DNA from: Gongronella butleri
Taxonomy: Eukaryota > Mucoromycota > Mucoromycetes > Mucorales > Cunninghamellaceae
Reading direction: 5' to 3'
NCBI GenBank assembly: GCA_025201375.1
Contig: JAIWZP010000034.1
Location: forward strand, 296,159-360,158
Length of the DNA stretch: 64,000 nucleotides
Part shown: positions 1 through 64,000 of the stretch, piece by piece
How positions within the stretch are numbered: the first letter of the stretch is position 1
Layout of the letters: every line of letters begins with the position of its first letter
Notes under the pieces: generated by a model
Database searches by the model: none
What the model saw: the letters and a program-made list of their open reading frames with translations, nothing else
Told to the model about the DNA's origin: nothing
Translations under genes and position numbers: made by a program

Positions 1-1
1 G

Positions 2-3000
2 CGTATTTGGAATCTTGGCATTGCCAAATCGATTGTCTTTAGCGAAACAGTCTTTGCACAGCAAATAAATTGGATGTTGCAAGGAAAGTTCTATATTGGC
101 GCCGAACCCCCATTGGCAACGATCTTGTATGCATTTGTGGCTCGCATGGCCGGCTACAGTGGCGATGAAACCATTCTATACGACGGACAGTAAGTGAAAA
201 AGGTGAAAAAAGCACACAAGATGCATAAATCTAACTAGAAAAATTATATTAGGGTCCTGACTCGCTTCCCTTTGGAAACCTTGCGTCATTTTTCAATTCT
301 TCTGAGCACTCTTTTAACACCTGCTGTGTATTTTCTCAGCCGATCTTTGCAAGCCCGTCATCAAACAGCTTTATTGGTTTCCATGTTGGCAGCGTTTGGT
401 ATTTTTTTTTTATCTCTTCAAGTAGCATTGCTGACAGAATTTCTTTTTTAGAAAATGGCATGGTCGTCGGATCAAGACTTGTGTCCCCTGACAATGTGTT
501 TGTCTTGTTAAGTTGCTTGGCAGCCATTTCTTTCTTTAAAACCGGAATCAGCAGGTATTAGAGCAGCATTTTTTGATTATGCTGCATTGGCTAAATGATT
601 TCCCCCTGTCATTCAGTGCAAAATCCATGTGCAGCACAGGGTTGCTGATCGGCATGGCTGCATCCACCAAATGGCAAGGCGCATTGCTTGTTGTGCAAGC
701 ATTGTTGTTTTGCTCCGTTGATGCATGGCACAATCTTTGCAATTCCAAGATCCCAGTGGTAAGCTTGATCAATTGCCACGGACATGCATATTTTAACTTT
801 TTTTTTTTTTTTTTTTTTTAGAAAACAAGCTTGACAAGAGTTTTTCATCAATTGGTGCTTTTGGGCTTACTACCAGTCTTGGTCTACACGTATTTCTTCC
901 ATTGGCAATTTTCTGCCACCCCAAACAATGGCGATCACGATTTGTTCCTTGATGCTTCGATTCGATACTCTTTAAACGGCAATCAGATCAATGCGACCTC
1001 GCGCTGTAAGTTTTTGACGCAATAATTGCGCACTTTACTAATAGAAAACATTAGACATTCCGTTTGGAGCCATGGTAAAAATCAAGCATGTTGGCACCAA
1101 CAATGGCTACCTCCATTCGCATAACGAGCTATATATCACGGGCAGCAAACGTAAGTTTTTCATTAAATGGGCCAAGTTCTGAACTAACTTGTACTATTTT
1201 AATAGAGCATCAAGTCACTGTTTATCCCTTTGATGATGTGAACAATATTTGGATTCTCGAGAAATTGAATTCGAAAAAAAAAGATGTTGAGTATCTCAAG
1301 AACAATGACGCGCTAAAGTTGCAGCATTGGCCCAGCGGTCGACGTTTACACAGCCACGACCCAAAGCCTCCCGTACATCAGGGTGACGGATTTCATGAAG
1401 TTTCGTAAGGGTGGATTGGTCAATTCAAATATTAGCGCACAATTTTAACATATTTTCGGGTAGATCGTATGGTGATCCCATGATGAACGACTCCAATGAC
1501 ATATGGTGGGTGCGCATTGTCTCTGATGACGAAGGATATGACTCGAATTACAAGGAAAAAATCGAGGCTCGTCAAAAAATACGATTATTCCATTCCAAAG
1601 GATGTTATCTCAGCAGTCATTATCAACCTTTGCCATTCGATCATGTGCAGCAAGAAGTCACCTGCATGGGTTCTGCTAGACAATCAGTCTCTGCTTGGAC
1701 AATTGAACAAGTGCTTCCGACTGAGGGTATGCCAAAAAAAAAGGGGTCGATCGACACTACACGTTGGCTCAGTTTTTAATTTCTAATTTTAATTTTTAGA
1801 AGAATCCAAGGATACTATTCAATATCCTTCGCCTTCGTTTTTGTACAAGCTCAGATATGTGCACAGAATCATGTGGAAGTTTGATCGTGTTGTGTATGAT
1901 CGATTGTCAAAAATTAATCCATCCGACGTCAAAACAAAGCCCAAACAGAAGCCCAGCCGTTGGTATTCCGAGATGAAGGCAGAATTGTTGTGGAACGATT
2001 TGTTCGGCCGGTCCGTTTTCGTCATTTTGCATCCTGCTCTCCGAGTGTTTTCGGTTACTGTCATTTTCATCTGCGCGGCGTTGCAAATAAGTGCCATGGT
2101 CACTCAAAAATGTCATTGGAAAGCAAGTGCTGAATGGTTGCAAAAGCAGTTTGATGGTAAGTCAAAATGTAGGACATTGTGTAGTGTAGATCTAACTTTT
2201 TTTTTTCATAGATTCAAATGTGAAGGCCATGATACTATCATCTTGCAGCATCATTTTGCAGTCATTTGGCAACACGGTCCTCCCTGGTCATGCAACATCG
2301 CTCTCGGACGCGTTTGTTCCTTTGACATTCGCGTGCGTCGGAGTTGCAAGTGGGTTGGAATGGGCCGGCAGCAATGCTTGTGTCCTTTGGACAATGCTTT
2401 GCCGAAAATTCAACAATCGTGTCGGCATGAATTCTTACCCTGGTCGCAAATCTGCTGTGTGGAACAAGATGCAGCTTTTAATCTTCCTCGTATTTGGTTA
2501 CATGTACGTTATGCAATTCCTCAAATTGGAACTCTACATCAGTGGCCACACACCTTGGACTTTGCAAAAGTGTGAATCGCTCAACATTGGTGACATTGCC
2601 TGCGATATCTTCCCTGATTTGGAGACTGCAAGCCAAGATCCTCTTGCTGTGCCAAAGCAACAAGTGCGCATACCTTTCCCCGGAAGAAACAAAATTTACA
2701 TGTATCAATTGGGCGATGAAGAAAATACGCAAAACACAATTGACAAAGACCGTGCCGCAGCATACCAATCAAGCTACGAAGTCGCACCTGGTCCCCGACG
2801 ATACATGCGAGCATTGGAAACGCCTGGCATGTCTACACAGAGAGTAGAAGAAGATCGCGAAGTTATTCTCAAAGAAGCCAAGGCACGAGCCGCCGAAGAA
2901 AGAAAAAAGAAGAAGGAAGAAGAAGAAAAGAAAAAGGAGGAAGAAAAGAAAAAAAAGAAAGAGAAAAAAGACGACAAAGACCATGACAACAAGGCGCAAC

Positions 3001-3083
3001 AAGTGAACGAGGACAAGGAACACAAGGAAAAGCACAAAAAGCATAAAAAGAATCCAAAGAAACACGAAGATGACCACAAATAA
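2..3083 (+). CDS. PMT-family (GT39) protein O-mannosyltransferase-like protein with MIR repeats, 5' partial
   Basis: The gene enters from the left edge; 849 codons are visible in ten exons (2-189, 253-398, 452-554, 617-758, 822-1005, 1055-1150, 1206-1404, 1464-1726, 1800-2156, 2212-3083). The order fits PMT: an RIWNLG start, a PPL loop, several membrane segments, a conserved STKWQG helix, then MIR-type repeats (NGYLHSHN, YPFDDVNNIWIL). PMTs move mannose from dolichol-phosphate to Ser/Thr in the ER lumen. Two features are odd. The luminal loop reads FSETVF where active PMTs have Asp-Glu, and EPPL replaces the usual HPPL. The C-terminus is a roughly 100-residue Lys/Glu-rich tail not usual for PMT. 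It may be a divergent paralogue with altered or no catalytic activity. The family call is firm; activity is doubtful. Confidence 0.8.
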
Positions 3084-3174
3084 AGCCATTGTCCAGACGC
3101 TCGAGGTTTTTTTTTTTTTTTTTTTTATTCTACGCAGCGGGCATTAAAATAGCAACGCGACGCGTGCCAAAAAT

Positions 3175-4340
3175 TCATCCTTGAACTCTTCGGAACATCT
3201 CTGCGAAATGAGCAAGGTCTGACGTGCAGTCACTCTGAGCTCGCAATTGTAACGCCTCTGGGATCTAAAATGCGAAGATTTGTCATTGACAATCCTCACA
3301 AAAAAAAAAAAAACATCTCGCAATTACCTTTTCTTCAAGATACACAATGCGATTCTTGTGACTTGGATGCGTGCTTGCAAACTGCGGGACACCTTTTCCC
3401 GTTCCTGATGCCTCCATCCGCTGCCAAACCATGGTGGCCTCCTTGGGGTTGAAACACGCTTGAGCCATCAGATCCAAGCCCATCAAGTCGGCTTCTTTTT
3501 CGCATTTTCTCGAAAAAGGCTTCATCATCATGAAATTCAGCGTCAGCTGGTTGAATATAAAGCTTGGGTCGATGCCAAAAATAACCAGAGTGAGCTTCGC
3601 TGCCATGAGCACCTTGGCAAAGCTTAGTTTTTCAGCACTGTGTCTAGCAATCTGATGGGCAATCTCATGACCAAGAACCGCCGCCATGCCATCTTCATTC
3701 TCCACAATGGGTAAGATGCCAGTGAATACAAAAACTTTTCCACCAGGTAAAACAAAAGCGCTGGAACAAAAAAAAAAAAAAAAAAGGTTAGTCTTGCGTG
3801 ACGAAAGCACTTTGGGAAAAGAAAATCAACTTGCTTTCTCTCGGGCGAATCAATGACATGAAATTCCCATTGCAACGCATCCATTCCGGAAACACGCACC
3901 AATCTTTTGGCAATTTTCGTCACAAATCTCGCATAGGGATGATTGGGCGGCAAGATGCGATGTCCATATGTGGCCATGACCTCATCATATGCTTGTTTTG
4001 CCATTGCTGCCACAAAACAAGCTCGTTTAGATTTGGTCAATTGGCCACGCTATGCCTGCCTACCTTGCTCTTGTTTTGCAGTGACATCCATAAATCGGAG
4101 ACGACCAGAAATTGGCACTCGCTCAAGGTGAGCAACATAATACCCGCCATACAAAGCTGTGCCCGTGCCTACAGTGATCCAAAATCGCTTCGAGGTGTAA
4201 AAGGGCTGCTTATCGTTAAAACGTCGATATTGATTAGAATGAGCCGGTGGACGGTATCTTGAAAGCGATCCTGAAGGGTGGCTGGTGGACATAAAGCCCT
4301 TTTGGCAAACCAGTTTTATTCTTCGAGCAACTGACAGCAT
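3175..4340 (-). CDS. OMA1: OMA1-like mitochondrial M48 metalloprotease
   Basis: The protein carries the zinc motif HEIAH with the third ligand in EKEADLMGLDL, plus the M48 strand VLPGGKVFVFTGIL just before the metal site. OMA1 is a stress-activated protease of the mitochondrial inner membrane that cleaves dynamin-like GTPase OPA1 in animals. I chose the start at 4340 because the N-terminus that follows is rich in Arg/Lys/Ser and lacks acidic residues, like a mitochondrial presequence; an in-frame ATG at 4454 exists but gives a poor leader. There are at least three introns, one with a T17 polypyrimidine run (around 3767-3783). The last exon encodes IPEALQLRAQ and ends at 3175. It is divergent from the PRA1 gene with about 150 bp between start codons, a likely shared promoter, and convergent with the PMT-like gene. 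Confidence 0.86.
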
Positions 4341-4491
4341 ATGCCAAGAAAGGGGCCAGAGAAACCAAGAAGGAGCATCCAAAAATGCCAAGATGGGCAC
4401 ACTTTTTTGTGCTGGGATTGAAAAAATATATATTTTTGGGTTTGAAGAATGCATTCATTCCTTCGTTTCTTGTTCCTGTATTCTCTCAATT

Positions 4492-5101
4492 ATGGCACAA
4501 CCTCTCTTGTCTTCGCAAACTGCTCAACAGCTTGGAGAAACCATTGGGTCTCTTGGCAATATGGAAAATGATGAGCGCTTTTCTTTTCTTCGCAAGTTTA
4601 AGGAAGAACGCCTATCCAACGTCAGGCCTCTCTCTGACTTTTTTGACAAGAATCGTATAAACTTCACCTCATCTCTGCCAACTATTACGAAGCGATGGAA
4701 GTAAGTTTGCAAGCATATGCACAATCTGCAATTTGCTCATTCTTTCTCATTTTAGCTACAATTTGGGCTACTTTTCAGGAAACTACATGATTATTTTGTT
4801 ATTGCTCTCGATTTATGCAATCATTACGAACTGGTGGCTGCTTTTTACCATTGCATTCTTGATTGGCGGCTTTTATCTGATCTCCAGAATTAATGCACCT
4901 ACTCTCGAATTCGCAGGAAAATCTGTGCCAGTGTCAACTCTTTATGGATGCTATGTCGGAGGCTCGTTTATCTTGCTTTTGTTCTCTGGTGCTACAGGTG
5001 CCGTCTTTTGGGTGCTTGGCGCCGGTGCCTTGTTGATTTTGGGTCACGCAGCCATCATTGAACCTGATGTTGCTGGTGATTTTGCTGATCAACAGGTGTA
5101 A
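4492..5101 (+). CDS. PRA1 family protein (prenylated Rab acceptor, Yip3-like)
   Basis: Two exons (4492-4700 and 4756-5101) give 184 residues, the usual size of the family. The N-terminal cytosolic part has the RPLSDFFD motif, then SLPTITKRWNYNLGYFSGNY leads into two long hydrophobic hairpins (about residues 80-115 and 130-165), the PRA1 topology. PRA1/Yip3 proteins sit in ER-Golgi membranes and bind prenylated Rab GTPases, assisting their loading onto membranes. The intron is a plain 55-nt GT-AG intron. The gene shares a short divergent upstream region with the OMA1-like gene and faces the Ima1-like gene tail to tail. The roughly 300 bp between them hold only an A16 run. Confidence 0.9.
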
Positions 5102-5399
5102 TAATATTATTTTATATTAAATCGTTCTCAAATCGCCATGTTGCGTTTTGCTAATACTGAGACAGGTTTATTCTACCCAAATCAGCAACTATGAGGTCCA
5201 ATTCGTTTTCATTGGATGCGAGGGAAGATCGTTGAGATAGTTGCTGTCGCTGGGGATTTGTTGTGCGCACCACTGGGTATGAATCGTTAGATGATGTTGG
5301 GCGCGTTAAGCGCTGAGTCCATCGTGGATTTTGTCTGACAACACCAAAAGAGAGTAGCAGTGCCTTTTCAACACAAAAAAAAAAAAAAAAGAATTAAAA

Positions 5400-6272
5400 T
5401 TACGCCAGCAGCTTAAAACGATGGCTTACAGTCAAGTACATGAGCATTAGGCATGTTTGTGCTTGTCGATCCAGGTGGTACCCGTTGGATAAATAGAAGA
5501 GAGAGCGTATCAAGTAGAGAGCAATCTGGAATGCCTTGTACGTAGTCCAATGCTGATACTTGGAAGGCGTCCAATAAGTCTTTGTGGCTGCAGGGTGCCA
5601 GTCCAAGAAAGCAATCGAAACCAGGTGCAACAACAGATAGCCATACACTAGGCTGGAGCTTGAGAATGTGACTGAAGCCACACGAGTGAGTATGAGGTCA
5701 GATTGCCAATCGTTGATGAATGTCGCAAGCAGATCCCAAGCAGTGAAGATCAGCATAATTTGATAGCAGGTTGAAATGCGGCTAACAATCTGATCCCAAG
5801 AAAACGCAGCAGAAATGACATCTGGTAACGCAAAGTACATATGAATAACCGACATGTGCACGGTGCACCAAAACAAGGCTTGGAACCAGTAAGACGCTTT
5901 GGATGGTTTCGTGGGCACAGCTGCAGCAAGTGATTCCTCGCGCCGGACATTGATGCGATAATTTTGCAAAAAATGCTCCTCATCCCGTATGACATTTTGA
6001 ACCAGGCGCTGGCAGTCGGCACAAAGTGGATATCTTTCTTGCAGCCGGCGATGGTATGCGCGAGATTCGGCAAGTGCTTGATCGTCCTCGTTACCCTACC
6101 GGAGACAATGGTTCAATTCGTCTATTTTGATCCTCATGTTTGTCTTACCTCTGGTAGAAAGTCACTCATATACTGGTAAATGCGCTCTTCATTATCGGCG
6201 CATCTCTGACACAACTGATTTCGAGCTGATGTTCGTGCCAACGGACCGTGATTTGCCAGGTGATCTGCTGTC

Positions 6273-6320
<48 letters not shown>

Positions 6321-6649
6321 CACACAGAAATATAAAACAAACCATCAATGTCACCGGCTTTTTGGGTTACAATAAATTTACCTCGTGCGGCGGCTGACGG
6401 CAGCAATGGTGCATCAAGAATTTCGCCATTCTAGAGTGATTGGGATCAGATCGTTCTGCTGGCTTGCATCTCTCGTCTTCTTACCTCGTCCAAAGCATTT
6501 AGATTTTCACAAGCATGGCAGTACCAATAGTGCTCTGTCTGTCTACCTCCCAAAGTAAAGATCGTGTCTCTATTGCAATACCAGCAGTTCACAGTAATGG
6601 TAGCGTCCAACCCAATTTTGCGGGCTATCCATTGTCTGATCCCAAGCAT
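5400..6649 (-). CDS. Ima1/TMEM201-like inner nuclear membrane protein
   Basis: Four exons (6649-6485, 6430-6343, 6267-6149, 6095-5400) give 355 residues. The N-terminal third has the Ima1_N zinc-binding pattern: CWYCNRDT, WYCHACENLNALDE, then LCQRCADNEERIYQYMSDFL and RYPPLCADCQ, i.e. four CxxC pairs. The C-terminal half has several membrane segments from about residue 165 onward. Ima1 (fission yeast) and TMEM201/SAMP1 (animals) lie in the inner nuclear membrane and link to chromatin and cytoskeleton. The donor of intron 2 is a weak GTTTGT; an alternative GTAAAT lies 39 nt upstream. Intron 2 holds a long T/GT simple repeat. The gene is divergent from REXO2 with 166 bp between start codons. Confidence 0.77.
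6278..6326. repeat. A29 run plus (CA)10 microsatellite in an intron
   Basis: A run of about 29 A followed by about ten CA units on the plus strand. It falls inside intron 2 of the Ima1-like gene, so in the transcript it reads (UG)n then U(n), serving as the polypyrimidine tract before the CAG acceptor. Confidence 0.95.
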
Positions 6650-6815
6650 AAGCTCCCAGGTCTTGCGGAAGAAAATCGGAAAAGCAAAAGAAAACGAGCG
6701 AAAAAGGGGTCCGCTGCTTCTTTTTTTGTGCTGCGTGCGACCAAAAATAAACCTTCTTCCGACTTTTCTTGTTCTTTTTCTTTCTTTTTTTTTTTTTTTT
6801 CCAATACAAATAGAT

Positions 6816-7567
6816 ATGACAGCTCCTATTGTTTGGATTGACTGCGAGGTATGAAACGAGCTTACTCTTTCTGTTGGGGAATACTGACAGCCATATGATG
6901 CGGCGCCTTTCATAAAGATGACCGGGCTGGACCTTAGTCGAGACCACATAATAGAAATTGCCGTCCTTCTCACTGACGAGAACTTGAATATTATTGCTGA
7001 GGTAAAAAATAAAGAGATAAAAAACGAGCACTAATTTACGAAATCAGGGTCCAGAGCTTGTGATACATCAGGAGCAGCATGTCATGGACGGCATGGATGG
7101 TAAATACAATACCAAGCCTTTTTTTTCGCTATCGATTGGCACGCTTATGCCTTTTCATAGAGTGGTGCACAGAACATCATGGCAAGAGCGGTTTGACAAG
7201 CGCCGTGTTGGCATCCAAAGTGACAACGAAAGATGCACAAGATCAAATTCTCGAGTTTTTACAGTCTCATTACCCTGCCAGCTCCTGGAAGGGCAAGATT
7301 CCCCTTGGTGGCAACTCGGTGCATGCTGACAAGCAATTTCTACAAAAAGAAATGCCAGCCTTGGTTGATTATTTGCACTATCGTATCATTGACGTGAGCA
7401 CCATCAAGGAGCTTGTGATAAGGTGGTACCCAGCCGTGGCTGGAAGCATGAAAAAATTAGAAAAGCATCGAGCTTTGGATGACATCAAAGAGAGCATTGC
7501 CGAACTGCAATTTTACCGCGACAATGTGTTTATTTCTCAAGACGCAACAAGTAGCCGCATGAGTTGA
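6816..7567 (+). CDS. REXO2: Oligoribonuclease (REXO2/Orn family, DEDDh 3'-5' exonuclease)
   Basis: Four exons (6816-6848, 6918-7001, 7048-7099, 7161-7567) give 191 residues, normal for the family. All DEDDh residues are visible: WIDCEMTGLD near the start (Asp, Glu), ADKQFL (Asp), and [11 protein letters not shown] (His and Asp) near the end. The fold starts right at the first motif, as expected, so the start is secure. The enzyme degrades very short RNAs (2-5 nt) to nucleotides, in mitochondria and cytosol. The last 31 bases of the reading frame overlap the final codons of DNMT2 on the other strand, so the two 3' UTRs must lie inside each other's coding sequence. Confidence 0.95.
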
Positions 7568-8678
7568 GCCACCAGAGCCACATTGATGCTATTGCCAAGG
7601 GTTCGGTAGCGCTGCTTGATTGACGTCGTCTCTGGAAAGCCGAATTCTACGGGAAATCCCATCAGATTGGCAACTTCCCTTGGCGTAAAGTAACGCAAAC
7701 GCAATAAATGATAGAGCTCAACTTGACGGTCCACATTGCCGGTCTGTTTAGCTTGCTCAATTTCATCGAATACAGATTGGGTCTACATGGAGAAGTGGTG
7801 AATGATAAGTCTTGAAGAGGGGCAGAGACTTGCTAACTTACGTTGGCTTCCTCGTTCAATTGCAGGATCGACCCCGTGCCTTGCGCATAATGGAAATAAC
7901 CCTTTGTGAAACAACAGCTATGGTCGCTTGAAGGTTTCACAATGTCAAAGACAGGTCCCATCTTCAACAATATCTTGTCAGGCACGCGATAGGATTGAAA
8001 ATCCGCGTCCAACTCCAGGTAATCTTGGATCAGAGGCGGAAATCCGACCATAGTTCTATCAAGAGCTAATGTTTCCAAGACGCGTCCTTGGTCGACAAAT
8101 GGGTCGTGTCGCCTGGCAAGCATATAATAGCGTAGGCGGGAGTTTGGGATGCCTAGGGTCGTATTCGGATTCAAAAGATACTCTTGGAAATAATAACCAG
8201 ATTTTTCGAGTTGTTGAACGAGCATGTCACGAGAATCTGACGTCTCAAATCCTTTGACATTCTCGACAAATATGTATGTAGGGCTGTTTTTCATTTTGTC
8301 GAGAATGTTCAGCAAATACAAGAATGATTTTGATCGCGGATCACAACTTGCTTGCTGGAGACCCGTTCTTGTGTATGGTTGGCAAGGTGGTGACATTGTC
8401 CAAACATCAGCATGCCAATTTTCAAAGTCGTTCAGATTCAAGCCTTCTATCATATGCTGACATAAAAGTCAGCACTTTGCATACCAACATCTGTTATATT
8501 AAGGCGGTCGAAAAGTTACCTGTCCAACAGCTTTTGTGCCAAAATTGTGCTTGTACACGTTATTTGCTACGTCATTGATGTCAAAGGCTTTCAGAACTTG
8601 CACATCCCAATCGGCTAAGCGAGACGCAAAATGCATCCCCCCCAAGCCCGAATAGAACTCGAGAATCTTCAACGTCAT
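7537..8678 (-). CDS. TRDMT1: DNMT2/TRDMT1-type tRNA (cytosine-5-)-methyltransferase
   Basis: Three exons (8678-8520, 8456-7842, 7782-7537) give 339 residues. The motifs are in order: [16 protein letters not shown] (SAM binding), SPPCQPYTR with catalytic Cys near residue 78, [23 protein letters not shown], the DNMT2 hallmark CFTKGY, and [13 protein letters not shown] at the end. DNMT2 methylates C38 of tRNA-Asp and related tRNAs. No DNA-targeting extra domains are present. The first exon ends GQ and continues HMIEGLNL, the usual junction. The start lies about 170 bp from the outer edge of the large palindrome, so the promoter is squeezed against repeat DNA. Confidence 0.95.
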
Positions 8679-8802
8679 ACAGGTCACAAAAACGAAAAAG
8701 AATTGCACCAACAGAGCATCACTCGAGCGCACAAAAAAATGCACTGAGCTGAGTCCAAAATTGGAACTGCGCCAAGAAAAGCTCTTTTTTTTGCAAATGC
8801 AG

Positions 8803-8847
8803 AAGAAACTTGACTTCATTTTTTTTGTATTAAAGAAACTTGACTTC
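8803..8847. repeat. Micro-insertion with 15-bp target-site duplication
   Basis: The 15-mer AAGAAACTTGACTTC occurs twice (8803-8817 and 8833-8847) around a 15-bp insert (8818-8832) that reads TAATACA plus A7 and T on the minus strand. The perfect duplication and oligo(A) tail are what target-primed reverse transcription leaves. The same tail TAATACA(A)n ends the 45-bp insert at 13748-13792. Confidence 0.8.
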
Positions 8848-8989
8848 CAGGTGGAAAGCGTTTCAACCACAATTATCTTGCAAACTAGCGATGGTACGTC
8901 GCTTTTGATGGCATTTTAACAAAGAAAAAGGGAATCATAATCCAAGGGACGGGTCGCAGAGCGGTGGGATCAGCACACGGGCAGTAACA

Positions 8990-9745
8990 TTTTTTTTTGT
9001 ATAAATAATGATTAATTTTTAATGAGGCTACATTAATATCATTTGATATATGGGCGAGCAGCGAGGAGGGGCAAAACGAAGCAAAACGAGTAACGGACGG
9101 ACGAGAAACAAGGAAAAAAATCAGCCTTCGGCCATCTCAGTGTCCTGAGCGGTCTTGGGCGCGCGGGGCGGGGACGCGACGCGACATGCGTTGGCTTCAG
9201 CAGGAGTTAGCCAGCCTTACGAGACGAACGAGCGTGCCAGCGGGCCGATGTGGCGGACGCGCGCGTGTGTCAGGGTGCGGAAGATGCCCTTGGCGTGAGG
9301 CACCCGTTCCTCGTGGCTCAAAGCCATGAGGGCCGGGTCTGCCAAGAATCTTGGCTCCGGGGAGTGGTAATCGGCGGCAAAGGGTTGGTCGTGGTGGCGG
9401 AGGGCTTCTTCCAGATAGCCTGATAGCCCTGGTGGACCAAAAGCGCCATTACATTCCTTGCGGGGAACTGGATGTCAATGATGCGGTGCGTCTGGACTCC
9501 AAGCGCACCGAGCTGCGCGCGTGCAGTCTTGAAAGTGAGGCGATGGCGTGTGGGGACGTGCAGGGACGTGAATTCCTTTGCTTCTGAGGGGGGCAGCGAG
9601 AAAGCGAGCTTGGCACTGGCGACTCGTACGGCAGGCGAGGGCGTGTTCTTCTGTTTTGGGCGGCGGCGCGACGCGACGACGGCCCAGGACGCGTCTTTGC
9701 GGGGGTGGATCGGGTTTCGCGGGCGACGGGGCAGGGACAATCGCT
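8990..9745 (-). mobile_element. LINE ORF1-like (gag-like) fragment, left palindrome copy
   Basis: Read on the minus strand this is a decayed open frame of 140 codons (9740-9318) with the stretch QLGALGVQTHRIIDIQFPAR, which resembles ORF1/gag-like proteins of non-LTR elements. It continues in another frame with LARSFVS then an in-frame stop, and ends in a TATACA(A)n tail at 8990. The flanks carry a related duplication of the form TGTTACnGCCnGTGT, so it looks like a 5'-truncated retrocopy. A second, inverted copy lies at 12994-14330. Confidence 0.62.
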
Positions 9746-10990
9746 ATAACACAGGCCGTAACAGCAGAATATAGAACAAAACTAAAATTGCGTGTAACTT
9801 GTGAACGCGTGGTCCGATTTCGATTCTGAGAGCAGTTTTACTAATGCAACGGGGGTCAAAGCATCGAATGGTACAAATTTCGAGGAGCTCTGAGGCGTAC
9901 CAAAAGTTGCACGATGAGACACCGGCAGGCTGCATGGCCATTTTTTATTTTGGAAAAAAGTGTATACAACTCACGTGACTTTTTTGTTCGCATAAAAAAA
10001 ATTAAAACACGTGACTTTTTTTGCACATTAAAACACGTGACAAACAAGCAGAAAAAAAGGGTAAAAAAAAGCGCAAAAAATAAAAAAACTATGAAAAAAA
10101 GTAAATAAAATGAAAAAAAATCACAAAAAAATATTTATTTTCAAATGTTGACTTTAAAAAATGAAAATAAAAAATTGTAAAAAAAAGTCCAAAATTCCAT
10201 GCAAACCAAAGGAACTTAATTTGGAAGACTCCAACCGTACATTTTGGTAACAAAATACTACCATATTAGGAGATTTCGTGCTCTCGCAGATGGATTTTAT
10301 TGACCATATTTGGAAAGTAATTTACTAAATTTCACCAATTTGAAGCCTACTAAAACAGTAATTAATTTATTTCCTCTTTAAAAGGCTTTCAAAATAGGAA
10401 TATTTATTAAACTATTTTCCAAATATGGTCAATAAAATCCATTTGCGAGAACACGAAATCTCCTAATATGGTAGTATTTTGTTACCAAAATGTACGGTTT
10501 GAGTCTTCCAAATTAAGTTCCTTTGGTTTGCATGGAATTTTGGACTTTTTTTTACAATTTTTTATTTTCATTTTTTAAAGTCAACATTTGAAAATAAATA
10601 TTTTTTTGTGATTTTTTTTCATTTTATTTACTTTTTTTCATAGTTTTTTTATTTTTTGCGCTTTTTTTACCCTTTTTTTCTGCTTGTTTGTCACGTGTTT
10701 TAATGTGCAAAAAAAGTCACGTGTTTTAATTTTTTTATGCGAACAAAAAAGTCACGTGAGTTGTATACACTTTTTTCCAAAATAAAAAATGGCCATGCAG
10801 CCTACCGGTGTCTCATCGTGCAACTTTTGGTACGCCTCAGAGCTCCTCGAAATTTGTACCATTCGATGCTTTGACCCCCGTTTCATTAGTAAAACTGCTC
10901 TCAGAATCGAAATCGGACCACGCGTTCACAAGTTACACGCAATTTTAGTTTTGTTCTATATTCTGCTGTTACGGCCTGTGTTGTAGCGAT
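9746..10990. repeat. AT-rich foldback core of the palindrome with repeated CACGTGA boxes
   Basis: Two arms of about 580-610 bp pair across a loop of about 80-90 bp (10325-10415). The arms differ at only a few positions (for example CCGGCAGG on the left against CCTACCGG on the right). Each arm has three copies of an A/T-flanked CACGTGA box (near 9973, 10008 and 10035, mirrored near 10688-10760). There is no convincing coding frame. It could be a non-autonomous foldback transposon or simply the centre of an inverted duplication; because its flanks are also inverted copies of each other, I prefer the latter. Confidence 0.85.
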
Positions 10991-12980
10991 TTTTTTTTTT
11001 TTTTTTTTTTTGTGTGATAATTGATATTTTATTTTTGCTATATGGGCAATATTTCACATAATTTCAGAGGGGTAGGCATGGTGGGGAGGGGGAGAGACAA
11101 AAGAAAGGGGGGTCTCAAGTAGGCAGGGGAGAAAAAGGGAGGGTGTTCAGCCGCTAAGGCCAAGTGACCGCAGTCGGTCTACCCAGGACGTTGCCGTGAG
11201 GGGAGTGCCCTCTCGAGATGCCGCGTAATGGGCCAGCCATACGGTGTATAGCATGTGGGCTATCATCGGGACTTTGTCATCATGGAAGCAAGGGCGCCTG
11301 GCTGGTAGGTAGAGGGTGCTGCGGACGCGGTCTTGCAGGTTGATTGGCGAGAGACCTGACTCTTCACAGAGGCTCCTCCAGAGAGACAGTTTTGCAGGGC
11401 AGGATATGAGCATGTGGTCCGTGTCTTCAATGGCTGCGGCGCAGTGTTCGCATGTTGGGCTGTCGATCACTTGCCACTGGTGTCTGCGCTTCGCCGTGGG
11501 CACCTTGTCGTGGAGTAGGCGCCACCAGACTTCCTTCGCCTTTGGCTGGATGCGGCGTTTCCAAAACCTGCGCCAGCCATGCTCCGTGACGCGATGGATG
11601 ACGTGCGGCTGGCTGTTGCCTTCGACCGGATACAGGTTTGCCTTGCCCTCAGTGGAGAGAGTCTTGCGGATTGTCTTGGCATTGTCGCTCCATGACAGGG
11701 TCGGGTGCTCGTCGATGGTGCGGATCGCCTGAGCCGTTTCCCATAGGCAGGATTGTCGACCAGGTTTACGCTTTACGGGTCCTTGTAGGTAGGCGCGTGC
11801 TCGTGTCGCGAAGGTGTCTTCTAGGTTGTCGTCCTCATGGATGCGCTGCCCGACGAAAGAGCGTAGGGCTAGTGCCTGGTGCCTTGTGTCGATCACGCCT
11901 AGGCCTCCTTCAGTCTTGGGGAGGCATGCCACTTCGTTTTTTAGTCTGGGGCTCTTTCCGAAGGCGAAGTCAATCGCGATGCGCCGAATTTGTTGGAGGC
12001 ATTTGGAGCGGATGGGAGTTACACGCAGTTGGTGCCACATTCGGGAGAGCACGACAGCATTGACAAGCAGTGAGTTGCCCGCGATGGAGAGTCTACGCCA
12101 CGATAGTAATTTACAGTGGGCGTTGATCTTCTGGATCAGTTCGACCTCGTGTCCGATGCGCTGTTCCTTGGACAAGCTGAGCCTGTAGCCAAGGTACACC
12201 AATGGGCTAACTGCGGATTCGTCGTGCCAGGTAGCGTCTTGGTCCCTGGCGATTTTTCTCCAAGATCTGTCCAATTTGCCAGATAAGGGGAAAAAGATCG
12301 TCTTGGCCTTGTTGAATTTGGCGTTGGATGCAGCGCAGTACAGTCTTAGCGTGTTGTCGGTGAGGTGCCAATTGTGTGCTTCCCCCGTGAGCAATAGTAT
12401 GTCGTCGGCGTACGCTAGTGCTTCCGGTCGAAGAGGTCGAGGAGGGACTAGTCTTGTTCGTCGGCCATATCGATCTTTGGGCGGTGGTGTTGCAGGCCAT
12501 ATTTGCTCGGGATTCCTCAGGGCGTTGAGCAGCGGTTCAATGGCCAGGTTGAAGAGGAGAGGTGACAATGGATCGCCTTGGCGTAAGCCCCGTGACTGCC
12601 GGATTGGTGCCGTGAGCCAACCGTTAATGGATGCCAAGATGTTGTTATCAAAATACAGTTCTCGGATGCAGTGGATGAAGCCCTTTGGTAGACCGTAGTG
12701 GGCCATGACCTGGGATAGGTACTCAGGGTGTACCCGGTCATAGGCTTTCTCTTGATCTAGCATCACGCCGATGTGTCGTCGGTGTTCGTTTCCAGCCTGC
12801 GCCATCTCGATCGATGTCTGCACGTACCAACCGTGGTCTGCGATCTGCCTGCCTTCTATAAAACCCTTTTGGTCGGGGTGGATGAGTGGCTGGAGGACGG
12901 TTTGCATGCGACACGCCAAAATCTTGGTGAAGAGTTTGCAGTCGACGTTGAGCATTGCTAGAGGTCGCCAGTTGGCCAAC
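10991..12980 (-). mobile_element. 5'-truncated LINE (reverse transcriptase plus zf-RVT), with target-site duplication
   Basis: The minus strand reads through a non-LTR reverse transcriptase: NWRPLAMLNVDCKLFTKIL, QKGFIEGRQI, the active site YADDILLL, GLRQGDPLSPLLFNLAIEPL, and a C-terminal zinc-binding zf-RVT region (CEHCAAAIEDTDHMLISCP). The endonuclease and the start of the RT are missing, so it is 5'-truncated. A poly(A) tail (T run 10990-11011 on the plus strand) marks the 3' end. A duplication GTGTTGTAGCGATT (10978-10991 and 12981-12994) flanks it. The open frame runs on to 13165 only because it fuses by chance with antisense ORF1 sequence. It is dead as an element but uninterrupted over about 600 codons, so probably young. 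Confidence 0.9.
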
Positions 12981-13297
12981 GTGTTGTAGCGATTGTCCCT
13001 GCCCCGTCGCCCGCGAAACCCGATCCACCCCCGCAAAGACGCGTCCTGGGCCGTCGTCGCGTCGCGCCGCCGCCCAAAACAGAAGAACACGCCCTCGCCT
13101 GCCGTACGAGTCGCCAGTGCCAAGCTCGCTTTCTCGCTGCCCCCCTCAGAAGCAAAGGAATTCACGTCCCTGCACGTCTACCTGCGTCATTTGCCAACAA
13201 ACTCAAGAAGACGAGGAGCACTTTCTTCTGGCCTGCCCGAAAAAGTGGCCCATCTGGCAGCATTTCCTTCCTGGCCTCACCAAGGAGGTCATCTCGA

Positions 13298-13348
13298 AAT
13301 GGATTTGGTCATCCCACAAAAAAAAAAAAAAAAAGAATGGATTTGGTC
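13298..13348. repeat. Micro-insertion: 8 nt plus poly(A) with 13-bp duplication
   Basis: AATGGATTTGGTC occurs at 13298-13310 and 13336-13348. Between them lie 25 bp (13311-13335): ATCCCAC then an A run. It has the structure of a retro-insertion truncated almost to its tail. Confidence 0.8.
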
Positions 13349-13386
13349 CCCAGCCGACGCTCCACCTAATTTTTGTCTCTATCTGC

Positions 13387-13433
13387 TGCGCCATCACCTC
13401 CTTTTTTTTTTTTTTGTGTGGAATGCGCCATCA
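13387..13433. repeat. Micro-insertion in reverse orientation with 10-bp duplication
   Basis: TGCGCCATCA occurs at 13387-13396 and 13424-13433 around a 27-bp insert (13397-13423) made of a T run and GTGTGGAA, i.e. a poly(A)-tailed scrap on the minus strand. Confidence 0.7.
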
Positions 13434-13740
13434 ACTCCAGTTGGGCCACCCATTGGAGTTTCATCTTCACCCCTCCTGGCTCTGTCCAACCGTCGGACAT
13501 CCAGATGACATAGATAGAGTTATAATTATGAAATATTTATTATTATTAAAGTACCCTTTTTGTATACAAAAAAAAATTGTTCCTGCACGTCTCCACACGC
13601 CATCGCCTCACTTTCAAGACTGCACGCGCGCAGCTCGGTGCGCCTGGAGTCCAAACACACCGCATCATTGACATCCAGTTCCCCGCAAGGAATGTAATGG
13701 TGCTTTTGGTCCACCAGGAGTATCAGGTCCATCTGGAAGA

Positions 13741-13799
13741 AGCCCTCCGCCAGAATTATGCGAAATAAAAGTGTTTTTAATACAAAAAAAAAAGCCCTC
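13741..13799 (+). repeat. 45-bp retro-insertion ending TAATACA(A)n
   Basis: The uninterrupted version of this site is preserved in the left palindrome arm (near 9400-9411), so the insert is defined directly: 13748-13792, flanked by AGCCCTC on both sides, with four bases of the original target lost. The tail TAATACA(A)n equals that of the micro-insert at 8818-8832. Confidence 0.78.
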
Positions 13800-14440
13800 A
13801 CCACGACCAACCCATTGCCGCCGAATACCATCCCCACGAGCCAAGATTCCTGGCAGACCCGGCCCTCACGGCTCTGAGCCATGAGGAACAGGTGTCTCAC
13901 GCCAAGGGCATCTTCCGCACCCTGACACACGCGCGCGCCCGCCACATCGGCCCGCTGGCACGCTCGTTCGTCTCGCAAGGTTGGCTGACACAAGCAGAAG
14001 CCGATGCATGTTGCGTCGCGCCCCCATCCCCCGCGCCTAAGGCCTCTCAGGATTCTGAGATGGTCGAAGGCTGATTTTCGTCTTTTTTTTCTAGTTTCTT
14101 TTCGTCGTTCTCGTGTCGCTCTCTTCTCGTTCTTTGTCTCGTACTCTCTATTGTTCTCTTCTCGAACTGTTTTGCTCTCGTGCCTCTTGTAGGCTTTTTA
14201 TAATCTTGATCTATTATTTCATACAAAAAAAAAAAAAAAATCCTCGACCATCCACCACTGCGATCAATACCAAAAATTATTAGTTGAATTCCAATAAAAC
14301 TAATCATTCATACAAAAAAATGTTACTGCCCGTGTGCTGATCCCACCGCTCTGCAACCCGTCCCCTTGGGTTTGGATTCCTCTTTTCTTTGTTAAAGTGC
14401 CATCAAAAACGACGTGCCATCGCTGGTTTGCAAGATAATT

Positions 14441-15083
14441 GTTTTTTTTAAAAAAAACACACACACGTCTTTATTAGAACAATAATCATAAGGGGATTTC
14501 AATCTGGGTGAGGGGGGGAGAATTGCCAGCTCGGCGGTAGCGAACTTGTGGATGGAAGAAATGAGAGGATAAATGATAAATCAAATAATCAGGTGGGAGT
14601 GGGGGTGGGGATCATAATCTTTTAGCGATTGAAAAGTCTGTCCAGTATCGGCGCCACACCTCATAGAGGGTGGACACGAATTCGACATGGATAGGGAGAG
14701 AGGGTCGGGATGGTGGGTACAGTAGTAATCGGAAAGGGTGCCCCTTTGCATGTCTGGGGGCGTGGTATTAAGCCATATGTTTTGGGCTTTCGGGCATAGA
14801 AACAGCATATGTAAAGTGTCAGATTCTACTTCGCCTGGGCAAGACTGACAGAAAGGGGACGTGTCCGGGTCCCATTTCCGCTTGTTGGCCGCGGGTATTC
14901 GGTCCATGATGTACAGGCACCAAATCTGACGCGCGGCTGGTGTTACTAGTAACCGCCAGAAGGCCCCTCCAGTGCGCCTCTTTGTCCCACCGGTGGATAA
15001 TGTGGGGGATGTTGGTCACCGAGGTCGGATAGAGCTCTTCTTTGGCCGCTGTGGCGCAGATTTGACGCATTGCTCGGGGAGGC
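14441..15083 (-). mobile_element. 5'-truncated LINE 3' end with 11-bp target-site duplication
   Basis: About 640 bp lie between GCAAGATAATT at 14430-14440 and 15084-15094. On the minus strand it encodes a zf-RVT-like zinc region (FCQSCPGEVESDTLHMLFLC) and ends in a poly(A) tail. The uninterrupted target is seen in the left arm at about 8872-8882. It differs in sequence from the other two LINE fragments, so at least two LINE families have been active here. Confidence 0.8.
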
Positions 15084-15275
15084 GCAAGATAATTATGGTT
15101 GAAGCGCTTTTCACCTTGAAGTCAAGCTTGTCCCTTTTTTTTTTTTTTTTTTTTGCAGTGCAAACTCGATGATTCACATGATATAGTAATCGGAGTGCAA
15201 ATGTGATATTTTAACGGCAGTTGCGTGAATTACTCCTGAACTTTTCTTCTCCCAATTTTTTTTTTTTTTGAACGG

Positions 15276-17791
15276 ATGGATATTAAATCGACTCGGCATG
15301 TCTCAACAGATCTTGATGATATTAATGACAAAATAGCGCGCATATTACAGGATCCAAAGGTGGCAGAATTGGACAAAGACATTGATTTGGACAATTTGAC
15401 GTTGCCGGAGCTGAAGGCGTTCGCCGAAAAAGGTACTTTATAACGACCGTGCTTCATAAGCTCAAAGACTTCATATCTTATAGGCGGCCTGGGTGCATGT
15501 GTATCCAAGGCAGATGTTATTGCTGAAACGACAGATGATCTCATGTATCTGTCAGGTAAAGCGCCGAGAATGGTGCTTATGCGGTATTCACGCCGTTTTT
15601 TTTTTTTCTCATTCAAGGAGAGCGCATCGTTGTTTTAAAACATCTCGAAGACGACATTTACCTGGTAAATGCCTGCAATGCGCGCGACTAGGACCTGCTG
15701 TTCAAATAGCGATTTGCCTTGCCTTTCTGGTAGGGATACTGCGAAGGTGTCATTGGGCGATTCAACGCAGAAAACGTGCACTTTGTGGAACTTGATCCTC
15801 GCGTGCTCGACTCCTTGGATGCGGAGCTCGACATCGAATCTCTCGGGGTACGATCTTCCAGTGACCTTCATTCACAGCAAGATGAAGCAAACGACAGTCG
15901 CCTACGACCGCGTCGATCCATTCAGTCTTATTCTTCCAACTCGGAGCATGTCGTCCCAAATGCAGTCGAACATTATCACTGGATCGGACGATCAAGCATG
16001 GAGAGTCTTGTCACTTCATCCACCACATCCGGTACAAGCCATGCTCCAGATAGACATAGCAAGTATCTATTCCCAATGGACCAACATTTTTTTCAGCGCT
16101 CCACAGACCCAAGTAGTTATCTCATACGTTATTGATTTTAGTTAACGGCCAATTGATGTACCGGTCAAGCTATGTCAAGTCATCCAATTTGTCCAACCAG
16201 GCGAAGATGTTGGACACGTCAGTTTTCAATGACAGCTACTCCGATGGCGACTCGGACGATAACAGCAACAGCCTCAGGAACAGCGATCAAGATTTACAGA
16301 TTTCCAGTGGCATCTCGTCTGGTCTTCCTGTAAGACCACCTCGGTCCCAATTGCGGACTTCGATTCGTACCAGTGTCGATGATGATGCTGCAGCCGATGG
16401 CGCTCATGCCGTTGATGAGTTTGGATTCATTCTTGGTGATGGTGGTCATGGATCAGCAAGGTAAACTACTCTCGCTTTCCGCGCTCAAGTGTTATCGTTG
16501 CTAATTGCTTGGGTGATCGTTAATGATATGCTTGTCCACCGATAATACCGCATTGTATTGCAACAAAGATCCCAGAGTCAAGGCAAATCGATGAAGCAAT
16601 ACCGTGAACTGGAGGTTAAATGGCTCTCGATTGTTAGCAAGATGGGCGTAGGCTCCGTGAAGAAGGATGCCAAGTTGAAGAAACTTGTGCGCGCCGGAAT
16701 TCCTTCATCGGTTCGATCTCGCGTGTGGCAATTCCTTGCAGGTGCGAGCGAGTATCGACAAGACGGTGCTTTAAATCTACATGGCAAAGCACGGCTGCCC
16801 GTTTACGATGTCATTGACAAGGATATACCGCGTTGCTACCCCGACCACAGTTTGTTTTGTGAGCCTGATGGCCAAGGTCAGCGTGATCTGCGCATCTTAC
16901 TTCAAGCATATTCACACTACAATCCTGAGCTGGAATACTGCCAAGGCATGGGTCGCCTAGCTGGGTGCATGCTGATGCACATGCCCCTTGACGTAAGTGC
17001 AATAGCAAAATAAGCTGTATAAAGTTAATTTTTGTCGCTTTTTGGTTTCTAGGATGCTTTTTGGCTGTTTGTTTGCACCATCGACCGCTACTTGAGCGGG
17101 TATTTTACACCTGACTTGGCTCAGCTACGCATCGACGCGTTCGTTATTGAGCAGCTATTGAAAGATCATGAACCTAAACTGGCACGCCATCTGGTAAAAT
17201 GGCTGCTTACTCGTTTTTTGCCAAACTTCTCATTTTTGTTTTGTTTTTTTATGTAAAGGAACAAAACCAAGTTACCCCAATTATGTACATCACTCAATGG
17301 CTGCTGACGGCATTCACCTTGACGCTGCCATGGAATGCTGTTTTGCGGGTTTGGGACGTTTTTTATTTTGAAGGCAAGACAAATTGCGATAATTTTGAAG
17401 AAAGATCATAATTTTTATACGCAATTGTAGGAGTGAAGGTGTTTTATCGAATTAGTTTGGCAATCATGCAATTGTGCAAAGGTAGCCGAATAACAGAGAG
17501 CGATTCAAGGTTCTTACTTTTCAATTTGTAGATCATTTGCTTCGTGACTGCCCGTCTCAATCGGAAATTCTGGAATTCCTACTTCACATCCCTCACAGCT
17601 TTTTGGAAGTGGATGTGCTTTTTGACACTGCGTTCCACATTAAAATGTCCAAGGCAGACATCGGCAAATACGCAAAAAAGGCAACTGTGCATGCATCTGA
17701 CACAATTGGACTTGATGCTGCGCAGGGCCTGAAAAATTTGCGGGCTGGATCAAGCAGCAGCGTTGTCGGGTTCAAACAAAACCTTAAATAG
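15276..17791 (+). CDS. SH3 and TBC domain RabGAP
   Basis: Ten exons (15276-15432, 15484-15555, 15618-15664, 15734-16031, 16142-16460, 16569-16992, 17053-17193, 17259-17373, 17431-17481, 17532-17791) give 627 residues. An SH3 domain lies at about residues 75-115 (GERIVVLKHLEDDIY, GYCEGVIGRFNAENVHFVE). A Ser/Asp-rich linker follows, then the TBC domain from about residue 300. Both catalytic fingers are present: the Arg finger in VIDKDIPR and the Gln finger in LEYCQGMGRL. It should accelerate GTP hydrolysis on a Rab and act in membrane traffic. The intron at 17374-17430 uses a GC donor (GCAAGA) and restores the frame as FEGVKVFYR. The gene ends 57 bp from the convergent hydroxylase gene. Confidence 0.9.
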
Positions 17792-17848
17792 CGCTCGCTA
17801 TTCTAGTGAACCGTCGTTGCTGTATTTATTTGGCTACAAGCATCAAAT

Positions 17849-19391
17849 TCATCCCAATTGCTCGAGCACACTTGTCAGTGTCTTCATGTCATCACGGATG
17901 CTTCTGGCAAATCGAAGAACCTTGTCCTACAATAAACAAAAACCCGGTGTGAAAAATGCGAATTCACCGGCTGATTTTTTTTGTCTTTTACCTTGTTGTC
18001 CAGAACTTCGATGGTCTGTGTCAATGCATTGTATCTGACTGAAAATGGACGATTCATGCTGTTGGCTGCAAAGTCACGAACTTTTTCTTGGGCGTCTTTG
18101 AAGGATTCGGCGACAAAGTACACGGGCTGGAACTCCGTGATGGGATATTTCTGGATCGCTGTCTTGGCAGGGTCAAATGGTCGAAGCTCTGGTTTATCCG
18201 ACAAGGCATACTCCAGCTCTCCAAATGAACTCAGCAAACCTGCTCCGTATGCTTTAAGTTGGCCATCCTGTCGGCACAGGCCAAACTCAACAGTAAACCA
18301 GAAGCTGTCAAAGAAAAAAAAATGAGCAAGGGGCTCTGTGTCACGGTTGGGACTAGAAATTTACATGGTCGCCAGTCGCTCAATATCCGCATCTGTGGCA
18401 CCAAGTGAAGCCAAGCCAATCTCTTGACAAAAATCAGCAAAATCGGGATCGGCAAGCTAAAAAAAATAAGGCATGAGCATGAGCATGTCTCAGTATATAA
18501 GAAAAAGCATTACCAATGGGACATGGCCGAGGAGTTCGTGACAGCAATCAGGCTCAGGCGTGTAGAATGGCTTTGAGCCATGGCGGATGTACTGGGTGGA
18601 ATAAAAGACGCGGAATGCAAACGAGTTCAAAAAGTCGCGGCTAGAAAGCAGTCCCATGACAGGTCGCAAAGTAAACCCGGTACAATCCTTAAGGAATCGA
18701 GAGATAGTCTCCAGCTGGGGAATCCCATTGTCGCTGTAGCCGCAGTTTTGTTCAAGCAAAGGGAACACGTACTGATGTTCACGGCAAGCGTGAGTCTTGT
18801 ACAAGTCTGTAAGCTGACGATACACCTTGCCCCACGTTTGATTTTCTTCTTCCGTGTAATCAACGGCGGGGATGGGCATACCCGTTCGGTACGTCTTGGC
18901 AATGCGAGTGATGTCCATGCGCCGGGCTCGGTAAACGGGATCTTGCGCGCCTGGGTGGTCGGAACCTTAATTGGAACGCGGGGTAAATGAGTCGATAAAC
19001 TTACCCGTGAGAAAAAAAAAATGGAGCCCTCCGTTTGGTCTCAGCCATGATATCTTACTCAATTCTTCTCCCATTTCCAGCACCTTATCGGCAAAAGTGT
19101 CAAGATCCGTCAGCTTGCGCGGGAACCAAACAACGCTGTCTACGCAACAAAAAAAGAATCTGTCAGCTTATAAAATCATTGGGCATCGAGATGATCAGGT
19201 ACGCCAACACATTGTTCCTAGCACTGATTGAAATAAAGCAGCGTACCACCAGTATTTTCCGCGCCAATAACTTGGACCGTCTTGGTGTGAGCACGCAGCT
19301 CCTCCACGACACGGTTCACTTGTTTGGTGTCCACAGCGTCAAAATCCACAAAGAAATCGTAGTCCCAATCCTTGGTGCGGCTAGGGCGACT

Positions 19392-19422
<31 letters not shown>

Positions 19423-19597
19423 TAGGTAAAGAGTTCACCTATTTGTCCCAAGTTCCTTCTTACGATTCAATGCGTGTCAAAGAGATATCGGTGGCCTTAA
19501 TGGCCGCCAGGCAATCCTCCAAAGCACCGACTTTGTCTTCAATGGAGAAGCAGAGCGTGGTCTTGAGAGATTCTTGAGCAACGTTGGCAGGAGACAT
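17849..19597 (-). CDS. PAH: Aromatic amino-acid hydroxylase (phenylalanine 4-hydroxylase type)
   Basis: Seven exons, the first five at 19597-19464, 19389-19247, 19139-19059, 18965-18514 and 18456-18365, the rest running to 17849; about 430 residues. An N-terminal ACT-like regulatory region ([20 protein letters not shown]) precedes the catalytic domain. The domain shows [29 protein letters not shown], the iron ligands in [10 protein letters not shown] (two His) and the Glu in [10 protein letters not shown]. The C-terminus ends with a short tetramerisation-type helix. With tetrahydrobiopterin and O2 it converts Phe to Tyr; an ACT domain argues for phenylalanine over other substrates. This gene is absent from most Dikarya, one reason for placing the genome early in Fungi. 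Intron 2 has a T28 tract before its acceptor. The junction [11 protein letters not shown] matches the family only with the intron placed at 19058-18966. Confidence 0.93.
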
Positions 19598-19888
19598 GGT
19601 TGAGTGATGAGTGAAAAAAAAAAAAAAATTTATTGTTGTGGTTCTGTCTGCTTTTATAGATGGTGGGAAAAGAGTGTGGGAAAAAAAGACAGAGCGGCGG
19701 GCAAGTACAAGAAAGGAAATTTGCTCAAATGTCTTCAAAAATGAGCGCTCTCTCAAATTTTTGTTGGCACAAAAGGCACCTGACCAGCATGACGTCGATG
19801 GTTTTCTTGCTTGGCCAGAACGTCGTCTCGGGATTTGTTTCTTTCTCTTTTTTTTTTCATTATCTTTTATTTTCTTGTGGACGTTTCT

Positions 19889-20696
19889 ATGAAGGCCCTC
19901 TCCTGCGTAATTTTTATAGCTCTATTGGTGCAATTTGTATCTGCTTTCGTCATCCCGCCTCAGATTCAAGTTCAAGAACCTGTTCTTGTGGATTTGCAGG
20001 TTGAGCTGCACGAGGAATCGACTGAATTGATTACCAATTGTGGCGACGACAATGATTTACTCGAGTAAGGGCGTAAGATGACCATTTTACCATGTGAGAG
20101 CTAATATTTATTTTATGGATTATAGAATTGACTACATCAACTTGAACCCGGATCCTCCTGTTCGTGGCGAGATCCTGAAAATTGAATTCAAAGGCAATTT
20201 GAAGGAACAAGTTGACGATGGCGCCTATGTTTTGATCACCGTCAAGTATGGCCTCGTGCAATTGCTCAAAAAGAAGTTTGATTTCTGTGAAGAGATCGTG
20301 AAGGTTGATGAACAATGTCCTTTGGAAAAAGGCAAACTCGTTTTCAACAAGGATGTGGAGTTGCCGAAAGAAATTCGTAAGCTTTGGGTAAAAAAAAAAT
20401 TGGAGACAGATGACTCACTCTAGCTCTTTCGCTTGCACCTTTTCTCGGTTATTTCCCCTTTGATGTTCCAGCACCTGTAAGTTGATCATGTTGCATAACA
20501 TTGTTTCATTGTTTGGCTATTTGCCACAAATGCAGACTTTTTGTCCTGTGGGAAGCTGAAAATAGAGCGTGAATATTAAGCAAAGCAATACTTTTTTTCA
20601 ACACAGGGAAAATATACCGTTGAAGCTCAAATCTTTACCAATGATGACAAGCGCGTTACCTGCTTGCACGGTGTCACCTCGTTCCCTAGATATTGA
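19889..20696 (+). CDS. ML-domain (NPC2-like) phospholipid/sterol transfer protein with a 5-nt micro-exon
   Basis: Exons 19889-20064, 20126-20376, 20472-20476 and 20607-20696 give 173 residues. A clear signal peptide (MKALSCVIFIALLVQFVSA) is followed by the ML/MD-2 fold: INLNPDPPVRGEILKIEF, GAYVLITVKYG, KKKFDFCEE, CPLEKGKLVFNKDVELPKEI, then PPGKYTVEAQIF. Cysteines pair as in fungal phosphatidylglycerol/phosphatidylinositol transfer proteins and NPC2. It is probably a vacuolar or secreted lipid carrier. The third exon is only CACCT, between a perfect CAG acceptor and GTAAGT donor. Without it the frame stops within a few codons; with it the family motif IPPGKY is rebuilt. The gene is divergent from PAH. 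Confidence 0.9.
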
Positions 20697-20874
20697 AATA
20701 AAGAAGGCGAGCGTGTGATCAAGCCATGATCAGATGGCGTGCGCACCAACTTTTTTTGTATTTTTCCTTTTTTGGGCGCCTGCCATCCTCCAATTGCAAT
20801 CAAACTTCAAAAAAGTCGCCACTGTCTGTTTCGTTTTTCTTCACACCCTTTTTCTTTTTGTTGCCCTGTTCCCC

Positions 20875-21566
20875 ATGCGCTTGCTCAGTTTGCCATATGA
20901 AATTATTTGCAACGTGTTTTCATATCTCTCTCTGAGGGACCTTTTGTTACTTGAGCGCACGAACAAAAGGTTGCAAATTTGGGTTTTAATGGAAATTGAG
21001 CGTCGAATACTTTTGAATTCGAGATATGAAGATTGGAACATTTTGGTATGCTCGCACACGCGCCAACATGTCTATTTTACAAGGAAAAGCGTGAATGAAT
21101 CTCTTGAAATGACGCGTATTGATGATTTTAGTGCATTTTTTCTTGTAAAAATCAGATTCATTCCGGTTTTGCTGTTGTGAAACCCGCTTGGTTCGACATG
21201 CAAAAGAAGAAGGTGTTTTATTCTGTGCCCATGGATCCCATTTTGATAAAGGTGGCCCATCAGCGACGCAAGATTCATTGTGCGCTCTCGCACTCCAGCA
21301 GTAACGGAAGCTTTTTACGTCTTTATGATGGAGTCACAATCATCATCAATGCAGGGATGCCTGTGGGAACCACGGAGCAAGTCGACATTCAGGGTGATTG
21401 GTGCGAAATTCACGCCTCACTCACTCGAATCCCGCAGCCCCAAGATGACCTCGCACTTTCCGAATCCCTCTCATCCATACCCTTCATGTATTCCTTCCGC
21501 GTTTGCAAACTTGCTTTGCCATTATCCACCCTTGTTTGCACAGAATCAAAAAATGACCCAAGATAA
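20875..21566 (+). CDS. F-box protein
   Basis: Two exons (20875-21045 and 21156-21566) give 193 residues. The N-terminus MRLLSLPYEIICNVFSYLSL continuing RDLLLLERTNKRLQ is an F-box, which binds Skp1 in an SCF ubiquitin ligase. The rest (KVFYSVPMDPILIKVAHQRR, SFLRLYDGVTIIINAGMP) is unrecognised and presumably binds the substrate. The junction DWNIL-IHSGFAVVKPAW is phase 0. The stop is only 39 bp from the stop of the next gene on the other strand. The F-box call is good; the exact start could be further upstream. Confidence 0.7.
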
Positions 21567-21605
21567 AACGAAATAGCCCAACTACCCATGATCGAAAAAA
21601 AAAAA

Positions 21606-22589
21606 TTATTCATCTTTCTTTTTGGGAATTTGTAATGCATCTATGGCGGTATCAGGAGATGAAGGCGCAGGATCAATTACTCTAGTGAGCATGTAGGCAG
21701 CAGAGGCTTGTGCAATGCCATAACCAATAAAGCCAACAAAAGGAACACGAATGATCAAATATGCTATGGCTGAAAACCCGAACAAGACATCTTTGCGCCC
21801 GCTAAACCATCGTAGCTTATCTTGGTGCGTAAAGTGTTGGCGCGCAAAATAGGGCTCCAACAACTCGCGCATCAATGCACGCATGCCAATTAATGCGCGA
21901 ATCAACTGCATTGTCGCCCATCGAGGCAAAAAAATAAAGCAGATGCCCACTGCGATGCCTTGCGTCTTGCCCAGTGCCTGGTAGGTCGTGTACGCGCCAG
22001 CCAATGGAAACATGAATTTGCCAATCACAGGCAACATCGACAATGCGTAAATCAGCAATCCAAGACGCGCCTTTTTCCAGGTACGCATCATGTATCGACG
22101 CATATTCTGCCAATATTGCTGCTTGGCGTGCTTGTTGCGGTTCGTCATGTTGTGATCAGATGTCGCGGCTGCATAGAAACTCTTTCCAGACGATTGGCCG
22201 TTGCTGACATTTATCTCATCGACATACAAAAGCGATTCCATAAAAAGGTCGTCAAGAGGCTTGGGGTACAGGTAACGCAGAAAGAAGAGAGCAATCACAG
22301 GCACGTAGGCGATCAACTCAAAGATAGATCGGTGCACTACTTCGAGCCATCCTTCTAATTTTTGTGCATCTTTTTTCACGCCATATACTAGAAAGGATCG
22401 TATTAAACGAAGCGGAACAGACACCAGAGCGTGCGTCAAAATAAACAACACAAGAGACAAAGCAAGCAATGCCAGCAATAGCCGTAAATGCTTTTTTTTG
22501 CGCAAGTGTGGATTTTTCAGCCCTAGTTTTATTCCAACGACTGCGTCAAACGCGCCCTGCTTAAGCCCTGTCCATGTCCAGCGTACCAT
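21606..22589 (-). CDS. Multi-spanning membrane protein, possibly EI24/UsgS-like
   Basis: A single exon of 327 residues. It has a basic N-terminus, a long hydrophobic segment at about residues 35-60 (LLLALLALSLVLFILTHALV), a second at about 90-115, a soluble stretch with SDHNMTNRN, then several more membrane segments ending in FGFSAIAYLIIRVPFVGFIG. The C-terminus is lysine-rich (PKKKDE). The layout recalls fungal UsgS/EI24-type membrane proteins, but I cannot confirm the family by eye. The start at 22589 was preferred to an upstream Met because the intervening residues are a low-complexity F-rich run. It lies in tandem behind BolA. Confidence 0.7.
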   Translation of the reverse strand: MVRWTWTGLKQGAFDAVVGIKLGLKNPHLRKKKHLRLLLALLALSLVLFILTHALVSVPLRLIRSFLVYGVKKDAQKLEGWLEVVHRSIFELIAYVPVIALFFLRYLYPKPLDDLFMESLLYVDEINVSNGQSSGKSFYAAATSDHNMTNRNKHAKQQYWQNMRRYMMRTWKKARLGLLIYALSMLPVIGKFMFPLAGAYTTYQALGKTQGIAVGICFIFLPRWATMQLIRALIGMRALMRELLEPYFARQHFTHQDKLRWFSGRKDVLFGFSAIAYLIIRVPFVGFIGYGIAQASAAYMLTRVIDPAPSSPDTAIDALQIPKKKDE

Positions 22590-22793
22590 CTTGCATTCAA
22601 AAAAAAACGAGGAAAGAAGAAAAAAGAATTGGCAATTCACGTGGTTTTTTTTGTTCGTTCACGTTCTTTTTTATTTTTTGGTGGATCCCGTTCACACCTC
22701 CAACAGCTCCGAAAATTGCTTTTTTGGGGATTTTGTTGCCGTAAACACCTTTGGCTCACAGACCCCACACTTCAAAGCAAAAGACGCGCCATT

Positions 22794-23060
22794 TTATTTT
22801 TTCTGATTCGCCCATTCCTCTGGAGTATAGGATTTCTGGGAGAAGGCGTGCACGGCACTAATTTCTTCCTTCAATTTCTCGTTGACCAGTTTATGACGTG
22901 CAAGAAGACGCAAATCCTTGAACAAAGGCGAGACAATGACGACTTCAAACATCTGACCACATCCCGCAGACAGATCGACTACTTCCGTGTGTTCAGCTTG
23001 CAGACGTTCCGTGATGGTGGCCTTGAGACTCTCAGCAGTGATTCCAGAGTGTGTCGACAT
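22794..23060 (-). CDS. BolA-like protein (BolA2/Fra2 type)
   Basis: A single exon of 88 residues, typical BolA length. It begins with a helix ESLKATITERLQ, then HTEVVDLSAGCGQMFEVVIV with the loop Cys expected in BolA2/Fra2, and RHKLVNEKLKEEISAVHAFSQKSY, the conserved helix with a His before the C-terminus. BolA2 proteins form a [2Fe-2S]-bridged pair with monothiol glutaredoxins, involved in iron sensing and cluster delivery. No mitochondrial presequence is visible, which fits the cytosolic form. Confidence 0.93.
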   Translation of the reverse strand: MSTHSGITAESLKATITERLQAEHTEVVDLSAGCGQMFEVVIVSPLFKDLRLLARHKLVNEKLKEEISAVHAFSQKSYTPEEWANQKK

Positions 23061-23278
23061 ATTCGTTGAGGAAAAAAAATAAAAAAAAATTAAGATAAAA
23101 AAAAAAAAAAGGTCCAGAATGACCCGCGTGGACAAAAGATGGCCCAGAAGAATGTCCGCTTGTCTGGCCATCAGGTTTCGCGCATACTGTTTACCCCTTG
23201 CTTTTACCACCATCCCTTCAAGTTTGAGGATTGTAATTGACGTTGGCCATTTATCTTTTAATACATTTGGGGATCAAA

Positions 23279-24761
23279 TTACATGGGTATGGTAGAAGAA
23301 GGGAATTGTCGTCGCGACACGAGGTCTAATCTCAATTCCATCATGCTGTCTTCCATGGCGACGTAGAGAGAATCATTGTTTGGTGACAGAGCAACACCGG
23401 CAATATGCGCGTCCATTTCCAATGGGACAAGGCGCATAATTTGTCGCTGATCGAATGTCCTGGTGTCAACGATATTGATTTGCGACACGTGCTCGCTGTA
23501 TACCAGCAGATCAAGTGGTCCTCGGCAAAACATAATACACCGAGCCGCGCGTCGCGTCTTCCTTGACTATGAAACAGAAAAACAACAATGTTAGTAATTT
23601 TGTTTCCAGGAAGAGAAACAGCACTTGCCTCTGTCGAGGACAATTGACAGAGCATGGTATGAGATTGTCCATCATACACATTGACTTGTCCGTTTTGACT
23701 TGTTACAGCAAACATTGAGCCTGCGTCATTCCATGCACACCCAACGCATGATTCATCCGAGACTAGACGCGATTGAATTTTAACACTAATTGTCATTGTG
23801 TCTTGTGAGAGCTGCCTTGCCTTGTATTGTTGCTTTGCAGTTGTAAAATCCATCACGAATGTCATACACGTAAGCAACGCCTGTGTCACTTGTAGCTAGC
23901 ATCTGAGTGCCGTCGCTGGTCACGGCAACTGTCAAAATGGACCCGTGAGCAAAATGCAAAGGACATGTTTTTTTTTACGCGCTCCTTACTATGGTTTACA
24001 GCAGATGGAGCACGAAAAACAGAGATAGGAGCCATTGACGGGACATTATAGACGTGGATGCTCTGATCATTGTTGCACACAAAGGCACGCACCTCGTCCC
24101 TGGCCATCCACAGGCAAATAGCATTGTTCATTACCGAGCCGGTCTGAAAGACACCAGATTGCCTAGCGACGTGGACGAGTATTATTATTGTGCGACGCTC
24201 GTCCTTTTGTTTGGACTCTTTACCAAGTTCCATCTTCTTTGTGAACCATTGCCAACCCGCGTGGCCCTGCTACGGCAATGTAGCCGTGCCTAAACAATAA
24301 ATCAAGCGTGTTCATTTGCTGATCCATCTCGCTTTGAATTTCTCTCCTACTTGGCATCCACAGACATGGGTGCAAAGGGCAGTTCAAGCGTGCGTTCAAC
24401 CCGCTTGGTCTTGGTATTATACTGTCATCCACCCCTGTCCCCAAAAAAGGGACCATTGTAAGTTTTTGTTTTTTTTTAAAAAAAAATAAAGCGATGAATA
24501 CCCATTGAAGCTCGTTGTGTCTCGGAAGCAAAATGATTTCATTTGACAAGCAAGACGCCAAATGACGCAGCTGCCAATGCTGGATTGTCGTCTCCACTGC
24601 GTGAGACTCTTGCTTCGTCAGTGTAAAGTGTCCGTTGTTGTGCCTGAAACATCATATGAACGCGTTGGAAAAAAAACAGCATACGATTTGTGCCATTTGA
24701 AGGCGCGCTTGTTTATAACTTACACCACAGCCGCCGCTGGTCGCTGCTTTTTAGTGGCCAT
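23279..24761 (-). CDS. DUF2415-type WD40 repeat protein
   Basis: At least seven exons, starting MATKKQRPAAAVV at 24761. After the first junction the protein reads HWQLRHLASCLSNEIILL, then YNTKTKRVERTLELPFAP, YIAVAGPRGLAMVHKEDGTW, NNDQSIHVYNVPSMAPISVF, SDGTQMLATSDTGVAYVYDI, GCAWNDAGSMFAVTSQNGQV, and finally PLDLLVYSEHVSQINIVDTR. The last block is the DUF2415 signature found in fungal WD40 proteins of unknown role. The exact splice after YVYDI is uncertain. The intron next to SSTE appears to use a GC donor (GCAAGT, near 23633-23638), since only that keeps phase into SRKTRRAARCIMF. No function is assigned beyond a beta-propeller scaffold. Confidence 0.75.
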
Positions 24762-25231
24762 ACCGTTCAAAAGCAAACTAGTTGCAGAAAGAAACAAAAA
24801 AAAAAAAAAAAAAGCACGTCGAAAATTTTTTTTTAACAAAGCAGAATCTTTGTGGGACGTGGATGCACCAATCAAATAATGTGTTACGCACTGTGAGTGT
24901 GGGAGTGGCCCACAGCGAGCCATCATTGACTGGTTTGCAGGATCTACCAAAAGAAGCACAAACGCTCAAAAGACTTTGGTTTTTGTATAAAGTAAACAAT
25001 ACCGTGTTGTCTGTATCGTCGCTGTCATTAAATTTACTTTTTACAAGAGGGCGCTTGTGCTTTGAACCAGCCGTTCGAATGACCCCACCACTGGGACATT
25101 GCGACCATTGACGACGCTTTTCATCGATAAATTAAGGAAGCGGCACATGGAGTCTGATGGGCATGCAACACCAGTGGCTGCTTTATACTTGTTCGGCAAT
25201 AATAAATTTTTTTCGCGATAAATGCCTATTT
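24762..25231. other. Intergenic, 470 bp, nothing recognised
   Basis: Contains an A run (about 24797-24813), but no frame with a recognisable domain. It must hold the promoter of the WD40 gene and the 3' end of the LRR gene. Confidence 0.6.
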
Positions 25232-27254
25232 TTATTGAGAACTTTGCTGTTTGTCGTTCATTTCTTGCAATACACGCAACCATCCAGTCCCGGCTTCTTG
25301 GCGTATATGTTCAATACGGCGGCGGAAACCATTTTCATTCTCAGTATGAATCGCGTCGCTGGGTGAGCTTGAAATGACAGTGTGTGATGATGCAGCTGCA
25401 GACGGACAAGTTGAAGATGAATTGGTGTTTAGCGTAGACGTGCTGGCATCCTTGTTCGTTTTATTTCGCTCTCGTTGGTGATTATAAGATGCGAGAGGCG
25501 ACGTGTGCTGTGTTGCACTTTGTAATTCAGTGTACCGATGAACGTGTCCCGCTTGCGATTCCGACTCCATCGATGTCGACATTACACTTGGTTGATCAAA
25601 ATCGACATGCTGCAATTTTACCACGCGCTTGCTCTTCTTTGCTTTGGCTCGGCCCATTTTTGATTGACGAGTATCATTGGAATCGTTTGCCGGCTGATTG
25701 GAACCAAAAGGAACCTGGGGACTGTCATTGGGGTCGTTAAAATCGCCAACTGATGATGGTGAGGGGGAATCTGGAACAACAGCAGGAGCAATGGCAAGAG
25801 GGGTAACAGAATTGTCTTGTTGACTCGCATTGGCACGCTTGTTTTGAATTTTCAGCTTTTCAGCAAATGTGGGCCCGGATCCATCCAATTTCAATGCGCG
25901 ATCGTGCTGTGAAAAAGATGAAAATATGTCCACACGGAATGAGGTCTATAAAATATTCTCATTAGTTGACGCGCCCTATGCACGCACACTCGATACAAAA
26001 ATCGATCATTACATCGTTCAAAGCGAATGGGTTTTCCGAGACCCATATTTCGTCTAGATTTGGTAGTGGGAGAAGGCGATTGACTTCCAAAACATCATCC
26101 AGGCGGTTGCCGCGTACATCTAATCGTTCCAGCGCCCATAATCGATCGATGCCCACCAGTTTTGTGAGCCGATTGCGACAAAGGATCAATTCTTGAATAT
26201 TTCCCAGCACAGTGTTAATGCCGACTGTTGACGAGATCATGTTGTTGGCCAAATTCAAGGATCGCAGATTGAAAAGCGTAGATAGAGCTGCTGGCACGTC
26301 ATTTAACAGATTGCTGGACAAGTTGAGATGAGTGATCGCTTGCAACCGGCCTAATGATGCCGAAGCATCAATTGTTGTTAAATTATTGTCCTGCAATGAC
26401 AGCATTTGCAATTTTGAGAATGCGTCTGCTGGATCGTCACACCAGTCGTCCGCCAAGCACAAGATCTCGTCCAGCGTTTCAATTCCAGATCGCTTCATAA
26501 CCAGACTGATGACTCGGGATAACAAGGTCTTCCAATCTGCAATTTCACGCGGGTGCACGCGATCAAGCTCCAAGAATTGCAGCTGCTTGAATAATGCCAT
26601 TGACAGGCTGACTGACCCGTCTTTTGGGATTGGCTCTTCATATCCAAGAATAGTTCGTTGCCCACTGCGCGGAGATCCATTTCCCACATCCATGTACACA
26701 CGTGCGTGAAGTCGAAGGGCGGATATGCGCGAAAAAAATTGGTAAATGTGCATCAAATCGTCCTTGGCCGAGTTTGTCGATTGTGCCGAATTTGCCTGCT
26801 GTTTCCAGAATCTCCAGCCACTTCCAAGAGACATTGATGACATGGCGGAAGCGACCGAATTGACCGATAGCAAGGAAGCTGCTTTGCCAGTGTCATCGTC
26901 GACATGATCTGCAACAAAGCCAGCCTGAGGAACATTGCCTAATTGCGATTGAAAGATATCAAGACCCAGGTGCTCAAATTGAACGCATAAGAAATATAAA
27001 TAATGTATGTCGAGCGCAAGGCAGGAAGCAGCTGGCATATATGGCGTGGCTTCTAGAGTGGTTTGCGCAGATGACAAGGCAAGAAGCGATAGATACGGGC
27101 TAATCCAAGGAGATGCTTGTGAAATGGGTAACATCTTGGAAGAAACCCGACTAGCATCGCTCGGATGCTTGTCGTTCCGAGAAAGAAGTGTCTGCTGGTT
27201 GGAGTCGAGGTAATGTCGCAGCGTTTTGACAAAAGATCGCCCAGTTGTCGACAT
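25232..27254 (-). CDS. Leucine-rich repeat protein, STK11IP/nischarin-like architecture
   Basis: Two exons (27254-26013 and 25945-25232) give 651 residues. The N-terminal about 230 residues are helical; then FKQLQFLELDRVHPREIADW opens the leucine-rich part. Six to seven LRRs follow (LQMLSLQDNNLTTID, ITHLNLSSNLLNDVP, LRSLNLANNMIS, IQELILCRNRLTKLVGIDRL, LERLDVRGNRL) and a cap LDEIWVSENPFALND-TSFRVDIFSSF. The order and the cap are like STK11IP (LIP1). The C-terminal 220 residues are Ser/Thr/Asn-rich and probably disordered, ending in a short helix. The role is unknown in fungi; the family link is by architecture only. Confidence 0.72.
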
Positions 27255-28072
27255 TGATGGAGTCGTACGGAAGAAAGGACAAGTGGAGGAAAAAAAAAAA
27301 ATAAAGATGCATGTGACCCTCAAGATTCGTCACACCATCGAACTGGATTTGTCCAACAAAGCGCGACAGCCATTTTTCAGCACGCAATTTAGAATTGATT
27401 GCATGCAAATCAGATTGAGCACGCGCAAAGTGAGTTTTGGGTGTGCGTGGATTGCTGCTGTGAGGCACGCAGATTGTGGTGTGGGCGACGCAGATTGGTG
27501 ATGAGACTTTGTCGTAAATTTTATCAGAGAAGCGAGTCTTCGGTATGTAGTATGGAAAAGACGCAAAAACAGATGCCGAACACTGCCCCTGAAATATTGC
27601 ATCTTAGTTATGCTCCACGTCAATTGAGCCAACATTTGCAAAACGTCGTGTATGCGACACCTTTTGTTACCGGTGAGCGACCTATCGACAGCGTAAGATT
27701 CTCAGTATGATCAAAAACGATTAAAAAAAAAAAAAATACACAGACTAGCGGCGAAGGGCGTCAGAGATCCCCAATTAAAACCACACAAGAACAATCGCGA
27801 AAGACGCGAGATGTGCCGAGCAATTGCAAGGGCTGTGCGTTTTTGTTGAGCTATGATAGTGCCTAAAATATGCAATTGATGAATCGCGTTATTTCTCAAC
27901 GAAACGCAATAGGGACCCCAAATTAAAACCTGCGCGGCCCACATCAGCAACGTGTGCGCTCCACACCAGCGATTCGCGCTCGCCTAAAATTCATTTTGCG
28001 CGTACTAATTCTGATTTACCTGCAAACAACTTTGCTTTGCGTGCTGGAAAATAGCTGGATAAAACAGCTCAT
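27255..28072. repeat. Intergenic 0.8 kb with a diverged inverted repeat
   Basis: Sequence around 27365-27500 recurs in reverse complement at about 27930-28060, at roughly 75% by eye; both halves contain TTTGCGCGTnCTnA and GCGTGCTGAAAAAT-like strings. No protein domain was recognised. Short frames at 27307 and 27555 have no support. It may be a decayed foldback element of about 700 bp. Confidence 0.5.
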
Positions 28073-28768
28073 TTATTTTTCTTGGAAATCAGTAGCAAAA
28101 AGAATCTCGCGTCCAAGCCGCATATCCCCGGCTGGAACCAAAAGCCATTGTTGATGTTCATGTTGCTGGTCGAACTGGAATTTTTTGCGCGTCAGAATCA
28201 AGGGGGTGCCGTCGTCATTTGAGCGGACGCTCAAAACAAACTTTGGATCGGCAAGGCAATACACGACGCCATCGCTGTAACCCCAGCGTTGGTTCAGCGC
28301 CTCAGTGATGACTTTTCGTCGGAATTGTATAATTTTAGCGGATTCTTCAACGTTTCCACCACGTATGTCAAGCACTTTTTGAGATGATTTGTTTACAAGG
28401 AAGCCATCTAACGTGAATTGAGCACGAATTGAGCACGAACCTCTGCTTTGTATTGCGAAAAATGTACCTTCAGAAAACCAAAGCTGATTGTCCCGATCGG
28501 TATTGTGCTTTTGTGGCCACAGCAATACTGTTGCTCCGTCCTAGCATCAATCGGTCAGCTGTGAACGAAGCTTACAACTGGCACGCGAAAAACACGCGCC
28601 GGGGACGGAATTACCTTCTGCGACGCGCCGTCCACTATGCAAATTGTGGCGGAAAATTAGGTATATTACAAAATTTTAGTAATGTATTTGAAAGAAAACA
28701 GCCCCACCATCTACAGCTCTTCCATTCGCTTTTGAAATAATATAAAAGTAGCCATCAGGGAAGTGCAT
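28073..28768 (-). CDS. Ricin-B-type beta-trefoil lectin domain protein
   Basis: A short protein of about 190 residues in four or five exons. It starts MHFPDGYFYIISKANGRAVD and continues DGASQK, DGATVLLWPQKHNTDRDNQL, DGFLVNKSSQKVLDIRGG, NQRWGYSDGVVYC, LSVRSNDDGTPLILTRKK and HQQWLLVPAG. The repeated NQxW/QQW and VLD motifs mark the three lobes of a RicinB_lectin_2 trefoil. There is no toxin A chain, no signal peptide and no other domain, so it is a carbohydrate-binding fold and not a toxin. Fungi use such lectins in the cytosol. Splicing was chosen to keep the repeats in phase: the GTACATTT donor is followed by GATGGCTTCC. Confidence 0.82.
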
Positions 28769-29467
28769 CCTTGGATCATGCAAAGCAACAAGGAATAAAA
28801 AACAGATACTTGGCTGGTTCCTGCCAAGAACACACCGCAGACCACTGCCAAAAATGGTGATTGTGACAGCTCCACTTGTCACGCGCTTAATTCCTTGTGC
28901 GGAAAGGAGCACAATGACATTTGAGATTTTGGATTTTTCGAGGAAAAAGCGCAATCAGTATCATAGATAGCCTCCCATTAAATAAGTTTCCTCGAGAATA
29001 TTGAATGATCCCCGTCTTAAATTTGAGCGATTGGACAGAGCGCTCCGTTTGCAGCCTTTTTGATCCCCACGGTGGAGCATTACACGTACTGTATGTAACG
29101 TGACGTGTTTGACGCGCAAACCCAATTTTCTTGCACTGAACGTCACAAATCAGATGTACAGCAAAAACGCATTGTTCTCGCGTTTCCTCGGAACTTCTCG
29201 CGTCTTTCATGATTGCTCTCGTGTGGTTAAAGTTCGGAATATCTGACGCGCTTCGTCGTTGAGAAATGACGGGTCTCATCAACATTGCATAAATTTGACA
29301 CCAGCTCTGGAAAGATGCATCGCCCTCACGTTTCCTCGGCACATCTCGCGACTTGAGGTCACTGGATGGCGTGCAGTGACATTTTCTTTTTTTTCTCTTC
29401 TTTTTCTTTGCAATGTGATTGCAATGTACCCCTATTTTTGACGATTTTCATTATAATGCTTCAACGT
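28769..29467. other. Intergenic, 0.7 kb
   Basis: No gene recognised. A short direct repeat CGTTTCCTCGGnACnTCTCGCG occurs near 29180 and again near 29328. Confidence 0.6.
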
Positions 29468-32400
29468 CTATCGTTTATTCTCATGTCGAGATGAATGTCC
29501 GTAATGATGAAGCGACCTTTCTTTTGAGCGACGATGTGATGAACTCTGACGGCTATGATGATGGCTTGAGGAGCGACGATGAATGCTTTTTGAGCTCTCG
29601 GGTCTTTTTGATGAATACTTGTCTGCATGCTTGTCGGAGCGCTTGGTCGAATGGGAATGATGCTGATCAGACTTGGAAATCTTCACGCGACGATACACTT
29701 CCATAAAATCATCAAGAGAGATGTCACCAAAAGGCCAGTAGCGCTTGGCAAACGTCCAGAGCCGGTGTTTTAGCTCACGTTGGCTGTTGGTTGGCGCAGC
29801 CGCTACACAGCTGTCAATGAACATTCCTATTTCAAACATGCAGCGTTTGATCAAGGCCGATTTTTCCAATCCTTCAAGGTCCTTGGGCTTGTCGCGTAAT
29901 TGCACGAGGTGAGGCTTCAAAGGACGTAATATTTGGCGTGGATGATGTTGGTCCGTATCACCGGTTGCCTTGGAGCTGCGCACATCTTTGCCGTGATGCG
30001 ATGGTGTGCCCTGATCGTCGGCGAAAGGTACTCCAGATATGGTGCGCTTCTTGTGTGGTGTTTTTGAATCCAAACGAACATCTGTCTTGTGCGATTGCTT
30101 TGCCACAGCAGGCGGAAAGGAGGCAATTGAGAGATTTTCAGCTGAGCACAGCGCCAAGAGCTTTTCAACACGTCTGCATAAATGAGAAGGTCGTGGAATT
30201 CCATCTTGATTGGATTCCAAGAAAAACTTGCCCTTCAGGCCCAACGTGGCATCATCTTGAATTGAAGACCACATATGAAAGCCATATCGATGAACTCCAA
30301 CGAGTAGCATAGCATCTTCGCGTTGGCCCCAAGAGCAGCTCCATTTCTGCACAGGCTCAGCGCTTGCAGAGAGTCTGAATTTCATCACTTCAGACATGAT
30401 ATCCAAACGTTCCGCTAGTGCCTTCATGTCAAAGTAGCGCTGGAACAAAAGGCTTGCATTGATCTTTTGAAGACCCTTCCAAGTGACATAGACGGCTTTT
30501 GGCTTGAGGGCGCGGAATTTCATCAGTAAGCGAGCATCGGTCATATGACTAGCAACCGGTGTAGATTGGTCGTCCTGGATACTGTTTTCGCCAACATATG
30601 TCTTGATGCCCATGCGACAGGTATTGATAAGATCCTTGTACAATGCAATGACAACTGACTTGTCTCTTCCTTCGAGCTCCGTGCCTTGTACCGCTTCTTC
30701 AAAACGAGCTTCCAGATCACCAAAGCGCATAATGCATCTCTGCAGTACGCGAATGTCTTTTTCAGAGAGCCCGTTGAATTCGCCGTCGTTTTCAATAGGC
30801 AGGCTCTTAACCTGCTTTCGACGCCGCTTGGGTAATTTTTGGTGCCCGTTGGTATTGTCGTGTTCGTCGAATTCGTCGTCATTGGCTTGCTCAAGATACG
30901 TGCGATCACGCTTTCTGGCTGCACGCTCATACAATGCCATGTCCGCCTCAAGTTGTTGCTGTTCTTCCATTTGCTTCCGTTCGGCTTCCGGTATAATTTC
31001 ATCCCAAGAAAGATCGTTGGCGCTGCCTCCATAATCTGCAATTTTGAATTGAGCAAGAAATTCTTCGCTACCCATGGCGCTGTCGTCAGCATCGATGGTT
31101 TCCGTATGCTCGGCTCGGGCCAGAATGTCGTCCAGATCCATGTCGTTCAGTTTTTGGGTTTGCTCATTAGAATTAAACATATTCTGCGCGCCAAACTTGA
31201 GAATGGCAGACATTTCTTCTTTGTTGAATGGGATATCTCGTGATTTGCCGGGAGCCATGGCTGAAGATGCTTCTTGCGTGAGCGAGAGACCAGATGTGTC
31301 CATTTGCTTAATGATACAATACTCCAAGACCATTTTGCGCTTGGCGCGCTCAATGATATTTTCCTCCATGGTTCCTTTGGTTACAAAGCGATACACATTG
31401 ACAGATTTGGTTTGACCGATGCGGTGGGCGCGAGACATTGCTTGCAAATCGTTCTGAGGGTTCCAATCCGAATCAAAAATGATCACAGTGTCAGCCGTCA
31501 CCAAATTGATGCCCATACCACCGGCACGAGTGGAAAGCAAAAAGACAAAATCTGGGCTGTCAATTGCATTGAAATGATCAATCGCCTTGTTTCGCTCCTC
31601 TGTTTTCATGCTTCCATCCAGCCGCTGGAACGAGTGACCCCGCAGAGTGAGGTAATCCGATAGAATATCAAGCATCATCACCAATTGAGAAAATATGAGC
31701 ACACGATGACCATCAGCTTTGAGGCGCGTCAAGAGTTTGTCGAGTAAGATCATTTTTCCACTGTTTTCCACCAAGCCCTTGAGCTGCTCGATACGACTTG
31801 AAGATGGCGATTCGGTGTCCGGAAAAAGATACGGATGGTTGCTGGCCTTCTTCAATTCAATTGCGATGTTCAGCCACTGCTTCTTGTGCTTCTCGGAGCC
31901 CTTGACAAGCACGTCAAAGTTCTTGGTAAGGATGTTCTTGTAAAATAGCTTTTGCATGTCGGTCATCTCCACACGAAGAATTCGCTCAGTCTTGGAAGGC
32001 AGTGACTTTTCGACATCCTTTTTCAATCGCCGAAGCATGATATTCTTGATGCTATCGTGCAGAGCGCGAATTTTTTTTTGCTGCTCTCCGGTGCCATCAT
32101 CCACTTGATCAAAGTCCACATTAAGCTCCTTGAGATCCATGGAAGGCATTAAGAATTGAACCAAGGCGAGAAGCTCCTTGACATTGTTCTGCAATGGCGT
32201 GCCGGTAATCAGCAAGCGATTGGCTGAGCGAAATCCTTGCAAAACTTCATACAGCTGCGATTCGGAATTCTTTAGACGATGAGCCTCGTCGACGGAAAGG
32301 TGTTGCCACGCAATAGATCCCAGGGCATCGCGATCTTTCAGTACAATTTCATACGTTGTCACCAAAACATTGAATTTGAGACGCGAGCTGCTGGCTTGAC

Positions 32401-34598
32401 AGAATTCATGGTCACGGATTGCCTGTCTAGCCTTCCGGTTGCCAACATAGCAAATGGCATTCATTTCTGGCGCCCATTGCTTCAATTCAGCCATCCAATT
32501 GTCAGTTGTCGAGAGCGGCACAACAATCAAAAATGGTCCATACTGCCCATGCTTGTGGAAAAGTGTACTAAGAAACCCAATGGTCTGAACAGTCTTGCCG
32601 AGGCCCATTTCGTCTGCCAGCATTCCATTCTTGTTCGTGCACCATAACCAATACATCCAGCTGATACCATGGAGCTGGTAATCACGCAATTCCCCATTAC
32701 GGATGAATGGAGGTTGCTCTCGGATTGCCTTGAAAGTGGGACGCGCAGCTCGTGCACCAAAAGTCGTTGATAAATGTGGAAGCTGCCGGCTCTGCTGGCG
32801 ATCCAGGAATTCGTCGATTTTTTCTTGGGCGCTGGGCTCCAATTGATCCGCAAATTCATATGTGCACTCGTCGTAATGAAGACGTTTCCATTTGACCAAA
32901 TATTCGACTTTGGGAGCAATCCCGCGTTGATCAATTACACGGTCCACTGAGCACCAGTCAGATATTTCATCGCGGCGCCGCTCAATGTTGATATTTTGCT
33001 GTTCGATTTCCTCTTTCGTGGTCTCAGGATGGCGACGGAAAAACAGCTCATCTTCAACGTATGCCTTGATATAATTCTCCACTTTGCGGTAGCCTTTGAA
33101 CGCTTTCAAGTAACTTGGTGTGTCCCAGGTATCGTGAATATGCGACCAAGCTTTCCATTTGATGCGATACGCTAAATTCTTGTAAGGAATATCCTCTTTA
33201 TCTGATTCTACAGAGTACAAACAATACAAAAAACACATTGTTAGCAAAAAAAATCATTCAAAAAGGCACAATAAACATCACGTACCATGGCCCTCCAGAC
33301 GTCGATGATCATGAACACTTTCAATGATATCGCCTTCATCCTCTTGTTGTTGCAGAGAATCATCGGGCAAAGCCTGGCCGTCGTGAGTGTCTTCATCAGA
33401 CAGTCCCCAGATATCGTCCATGTTGTAATTAGCAACCTTGCGTTTGCGGGTCGAATAACGCAATGAATCGCCTGATTTAAACAAAAAGGTCAATTTGTTG
33501 CCGTGATATCATTCAATGCTCAAGCCTACTTGTCAATTGATCCGGTCTTGCTCGCTTTTTCTTTCTCTGATTGCGATACCCCCATGTGTCATCATTGCTC
33601 TCGCTATCAGAACCCGTGGTGCTTGTTTCACTGCTCTCAGCACGACCAACAGCTGTCAACCAAAAGCGTATAAAACGAGCAATTAGGCAAACGGGTAACG
33701 AATTGATTTCGCTTTTGTCTTTTACCTAATTTCGATGAGCGGACAGCTTGAACTCGAGATCGTATGCTTGGTTTTTTTCTTTTGGACGTTGATTGTCGAT
33801 AGTCGCCATCTGAATCACTCGCTTCAAATGTCGATGATGGCTGGCTTAAATCCGAGGAAAGAGACGCGTCGTGATCAGATTCATCCTAGTCACAGGTAAA
33901 TATGAATGAATAACGAACATTGACAACAATCACAGCTATTCACTTGTTTTGTACCTTGTACGTAAGAGAACGGTGGTTGTTATGGCGCGCAGATCGTCGT
34001 AAACCATACAATTCAGGGTCTAGATACCCAGAATCTTGGTGCAGCATGTGTTGGTGTTGATTTCGTCTTCTTTCAGTGTCATCTTCAAAATCCACCTCAA
34101 TGAATGACTCGACATCGCTTGTTCCTGAGTTTCCGCCGACTGTGCCACCCCTTTCGGATTCCAAATCGCTATCTGACAAAGGGGAGTCGCCATATTCCAG
34201 TGCCAATTCATCATCGGATGAAAAAAAACTTGGCCTTGAACTTTGCGTTTCTGGTGGATTTTGGGTATCTCGGCAATCTTGAGATGTGGACGAAGCTGGT
34301 TTTGTGTAAGGACCTGGTTAGATAAAAAAAAAAAAAAAAACCGAATTAACACAAGCCACAGAGCGTGATTTGGCATGCATTGTCGACCGAGAACAAATGA
34401 GCCAGACGAAAGCAATTTTTGCAGGGCAATCCAGCATTGCATCAAAGCATCATTTACTGAGCTGCGTCTGGTATTCTCAGATGCAAACGCACCATAGGAT
34501 AGATGGAGCGCTGCAGCACAAAGCTGAACAGACGGACCGAAAAGTCATAATTCTCGCTAGTAAAACAAATGCAAGCCTCAAAATAACATACCGTTCAT
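29468..34598 (-). CDS. CHD1: CHD1-type chromatin remodeller
   Basis: Six exons (34598-34592, 34313-33955, 33885-33726, 33652-33530, 33471-33286, 33207-29468) give 1524 residues. The N-terminus is acidic and Ser-rich. Two chromodomains lie at about residues 230-430 ([33 protein letters not shown]). The SNF2 ATPase has Walker [13 protein letters not shown] near residue 476, the box DEAHRLKN near 584, and the helicase C lobe with [21 protein letters not shown]-like region and a C-terminal DUF4208/CHCT helical domain near residue 1400 ([23 protein letters not shown]) identify CHD1, not CHD3/4. CHD1 spaces nucleosomes over transcribed genes and binds H3K4me. The first coding exon is only seven bases (ATGAACG). 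The extreme C-terminus is Ser/His/Arg-rich. Confidence 0.94.
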
Positions 34599-34730
34599 CC
34601 TATTCTTTTACTTTTGCCGAGGAATAAGTTACAAAAGGCTACAAAATACAACACAATTGGGAGAAGGAAAGAAAAAAAAAAAAAAAGCACCAGTCAATCG
34701 CAAAAACACAGCATCCTTGATTTTGCCCAA

Positions 34731-36462
34731 TCAGAGCTTGATGCGGATCCCCAATTGAAGCCAGAAAAACCAAGGGAAGGCGCAAACCAAAAGCATGTAC
34801 ACGCATAAAATCAGCATGCTTGCATAGGTTGGGGCGTACAGAGTTTTGATGGAGAGATTAACCGAACCAGTCAGCACATTTGCCTAAAATTTCAAAGTTT
34901 TTCATCATGAAATGTGCCTTTGGATGAATCATTCATTCGCGTGAATTTAAAAAATAAAGCGTGCATACCAACAAAAATGTCGCCAACCCATTCAGATTCA
35001 TACAGTGCAAGAGTTGCGGCAGCAATGCTGGTTTGTCTTTTTCAATGAAAAACTCATCGATAAATATCAGGGCAGATAGGAGAATCATGTTGAACGCTGC
35101 AACCCAGGCGATATAAGGTAAATTGGCCTGTAAATCAATTGAATCTTTAGTCCAATGATCTTGATTCGCTTGGTAATAAAATAATTCTTACTAGTCGGCG
35201 AGAAACCCAATAGCCTTCATCGTAATAAGAAGCCAATGCGCGGAAAACACCAAGAATAAGCCAGCATAACATGCTTTTCACAGCGAGTTGAATAGCCTTG
35301 AGACGGTCGCGATTGCGGTTTTGAAACAAGATCAGCCCGGCATCCGCTCCAATCAAAAAAATAGCCAGATAGCCGGGAAAGCTGCTGATGCCTTCTTTGT
35401 TCGCGCTGAGTAGGGTAGTTCTCGGTGCATTCAGCACCCAGTTTTGCAAGCCATGATAGAGAGCAAATTGATATAACGCAGCAATTGACATGCCAATTGT
35501 CAAAAAGTACGCTGGTTTCTTGGCAAATTCCATCAAGCAGGTAACAAATGGCGGCAATAACCCCAGCGTCACAAAAAAATTCCAGTGTAAACCGTACTCA
35601 GAATTGTGCAGCTGGCATGCATAGATAAAAAGAATGTAAACGTTTTGTTTGATACCAGTACCAGTAAATTGTTACCTGATAATCCACGGATCGCGTGACA
35701 AGCAATCGTGAGATTCCTAATGCCAACAATGGCCCTGACGTTCGGCACGCTTGCTTCATTTTTTGAGCAAAAGATTTGGCATTTAAGCTTCCGTACGATT
35801 TTGAAGCGATGAGACCCGAGGAAAATACGAACGAGCCAACACCAACATCCATCTAATGCAGCTTGATGAATGATTTCATCCCTTCATGGCCATATGTTTC
35901 TTTTGTACTTACCAATGAAGTGCCAAATGTCTCCACTTTTGCGAATCTTCTCGGGAAAACGGGAAAATCCACTGCAAGAATCGCAATGCAGGTTAAAATC
36001 ATAATGGATGCTCGGTATACAGACAAATGCGCATTATGTCCTTGAGGTAAAACACTTGTTTTTGGTCTTGACTCCCTCTGTTTTCTCAATTGTCTGTCCA
36101 TTTGCCTTAAATGAGCAAATTTGTTGGAATTGCGAAGGGCATTGAAAGAAAGCAACAACAAGCCAAATAGAGCTACACCAATGTGGTCAGATAACACGGT
36201 CTGAAATAGCACAGCTGGAACAATATAAACGAGAAATTGCACCATAAAGCTGTCAGCCGAGCATGCTCCAGACTTGACCAAAGAGAGCCAGAGGCAATGA
36301 GATGCCTAGCAAACGAGAGAAAGCTGTCAAATGCGAGAAACGCGGCGAAAAAAATGAAATTACCAAGACTGTGGAAGCCACAAATTGTATCTCCAGCAGG
36401 GAGCCACCGGAGCAGTTTGATACAAAGGCTTCCTTCTCCTCTTTGTAAGTCTGGGTTTCCAT
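34731..36462 (-). CDS. GWT1: GWT1/PIG-W GPI inositol acyltransferase
   Basis: About six exons coding for roughly 465 residues. The start [20 protein letters not shown] is the family N-terminus. Then come a dozen hydrophobic segments with the conserved stretches [52 protein letters not shown], and a last segment ending [10 protein letters not shown]. The enzyme acylates the inositol of glucosaminyl-PI in the ER, an early GPI-anchor step and a known antifungal target. It is transcribed in the same direction as CHD1, whose start codon is only 132 bp past this stop, so the CHD1 promoter is very short or overlaps. Confidence 0.93.
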
Positions 36463-36978
36463 GACACGCGAGTGACCAAGAGCAGAAATGTAACTTTTTG
36501 GAGATCCCGCATCAAAAAGGCAAAATAGCGGAGTTTAAACGGGAATTGGAAGGCGGCTGCGTGCATTTTTCAGCATTCCTGGCAAAACATTCCTCCAAAG
36601 ATGAGGTAAAAAAAAAAAAAAAAAAAAAAAAGAGAGAGAGAGAGAGAAAGAGACCAATGCGCAATACATACTGTGCTTTTTCTGTGATGTTGTTTTATAA
36701 AAATCATCGCACTGGTGACAACAAGCAGGCATAGTCCCCTATGAGAAAGAAAAGGCTTGATGCTCGTTTGGTGCTGTGGGCACATTCTCCAAAACAGCAA
36801 TATTAATGAACATTCTCGGGTGCGTGCCTATATTTCCCCTATGAGCGTCTCCTTTTTTTTTGGCATTGTCTCTCACTCTTTCTCTTTTTTTTTTCTCTTT
36901 GACTCCTTTATTCATCATATTAGTTGTTGTATGCTTTTGACACGCATTTAATTACAACACCATCTTAAGCAACCCGCC
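36463..36978. repeat. Divergent promoter region with A(n)-(GA)n microsatellite
   Basis: About 500 bp between the start codons of GWT1 and the APSES gene. It contains an A run of about 25 then (GA)n (about 36606-36652), a common kind of exclusion tract in fungal promoters. No other element was recognised. Confidence 0.75.
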
Positions 36979-38342
36979 ATGGAAAGATTGCCGCCAATTT
37001 ATGAAAACAATGATCTGTCCATTGGTGACAGTGATCGTTCCAAATTCAAGCCCCATACACTCTGTTCACCTGCCACGCGTTTGAAAGTTAAAAAAGCAAA
37101 ATATTCCACGTCATTGGATTCAAGAGGATACATTCCAGGTAAATCCGCCCTGTTCAACACGGTCAAAGTTCAAATAAAATATTGACGGCCCTGATTAGTC
37201 TACGAATACATGATCAATTGTCAGCCAATTATGTGGGATAGAGAAACTGGTAAGCAATGCCCAATAATATCCAAACTTCAATGCTTATTTCATCTGTCTC
37301 CAGGCTACGTTCACTTTACTGGCATCTGGAAGGCCCTTGGCAACTCAAAATCGGACATTGTAAAAATGGTGGATTCTAATCCAGAGCTTAAGGTGAAAAA
37401 AGTTCGAGGCGGATTTCTAAAAATTCAAGGAACATGGTAAGATATATGGCGATACTTGTTGATTAGGTCATTTAAACTAGTGCTTATAGGATTCCATATG
37501 ATTTTGCGTATATCCTGTGCAGACGAACAGCCTGGAATATCCGTCACGAGCTTACAGTGATGTTTGGGCCACGATTTGCTACCGAAGCTCTTAATCCAAC
37601 ACACGCAGAATACGGTTGTCTTCTGCTCAATCCAAAGAATGCGCATCTGACTAGAGGAATATGTGCTCATCGGGGCAATGGATTCACGAATGCACGACAG
37701 TCGTGTCAGCAGCCATATACAAAGATGAAATACCAAGATAAACGCTGCTACATGGATGGTCAGCGACTATTGAAAAAGACGGAATTGGAAACAACACCGA
37801 ACAATGCAATGGCATGCATGTCTCTGACACGATTACTTAATACAGATACCAATCAGTCGGTTTCTTACGTGGAACAAAAATCTAAATCAGATTACGATAC
37901 ACTAAAACATCTTGACCACAGCACCAGTATGTACACAGAATCACCGCACACAACACCTTCGCCGACGTTGCGCGGCTCCGCTTTTTCACCAGAAGACAAT
38001 AAGCATCAGATGATGCTACCTCCAATTACTACCAATTTTCATTGGAAAGACCTCCATTCTGTTCATGTTCCTGTGTCACCGCCTGTCAAAGAGCTCAAAA
38101 TCACACCAGTCGAATCTTGGCCAGGTTTCCAGAGAAGCCAAATAGCATCATCTGGCTTTTACTGCCATCAACAGAATCAGCCTGGTCTGCACCAAGATAT
38201 CGTCGACACGATCAATGCTACAATTATGCTTCAGCGTTTATCCCAGGATAATGGCGAGCGACCCTTTCGCCCGATGCCTAAGAACACAATCCCCAATCGT
38301 GTTATCGTTGGAGATCAAGAGTACGCTTTATTCGAAAAGTAG
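36979..38342 (+). CDS. APSES/KilA-N-type DNA-binding transcription factor
   Basis: Four exons (36979-37138, 37199-37249, 37304-37436, 37490-38342) give 398 residues. The APSES domain lies at about residues 57-160: MINCQPIMWDRETGYVHFTG, IWKALGNSKSDIVKMVDSNP, KVRGGFLKIQGTWIPYDFAY, CRRTAWNIRHELTVMFGPRF. This is closest in style to the Xbp1-like branch, with WIPYDFA as the recognition turn. The rest is Ser/Thr/Pro-rich with no ankyrin repeats, unlike Swi4/Swi6/Mbp1. APSES proteins are essentially fungal regulators of cell cycle and development, so this gene is the best single indicator of the kingdom. Targets are unknown. Confidence 0.88.
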
Positions 38343-40124
38343 AAATATATTTTGTACATATGATAACATCCAAATAACACACATTGGCTGTCAAACATAC
38401 GATACGGGATAGAAAAGGAGTGTCATGGGGTGTCATGGGGTGTCAAGTAAGAAAAACTGGTTGGAAAACGAACGAAGGCACTGGATCATCAACTTACATC
38501 GCCAATTAACCAGCCGATGGATGGGGATTGACCAATCCGGCTTCCAAAGCGTCAGCAGCAGGGGGGCCTCGTGGTCAATTCTCAAAAAAAAAAAAAAAGG
38601 AATGGAAAGGAAAGGAAAGAAAGCGCGGCCAATGGCCCTGAATTTGTCAAAAAGTGGTCGTAGCGCTTTAAGGTTTTAAGCCTTTTTGTTGCTAATTTTG
38701 CATTGAATGCGATGCAGCTATTTTTGAGCGGGATTGACCATACAGATGGCGAGATGAATGCAAAATAGTGCAAATAGGATGTTTTTGGTTTTTCGAGTCC
38801 AAAAAAAAATCGGGCGGGTTCCCCTTGAGCACTGGGCTAGAGCTTATGCCGTGACCCAAAATTTGCTGGCGGGCAAACAGGCTATAAAAAAAATCTGGAG
38901 GCACAGCAGACTGCCAAAGTCAAAAAACTCCGCTCCTTGGAGTTTAAAAGGTAAATGTGTACGGTTTTGTGCAGTGTAGCGCAATGCTTCAGGTATTGAA
39001 ATGATATCACGCGTCAGTTTCTGTCCGCTGAGATCGAAATATGGACAGATCAAGCGCTTTATTTGTGTGTAAATCATAAACATTTTCGACGCGTTATAAC
39101 CCGCGTCAGATATTGAGTTACACGCACGTGTTCCTAATCAATTATATGCATCTTGAATCCCTCTTGCTAGTGGATACGTCAGCGCGGCTTTTTGGACGCG
39201 TTTTTCCGCGTCATTTGCTCCATGAGTTTGAAACTAAATTCCCAAATTGCTTGCCAACCAGCAGGTTGACCTCGCTTTTTTTTTTGACATTGTCCGTGGG
39301 TTCTCTCCATGCAGATTCTCTTCTGTGCATGTTTGGCCCCTCTCTGAGAAACCGTGTTTTTGGGTTTTGGTTTGGGCCACTCACCGCGTCAAAATTTGGA
39401 TTTACACGAGGCGCGCCCAAATGACAAGCGATACCTGGGCTATGAATGACAGCGTTGTTTGCTCCAGATTGATTCTGTCTGATTCGTCCGCTGCCGACTG
39501 AATCAAAAAAAAATAGGAAGAGCGCGCAAATTGCAAAAAAATAAAATAATATAAAATAAAATAAAATAATAATATACAAAATTGATCATTGTCCAAACTT
39601 GCAAATTTGCGCGGCGTCGCAGCGCATTGTCGCTAGTAGGAAAATTGTAGCATCTGAGAACATGAATGCAAGGTAAAAGTTTCAATGCGATTCGAATCGC
39701 AGGATATCGAGAAAGTTGTCTTTTCTTGAACCGATAATGTGCGGCGTCAAACAAGGTGTCACTTGTTCACCAAGAATTGCCGAGGTTGCAATGCCACAGA
39801 ATAATGGCTATCATCCAACAGAAGCGGCTTGGGCCCTGGAGTGAGTCTCCTTGATGTGAGCAAGTTAAAAAATGAAGAAAATTAAAGGGAAAAAATCGAT
39901 TTGATAGGTGGAAGGTCTGTTTATACATTATTAAAATGGCCGGGAAAAGGCGTGCAATGTTCTGTGTTCACTGTAAAAAAAAAACACGACGATTAGCTGC
40001 CAATCAAATTTCTTGGGATCAGCTTCTATGCTCCCCTCGTCCCCTTTAGGTAACCAGCTTTTTTTTTTTTTTTTGTGCCACTGGCGAGATGTTTACCAAT
40101 AGCCTAAACAGCCGATTGTGAAAT
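38343..40124. other. 1.8-kb intergenic region downstream of the Fanzor gene
   Basis: No protein-coding gene recognised. Contents: three tandem copies of GGGGTGTCAT-type units (about 38420-38444); A/T homopolymers; the 16-bp palindrome TGCGATTCGAATCGCA near 39688; and a stretch ATGCAGCTATTTTTGAGCGG near 38711 that resembles one near 60945. In TnpB/Fanzor loci the guide RNA is usually encoded at or beyond the 3' end of the nuclease gene, so the part nearest 40124 is the place to look for one. I cannot define it by eye. Confidence 0.5.
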
Positions 40125-43100
40125 CTAGGACGACTTTTGTGGTCTCCAATAAGGGGGGTTTGTGGGATCGGGTTCAACGAATTCCTTGGTAAAGACTTGA
40201 GGTCGCTTGGGATTGTCCGGGTCGAGTGCCTTTCGATCTTGACCATAGATGTGGAGCAGCGCAATCGAGCGAATATTGCGGGCGGCGTTGACGTCTCTTT
40301 GCCAAAGGCGCGCGCACCAATTGCAGGAGAGTGCGCCATGCAAATTAAACGTGCTTGTGCCGCAGTCGCGCTTTGTGACATTCGTCAAAGATCGACGACC
40401 GCAAGTGGAACAAGTTTTGCTCGTAAAAGGCTCTGGGACAGCCACGACCATCAGACGCCAGTCGCGCTGGGCTTGAATCAGAGCGCGCTTGAGGAGCGCG
40501 GCTTGGCCAGTCGGTTTTCCTCGCCAATTCATGCGATTGAACGTCGCGTCACCAATACAAATCAGCGGACAAGAATGAAATCGTCGGCGGGGCGAGGCCT
40601 TGCGCCACCTATGATAGAGTTAAAAAAAAAAAAGGTCAATTGGCAAGACTCTCTCGTGACAGGGTCGCTTTGCTCGTGTGCTCACTTGATGTCGCTCTGG
40701 CTGTCGTGTATTTGTCGAGTAGCGTTGTGTGGATTGTATTTTTTACCGCCGTGTGCCAGGATATTGACCATCTCGTTGACGGCCAGCTGCTTGCCTCTAT
40801 AATTTAAGAATCGCAGCTCTTGATGCCGGAGCCCATAGTACGCTAGAAGCCGAGGTAGCACACGGAGGACACCTTGGACATGCAGGGCCATTTTTTCGGG
40901 GCGTGTGGTCCTGGCGGTGGGCAATTCGGATTCCAAGGTGGTGATGGTGACGCCCTGCTCGTCGGCGGAATTCTCTTTCCATTGGCGTAGGTGCTGGTTG
41001 GTACGAGTAATTCCAGACAGATGATTGTATTCCTGCGCAGAAAATCGACGCATTTGATGAGCCTCGCTCGTGGTAAAGAGACGGCGAGAGCGCTCGGGAA
41101 GAACCGACGCAGATCTGGGGCGTGCTGGAGACTTGGGATCGCGCATGTTGCCTATTTTTGTCTCTGGCGCTTCGGCCGACCATCTGATTTTCCGGCCAGC
41201 GGATGGTGGCAGCGGCGGCAATGTGGGCCGCGAGGTGCCATAAATGCCGCTCTGGTGGTTGGACCCGTCGACGGCTACAAATATCTCGGAGACGCCCGGA
41301 TCGACGCCCCATACATGGCATTGTTGTAGATCTTGAGGATCAATGTCGTCCAGTGTAAGCAGTGGTGGAGCCTTGCCAGTAGTGGGAACACGGTAAAAGA
41401 CCGACGTGGAGAAGGCATCGGTCATGAGCGCATTGTCAAACACGGCGCGCTTCGGCCTAGCGGGGTCGAGAATAAAGAAATGAGGTTAGGTCACCCTCTT
41501 TCTTTCTTTTTCAAAAGATTCATCTTACGGTCGGATTCGTGTCCAATCAAATAGGCGATGGAAGACGAGATGCATCTCGCCGTCATCCGGGGCGCTTTCC
41601 TTGCAGTCCTTCTGGTATTTGGATAAGCCGCTGAATTTCAAGAGTCGCATGATGGATCGGTGCTGCAGGTGGATATATCGGAGGCGGAATGATGGGGCCG
41701 GGACAAGAGCAAAGAGGCGGATGGCGGGGCGGGCGATGATCACTTCCGGCTTGAATGTTTTGTCGTTGATCAGCTGGCGGGTATTTTTGAAGAGGGAATC
41801 GATGGCGTCTGTGGATGGTTGGGTCAATTTGTTTTTGTAGGGCAGCTTCTCCACGTCGAGCGTCGCTTTCTTGGTGTTGATGAGTTTCATGAGGACGCGT
41901 GTCAGACGCGTTCGCTGTCTGTAATTGAGGTATTGGAAGTCTGGCACCTGATCTTTGAGTTTGCTGCGCGTCCACGCGAATGTGACCTCCTCGGCGGTCT
42001 CGGCTGGCTTGGCTGCGTCTTGTTCGTTCCATTCCTCAATTTCTCGAAGCGCGTCGTGTAATACTTTGAGGAAAAAATGCGGGTATTTTGTGATGGCAGC
42101 TGTAGTGATCGAGAGGCGCTCTGACACGTGCATTTCCGACATGCCCATTGATCCGACCGTGCTTGGAGACATTGCATCCGAGATTTCCACGTCAGGAATG
42201 GGATCCACGCTCATTGCGTCCACGCTGTCGGCGTCATGGATGGGATCGATCATCATTTCCGAATCGACGAGGCCAGATTGCGCGTCCGAGGCCAACAAGA
42301 GGAAGCTGGCGACCATTGCATCGGCGTTGGCAGCTGTCGAGGCGGCGGCATTAGCAGCTGCATTGGCGGCGGCGGCTGCATCTATGGCGGCGGCATGGAT
42401 CTGGGCGGCGGCCATGGCATCGGCATGCGCTGTGGCTTGACGTTGCGCCGCTCTGTTGCACGTGTTGGCGAGCATCACCGCAAAATTGATCGCGTTTTGG
42501 TGGGTCTCGGCGGCGGATGCAGCCAATTCTTGCGCCTCTACATCCAAAGGCGGGTCTGTATGCTCTGCCATTGCCTGAGTAGCAGCAGCTGCAGCAGCCA
42601 AGGCCGGGATGGTTGCAGAATGTGACATGTATGCGTGGCTGGCGGCATTGTGCGCAGCAATCGCGTGTTGCGCCGCGGTATGCTTTCTGGCGGCGACGTC
42701 GCCAGCAGCTTGGCATGCAGCAGCTTGTGCATTGGCAACCTCTCGCGCCTCATTGGCCACAGCATGCGCAATAGTGGCCCGATCCACGGCAGCTTGGTGC
42801 TGAGCAGCAATCACGCCCGGTGCCTGCTCTTGGATGGCCAGGGCGGCGACGGCAGCATCATCGGCAGCAGCAGCTGCTGCTGCTTGTTGTTGGGCGCCAG
42901 TCGACGATTCGGCGACAACCACAGGCGACGAATTGGGCTCCATGGGCGTCCGAGCGGATCGCGCAAATGTCAGGCCGGCAAGAAGAGCATCACGGTTCGC
43001 CAATGATGTTTGTCGCGCTCGTTCATTCGCCTCGGTGCGCTTGCGCGTCGCTTCGGCAATCTCGAACTTCTCCGTCACCACATAAGAATACACACACAGC

Positions 43101-44596
43101 CATTTGGACTCCGCATGCTGCGCCAGCGCGTCGGCATCCGCCGCCAGCTTCTCCTTGATTGCATCCTTCATCTTGTATTTGGGAAGTTCTGCCGGGAACT
43201 TGTCATCCTTGGCGGCCTTATCATACGCATACATTGCATAGCCACGACATTGATAGGGCTTGAGATCCTAAAAAAAAAATCAAGAAAAAAAAAAAAAAAG
43301 GTCAGGTCGCTCGCTCTCTCGTTCTCTCTCTCTCCCTTTATCCTTACTGGATGATCCACCGAAAACTTGGCCGCAAGGTATCGCATGAAGAATTCCTCAA
43401 AGTTCTCGACGACATTGTTCTTCATCATGACGGCAAGCTGGACGGCCGTCTGGCTGGTGATGTCCGTGAAGCCATTGGCCTTGTTGTTGGCGCCAATGGG
43501 TTTTGACACGATGATGGACGGGTGGGCTTGTTTGAATCGATCAAATGCTTCCAAAAAGGCCATGCGCGTGTCATCGTCCGAAAAGAGAGCCTTGTTGGAC
43601 GCCTGGTCACCAAGGATGAGCTGGAACACCGCCATGAAAAAATCTTGGGTGAAAATGGCGCGTGGGACGTGATGACCTGCGTCAAGGACATCCACCACGT
43701 ATTGCTGGGTAAATAGCATGGCATGGATGACGAGTTTGCGGTTGAAGGAAGCAACTTGGTGTACAGCGTCCATAAAGGTGTTCTTGTCGTTCTCCGGGAT
43801 ATCGTCGTGTAAGAGAGTGCGTAAACCGTGCTTGATCACCATCATTCGCGTCTTGCCCAAGCGCTCCTTGGTCTTGACCGATTTTCTCGCCATGTACTCA
43901 GGGCACCCTTTGTTCGTCGGTCGCGAGTGAGTGTAGGCAAGCTCCAAGCGTGCCTTTGCCTCGGCACGCAGGCGCACATAGTCGCCATTGTCTTGCTCCA
44001 TGCGCGCTAGGGCCGCCACGGGGTCGCTGGTGAAATCAGGTTGTGCCTCAAGCATCGCCGTCGCTTCGCCGTCCAGTCGATCGGCGGCCGCCTTGCACCG
44101 CGGGCACGGGTTCTTCACGGCAGCCGAGCTGGCCTTTGTTGACGCGGCGAATTCCTCTTTGGCGCTTCGTTTGTCTTTCTTTTCGTCGCTCTTTTGTCGT
44201 CGTTTCGATGTCATGCGACCCTTTCCTTTTTTTGCGCGACGGCCTATTAAAAAAAAAAACAAAAAAAAAAAAAAATAGGCAGTGAGAAGGACTGATCAGG
44301 GCCAACCCTTTTCCCTAGCTCTGCTTACTGTTGTCTACGACAGGCTGTTGTTGTTGTTGCTGTTGCTGTTGCTGCACAGCGCCCTCCGTGTCGTCATTGT
44401 CTTGCGCCGTCGTCACGACATGCGTGTTTTGCTGCCCAGGCCCTGTCGCACCAGAATCCGTCACGGCTTCAGCCTCTACAGGGGGCGCCGCCTCCACGGC
44501 TGCTTCCCCCGCTTCCGTCACCTCTTGGCCCACGTTCTCCTGGTCCGCAGCTATCTTGGCAGCAAGTTTTTCCTTGGCAATGGCAAAACGCGGCAT
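40125..44596 (-). CDS. Fanzor (TnpB-like RNA-guided nuclease), very long form with alanine-rich insert
   Basis: Five exons (44596-44329, 44243-43348, 43267-41529, 41456-40686, 40608-40125) sum to 1386 codons in perfect phase. Seen: poly-Gln (residues about 72-82); a basic stretch after RRAKKGKGR likely serving as NLS; CPRC near 135; a helical SFNRKLVIHAMLFTQQYVV block near 255 typical of Fanzor N-terminal lobes; a roughly 200-residue Ala/Gln/His/Asp-rich insert (about 510-710); RuvC-I VWGVDPG (Asp near 1020); ICIGDATF near 1245; VPEPFTSKTCSTCG with the shifted Fanzor Glu near 1284; a zinc finger of two CxxC pairs (1291-1294 and 1320-1323); RuvC-III WQRDVNAARNI (Asp near 1330). Known: Fanzors are RNA-guided DNA nucleases. 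Inferred: this one is catalytically intact. No transposase is visible nearby. Confidence 0.9.
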
Positions 44597-44911
44597 GGAA
44601 ACAAAGAGGGAAAAAGAGGAAGCGAGAGGAAGCGAGAGGATGCAGAAAAAGAAGCTGGAAAGAAAAGCAAAAAAAAAAAAAAAAAAAAAAAAAAGCCCGC
44701 TCCTTTTTTTTTTTTCTGTCTTCCTTTGACCGCGTCTTCTTTTCCAACCCCGCCCATCCCATCCATGACCGCCAAATGCAAGCGCCTCGGATGACTAAAG
44801 GCATCAGCTTCAATGTACCACCGATGCTGTGCATTATGTAAAAAGGTCCGCTAGCTAGGTGGCGACCGATAAAATCGTTTTTTATCGTTATGTGGCTGTT
44901 GACCTGCTAAT
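44597..44911. other. Upstream region of the Fanzor gene
   Basis: About 300 bp with an A28-like run (about 44670-44695) and T runs. No coding frame has support. It presumably contains the Fanzor promoter and 5' UTR. Confidence 0.5.
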
Positions 44912-45177
44912 TAAGCAAAACGAGGATAGAGCATGATTTTTTAGCTTGCAAAGGCATCATTCTTGACATGTATCCGCAAAATCTGCCTTGCTTTTGGTGC
45001 AGGCTGGCAGCAGCCGTCATCTCGACAGCCGTCAATCCACCAACTATGTAACTTTTTCCTCGCAGCATTCCCGTGCCATGCACAGATCGCACCAAAAACA
45101 AGGCAGATTTTGCGGATACATGTCAAGAATGATGCCTTTGCAAGCTAAAAAATCATGCTCTATCCTCCGTTTGCTTA
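44912..45177. mobile_element. 266-bp foldback element (MITE-like)
   Basis: Two nearly perfect inverted arms of about 90 bp: 44912-45000 begins TAAGCAAAACGAGGATAGAG, and 45085-45177 ends as its reverse complement. The loop is about 85 bp. No coding capacity. Flanks are T/A-rich and no unambiguous duplication can be chosen. It sits about 315 bp upstream of the Fanzor start and 360 bp upstream of the next gene. Confidence 0.88.
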
Positions 45178-45536
45178 TTTAATAAAAGAACTTGTCAGAC
45201 ATCATTTTATGCAAGTAAAAAAAAGGACGCGAGAAGACTCAGACATAGGGGCATCGACAATTTTTCACGGCCATACTTGACTCCCACTGACCCAATTAAA
45301 AAAAATCGTAATGCACATTTTTTGTGATCCCGCAGCCACATTAGGATTTCTGCAAAAGGTGACCAATCAACGAACTAATACCCTAATTTAGGAAGCTCTC
45401 TTTGCTTGTTTTATTAATGTGGTTGCTGTGCTGCAAAATGACGGAGATTGAAACCAGCAGGCAGGCAGAAGATTTTGTAGACTCGGGACGCGATTGAACG
45501 TTTTTGTTCCCTTTTCTCTGCTTCTTTTTTTTTTTT
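45178..45536. other. Promoter region of the ZNFX1-like gene
   Basis: About 360 bp without recognised features apart from short A and T runs, including T12 just before the start codon. Confidence 0.55.
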
Positions 45537-48500
45537 ATGACGCACCTGGAACTACTTTGTAACAAGTACAAGGAGCTCATTGACGATATTCCCGTTGAAA
45601 AAAGACTCAGAGGAGATATAGTCCAAGCGCATCATATGAATGGAAACAAACAACAAGTCTATTCGATCGAAGACTTGCCGGTTGAAATTGCTTCCAAGTA
45701 AGCAAACAAAAGCAATTACCAGAGTTGTCCGACTTGCTAATGAATGAATCGCTTGGTTTAGTGCAATGTTCAAAGACGAAATGTGGTCTTCAAAGTCCGG
45801 TTCTCTTGGAGAGTCCAATTCCAGTGCTCGTCTCGAACCAGTGGTGACCACGACGGGCACCCAGCCGTTTGCTTATACACAAATCGAGGCCATTCAGCAC
45901 TGGGTCAATGGTGTCGACGTCAGTTTGGCTCCTAAGCAGCCGAAAGACAAGAAATCATCCTGGCTGCGCAGCTCTGATGAATTAAAATGTGTCCCTCAAA
46001 CGCGACACAATCAGCACCAGTCACCTCAGCAATCTCACCCACAGCTTTTGCAGAATTTGGACGCGCCATCTGGTGCGACCAACACACACCTCGATATACC
46101 AGACCTTGATTGGCATGAATCTGAGCTTCAATTCGTGCGCGTGCGATTGATCGAGCGCATGATGGACGATGACATGTCCCTCTTCCAGTTTTTGGATGCT
46201 GTTGAACAACGCGTGTTTGGCGATCAAACGTTGGTTGTGCTCTTTCAACGGCTTCCTGATATTCTTTCTTTATTGAGCGGCCTCACTCTGCGCACGTTTT
46301 CCCAATTGATTCGCGTCCTGACATTGGCCATGAGTCACAGCGACAACATTGATCAATTCCAAGGCACTGGGCTCATTTTGCAGTACATCAAGGATGTCTC
46401 GCCATCGTTCCATACGTGCTTCAAGTGGTATGTTCAGAATTACGTCTTTACGGCCGACGATCTGCAAACTGGACTGGACTTTGTCGTCGCAATCCACCAA
46501 TACTATCCATCCACAAATACAACAACGCTTCTCGGTCAACTATATGACCAGTTCACCACCTTTGATACCATCCTACATCCAAATGCCCGCGCTGCGTTTC
46601 AAAGTCAATTCGATGTGTATTGGAATTCAGGTACAACATACTAGTGCTTGAAAAAAAAAAAACAGAAATAAGCTAACTTGGACTTTTTTTTTAAAAAAAA
46701 AAAAAAAAAAGGTGCATTGTCCCCAAATTCTTTGGACCACAAGAGCTTGGACCATTCTGATGTTGGTCAATATTTCGAAACGAATTTAGTGTCGGATTAC
46801 CTTGTCGAGCAACTGGATTTGCATCATCAGCAGCTGCGCTCAATTGTTTGGCAATCTTTGCAAATGCTTGGCTTCCGCAACGATGGGAATGTTGGCATTA
46901 TCCCATATGATCGAGATACCATCGGCCTGGATTCCACAGTCGCCGACCCAATTCCTGCGAGATGTGATTTGAGCGCGTCTGACGGTGACCTATTTACTGA
47001 TAAATCCGACTACAAATCTGCCGATTCCAAGCCAATGCTGCCCCACTCGCTCGATTCGAGGTCTATTGGCGCCAGCCATGCGCCTGATGACGTCGACTTA
47101 GACTTGCATACAAATGCCTGGGGGGACGAAAGCGGTGCTGTCACCGCAGCTATCATCATGGACTCAATTTCTGTTGGCAGTGATTCGTTGTCCACCTGCC
47201 CGACTGCTGCAGTCGACAATCCTGCTGGCGTGACCGCTGCCTCCGTGGTTGATCCTTCTTCTTGCTCTTTACGCCAGAAATCGGGCGTCAACAAAGCAAT
47301 CTCCATCGATAATGTGCATTTTGCTCACTCTATTGTCCTGTCACCGGATGTTCCTGATTCAGTGATGGTCTACGAATGGGACGGCATCTGTGAACAGAAT
47401 TTGGAGAGCTATGTTGGACGCCTGGTCGTTTTTTTACCTGATTCGTTGGCTGTTGTCCCCTGGCAGGCATCAAACGGGCTACCAAAGATTGGCTCCTTGA
47501 TACATGTGCAATGCAATGACTACAACATGGGCAACAAGCACATATTGTCAGTGAAACACCAAGGCACGGCTATTGAAGGCGCATTCACACTGCTCCTAAC
47601 ATCTTCGCCGGCTTCCCCTGTCCTTGCCGCATTGGATTGGTTAAATCACCTGCGCAATGGCTCCAGTCAAAATCTACTTTTCCCCGTTCTCTCTGCTCTT
47701 TCTGCTCTCGCCGCGGATCCCATGCAAGTGGCCTGCAACAATGAAATCCCAAAGTATCTCTGTGGTATCGAACTGGATTTGTCGTGCATTTTGCAGAGCT
47801 CGTATCGTGGATACAAGGCAAATATTGAACACAGAATATGGCCTCATTTTCAAGAAAAGTACGATGAATTGCCGCAGCCCCATCAAATTTCATCAGTTTA
47901 TGAATTGTCTCCCAGTCAAGTCTCAGCAATTCAACGAGCGCTATCCCAGCGCGTTTCTGTTGTCGTTGGCGCCCCAGGTTCGGGAAAGACCTATCTCTGT
48001 GGCAAATTGTTGCATATGATAGATCAGGCAATCAAATCTGGATTTGCACATCGCCTTATCCTTGTGGTGGCTGAGAATGAAGATGACCTTTGCGCCATCC
48101 TGCACCAGGCGGCTAATGTTGACAGCATTGCCTGGTTTGGCAGCGAGAACAGTCATTTGCCAGGAATTGATGTTCTTGTCCAATCTGTGCCCAAGCGAGG
48201 TGATCCATTGTGGAATGACTATAAGCAGCAAATGGACAGTATTGCTGGATGGCACGCTAAACTCAGTGCACTCTTACATTACCGCCGGCGCATTGTCCTT
48301 GACAGCAGCCCCAGTCACATACTTGACATTATGCCTCCAACTTTTCAAGATTCACTCCTTGATCCTGGTTACAAAATCAAAGCGATGAATGCTTCGGACA
48401 GGGTGATCGTTTGCAAGGAATGGTTATCCGGCACATCTATGGATCAGTTGCGCTACAGCCTTGCGTCCTATGATGAAGAAGAAAAAGACAGCTCAAGCTC

Positions 48501-51500
48501 CAAGATCGACAATCTTTTTGGATTGATGCAGCCAATGATGTTCTTGGATGAGTTCCGCCGATTGCAGTTTGAATCAGATCGACAACAGCCCACTGTAGTT
48601 CCGCTAAATCTCGGTCGCCATTGGCCATTCGGCGATGACAGCGAAGGAATTGGTGATCAGGTGCGGCATGCGCTGTTCAAACGCTGGTCTCGATACAATC
48701 CGGAAGACTTGTGGTCCTTGGATTCGGGAAGCCGCCAGCAGTTGCTGGAATCTGTACTCAAGACCTATGACGAGATCCTATGCTGCGAAATAGAACGAAT
48801 TCAAGAGCAGCTAGATGAATGCCTGGCCAGCTGGAACAACATCCGACAAGTGCTCTGGACCAACATCTGTAGCTTTGCTCATATCGTTGCAATGACAGCC
48901 GATTTCGCGCATTCAAATCCTGCATTCTTGAGTGAGCTATCGCCACTGGCGGTCATTTATGATGCACCAAAGCACGATCCGATCAATTTGTTGCCGACAT
49001 TTGCCATGCTACCGCAAACGGAACATTTGATTGTATGTGCTAGCGTGCCAAATACTGACAAAACATCATCAGAGCCACAGGCGACGCCGTTTTGGGAAAC
49101 GCTTGGCATTGAACCTGTCACTCTCACTGAGCAATGGCGCATGAACGAGCAGCTTTCAAGCTTGTGGCACTCATTGAGCGACAGCCAAGGACCAATGCAA
49201 GTATGGGGCATGGAAATGCCAATTCTAGGTGTTGATGGGAGTGCACAATACATCGAATTGCAACCGAGCGAGGGCGAATCAATAGCGCAATTTGCCTCCC
49301 TGCTGTCGCTTTATCTTTGCCAACAAGGCTGTCATGGGCACGATATCGAAGTGTTTACACTCGACCGCACTATTGAAGACTATACTCGGTCATATTTGCG
49401 AAATTTGGCCTCTTCGGCCGCTTTTACCGCTGGTTTGGATCAGACACTCGTTTCATTGCCAACATCCAACCGTGCGCGTCAATGCAACGTGGCTATTATA
49501 CTGATGGACAACAAATGGACAAGCATCGATTTGATGGCTGCTGTGTCCAATGCCCGCAATGGCATCTTTGTGATTTGTTGTGGTGACTCATCTCACAACG
49601 ACGATACTCTTGCATTGAAACAATGGTTCCAAGAACGAGGTAAGATTGGACGAAAATAGAAATGGATTCCCTTGCTGACCCTTGATATAAAACCAGGTCT
49701 GCTGTCAAATGGAATCAAATTGCAATGCCAAGTGCACAAAGAGAAGAAAACGTGCATTGCAAGCGTTCAACAATTTGAGCTTGTCCCGGATGGCGGCTGT
49801 TCTGTAAGTGCTTCTGATATTTAAAAGTTTGTCAATTGCAGCCATTTACATTGTCGGTGCCATCTTTTGATAGGAAAAATGCAGCAAATTACTCGGCTGC
49901 GGTCATGTTTGCCCACAGGTAATGCAGTCAATCAGCCAGCGTTTTGCATTTTAGCATTCAAATCTCATCAATTCGTATTTTTTTATATCATATTAGATGT
50001 GTCACTCTTATGATCATTCGCAAGTGAAGTGCCAACGTCCGTGTGAACGCCCTCGCCCTGGCTCTTGTGAACATCCCTGTGTCAATACTTGTCATTCATG
50101 TAGTGAAAATGGTTGTCCACCTTGTCAGTCCATGATTACAGTGGATTTGCCTTGTGGCCACTCGAAAGATATCCGCTGCCATGATCGATGCAACCCACTG
50201 CATTTGGCCAGCACATGTCAAGTACAAGAGGAGGTTGAACTTGCTTGTGGTCATTCAAAAAGACTTCCATGCTGTAAAAAGTTGACAGCACCTGTGTGCA
50301 CCGAGCTTACAACCAAGCAATTGGCATGTGGACATATTTTGGAGGGCGTTTGTGGATACCCTACATCATGCGACCAAAAATGCAACAAGTCCATGAAATG
50401 TGGCCACCCCTGCCCAAACATGGTACAAATTACTTGATCATTAGCACAATTGATGCACTGACGTGGACATTTTTATAATAGTGTCAGCCCAATCACTCGC
50501 ACGATAGAACGCTATGCAAGCTTGAATGTTCCAAAGTGCTTTTATGTGGACATCGTTGCTCCCAGGGTAACTAGCAAATGCGCCATAATATGTTTTTCGG
50601 CTAACAATGTAATAGGATGTGCAAATCCCGACAATCATACAAGCCGCTGCATGCAAAAGTGCAATAACCTGTGCAGCCATGGATATGCTTGCGATCATTT
50701 GTGCTGGCAGCCATGCCCAAAATGCATTCAAAGTTGCCCTTGTCAGGTAAATAGAAAAAAAAGAGAAAAAAAGGCTACTAGTGACAGCGAATTGATTGTT
50801 TTTTTTTTTTTTTCAGTGTGAGCATCAAATTTGCAACAAAAAGTGTTACGAAGAATGTGATCGTCCACCTTGCAACAAACCTTGCTCAAAAAATCTGCTT
50901 TGTGGGTAAGCTACAACGATGAAGGGAGGGGAACAGATTAGAAAATTAATGGCGTGCCTAATGTGCATCTGTTAGGCATCCATGTCGCGGTTTATGTGGT
51001 GAGCCCTGTACAATCTGTCCTACGTGCTCCACAGGAAAAATATGTCCGATTACTCTCACACCTCTTTCCGATGTGGAGGAAAATGCCATTTTGTACACAC
51101 TACCTGACTGTGGCTGCAGTAAGTTCCAATGCGCTATTGTCATTAATCTTTTTCATATCCTTTATCATAGCATTTACTCTGGAAGGATTGGATGGCTACT
51201 TTGACCACGAACTTTTACCGCTAGGTAAGTAGCTTTTTTTCGTATTTCGCCATGGCCTTGACGAACAAAATGTTTTAATAGTTAAATTGTGGTCATGCCC
51301 CTCTTGTCAAACACTGATCCATCGTGCGCATCGATACAATCATCACGTTAAGCAGCAGATGAATCACTTCAACGGTATCAAAGAGAAGCAGGAAAAAATC
51401 CGACAAATGCTCTCCCAGCATGAGAAGATGGAAATCATCAATGCCATGAAAACTGAAGTGCAGAACGGCGGTCATGATTCTGTTGGTGGTCGCTGGTTTG

Positions 51501-51823
51501 TCTGCAAAAATGGCCACCCATACTTCATTGGTAAGAATTATGTCTTGCTGCCGTCGAAATTCGAATTCTTGTACAAATAACATGGATTTATAGGCGAATG
51601 CGGAGGTGCAACTGAACTTTCCGGCTGTCTTGAGTGCAAGGAACCTATTGGCGGTTTAAATCATCGTGTTATCGACTCGAATCGATTTTATGGCGATTTT
51701 GATGGCGAAATTCATCCAGCTTGGCCTGGGCAACCCGGCCAACCTTATCAGGACCCGAGCGACAACGAACATCAACCTGAAATTGAAGTAGTTGACAATG
51801 AAACTGAAACAGAAACAGAATAA
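45537..51823 (+). CDS. ZNFX1-like SF1 helicase with NFX1 and RZ-type zinc fingers
   Basis: Thirteen exons sum exactly to 1839 codons. Residues about 1-340 are a helical N-terminal domain (LIERMMDDDMSLFQFLDAVE). The helicase region has Walker A VVVGAPGSGKTYLCGKL near residue 765 and QWRMNEQLSSL, but where the DEAA-type Walker B should be it reads AVIYDAPKHD, and the final motif reads AVSNARNGI where SRAR is usual. After residue about 1345 come many NFX1-type CxxxCGH fingers (GCGHVCPQMCH; PCGHSKDIRCHDRC; KCGHPCPNMC), the ZNFX1 block FTLEGLDGYFD, SCPSCQTLIHRAHRY, and an RZ-type finger WFVCKNGHPYFIGECGGATE. Relatives act in RNAi-linked heterochromatin (fission yeast Hrr1) and small-RNA inheritance or antiviral sensing (ZNFX1). 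ATP hydrolysis here may be lost. Confidence 0.88.
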
Positions 51824-53035
51824 AATTTCATGCTCTGATTTCAAGCGCCCCTTTTTGTTGTCAACTGATTGAAAACCCAGCGCAGACTATTACCGGTATT
51901 TCATGTCAGGTTCCAGCCTGACAAGCTTGCCCACATTTATTTTTTCGTTTCTGCGCCGCCTCGCCTTGGTCCTCGCCGCTCGCACACGTTCCTCGCACTC
52001 GCCCCTCGCTCGTTGTCGCAGCACGTCCGCATCCACCTTGTGCTTGGCCCGCACGCGTCCTTTTTATACGCGCTCGTTTCAAAACACGCATCGCAACGCA
52101 TCGCGACGCGTCCAACGCGTGAATTGGCCCGGCTCCCGCCTCGCCCGATCTTCACGCGCATCCGCATTCATGTCTTGCTTGGTCACCAGCATTGTCCAAC
52201 AAGTCCAGTCATCGTCACCTCGTCTTTGGCCGCGCGACACGCGCCATCCTTCATCATGCACATCTAATTAAACCCCCTTTCCCTTTGAGCTTTTCCCTTT
52301 GTCCCCTATCATCCCCTTATTCCGATTAATAACACACGTTTTCTTTCCTTCTTGTTCTTCCTTGCCAATAAACCCGCTTGCTCTTTCCCCAGCACTTCCT
52401 TTGGTGGGCCTCTTTTGGCATGGCCCTTGCCTTCACCTTGGCTTAGTCACCCTCTTGGCCGCCTATGCCCTCCCTGCATGGCCGTTTGGACGCATCCTCG
52501 CCTTGAAGCTACAGTAAGGAGCATCAAGTAGGATCATCACATTTCACGCGTTTCTCCCGATGAGCCTGACCTTACAGTATTATGGCTCCAAATTTAGATC
52601 AGTGGATACTCGACATACCGTATGGTATCATACGCTTTTTTCGTTTTTCGTTTTTCAGGGTGAGATCATCCGCATTGAAGAACCGCCCCTTGAAGCCTTG
52701 ATCTCGTATCTCTCTCTAGTCATGTACAGTACAGTACAGTACTTTTCAATTTTTATTTTTTTTCTACTCGTGAACCCGTCTACCGGTACATTATTGACAC
52801 AGCAGCCCATCGATCTCAATTCTTCCTGTCTAATAATGCTGCCACTGTCATGACAATATGATACAGTAATTTAAAAATATTTACAGTAACATCGATGTTC
52901 TCGGCAACTGATACTGTATGATAATAGAACGACACACAGGACACAGCATTTTTAACATGTCGAAAGCACTTGTTTCATTTTTCATCTCTATCGAATGAGA
53001 CCAGATGACCAGTTTTTTCATCGATGGATGGCTAA
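51824..53035. other. 1.2-kb repeat-like intergenic region left of the Ty3 element
   Basis: No gene recognised. 52270-52440 is pyrimidine-rich with CCAATAAACCCG and resembles a retroelement LTR tail of another family (weak). 52570-52930 is rich in TACAGTA/TACTGTA, including GTACAGTACAGTACAGTAC near 52728-52746. A stretch near 52801-52865 recurs near 61971-62035. Confidence 0.5.
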
Positions 53036-53534
53036 TGTTAGGCCCCCCAGATCCGCAGCACAGATTGCAGATCACTCTATTTTATTTTTCTTTTCTTACG
53101 CGCTCGCTGCGCCATCTCTGATCTAGATGACGCTCCTCGCGCTTCCATAGACCTTTCTAAACGCCCATCTTTCCATCTACCTTTCCAAACGCCCACATTC
53201 CATCTTGTACGTTCCAAAAGGTCAAAACGCCAATCATGACCCATACAAAACGCCCATCTACAATTGCCAAGACGCGATGGACCATTCCAGATCGAAACAT
53301 CCAAATAGACGCGTTTTGCCGCAGGCTTCATATTAGAATATTCCCTTAATTTCAAAACTATAAAAGGACACCCGCTTTGCGGATGTCCTTCCCCTTTTTC
53401 CCTTACCGTTCTCATCTGTTCTTCCCAATTGCTCCCCCTCTTGCTTAATCAATAAACCATATTCATGTCGCCACAAATCAAGGAAGAGACGATCGATGTT
53501 GCTACCAACGGTATGGCCGACCCCGGCCATGACA
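53036..53534 (+). repeat. 5' LTR with TATA box, TSS-proximal hairpin and AATAAA
   Basis: Starts TGTTAGG. A TATAAAA box is at 53359-53365, directly followed by an inverted repeat GGACACCCGC-TTT-GCGGATGTCC (53366-53388), and AATAAA at 53451-53456. The start codon of the leading ORF (53465) is within the LTR. Confidence 0.93.
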
Positions 53535-54043
53535 GCATGAGAACGGTAAACTTCAATGCTGGCTCGACCCCGTTCCACCATTGGACCACGACATACGAAA
53601 CCGACGAGGACGAGACCTCCACCGACTCGGAGGACGCGGCAATGGACCAAGGTGACGATAGCAAGGACCAACACGAAGACTTGTCCGCGTTTGACACGAC
53701 GACGATTGCGCCTCAGTCCGTCATTGACGACGACACGCTTCGTTTCCGCACCTACATAGTGGACATGTTTGTCCACGGCCGGGTCAGCCTGCCAGCATTC
53801 ACGGCGTACGAAATCGCCCTGGAAACGGTCCAACTGATCAGCGACCGTTTGGAAGAAGTCGCCCAACGCCTGGGCAGCGACTCTGCCTCGCCCGACGAAA
53901 TTGAGCGCCTTGGGCTCGGGGCGCGAGCCTACAAAGGCATCTCGGACGCCGCTCTGACGGAGCTCGCCAAGGCGGCCCAATGGGCATTGAACGATATCGA
54001 CGCCCACGCGCGCGCCTGCAGCCGCCCCACTTGGACGGCCTAG
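53465..54043 (+). CDS. Extra leading ORF of the Ty3 element, 192 aa, unknown
   Basis: The frame starts inside the LTR U5-like part and runs into the internal region. Residues 40-80 are very acidic (ETDEDETSTDSEDAAMDQGD); residues 90-190 look helical (AYEIALETVQLISDRLEEVA, GISDAALTELAKAAQWALND). There is no zinc knuckle and no recognised domain. A gag-pol start lies 1 kb downstream, behind a second TATAAAA at 54433-54439, so the two frames could be expressed from separate starts. The 3' LTR repeats the first 23 codons. It could be an envelope-like or accessory ORF or a captured gene; I cannot tell. Confidence 0.6.
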   Translation: MSPQIKEETIDVATNGMADPGHDSMRTVNFNAGSTPFHHWTTTYETDEDETSTDSEDAAMDQGDDSKDQHEDLSAFDTTTIAPQSVIDDDTLRFRTYIVDMFVHGRVSLPAFTAYEIALETVQLISDRLEEVAQRLGSDSASPDEIERLGLGARAYKGISDAALTELAKAAQWALNDIDAHARACSRPTWTA

Positions 54044-55090
54044 TCGGTTCACCCCGCAAGCAGCAAAAAAAAAAAAAAAAATCACGCCACGACGACTAGC
54101 CAGCTGCAGCCACGCACGAGTATCATACTGTAGAACAATGCAAACATTTTTTCCCCTTGTTGTCCCAATTTTGCAATTTACGTATTAAATTGCGCCCACC
54201 GCATCGTTGTTCCAAAGAAAAATCTGATAAGACCTCATCCAAGTTACGTTACACCAGGAGATCGCGATCAATTCCTTCCAAAATGAAAAATCTGATAAAA
54301 TCCTCCACCACTGAAAGAAAAAAGGATCTTTCCACTCGATCTGCCGCAGTGATCTGCCGCAGTTGCCGCAGTTGCCTGTCGCAGTTGCCAGCAATTCCAC
54401 GTAGAAACATCTAAAACCACGGCACCAAAAGATATAAAAGGAGACACCCAAGATCAAAAAAAGAAATCTCCAAGCAACGAATCTCCAACGCAATCAAGCT
54501 CCAAGACAACCAATTCAATTCAAGACAATCTCCAACTTTCCAAGACAAAATAGCAGCATCAATTCCAAGAATCAAGACAATCAAATCAACATCAAGACAA
54601 CAAAACGCCCAATTTTCCTCGTGTTCGTGTATCCCCAGCCTATAAGTGTATAGGTTCCGTTTTTTCCTTAGTTCCACGTTCCAAGACAGCTCCCAAGCTC
54701 GTGCCTCCTTGTTTCCCCTGCAGCGTTTCTGCACGCTTCCTAGTTTTTTTATTTTTCCTGTATCTTTAGCACGGACGCTAAAAGACCACGTTTCCACCCA
54801 CGCATTTTACCCCTGAATTTACCAAACGCCCACACACGCACACCGCCAGGTTACACCACCGATTCAAACTCCACTTACACAGACAAAACAAATCCCACTG
54901 CCCTGAGACAAAAAAAAAAAAAAAAGGACAACCCCCTTTCTACCCCACTTACCCTAGAGACACACAACGACAAAATATTCACACCCAAGCGACCCACCGC
55001 ACCAAAAACATTGTAACACACCCAAAAAGAACCAAATAACCTGCTTTTCCTTTTTTCCTCTAGCACAACCTTACCCACATCCAATTCAAC
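54044..55090 (+). promoter_or_regulatory. Untranslated leader of the Ty3 element with a second TATA box
   Basis: One kb without a supported frame: A runs, then TATAAAA at 54433-54439 in the context GATATAAAAGGAGACACCC, similar to the LTR context CTATAAAAGGACACCC. A/C-rich sequence continues to the gag ATG at 55091. Confidence 0.45.
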
Positions 55091-58000
55091 ATGATGGAAG
55101 ATACCAACATGGACCACCCCTTGCGCAATGATGACGACTCGACGTCACCACGAATTGACATGCACGGCGAGATTCTTTCACTTGCAAACCAAGTCGCGGA
55201 AGTTAGAAACTTCCTAAATCATCATCTTGTCACCCCCCAGACCATACAAGAAATCGTAGATCGCACTAGCACCGACGTAGGCAACATGTTTGCACAACAA
55301 AACAACGCGTCTGCCGCCTCCGCGGCCCCTGCTCGCTCAAAAAAGGAACCAAGAATGGCCGATCCCGACTTTTTCTATGGTGATCGACGCCACGCTAAGA
55401 ATTTCATCATAAAATGCACACTGGTTTTCAGCTCACAGCCCGAGAGATACGCCACAGACGCTCAAAAAGTTTGCTATTCCATGAGTTTGATGAGAGGAAT
55501 CGCTTTTTCATGGTGTACCACGCTTTTGAACAAAAAAGACTCCAACGTGCTGAGCGATTTTGAGACTTTCACGGTTGAATTTTTCCGCACGTTCGGCGAC
55601 CCTGATGTCAAATCCAATTCTCTTAACAAAATGATGAACATGCGTCAACGTGGACGCTCAGCCACGTCATACGCGACAGATTTCCGTCAAGTTGCAGCAG
55701 AGTTAGATTGGAACGACTCGGCTTTTGCCGGTGCCTACTACTCTGGCCTTGATTCTGCACTAAAAGATGAGCTTTGCACACGCGATCGACCTGAGACTTT
55801 AGATGAATTGATCGAGTTGACCATAAAACTGGACAATCGGCTTTTTGAACGCAAACAAGAACGCCACTACAAAGCCTCACGTAGCAACCCAATTCAACCA
55901 CGCTCCCATTATCCTCAAAGATCATCAAATTTCTCTCGAAACAACCATTCAAGCACACGTTCATCTTACACAGGTCCAATGCCAATGGATCTCGATGCCA
56001 CTCATTTTCAACGAAACAACGATTACCAAAACAACAACAGATCGTTCAGATCCAACTCTGAAGGCTCCAAGATCACGCCCAGTGAACGTGAGTATCGCAT
56101 GAAAAATAATTTGTGCCTATATTGTAGCAAAAAAGGACACCGACGGGTCAATTGCCCTGTACGACCCAATACCACAACACCCAATGCGTACAAAAATGCA
56201 TCCGCAACCACGCAACCGCATAAAAAACGCGTTTCGCCCACTCACAATCACACGGTGGCTGGCGCCACCATGGCAAACTCTTATTTTGCGATCGGTGCAA
56301 CCGCACCCACCACAAACGATGCAACACCAAAACCCGATGACGACGATTCCGACAGCTGGTACGAAGCACCCAGCGATATCGACACCGAAATCGACGAAAT
56401 TTCGGAAACAGAGGACGAAACGCATGAAGCGGGAGATGAAACACACGAAACACGCTCAGTCCATGACGAAACAACGCGCACAGACGCGTCCGATGACGAG
56501 CAATCTGACATCGCGTGTTCCACACCGCACCCTAGCAACTCAAATTCGCCATACATTGAAGCGGTCCCCGACGAAGATGAAAGCGATGTACCCGATGACT
56601 CGCATTTTCTTGAAAATCCATCAGCTGACGACGCACAAAACGACTTTACCGGTGCTGTGTGTCACCTCACCCTGCCGATCAACATATCCTTTGGCGACAC
56701 AAGTTTCAATGTAACTGCCTTGTGCGACACAGGCGCACATTCTTGTTTTTTATCCCTAGATCTCGTAAAACGATTCAACATCCCAATTGATGAATTGCAA
56801 GAACCGATCCCAATTTCGACCATCGACGGTGTCATGGTCGACAGAAACAAAGTGAAGTTCAAAACAGCTCCAATTTCCCTCACCGTGGAAAATCACCCCA
56901 CCGAAAAAGCAGCTTTCAATGTTCTGCCCAAAATGATCTACCCTGTCGTGCTCGGCACCCCATGGTGCAAAGCGCACGAACCACTGGTATTTTCATGGTC
57001 AAAAAACACGGTGCTCACGCAAGACACCGATTGGCACATGGTCAAAAAAGAAATTGTCGATCCAGATTCAGAGGATTCATCACACCTAATCGAATTTTAC
57101 GCGAATCCGGCTGAATGGAGCGCAAATTCCACCAACGCAGCGCAACCCGACGCGCAAAACACCATCACCACCACCACGCAAAAAATCACGGATGACAATT
57201 TTGACGTTTCGTCATTTTTTGGCAATTTTGACGACGACGATCCAAACACATCGGATGACGTCGATCTAAATTTGCTACCCAAAAAATACCACCGATTTCG
57301 GGACGTGTTTAGCAAAGCCAAAGCTAACATTTTACCAGCGCATCGCAAATACGATTTGGAAATCCCGCTGAAACCAAACACGACACCACCTTTTGGCGCG
57401 ATTTACAACTTGTCAGTCGACGAACAAAAGGAACTAAAAGAGTTCGTCGAAGAAAACCTCGCCCGTGGTTTCATCCGACATAGCAAGAGTCCAGCTGGCG
57501 CACCTGTACTTTTTGTCAAAAAGAAAGATGGCAGCCTCCGCCTCTGTGTAGATTATCGAGGATTGAACGCCATCACGATCAAAAATCGCTACCCATTGCC
57601 CCTAATCGGCTCACTTATGGAGCAGATGGCTAAAGCCCGGATTTTTTCTAAAGCAGATTTGAGGGGAGCTTACAATCTGCTGCGCGTAAAAGAAGAGGAT
57701 TGCTGGAAGACGGCGTTCCGCACGAGATACGGCCACTTTGAAACATTAGTGGTTCCTTATGGCCTAAGTGGAGCTCCCGGTGCCTTCATGCATATGGTCA
57801 ATGACATCCTACACGACGCGCTAGATGTTTACGCAGTCGCGTACCTCGATGACGTGCTCATCTTCTCACCAGATCAAGAGTCTCACGACAAACACGTCGC
57901 TGCAATTCTGCAAAAATTCAGAGAAAATGGCCTGTATGCAAAGATCGAAAAATGTGAATTTGATCGAGATCGAATCGAGTTTCTCGGTCACATCATCTCA

Positions 58001-59917
58001 CACAAAGGCCTCGAAATGGATCCCGCCAAGATCAAGGCAATTCAAGACTGGAAAGCACCAACTTGCGTGAAAGATGTGCAAACTTTCCTGGGATTCAGCA
58101 ACTATTACAAAAAATTCATTCCCGACTATTCAAAAATAGCGGTACCGCTCACACGACTCCTCCAAACAAAAGGAAAAAATGCACCAAAATCATTTTATTG
58201 GGACGAATCGGCACAGCAAGCATTTGACGAATTGAAAAAACGATTTTGCTCAGCACCGATCATACAACACCCAAACCCAGAAAAACCATTTTTTCTAGAG
58301 ACCGATGCAAGTGATTTTGCCATTGGCGCTGTATTGTACCAAACTGGCAACGACGACGATCAATTACACCCCGTGGCATACTACTCGCGAAAATTTAAAC
58401 CGCCCGAAATGAATTATCCAATTTACGACAAAGAATTGGCAGCTGTGATCTCAGCACTTGACCAATTCCGCCACTTGCTCATGTCAACAAACGAGCCTGT
58501 CACCATCTACACGGATCATAAAAATTTGGAGTACTTCACTACGACGCGACGCTTAAATCGACGACAAGCGCGCTGGTCCCTATTTTTGGCAGATTTTAAT
58601 TTCAAAATCACATACCGCCCGGGACAACTCCAGTCACAACCAGACGCACTCTCTCGACAGCCAGCGTTGAAGCCTAAAGAGGGAGATAATGAATACGACA
58701 TGCAAAATCAGACCCTACTCAAACCAAGCCATTTTGCATTTATGGCGACAAGCGACGAAAAAAATGACCTAATCGCGAAAATCAAAGATGCATATGCAGC
58801 CGACGCGCTCGCAAAGTCATTCTTTGCTAAAACAGACGAAGAAAAAACCAAAACCCCTTTTACAATTCACAATGGACTCATTTACACCAAGAAAAACAAG
58901 CAATTGTACGCACCAGAGCCTGTTAGGTTAGAAATCCTGAAGCAACGACACGATGCAAAATTAGCAGGACACTTTGGAATCAAAAAGACAACAGAGCTTT
59001 GCAAAAGAGCGTACTGGTGGCCAAATATTCGCAGGTTTGTCACAGATTACATCAAAACATGCAATGTTTGCTCGCGTGCAAAGACATCACATAGAGCGAA
59101 ATCAGGTGAGCTTCAACCGCTACCTGTACCAGACAAACCCTGGCAAGCCATTTCAATGGATTTCATCACCGATCTACCTGAATCGCAAGGTTTCGACAGC
59201 ATTTTCGTCATTGTAGACAGATTGACAAAAATGGCGCACTTTGTACCTTGTTTGAAGACAACCACCGCAAATCAAGCATCCAACCTTTACATCAACAACG
59301 TGCTCAGGCTACACGGCGTCCCTGAAAATATAGTTTCAGATCGCGGTCCACAATTCACCTCGAGATTCTGGAAATCCTTTAATCAAGCGCTTGGCACGAC
59401 TTTATCGCTCTCATCCGGACACCACCCCGAAACTGATGGTCAAACAGAAATCATTAATTCAGTCCTTGAGCAATACTTACGATGCTACACGAATTACAAT
59501 CAAAACGACTGGGTATCATTATTACCACTAGCAGAATTTGCATACAATAATTCAAATCACTCGAGCACAAAGGCAACCCCTTTCTTTGCCAACTATGGAT
59601 ACCACCCCACAATGGATCTCTTTCTCGACGCACCAATCGAAAACGAAACAGCGCTCGACAAAGCAAAAATAATGGAAGAAATTACAAATCAGCTCAGAAA
59701 AAACATGTCTGACGCACAAGAAAATTACAAAAAATTCGCAGATCGACACAGATCACCTGCACCAAATTATACTATTGGCGACCAAGTGTGGCTAAGGACC
59801 ACAAACCTCCGCACCACTCGCCCTTGCAGAAAATTGGATCACAAAAAATTAGGACCATTCCAATTGTCGAAAAAATCAACAACGTGGCTTTCCGCATCAA
59901 ACTGCCCCCACACATGA
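55091..59917 (+). CDS. Ty3/gypsy Gag-Pol polyprotein
   Basis: A single open frame of 1608 codons. In order: gag core (FFYGDRRHAKNFIIKCTLVF, about residue 95); zinc knuckle CLYCSKKGHRRVNC (about 341, CX2CX4HX4C); an acidic linker; aspartic protease LCDTGAHSCFL (about 545); reverse transcriptase VDYRGLNAITIKNRYPLPL with YLDDVLIF (about 917); RNase H LETDASDFAIGAVL; integrase zinc domain HFGIKKTTELCKRAYWWPNI (about 1295); integrase core with Asp in MDFITDLP (about 1356), DRGPQFTS (about 1416) and the Glu in ETDGQTEIINS (about 1449). Gag and Pol are fused in one frame. The frame runs off its proper end at about 59865, where a one-base shift occurs. All catalytic motifs are intact before that. Confidence 0.95.
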   Translation: MMEDTNMDHPLRNDDDSTSPRIDMHGEILSLANQVAEVRNFLNHHLVTPQTIQEIVDRTSTDVGNMFAQQNNASAASAAPARSKKEPRMADPDFFYGDRRHAKNFIIKCTLVFSSQPERYATDAQKVCYSMSLMRGIAFSWCTTLLNKKDSNVLSDFETFTVEFFRTFGDPDVKSNSLNKMMNMRQRGRSATSYATDFRQVAAELDWNDSAFAGAYYSGLDSALKDELCTRDRPETLDELIELTIKLDNRLFERKQERHYKASRSNPIQPRSHYPQRSSNFSRNNHSSTRSSYTGPMPMDLDATHFQRNNDYQNNNRSFRSNSEGSKITPSEREYRMKNNLCLYCSKKGHRRVNCPVRPNTTTPNAYKNASATTQPHKKRVSPTHNHTVAGATMANSYFAIGATAPTTNDATPKPDDDDSDSWYEAPSDIDTEIDEISETEDETHEAGDETHETRSVHDETTRTDASDDEQSDIACSTPHPSNSNSPYIEAVPDEDESDVPDDSHFLENPSADDAQNDFTGAVCHLTLPINISFGDTSFNVTALCDTGAHSCFLSLDLVKRFNIPIDELQEPIPISTIDGVMVDRNKVKFKTAPISLTVENHPTEKAAFNVLPKMIYPVVLGTPWCKAHEPLVFSWSKNTVLTQDTDWHMVKKEIVDPDSEDSSHLIEFYANPAEWSANSTNAAQPDAQNTITTTTQKITDDNFDVSSFFGNFDDDDPNTSDDVDLNLLPKKYHRFRDVFSKAKANILPAHRKYDLEIPLKPNTTPPFGAIYNLSVDEQKELKEFVEENLARGFIRHSKSPAGAPVLFVKKKDGSLRLCVDYRGLNAITIKNRYPLPLIGSLMEQMAKARIFSKADLRGAYNLLRVKEEDCWKTAFRTRYGHFETLVVPYGLSGAPGAFMHMVNDILHDALDVYAVAYLDDVLIFSPDQESHDKHVAAILQKFRENGLYAKIEKCEFDRDRIEFLGHIISHKGLEMDPAKIKAIQDWKAPTCVKDVQTFLGFSNYYKKFIPDYSKIAVPLTRLLQTKGKNAPKSFYWDESAQQAFDELKKRFCSAPIIQHPNPEKPFFLETDASDFAIGAVLYQTGNDDDQLHPVAYYSRKFKPPEMNYPIYDKELAAVISALDQFRHLLMSTNEPVTIYTDHKNLEYFTTTRRLNRRQARWSLFLADFNFKITYRPGQLQSQPDALSRQPALKPKEGDNEYDMQNQTLLKPSHFAFMATSDEKNDLIAKIKDAYAADALAKSFFAKTDEEKTKTPFTIHNGLIYTKKNKQLYAPEPVRLEILKQRHDAKLAGHFGIKKTTELCKRAYWWPNIRRFVTDYIKTCNVCSRAKTSHRAKSGELQPLPVPDKPWQAISMDFITDLPESQGFDSIFVIVDRLTKMAHFVPCLKTTTANQASNLYINNVLRLHGVPENIVSDRGPQFTSRFWKSFNQALGTTLSLSSGHHPETDGQTEIINSVLEQYLRCYTNYNQNDWVSLLPLAEFAYNNSNHSSTKATPFFANYGYHPTMDLFLDAPIENETALDKAKIMEEITNQLRKNMSDAQENYKKFADRHRSPAPNYTIGDQVWLRTTNLRTTRPCRKLDHKKLGPFQLSKKSTTWLSASNCPHT

Positions 59918-60246
59918 AGGCCCACAACGTGTTTCACGTCAGTCTCCTCGAACCCGCCACAAAAAAACGCGCTTTCGACGCGTCACCAGGCGCCACCAGA
60001 CCCCGTTTACCTTGAAGACGACGTTCCAGAATATGTAATCGAATCAGTACTTGACCATAGGAAACGACGCGGTCAAATCCAATATCTGGTGCAATGGCAA
60101 GGCTTTGGACCCGAGGACAACACATGGGAACCCATCTCGTCTTTTGCACAAGACAGTGACACCATCAACGAGCCCTTGGAACGTTATAAAAGGACACACC
60201 AACTTCTTTCTCCCCGACGACGACCTCGGCGCGTACGACGCGCCTA
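59866..60246 (+). pseudogene. Frameshifted end of Pol: integrase C-terminus and chromodomain
   Basis: From about 59866 to about 59980 the homology continues in another frame (IVEKINNVAFRIKLPPHMKA, HNVFHVSLLEPA), then returns to the original frame for DVPEYVIESVLDHRK and QYLVQWQGFGPEDNTWEPIS, a clear chromodomain, ending at a TAG at 60244-60246. So two opposite one-base shifts bracket about 115 bp; the second is near an A7 run. Chromodomains of chromoviruses direct integration to marked chromatin. Confidence 0.85.
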
Positions 60247-60258
60247 GGAGGGAGGTGA

Positions 60259-60757
60259 TGTTAGGCCCCCCAGATCCGCAGCACAGATTGCAGATCACTC
60301 TATTTTATTTTTCTTTTCTTACGCGCTCGCTGCGCCATCTCTGATCTAGATGACGCTCCTCGCGCTTCCATAGACCTTTCTAAACGCCCATCTTTCCATC
60401 TACCTTTCCAAACGCCCACATTCCATCTTGTACGTTCCAAAAGGTCAAAACGCCAATCATGACCCATACAAAACGCCCATCTACAATTGCCAAGACGCGA
60501 TGGACCATTCCAGATCGAAACATCCAAATAGACGCGTTTTGCCGCAGGCTTCATATTAGAATATTCCCTTAATTTCAAAACTATAAAAGGACACCCGCTT
60601 TGCGGATGTCCTTCCCCTTTTTCCCTTACCGTTCTCATCTGTTCTTCCCAATTGCTCCCCCTCTTGCTTACTCAATAAACCATATTCATGTCGCCACAAA
60701 TCAAGGAAGAGACGATCGATGTTGCTACCAACGGTATGGCCGACCCCGGCCATGACA
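60259..60757 (+). repeat. 3' LTR
   Basis: A copy of the 5' LTR, preceded by the polypurine tract at 60246-60258. It ends at CATGACA (60757), after which the sequence differs from the internal region. Confidence 0.93.
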
Positions 60758-62182
60758 CGTCTAGCAAGAGATTAAAACGTCTTGCCAGCCAAATACTTTA
60801 CTACGCAAAATTATAGCTACCGTAGGCTGCTCTCTCCCGAGACTCTGGCCCGTTGGGCCCCAACACCACAAGAGGACGGTCCAGCAGAGGATCGTCACAG
60901 TGGGTTTAATGTTTAAGGAAAAAAATTTCGCTGAATTCAATGCAGCTACAGAGCTACTGTATTTTGAGCGGGATCGGCCTATCATAAAGAGAAACGTAAC
61001 ACAAGGTGAGTATATTTAGATATTAAAGAAACAACCAATCACAATTAAGCGGGATTTAAAATCAAAAGGATATGTGTTACCAAATATAGTACAACTTCTG
61101 AGTTTTAAAAAGAATTTAAAATAAAAACAAAATTTAAAATCAATGTTAAAATCAAGATGTAAAAAAACAAAAAACCATTCAAATACGGTATTAGAAAATT
61201 AAAACGTTCTCAAAGTACGGTACAAACAGTACAGTAGCAGCAGCAGAAGAGCAGATAGCGAGAAAAATGCAACATTTAGAACAGTAGGACAATCTTGAAT
61301 TCTTGAGGTTTTTGGGATTTGCGGGCTGAAAAAAAATCTGGCGGACGCGCGGAGCCGCGGACGGCGGACCCATCCCGCGCACAGGCGAAGAGGCTATACG
61401 CGATACTGTAGTTCTTTTATACCGGTAGTTCATGCTTGGGCCATGGACCGCTTGACGCAACTTTCATCTTCTGCGGGCAGGTACAGTAGGCTGTAATTTT
61501 TTTTCTGGAGGCGCAACACGCAACAAGCCCGTAAAGGTTGAAAAACACTCTTTGTCGTTTTTCAAAGGCAAATGTATAATTTTTAAAGTGATGATGTACT
61601 GTAGGTACAGATGATAGTACCGGTACTATATACAGTAGCATCACGCTACTGCTGCTGCTGCATCCTGCATGCATTGAAGAATGGAAATGACTGCATGGCA
61701 TCATGGGCCAGTCACTATCCACTGAGTTTGAAGGTTGGACGGATCAAAGCATCAACAAAAGTCGCAAACTCGACTTTTCATAAAGTTTTACAGTATTTAC
61801 TGTATGTGATGTGTAGACAGAAAAAAAATAAAATAAAATTGATGGTACAGGACCAGAGAGAGATATGAGATCAAGGGGCGGTTCTTTATTAGAAAACCCG
61901 GTGTCTACTTATGTATACTATTCAGCTAGCCAGGGCGGGTTACACAATCTATTTACTATACGCATTGTTTCACAGCCCATTGACACTCAATTCTTCCTGT
62001 CCAATGCCACTGACATGACACTGTATCATAATCGTGCGTCCCCGATCTACAGTATGATATCATATCCGTATCATATTGTCTAAAGACACGCAAGTACTAA
62101 AAACAACAATAAAACATCACTAGGGTATAGTAGGAGCGTAGGACTGTTTGCCGAAATTGCGGAAGTATCGTGCGTATTGTCT
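60758..62182. repeat. 1.4-kb repeat-like intergenic region with many TACAGTA/TACTGTA motifs
   Basis: No gene recognised. At least ten copies of TACAGTA/TACTGTA-like strings lie between 60945 and 62055. 61971-62035 is a direct, diverged copy of 52801-52865 (both contain CTCAATTCTTCCTGTC). A stretch near 60945 (ATGCAGCTA, TTTTGAGCGGGAT) resembles 38711-38740. Confidence 0.6.
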
Positions 62183-63024
62183 TTAGTACACATATTTGAC
62201 AAGATGATATCTAATGTAAAAGGCAAGTAGGCTACAAAGACATTGGATGAACAGCAAAACGAGAGTCAGAGTTCGTTCGGGAATGGGCCCCGTGTAGGTG
62301 AGCACGAGATTGATGAGCGTGAGGTTGTTGCACTCGATGATCCGATTCTTGTCGTCCTTGCGCACCACCTTGAGAAGGCCAAGGTATTTTAAAATATTGA
62401 GCATGAGCTGGCCAAGCTTGGAGATCGGCTTGCGATCCTCGTTCAGCTTCATGGTCGAGAACTGTAGCACGGTGCGCCCATTGTCCAGTGTCACGGGCCG
62501 CGGCATCCGGTGACGGGGGCACTCGACGAAGCGGAATACTTGTGGGCACGAGTACAAAAAGTTAAACGCCTGGGGAATGAAGAATAACACGAGCGTCTTG
62601 GAAAAGTGGCCAAGGATACCAACGACCGCAAATGTCATGCCCGCAAAGTAACAGTACGTGTCGCCCACAAACACTCGTGCAGGGAACCTAAAAAAAAATA
62701 CGCGATGTGTTCAGCAAAACAAATTTGCCTTTTTTTTTTTTTGTGTGTGTACCAATTGTAATAAAGCAAGCCCAGAGTCACACCGTGAATGGCAGCATAA
62801 AGTACAGGCTGAAAAGATGAACTTCGACGCTCGTGCGATCCGGGTTGTTGTAGATGAAGAGGCAATCGTTGATGATGACGGACACAGCAATGACAAGTGA
62901 TTGGCCCGCCTCAATGCCATTGATGCCCGCAAGGATATTGATGCTGTGCGTGCAAAAAATGATCAAGCAGAGCATATACACATAATACAAGAAGCCTAAG
63001 GCGCGCACATGCGTGAGTCGACGC

Positions 63025-63061
<37 letters not shown>

Positions 63062-63745
63062 GAGCTGCACAATGTCGCCCATCCAGGGCCTCAGTTGCAA
63101 CGGCACGACAATATACGTGACACCAAAACTTGTGTAATAGATCACGAGCAGTGGGATGCCTGCAATTGCGGGAAACCAAACTTTGTATCGCCAGCGCACG
63201 TCCAAAATGTCATCGGCAAAGCCCAGGAGCACCATCGATTGGATGGCCAAGATTGCAGACAGAATCTCGCCGAGCTGGAAGCCGTCAATGCATCTGCAAT
63301 GAGTAATGGGATGGTCCAGCACGCTTTTACGCATTATTTAAACATCATTTTACCTTGTGGTAGGGGAATGTGCCCAAGCTGGGCAGCTCTTCGTGAACGA
63401 GCGAGATGCCGTCGCCGTCAAACCACTCAACAAAAGGCACCGGAATAAAGAGAATGATCGCAATTAGGTAGATGATGGCTGTGGGAAGGCCCATGGTCTC
63501 TGGTCTTGCGAAATAACGGAAAAAAAAGGTCAGATTGCGGTGTGCTTTCGTGCAATTGCCAATTCAGCTTACATCGTCGGTCGATTTGGCTTTAGAATAT
63601 CGACGCCAGTAATTCGCGACTTGACAAAAGGCTCTCGCAGCTTTGGAATGGTGGCCAAAGTGACGCCCAGCACTATGACAGCGACGGAGAGAGCCACAAG
63701 CAAAGACTCATGATGCCACAAGATATGTCGCACCACGTCCATCAT
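62183..63745 (-). CDS. ALG7: ALG7/DPAGT1 UDP-GlcNAc:dolichyl-phosphate GlcNAc-1-P transferase, apparent frameshift
   Basis: Five exons (63745-63573, 63504-63354, 63274-63061, 62995-62753, 62687-62183). Motifs: PETMGLPTAIIYLIAIILF, VLLGFADDILDVRWRYK (catalytic Asp pair), NILAGINGIEAGQS, FVGDTYCYFAGMTFAVVG, CPRHRMP, CNNLTLINLVL, ending YHLVKYVY. The enzyme starts N-glycan assembly on the ER membrane and is the tunicamycin target. The exon sum is 1286, one short of a multiple of three. In exon 4 the frame runs FSLYFMLPFTV then a stop, while the family continuation TLGLLYYNW is in the next frame, so one base is missing around 62780-62790. It is an essential gene, so a sequencing error is more likely than a real break. 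The start at 63745 gives a hydrophobic N-terminus; an upstream Met at 63796 is possible. Confidence 0.9.
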
Positions 63746-64000
63746 TCGTGCATAGAGAATAAAGGGAAATGGAAAGGGATGTGTTGCGAAAACCAAGCGA
63801 AAAGATCAAGTGTGAAACGTGGTGCGCTTTGTCGCGGTGCAAAAAAAAAAAAAAGGCAGTGGATATTTGCGGGGTTTCCTTTTTGGTCATTGTCACACTT
63901 TTTTTTTTTTTTTTTTTTCACAGCGTGTGTAAAGCCACAAGCTGTCGCACGCATTGATTTTCTATTTGTGCTTTTTTCTTTTTTCTTTCCTGCCCCCTAC
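63746..64000. other. Upstream of ALG7
   Basis: Promoter side of ALG7 with A14 and T20 runs. No gene recognised to the window edge. Confidence 0.6.

Follow-up and report, generated by a model that had tools for sequence, protein, structure and literature searches.

Fanzors are eukaryotic relatives of the CRISPR nucleases. The question of how one Fanzor locus can give rise to a protein as well as a guide RNA amid splicing and polyadenylation has, to our knowledge, no established answer. It is raised by a gene of the fungus Gongronella butleri lying in a stretch of 64,000 nucleotides, called the window. A preliminary description had reported an intact, unusually long Fanzor gene in this DNA. What was annotated then as a gene proves to be part of something larger, a mobile unit (Table 1). 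In the best explanation, to which we give a probability of about 0.6, this is a Fanzor1 mobile unit that ends in a 3' splice site and would thereby trap a terminal exon of the host.

Table 1. Features of the Fanzor1 mobile unit, in positions of the window
Feature	Positions	Strand	Remarks
Whole mobile unit, 4922 bp (4.92 kb)	39969..44890	-	97%-identical copy, C68:134945-139837
5' terminus, TAACGATAAAAAACGATTTT	44871..44890	-	Weak likeness to 3' terminus
Fanzor1 gene, ATG to stop	40125..44596	-	Five exons, 1385 aa
Exon 1	44329..44596	-	N-terminal extension, poly-Gln
Intron 1, 85 nt	44244..44328	-	GTAAGC...TAG
Exon 2	43348..44243	-	Basic stretch; N-terminal lobe begins
Intron 2, 80 nt	43268..43347	-	
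Exon 3	41529..43267	-	Remaining N-terminal lobe, Ala-rich insert, second conserved block
Ala-rich insert, residues ~500-775	42107..42934	-	Position calculated from exon table
Intron 3, 72 nt	41457..41528	-	
Exon 4	40686..41456	-	RuvC-I; D1020 codon 41300-41302
Intron 4, 77 nt	40609..40685	-	
Exon 5	40125..40608	-	E1284 codon 40431-40433, C4 zinc finger, D1330 codon 40293-40295, stop
Putative terminal intron, 126 nt	39971..40096	-	Donor GTAAAC 40096-40091; branch-like CTAAT 39995-39991; T-run; acceptor CAG ending 39971
3' terminus, reverse complement CACTGTAAAAAAAAAACACG	39969..39988	-	
Host flank just past unit	39949..39968	-	Would be guide stretch if as in SpuFz1

The splicing of the gene was predicted from the reading frame, and the exon table was computed on the minus strand. 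All four introns are GT-AG and the joined frame has no internal stop, so that the five-exon gene and uninterrupted frame described earlier were borne out. The copy on contig C68 (locus L024) gives 1383 aa with matching splice positions, which supports the exon model. When checked by position, the window protein has D1020, E1284, T1287-S1288, C1291, C1294, C1320, C1323, and R1329-D1330, and all RuvC and zinc-finger residues are indeed found in the last two exons. D1020, E1284, the four cysteines, and D1330 are invariant in an alignment of six proteins (A4). The shifted catalytic glutamate that had been read in VPEPFTSK is E1284. The N-terminal poly-Gln (residues 75-84) and basic stretch (residues ~91-118) are both present as well.

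The preliminary description had also taken the intact frame to indicate selection or recent activity. Both frames of the 97%-identical pair are intact. Between them, 46.5 synonymous changes at 975.7 sites and 44.5 non-synonymous changes at 3173.3 sites give a dN/dS of 0.29, and the C-terminal half gives 0.19 (12.5 non-synonymous and 20.5 synonymous changes). These comparisons support purifying selection on the pair and agree with the earlier suggestion. A giant intact Fanzor1 gene inside a mobile unit is well supported.

The assignment to Fanzor1 is supported by Pfam, by a profile search against solved structures, and by the predicted fold of a relative. The window protein matches PF07282, the TNB zinc-finger domain common to Fanzor1 and TnpB/Cas12f, with 35.8 bits (cut-off 26.3). 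A profile built from six sequences, the window protein included, found GtFz1 first (E 6.5e-8) and SpuFz1 second (E 1.5e-6) among solved structures, followed by TranC (3.9e-6) and a top 'Transposase' at 7.7e-4. The individual matched stretches were weaker, at 0.024, 8.8, and 0.03 for GtFz1 and 1.2e-5 and 4.2 for SpuFz1. The profile segment vpEfrtskvC was aligned to VPEHYTSQEC of GtFz1 (0.03) and LDEYKTSSVC of SpuFz1 (4.2), each stretch alone being weak, and the profile thus sets E1284 against the glutamate of both Fanzors. The Fanzor1 pattern of Bao and Jurka, D-X(125,275)-[TS][TS]-X-X-C4 zinc finger-X(5,50)-RD, is shared with TnpB (PMC3627910, in part). In the window protein, 266 residues separate D1020 from T1287-S1288 and five separate C1323 from R1329-D1330. 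Fanzor1 structures are the only good matches to the predicted structure of a metagenomic relative, although this model stands for the relative and not for the window protein, was built on eight sequences, has a mean pLDDT of 57, and models RuvC poorly. The family named earlier holds in the profile search and in the structure overlay of the relative. When only six relatives of alignment A3 were compared with NCBIfam, TnpB families were obtained, all below cut-off. Among viral sequences, 82 IMG/VR pattern matches were collected and none was confirmed by tblastn. By its sequence profile the window protein is nearer to Fanzor1 than to TnpB/Cas12, and it is predicted to be an RNA-guided nuclease.

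The genome (33.0 Mb in 110 contigs) has PF07282 at 20 places, 19 of them above cut-off. With the window protein as tblastn query at 1e-3, 17 of these 20 loci match, the window included, and L026-L028 do not. DNA comparison sorts the related loci into group A (the window copy and L024, 97% identical, the two copies found), group B (L011, L014, L017, ~95%), group C (L015, L016, 90%), group D (L009, L013, L021, 65-92%), and group E (L018, L019, 98%), and the rest are singles. A preference in orientation toward host genes was considered and dropped because several copies lie between divergent ORFs.

An Ala-rich stretch is real (residues ~500-775 are 33% Ala), but its location differs from the earlier account. 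It lies inside the N-terminal part, between one conserved block that ends near residue 490-510 and another that starts near 740-778, and does not adjoin RuvC-I at residue 1017. Both copies of group A have the insert in frame, as do L011, L014, L015, and L016, and L017 probably carries it too, judging from an equal-length gap and ~95% identity. In L009, L010, and L013 this position is occupied by no more than a short linker. Of five A4 relatives from outside this genome, four have no insert and one, P0001, has a shorter low-complexity stretch. Groups A, B, and C are joined in the tree with a support of 0.98, and the insert is a trait of this clade. Its dN/dS is 0.44, as against 0.19 in the C-terminal half, on small counts (11 non-synonymous and 8 synonymous changes). 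The most fitting interpretation is a clade-specific spacer that is tolerated and takes no part in catalysis.

The limits of the unit were given by comparison with L024, which is 97% identical to the window over 39969-44890 and has unrelated flanks beyond. An intact gene with spliceosomal introns could also have been domesticated by the host and stay at one locus. The 97% copy, the sharp ends, and the unrelated flanks on another contig make this extremely improbable. Because only ~300 and 155 bp of the unit lie outside the Fanzor gene, no transposase fits in it. Ends could be fixed by copy comparison, at sharp breaks, in nine copies, namely two of group A, three of B, two of C, and two of E. 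The termini are short and A-rich. Read inward, the 3' terminus has CACTG and an A-run in eight of the nine, and the 5' terminus has CACTG in one, CACAG in four, CACTT in two, and TAACG in two. A 3-bp target duplication fits four of the nine (L011, L016, L018, L019) and neither copy of group A.

CACTA (EnSpm) elements have CACT[AG] at both termini, a 3-bp target site duplication, and a transposase, their own or a partner's, with the same ends. Membership in this class was rejected on the termini, CACTG being found in 8/9 copies at the 3' end but in 1/9 at the 5' end. The CACTA transposase domain PF02992 occurs at nine places in the genome and MULE transposase domains at five. A search for an autonomous partner in two 9-kb PF02992 neighbourhoods yielded five candidate end pairs, none with a 3-bp duplication, and these two loci showed no link to the Fanzor unit ends. 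A MuDr element was likewise rejected, as comparison by eye found no 9-bp repeat common to the flanks of the nine copies. Ghost elements, that is ends without the gene, were sought with positions 38700-45500 as query, and none was seen among the 40 of 1378 candidates scored, most of which were another repeat; the same search recovered the C68 copy and two ~68% matches to the N-terminal part in group C genes. The group B 3' module retrieved only its own three copies (3/3 candidates scored), and the group B 5' end retrieved one additional place, L040, which is a group C copy in truncated form. The absence of ghost elements has thus been weakly tested. CACTGCAAAAAAA was tried as an element finder and abandoned. 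It has 67 matches and six when reversed, with a Fanzor-spaced pair, judged by eye, only in L014, and the other matches are read as ordinary intron ends.

The signals that carry the main reading stand between the stop codon and the 3' terminus, a stretch referred to as the 3' module. In all nine comparison-fixed copies, the similarity ends just past a YAG preceded by a T-run, at 0 nt in group C, 2 in A, 3 in E, and 5 in B, and TG follows the YAG in eight of them. The 5' end read outward has YAG in only one of the nine (L014). The terminal repeat alone is therefore not the explanation. A T-run with CAG is in part an automatic consequence of an A-rich repeat that starts with CACTG. Modules were extracted from 16 of the 17 related loci (all except L012), and 15 were tested, L020 having no clear end. 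GTAAG or GTAAA lies within 75 nt of the stop in 15/15, although the copies share ancestry and these are not 15 independent events. The stricter GTAAG is present in 13. In dinucleotide shuffles, the per-copy frequencies are 0.8-8.2% for GTAAG and 2.3-32% for GTAA[GA]. CTNAC is found near the module end in 13/15 (shuffles 1.9-11.6%). YAG closes the module in 13/15, with L022 ending in CTG and L025 in AAAG, a figure that holds partly by construction because the ends of group D, L010, L022, and L025 were chosen by motif; the fair count is that of the nine copies. The alignment of L009 with L013 ends within two bases of CTAGTG.

For 12 of the 15 copies the donor stands 17-42 nt from the stop; two others have 66 and 68 nt, and L025 has 1 nt. 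From donor to end there are 61-135 nt, compared with 61-94 nt in the solved internal introns; for intron 2 of L013, modelling found no good solution. From stop to end, the 15 modules with an end measure 99-186 nt. All 17 terminal donors score inside the range of 21 hand-listed internal donors, and of the 2285 GTs in five loci, 3.1% reach the score of the weakest terminal donor. The module as a whole is poorly conserved, with a mean column identity of 47% in 12 sequences. These positions make it likely, on sequence grounds, that the transposon 3' terminus doubles as a 3' splice site.

The weakest of the 17 terminal donors is that of the window copy, GTAAAC (score 7.12, with internal donors from 4.94), and its sister L024 has GTAAGC. 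No AATAAA occurs in 150 nt of flank of the window copy. Taken together, the weak donor and this flank suggest that the window copy may use the terminal site less well than its sister. The weaker donor, the finding of two copies in group A, and the truncated group C relative L040 could all belong to a decaying passenger, an ordinary Fanzor1 with an expanded low-complexity insert and leftover splice-like signals. Against this stand the intact frames and the dN/dS of both group A copies, and a terminal pattern that, by the tree, is kept across deeply diverged lineages, and we consider decay improbable.

Between the stop codon and the terminus, no AATAAA was seen in groups A, B, and C. Within 100 nt downstream of the unit, a same-strand AATAAA occurs in 5/13 copies (control 6.6%; opposite strand 1/13), a count that was devised after the sequences had been seen and that excludes L012, L020, L022, and L025, which have no firm end. 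All five belong to the seven A/B/C copies. In L009, L013, L018, L019, and L020, an AATAAA stands 1-3 nt upstream of the donor. A terminal-exon trap would jointly explain the signal in five of seven A/B/C flanks, its absence inside these units, and its place before the donor elsewhere. Several copies stand in front of host genes, and what is trapped may therefore be the 5' end of a host gene and not an exon with a poly(A) site. The ORF behind L017 is presumably SPT4-like.

The terminal-exon trap would work as follows. The unit would supply the ORF, the stop codon, and the splice donor, and the last 3' splice site would be its own 3' terminus. In a transcript leaving the unit, splicing would connect the Fanzor coding exons to the host flank. 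The element would in this way trap a terminal exon of the host, perhaps with a poly(A) signal. Poly(A)-trap vectors likewise capture a downstream poly(A) signal. An unspliced transcript would keep the stop-to-terminus stretch and the flank, which is the place of the SpuFz1 guide RNA. One and the same transcript would then end up either as message for the protein or as guide RNA. The guide RNA of SpuFz1 consists of a 75-nt scaffold between the stop and the right repeat and 14-15 nt of flank (PMC10432273, in part). With a scaffold of this kind here, terminal splicing would remove much of it, and a guide RNA would thus need unspliced RNA.

The 3' module might instead be only a guide-RNA scaffold and a terminal repeat, in which GTAAG, CTNAC, and YAG are read by Fanzor or a transposase and no splicing occurs. 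The position from stop to end and the module length fit the SpuFz1 scaffold (PMC10432273, in part), and ATTGG and a GGGGAGCATAG-like motif are widely shared within the modules. However, RNAalifold predicts 0 pairs, none of 20 folds of ten modules falls below a z of -2 (lowest -1.95), and YAG is retained at the 3' but not the 5' terminus of the comparison-fixed copies. For a scaffold overlapping the coding end, fourfold-site identity was followed in four between-group pairs and does not rise toward the 3' end of exon 5; two within-group pairs were too similar to be informative. Neither the folds nor the coding end confirms a scaffold here or points to one elsewhere. We regard the scaffold without splicing as a doubtful reading. 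The role of the terminal splice site in message and guide RNA is offered as a testable proposal.

Like SpuFz1 and GtFz1, the window protein has a RuvC with a shifted glutamate, a C4 zinc finger, and a helical N-terminal lobe. The modelled chains of these two have 590-609 residues as against 1385 here, and the SpuFz1 locus spans 2.1 kb with one uninterrupted ORF (PMC10432273, in part), whereas the window gene has five exons in a 4.92-kb unit. Some Fanzor1s reach ~800 residues (PMC10711439, in part), and in this comparison the unusual length noted in the preliminary description stands. It is limited by the nearest named proteins, those of Hesseltinella vesiculosa, P0001 (1246 aa) and P0002 (1180 aa). 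Against residues 780-1385 of the window protein, P0001 shows 33% identity over 70% of that stretch and P0002 31% over 71%. Both are long and have low-complexity inserts, as does the window protein, but the largest insert of P0001 lies past RuvC-I and that of the window protein in the N-terminal part. PpFz1 of the mucoralean fungus Parasitella parasitica carries an FRI domain, found by its authors only in Parasitella and Rhizopus (PMC11423790, in part). It is not among the 13 sequences matched by the window-family profile at E 0.1. The mucoralean Fanzor1 elements ROr-4, PBl-3, and MCi-4 of Bao and Jurka are fungal and transposase-free like this unit, with MuDr-type repeats and 9-bp target duplications (PMC3627910, in part), in contrast to the 3-bp matches in 4/9 copies here. 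The word 'intron' is absent from the main text of PMC10432273, PMC3627910, PMC10711439, and PMC11423790. Among the matches listed in literature searches, no title on Fanzor terminal introns or splice sites was found, nor any work joining Fanzor with Mucoromycota, and for both the absence from print is weakly tested.

What appears to be new here is a putative last intron that would use the end of the transposon as its acceptor. If true, such a terminus would answer how protein and guide RNA come from one locus, would tie the spliceosome to the RNA-guided nucleases of transposons, and would explain expression at any landing site without an own poly(A) signal. The gene also carries the size range of Fanzor1 up to almost 1400 residues, including a large insert that is tolerated.

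The bacterial IStron combines TnpB with a self-splicing group I intron. The Fanzor units of this fungus could be its spliceosomal counterparts in eukaryotes, a tentative idea that elaborates the terminal-exon trap and does not exclude it. The 3' splice site would overlap the guide scaffold, terminal splicing would destroy the guide RNA, and the choice between a trapped-exon message and a flank-aimed guide would set the activity of the nuclease. The putative terminal intron coincides with the expected place of the scaffold, and the AATAAA just before the donor in five copies may be a further switch. On the other side, the guide RNA here is putative and the intron is only part of the element. 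A self-splicing intron as in the IStron was rejected, as no group I or II family occurs among 10 Rfam matches (E up to 1) over 39500-45400. As in the IStron, the end of the putative intron is the transposon end and lies beside the predicted guide stretch, but here the signals are of the spliceosomal type, the intron would take up no more than the final 61-135 nt of the unit, and the host is a eukaryote.

Several of the related Fanzor loci found elsewhere in the genome carry a polyadenylation-type motif close to the donor, the GTAAG or GTAAA shortly after the stop codon at which a terminal intron reaching the 3' terminus of the unit would begin. In L009, L013, L018, L019, and L020, AATAAA lies past the stop codon and 1-3 nt upstream of this donor, an arrangement that may reflect a choice between polyadenylation and splicing. 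At L014, L015, L016, and L019, host ORFs follow the unit 3' end in the same orientation as the unit. Four of the ten downstream host ORFs tested had a Pfam match (DnaJ, TCP-1, CTNNBL, and RPC82-like), the DnaJ and RPC82-like matches scoring under the Pfam cut-off.

Repeats lie on both sides of the Fanzor unit of the window. The fold-back sequence is located 17 bp off its 5' end, and a genome search revealed no second full copy among the 40 scored of 1378 candidates. The repeat past the 3' end has at least 36 more genomic copies, with identities of 76-82%. Elsewhere, the direct repeat pair gives its interval the look of a young LTR retrotransposon; GC skew is negative in the surrounding stretch. 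A palindrome nested within a palindrome was also observed.

Repeat features of the window
Feature	Position	Structure
Fold-back	44908-45181	274 bp; 93-nt arms, 96% complementary, flanking 88 nt
Repeat	38704-39073	~370 bp
Direct repeat pair	53035-53447, 60258-60670	413 nt, completely identical; spacing 7223 bp
Nested palindrome	9739-10991	
One arm pair		268 nt, 98% complementary
Inner arm pair		313 nt, 93% complementary; 1 nt separating

The Hesseltinella vesiculosa relative P0001 contains a large low-complexity insert with recurring AIAIA motifs C-terminal to RuvC-I (residues ~790-1050), distinct from the Ala-rich insert of the window Fanzor, which precedes RuvC-I.
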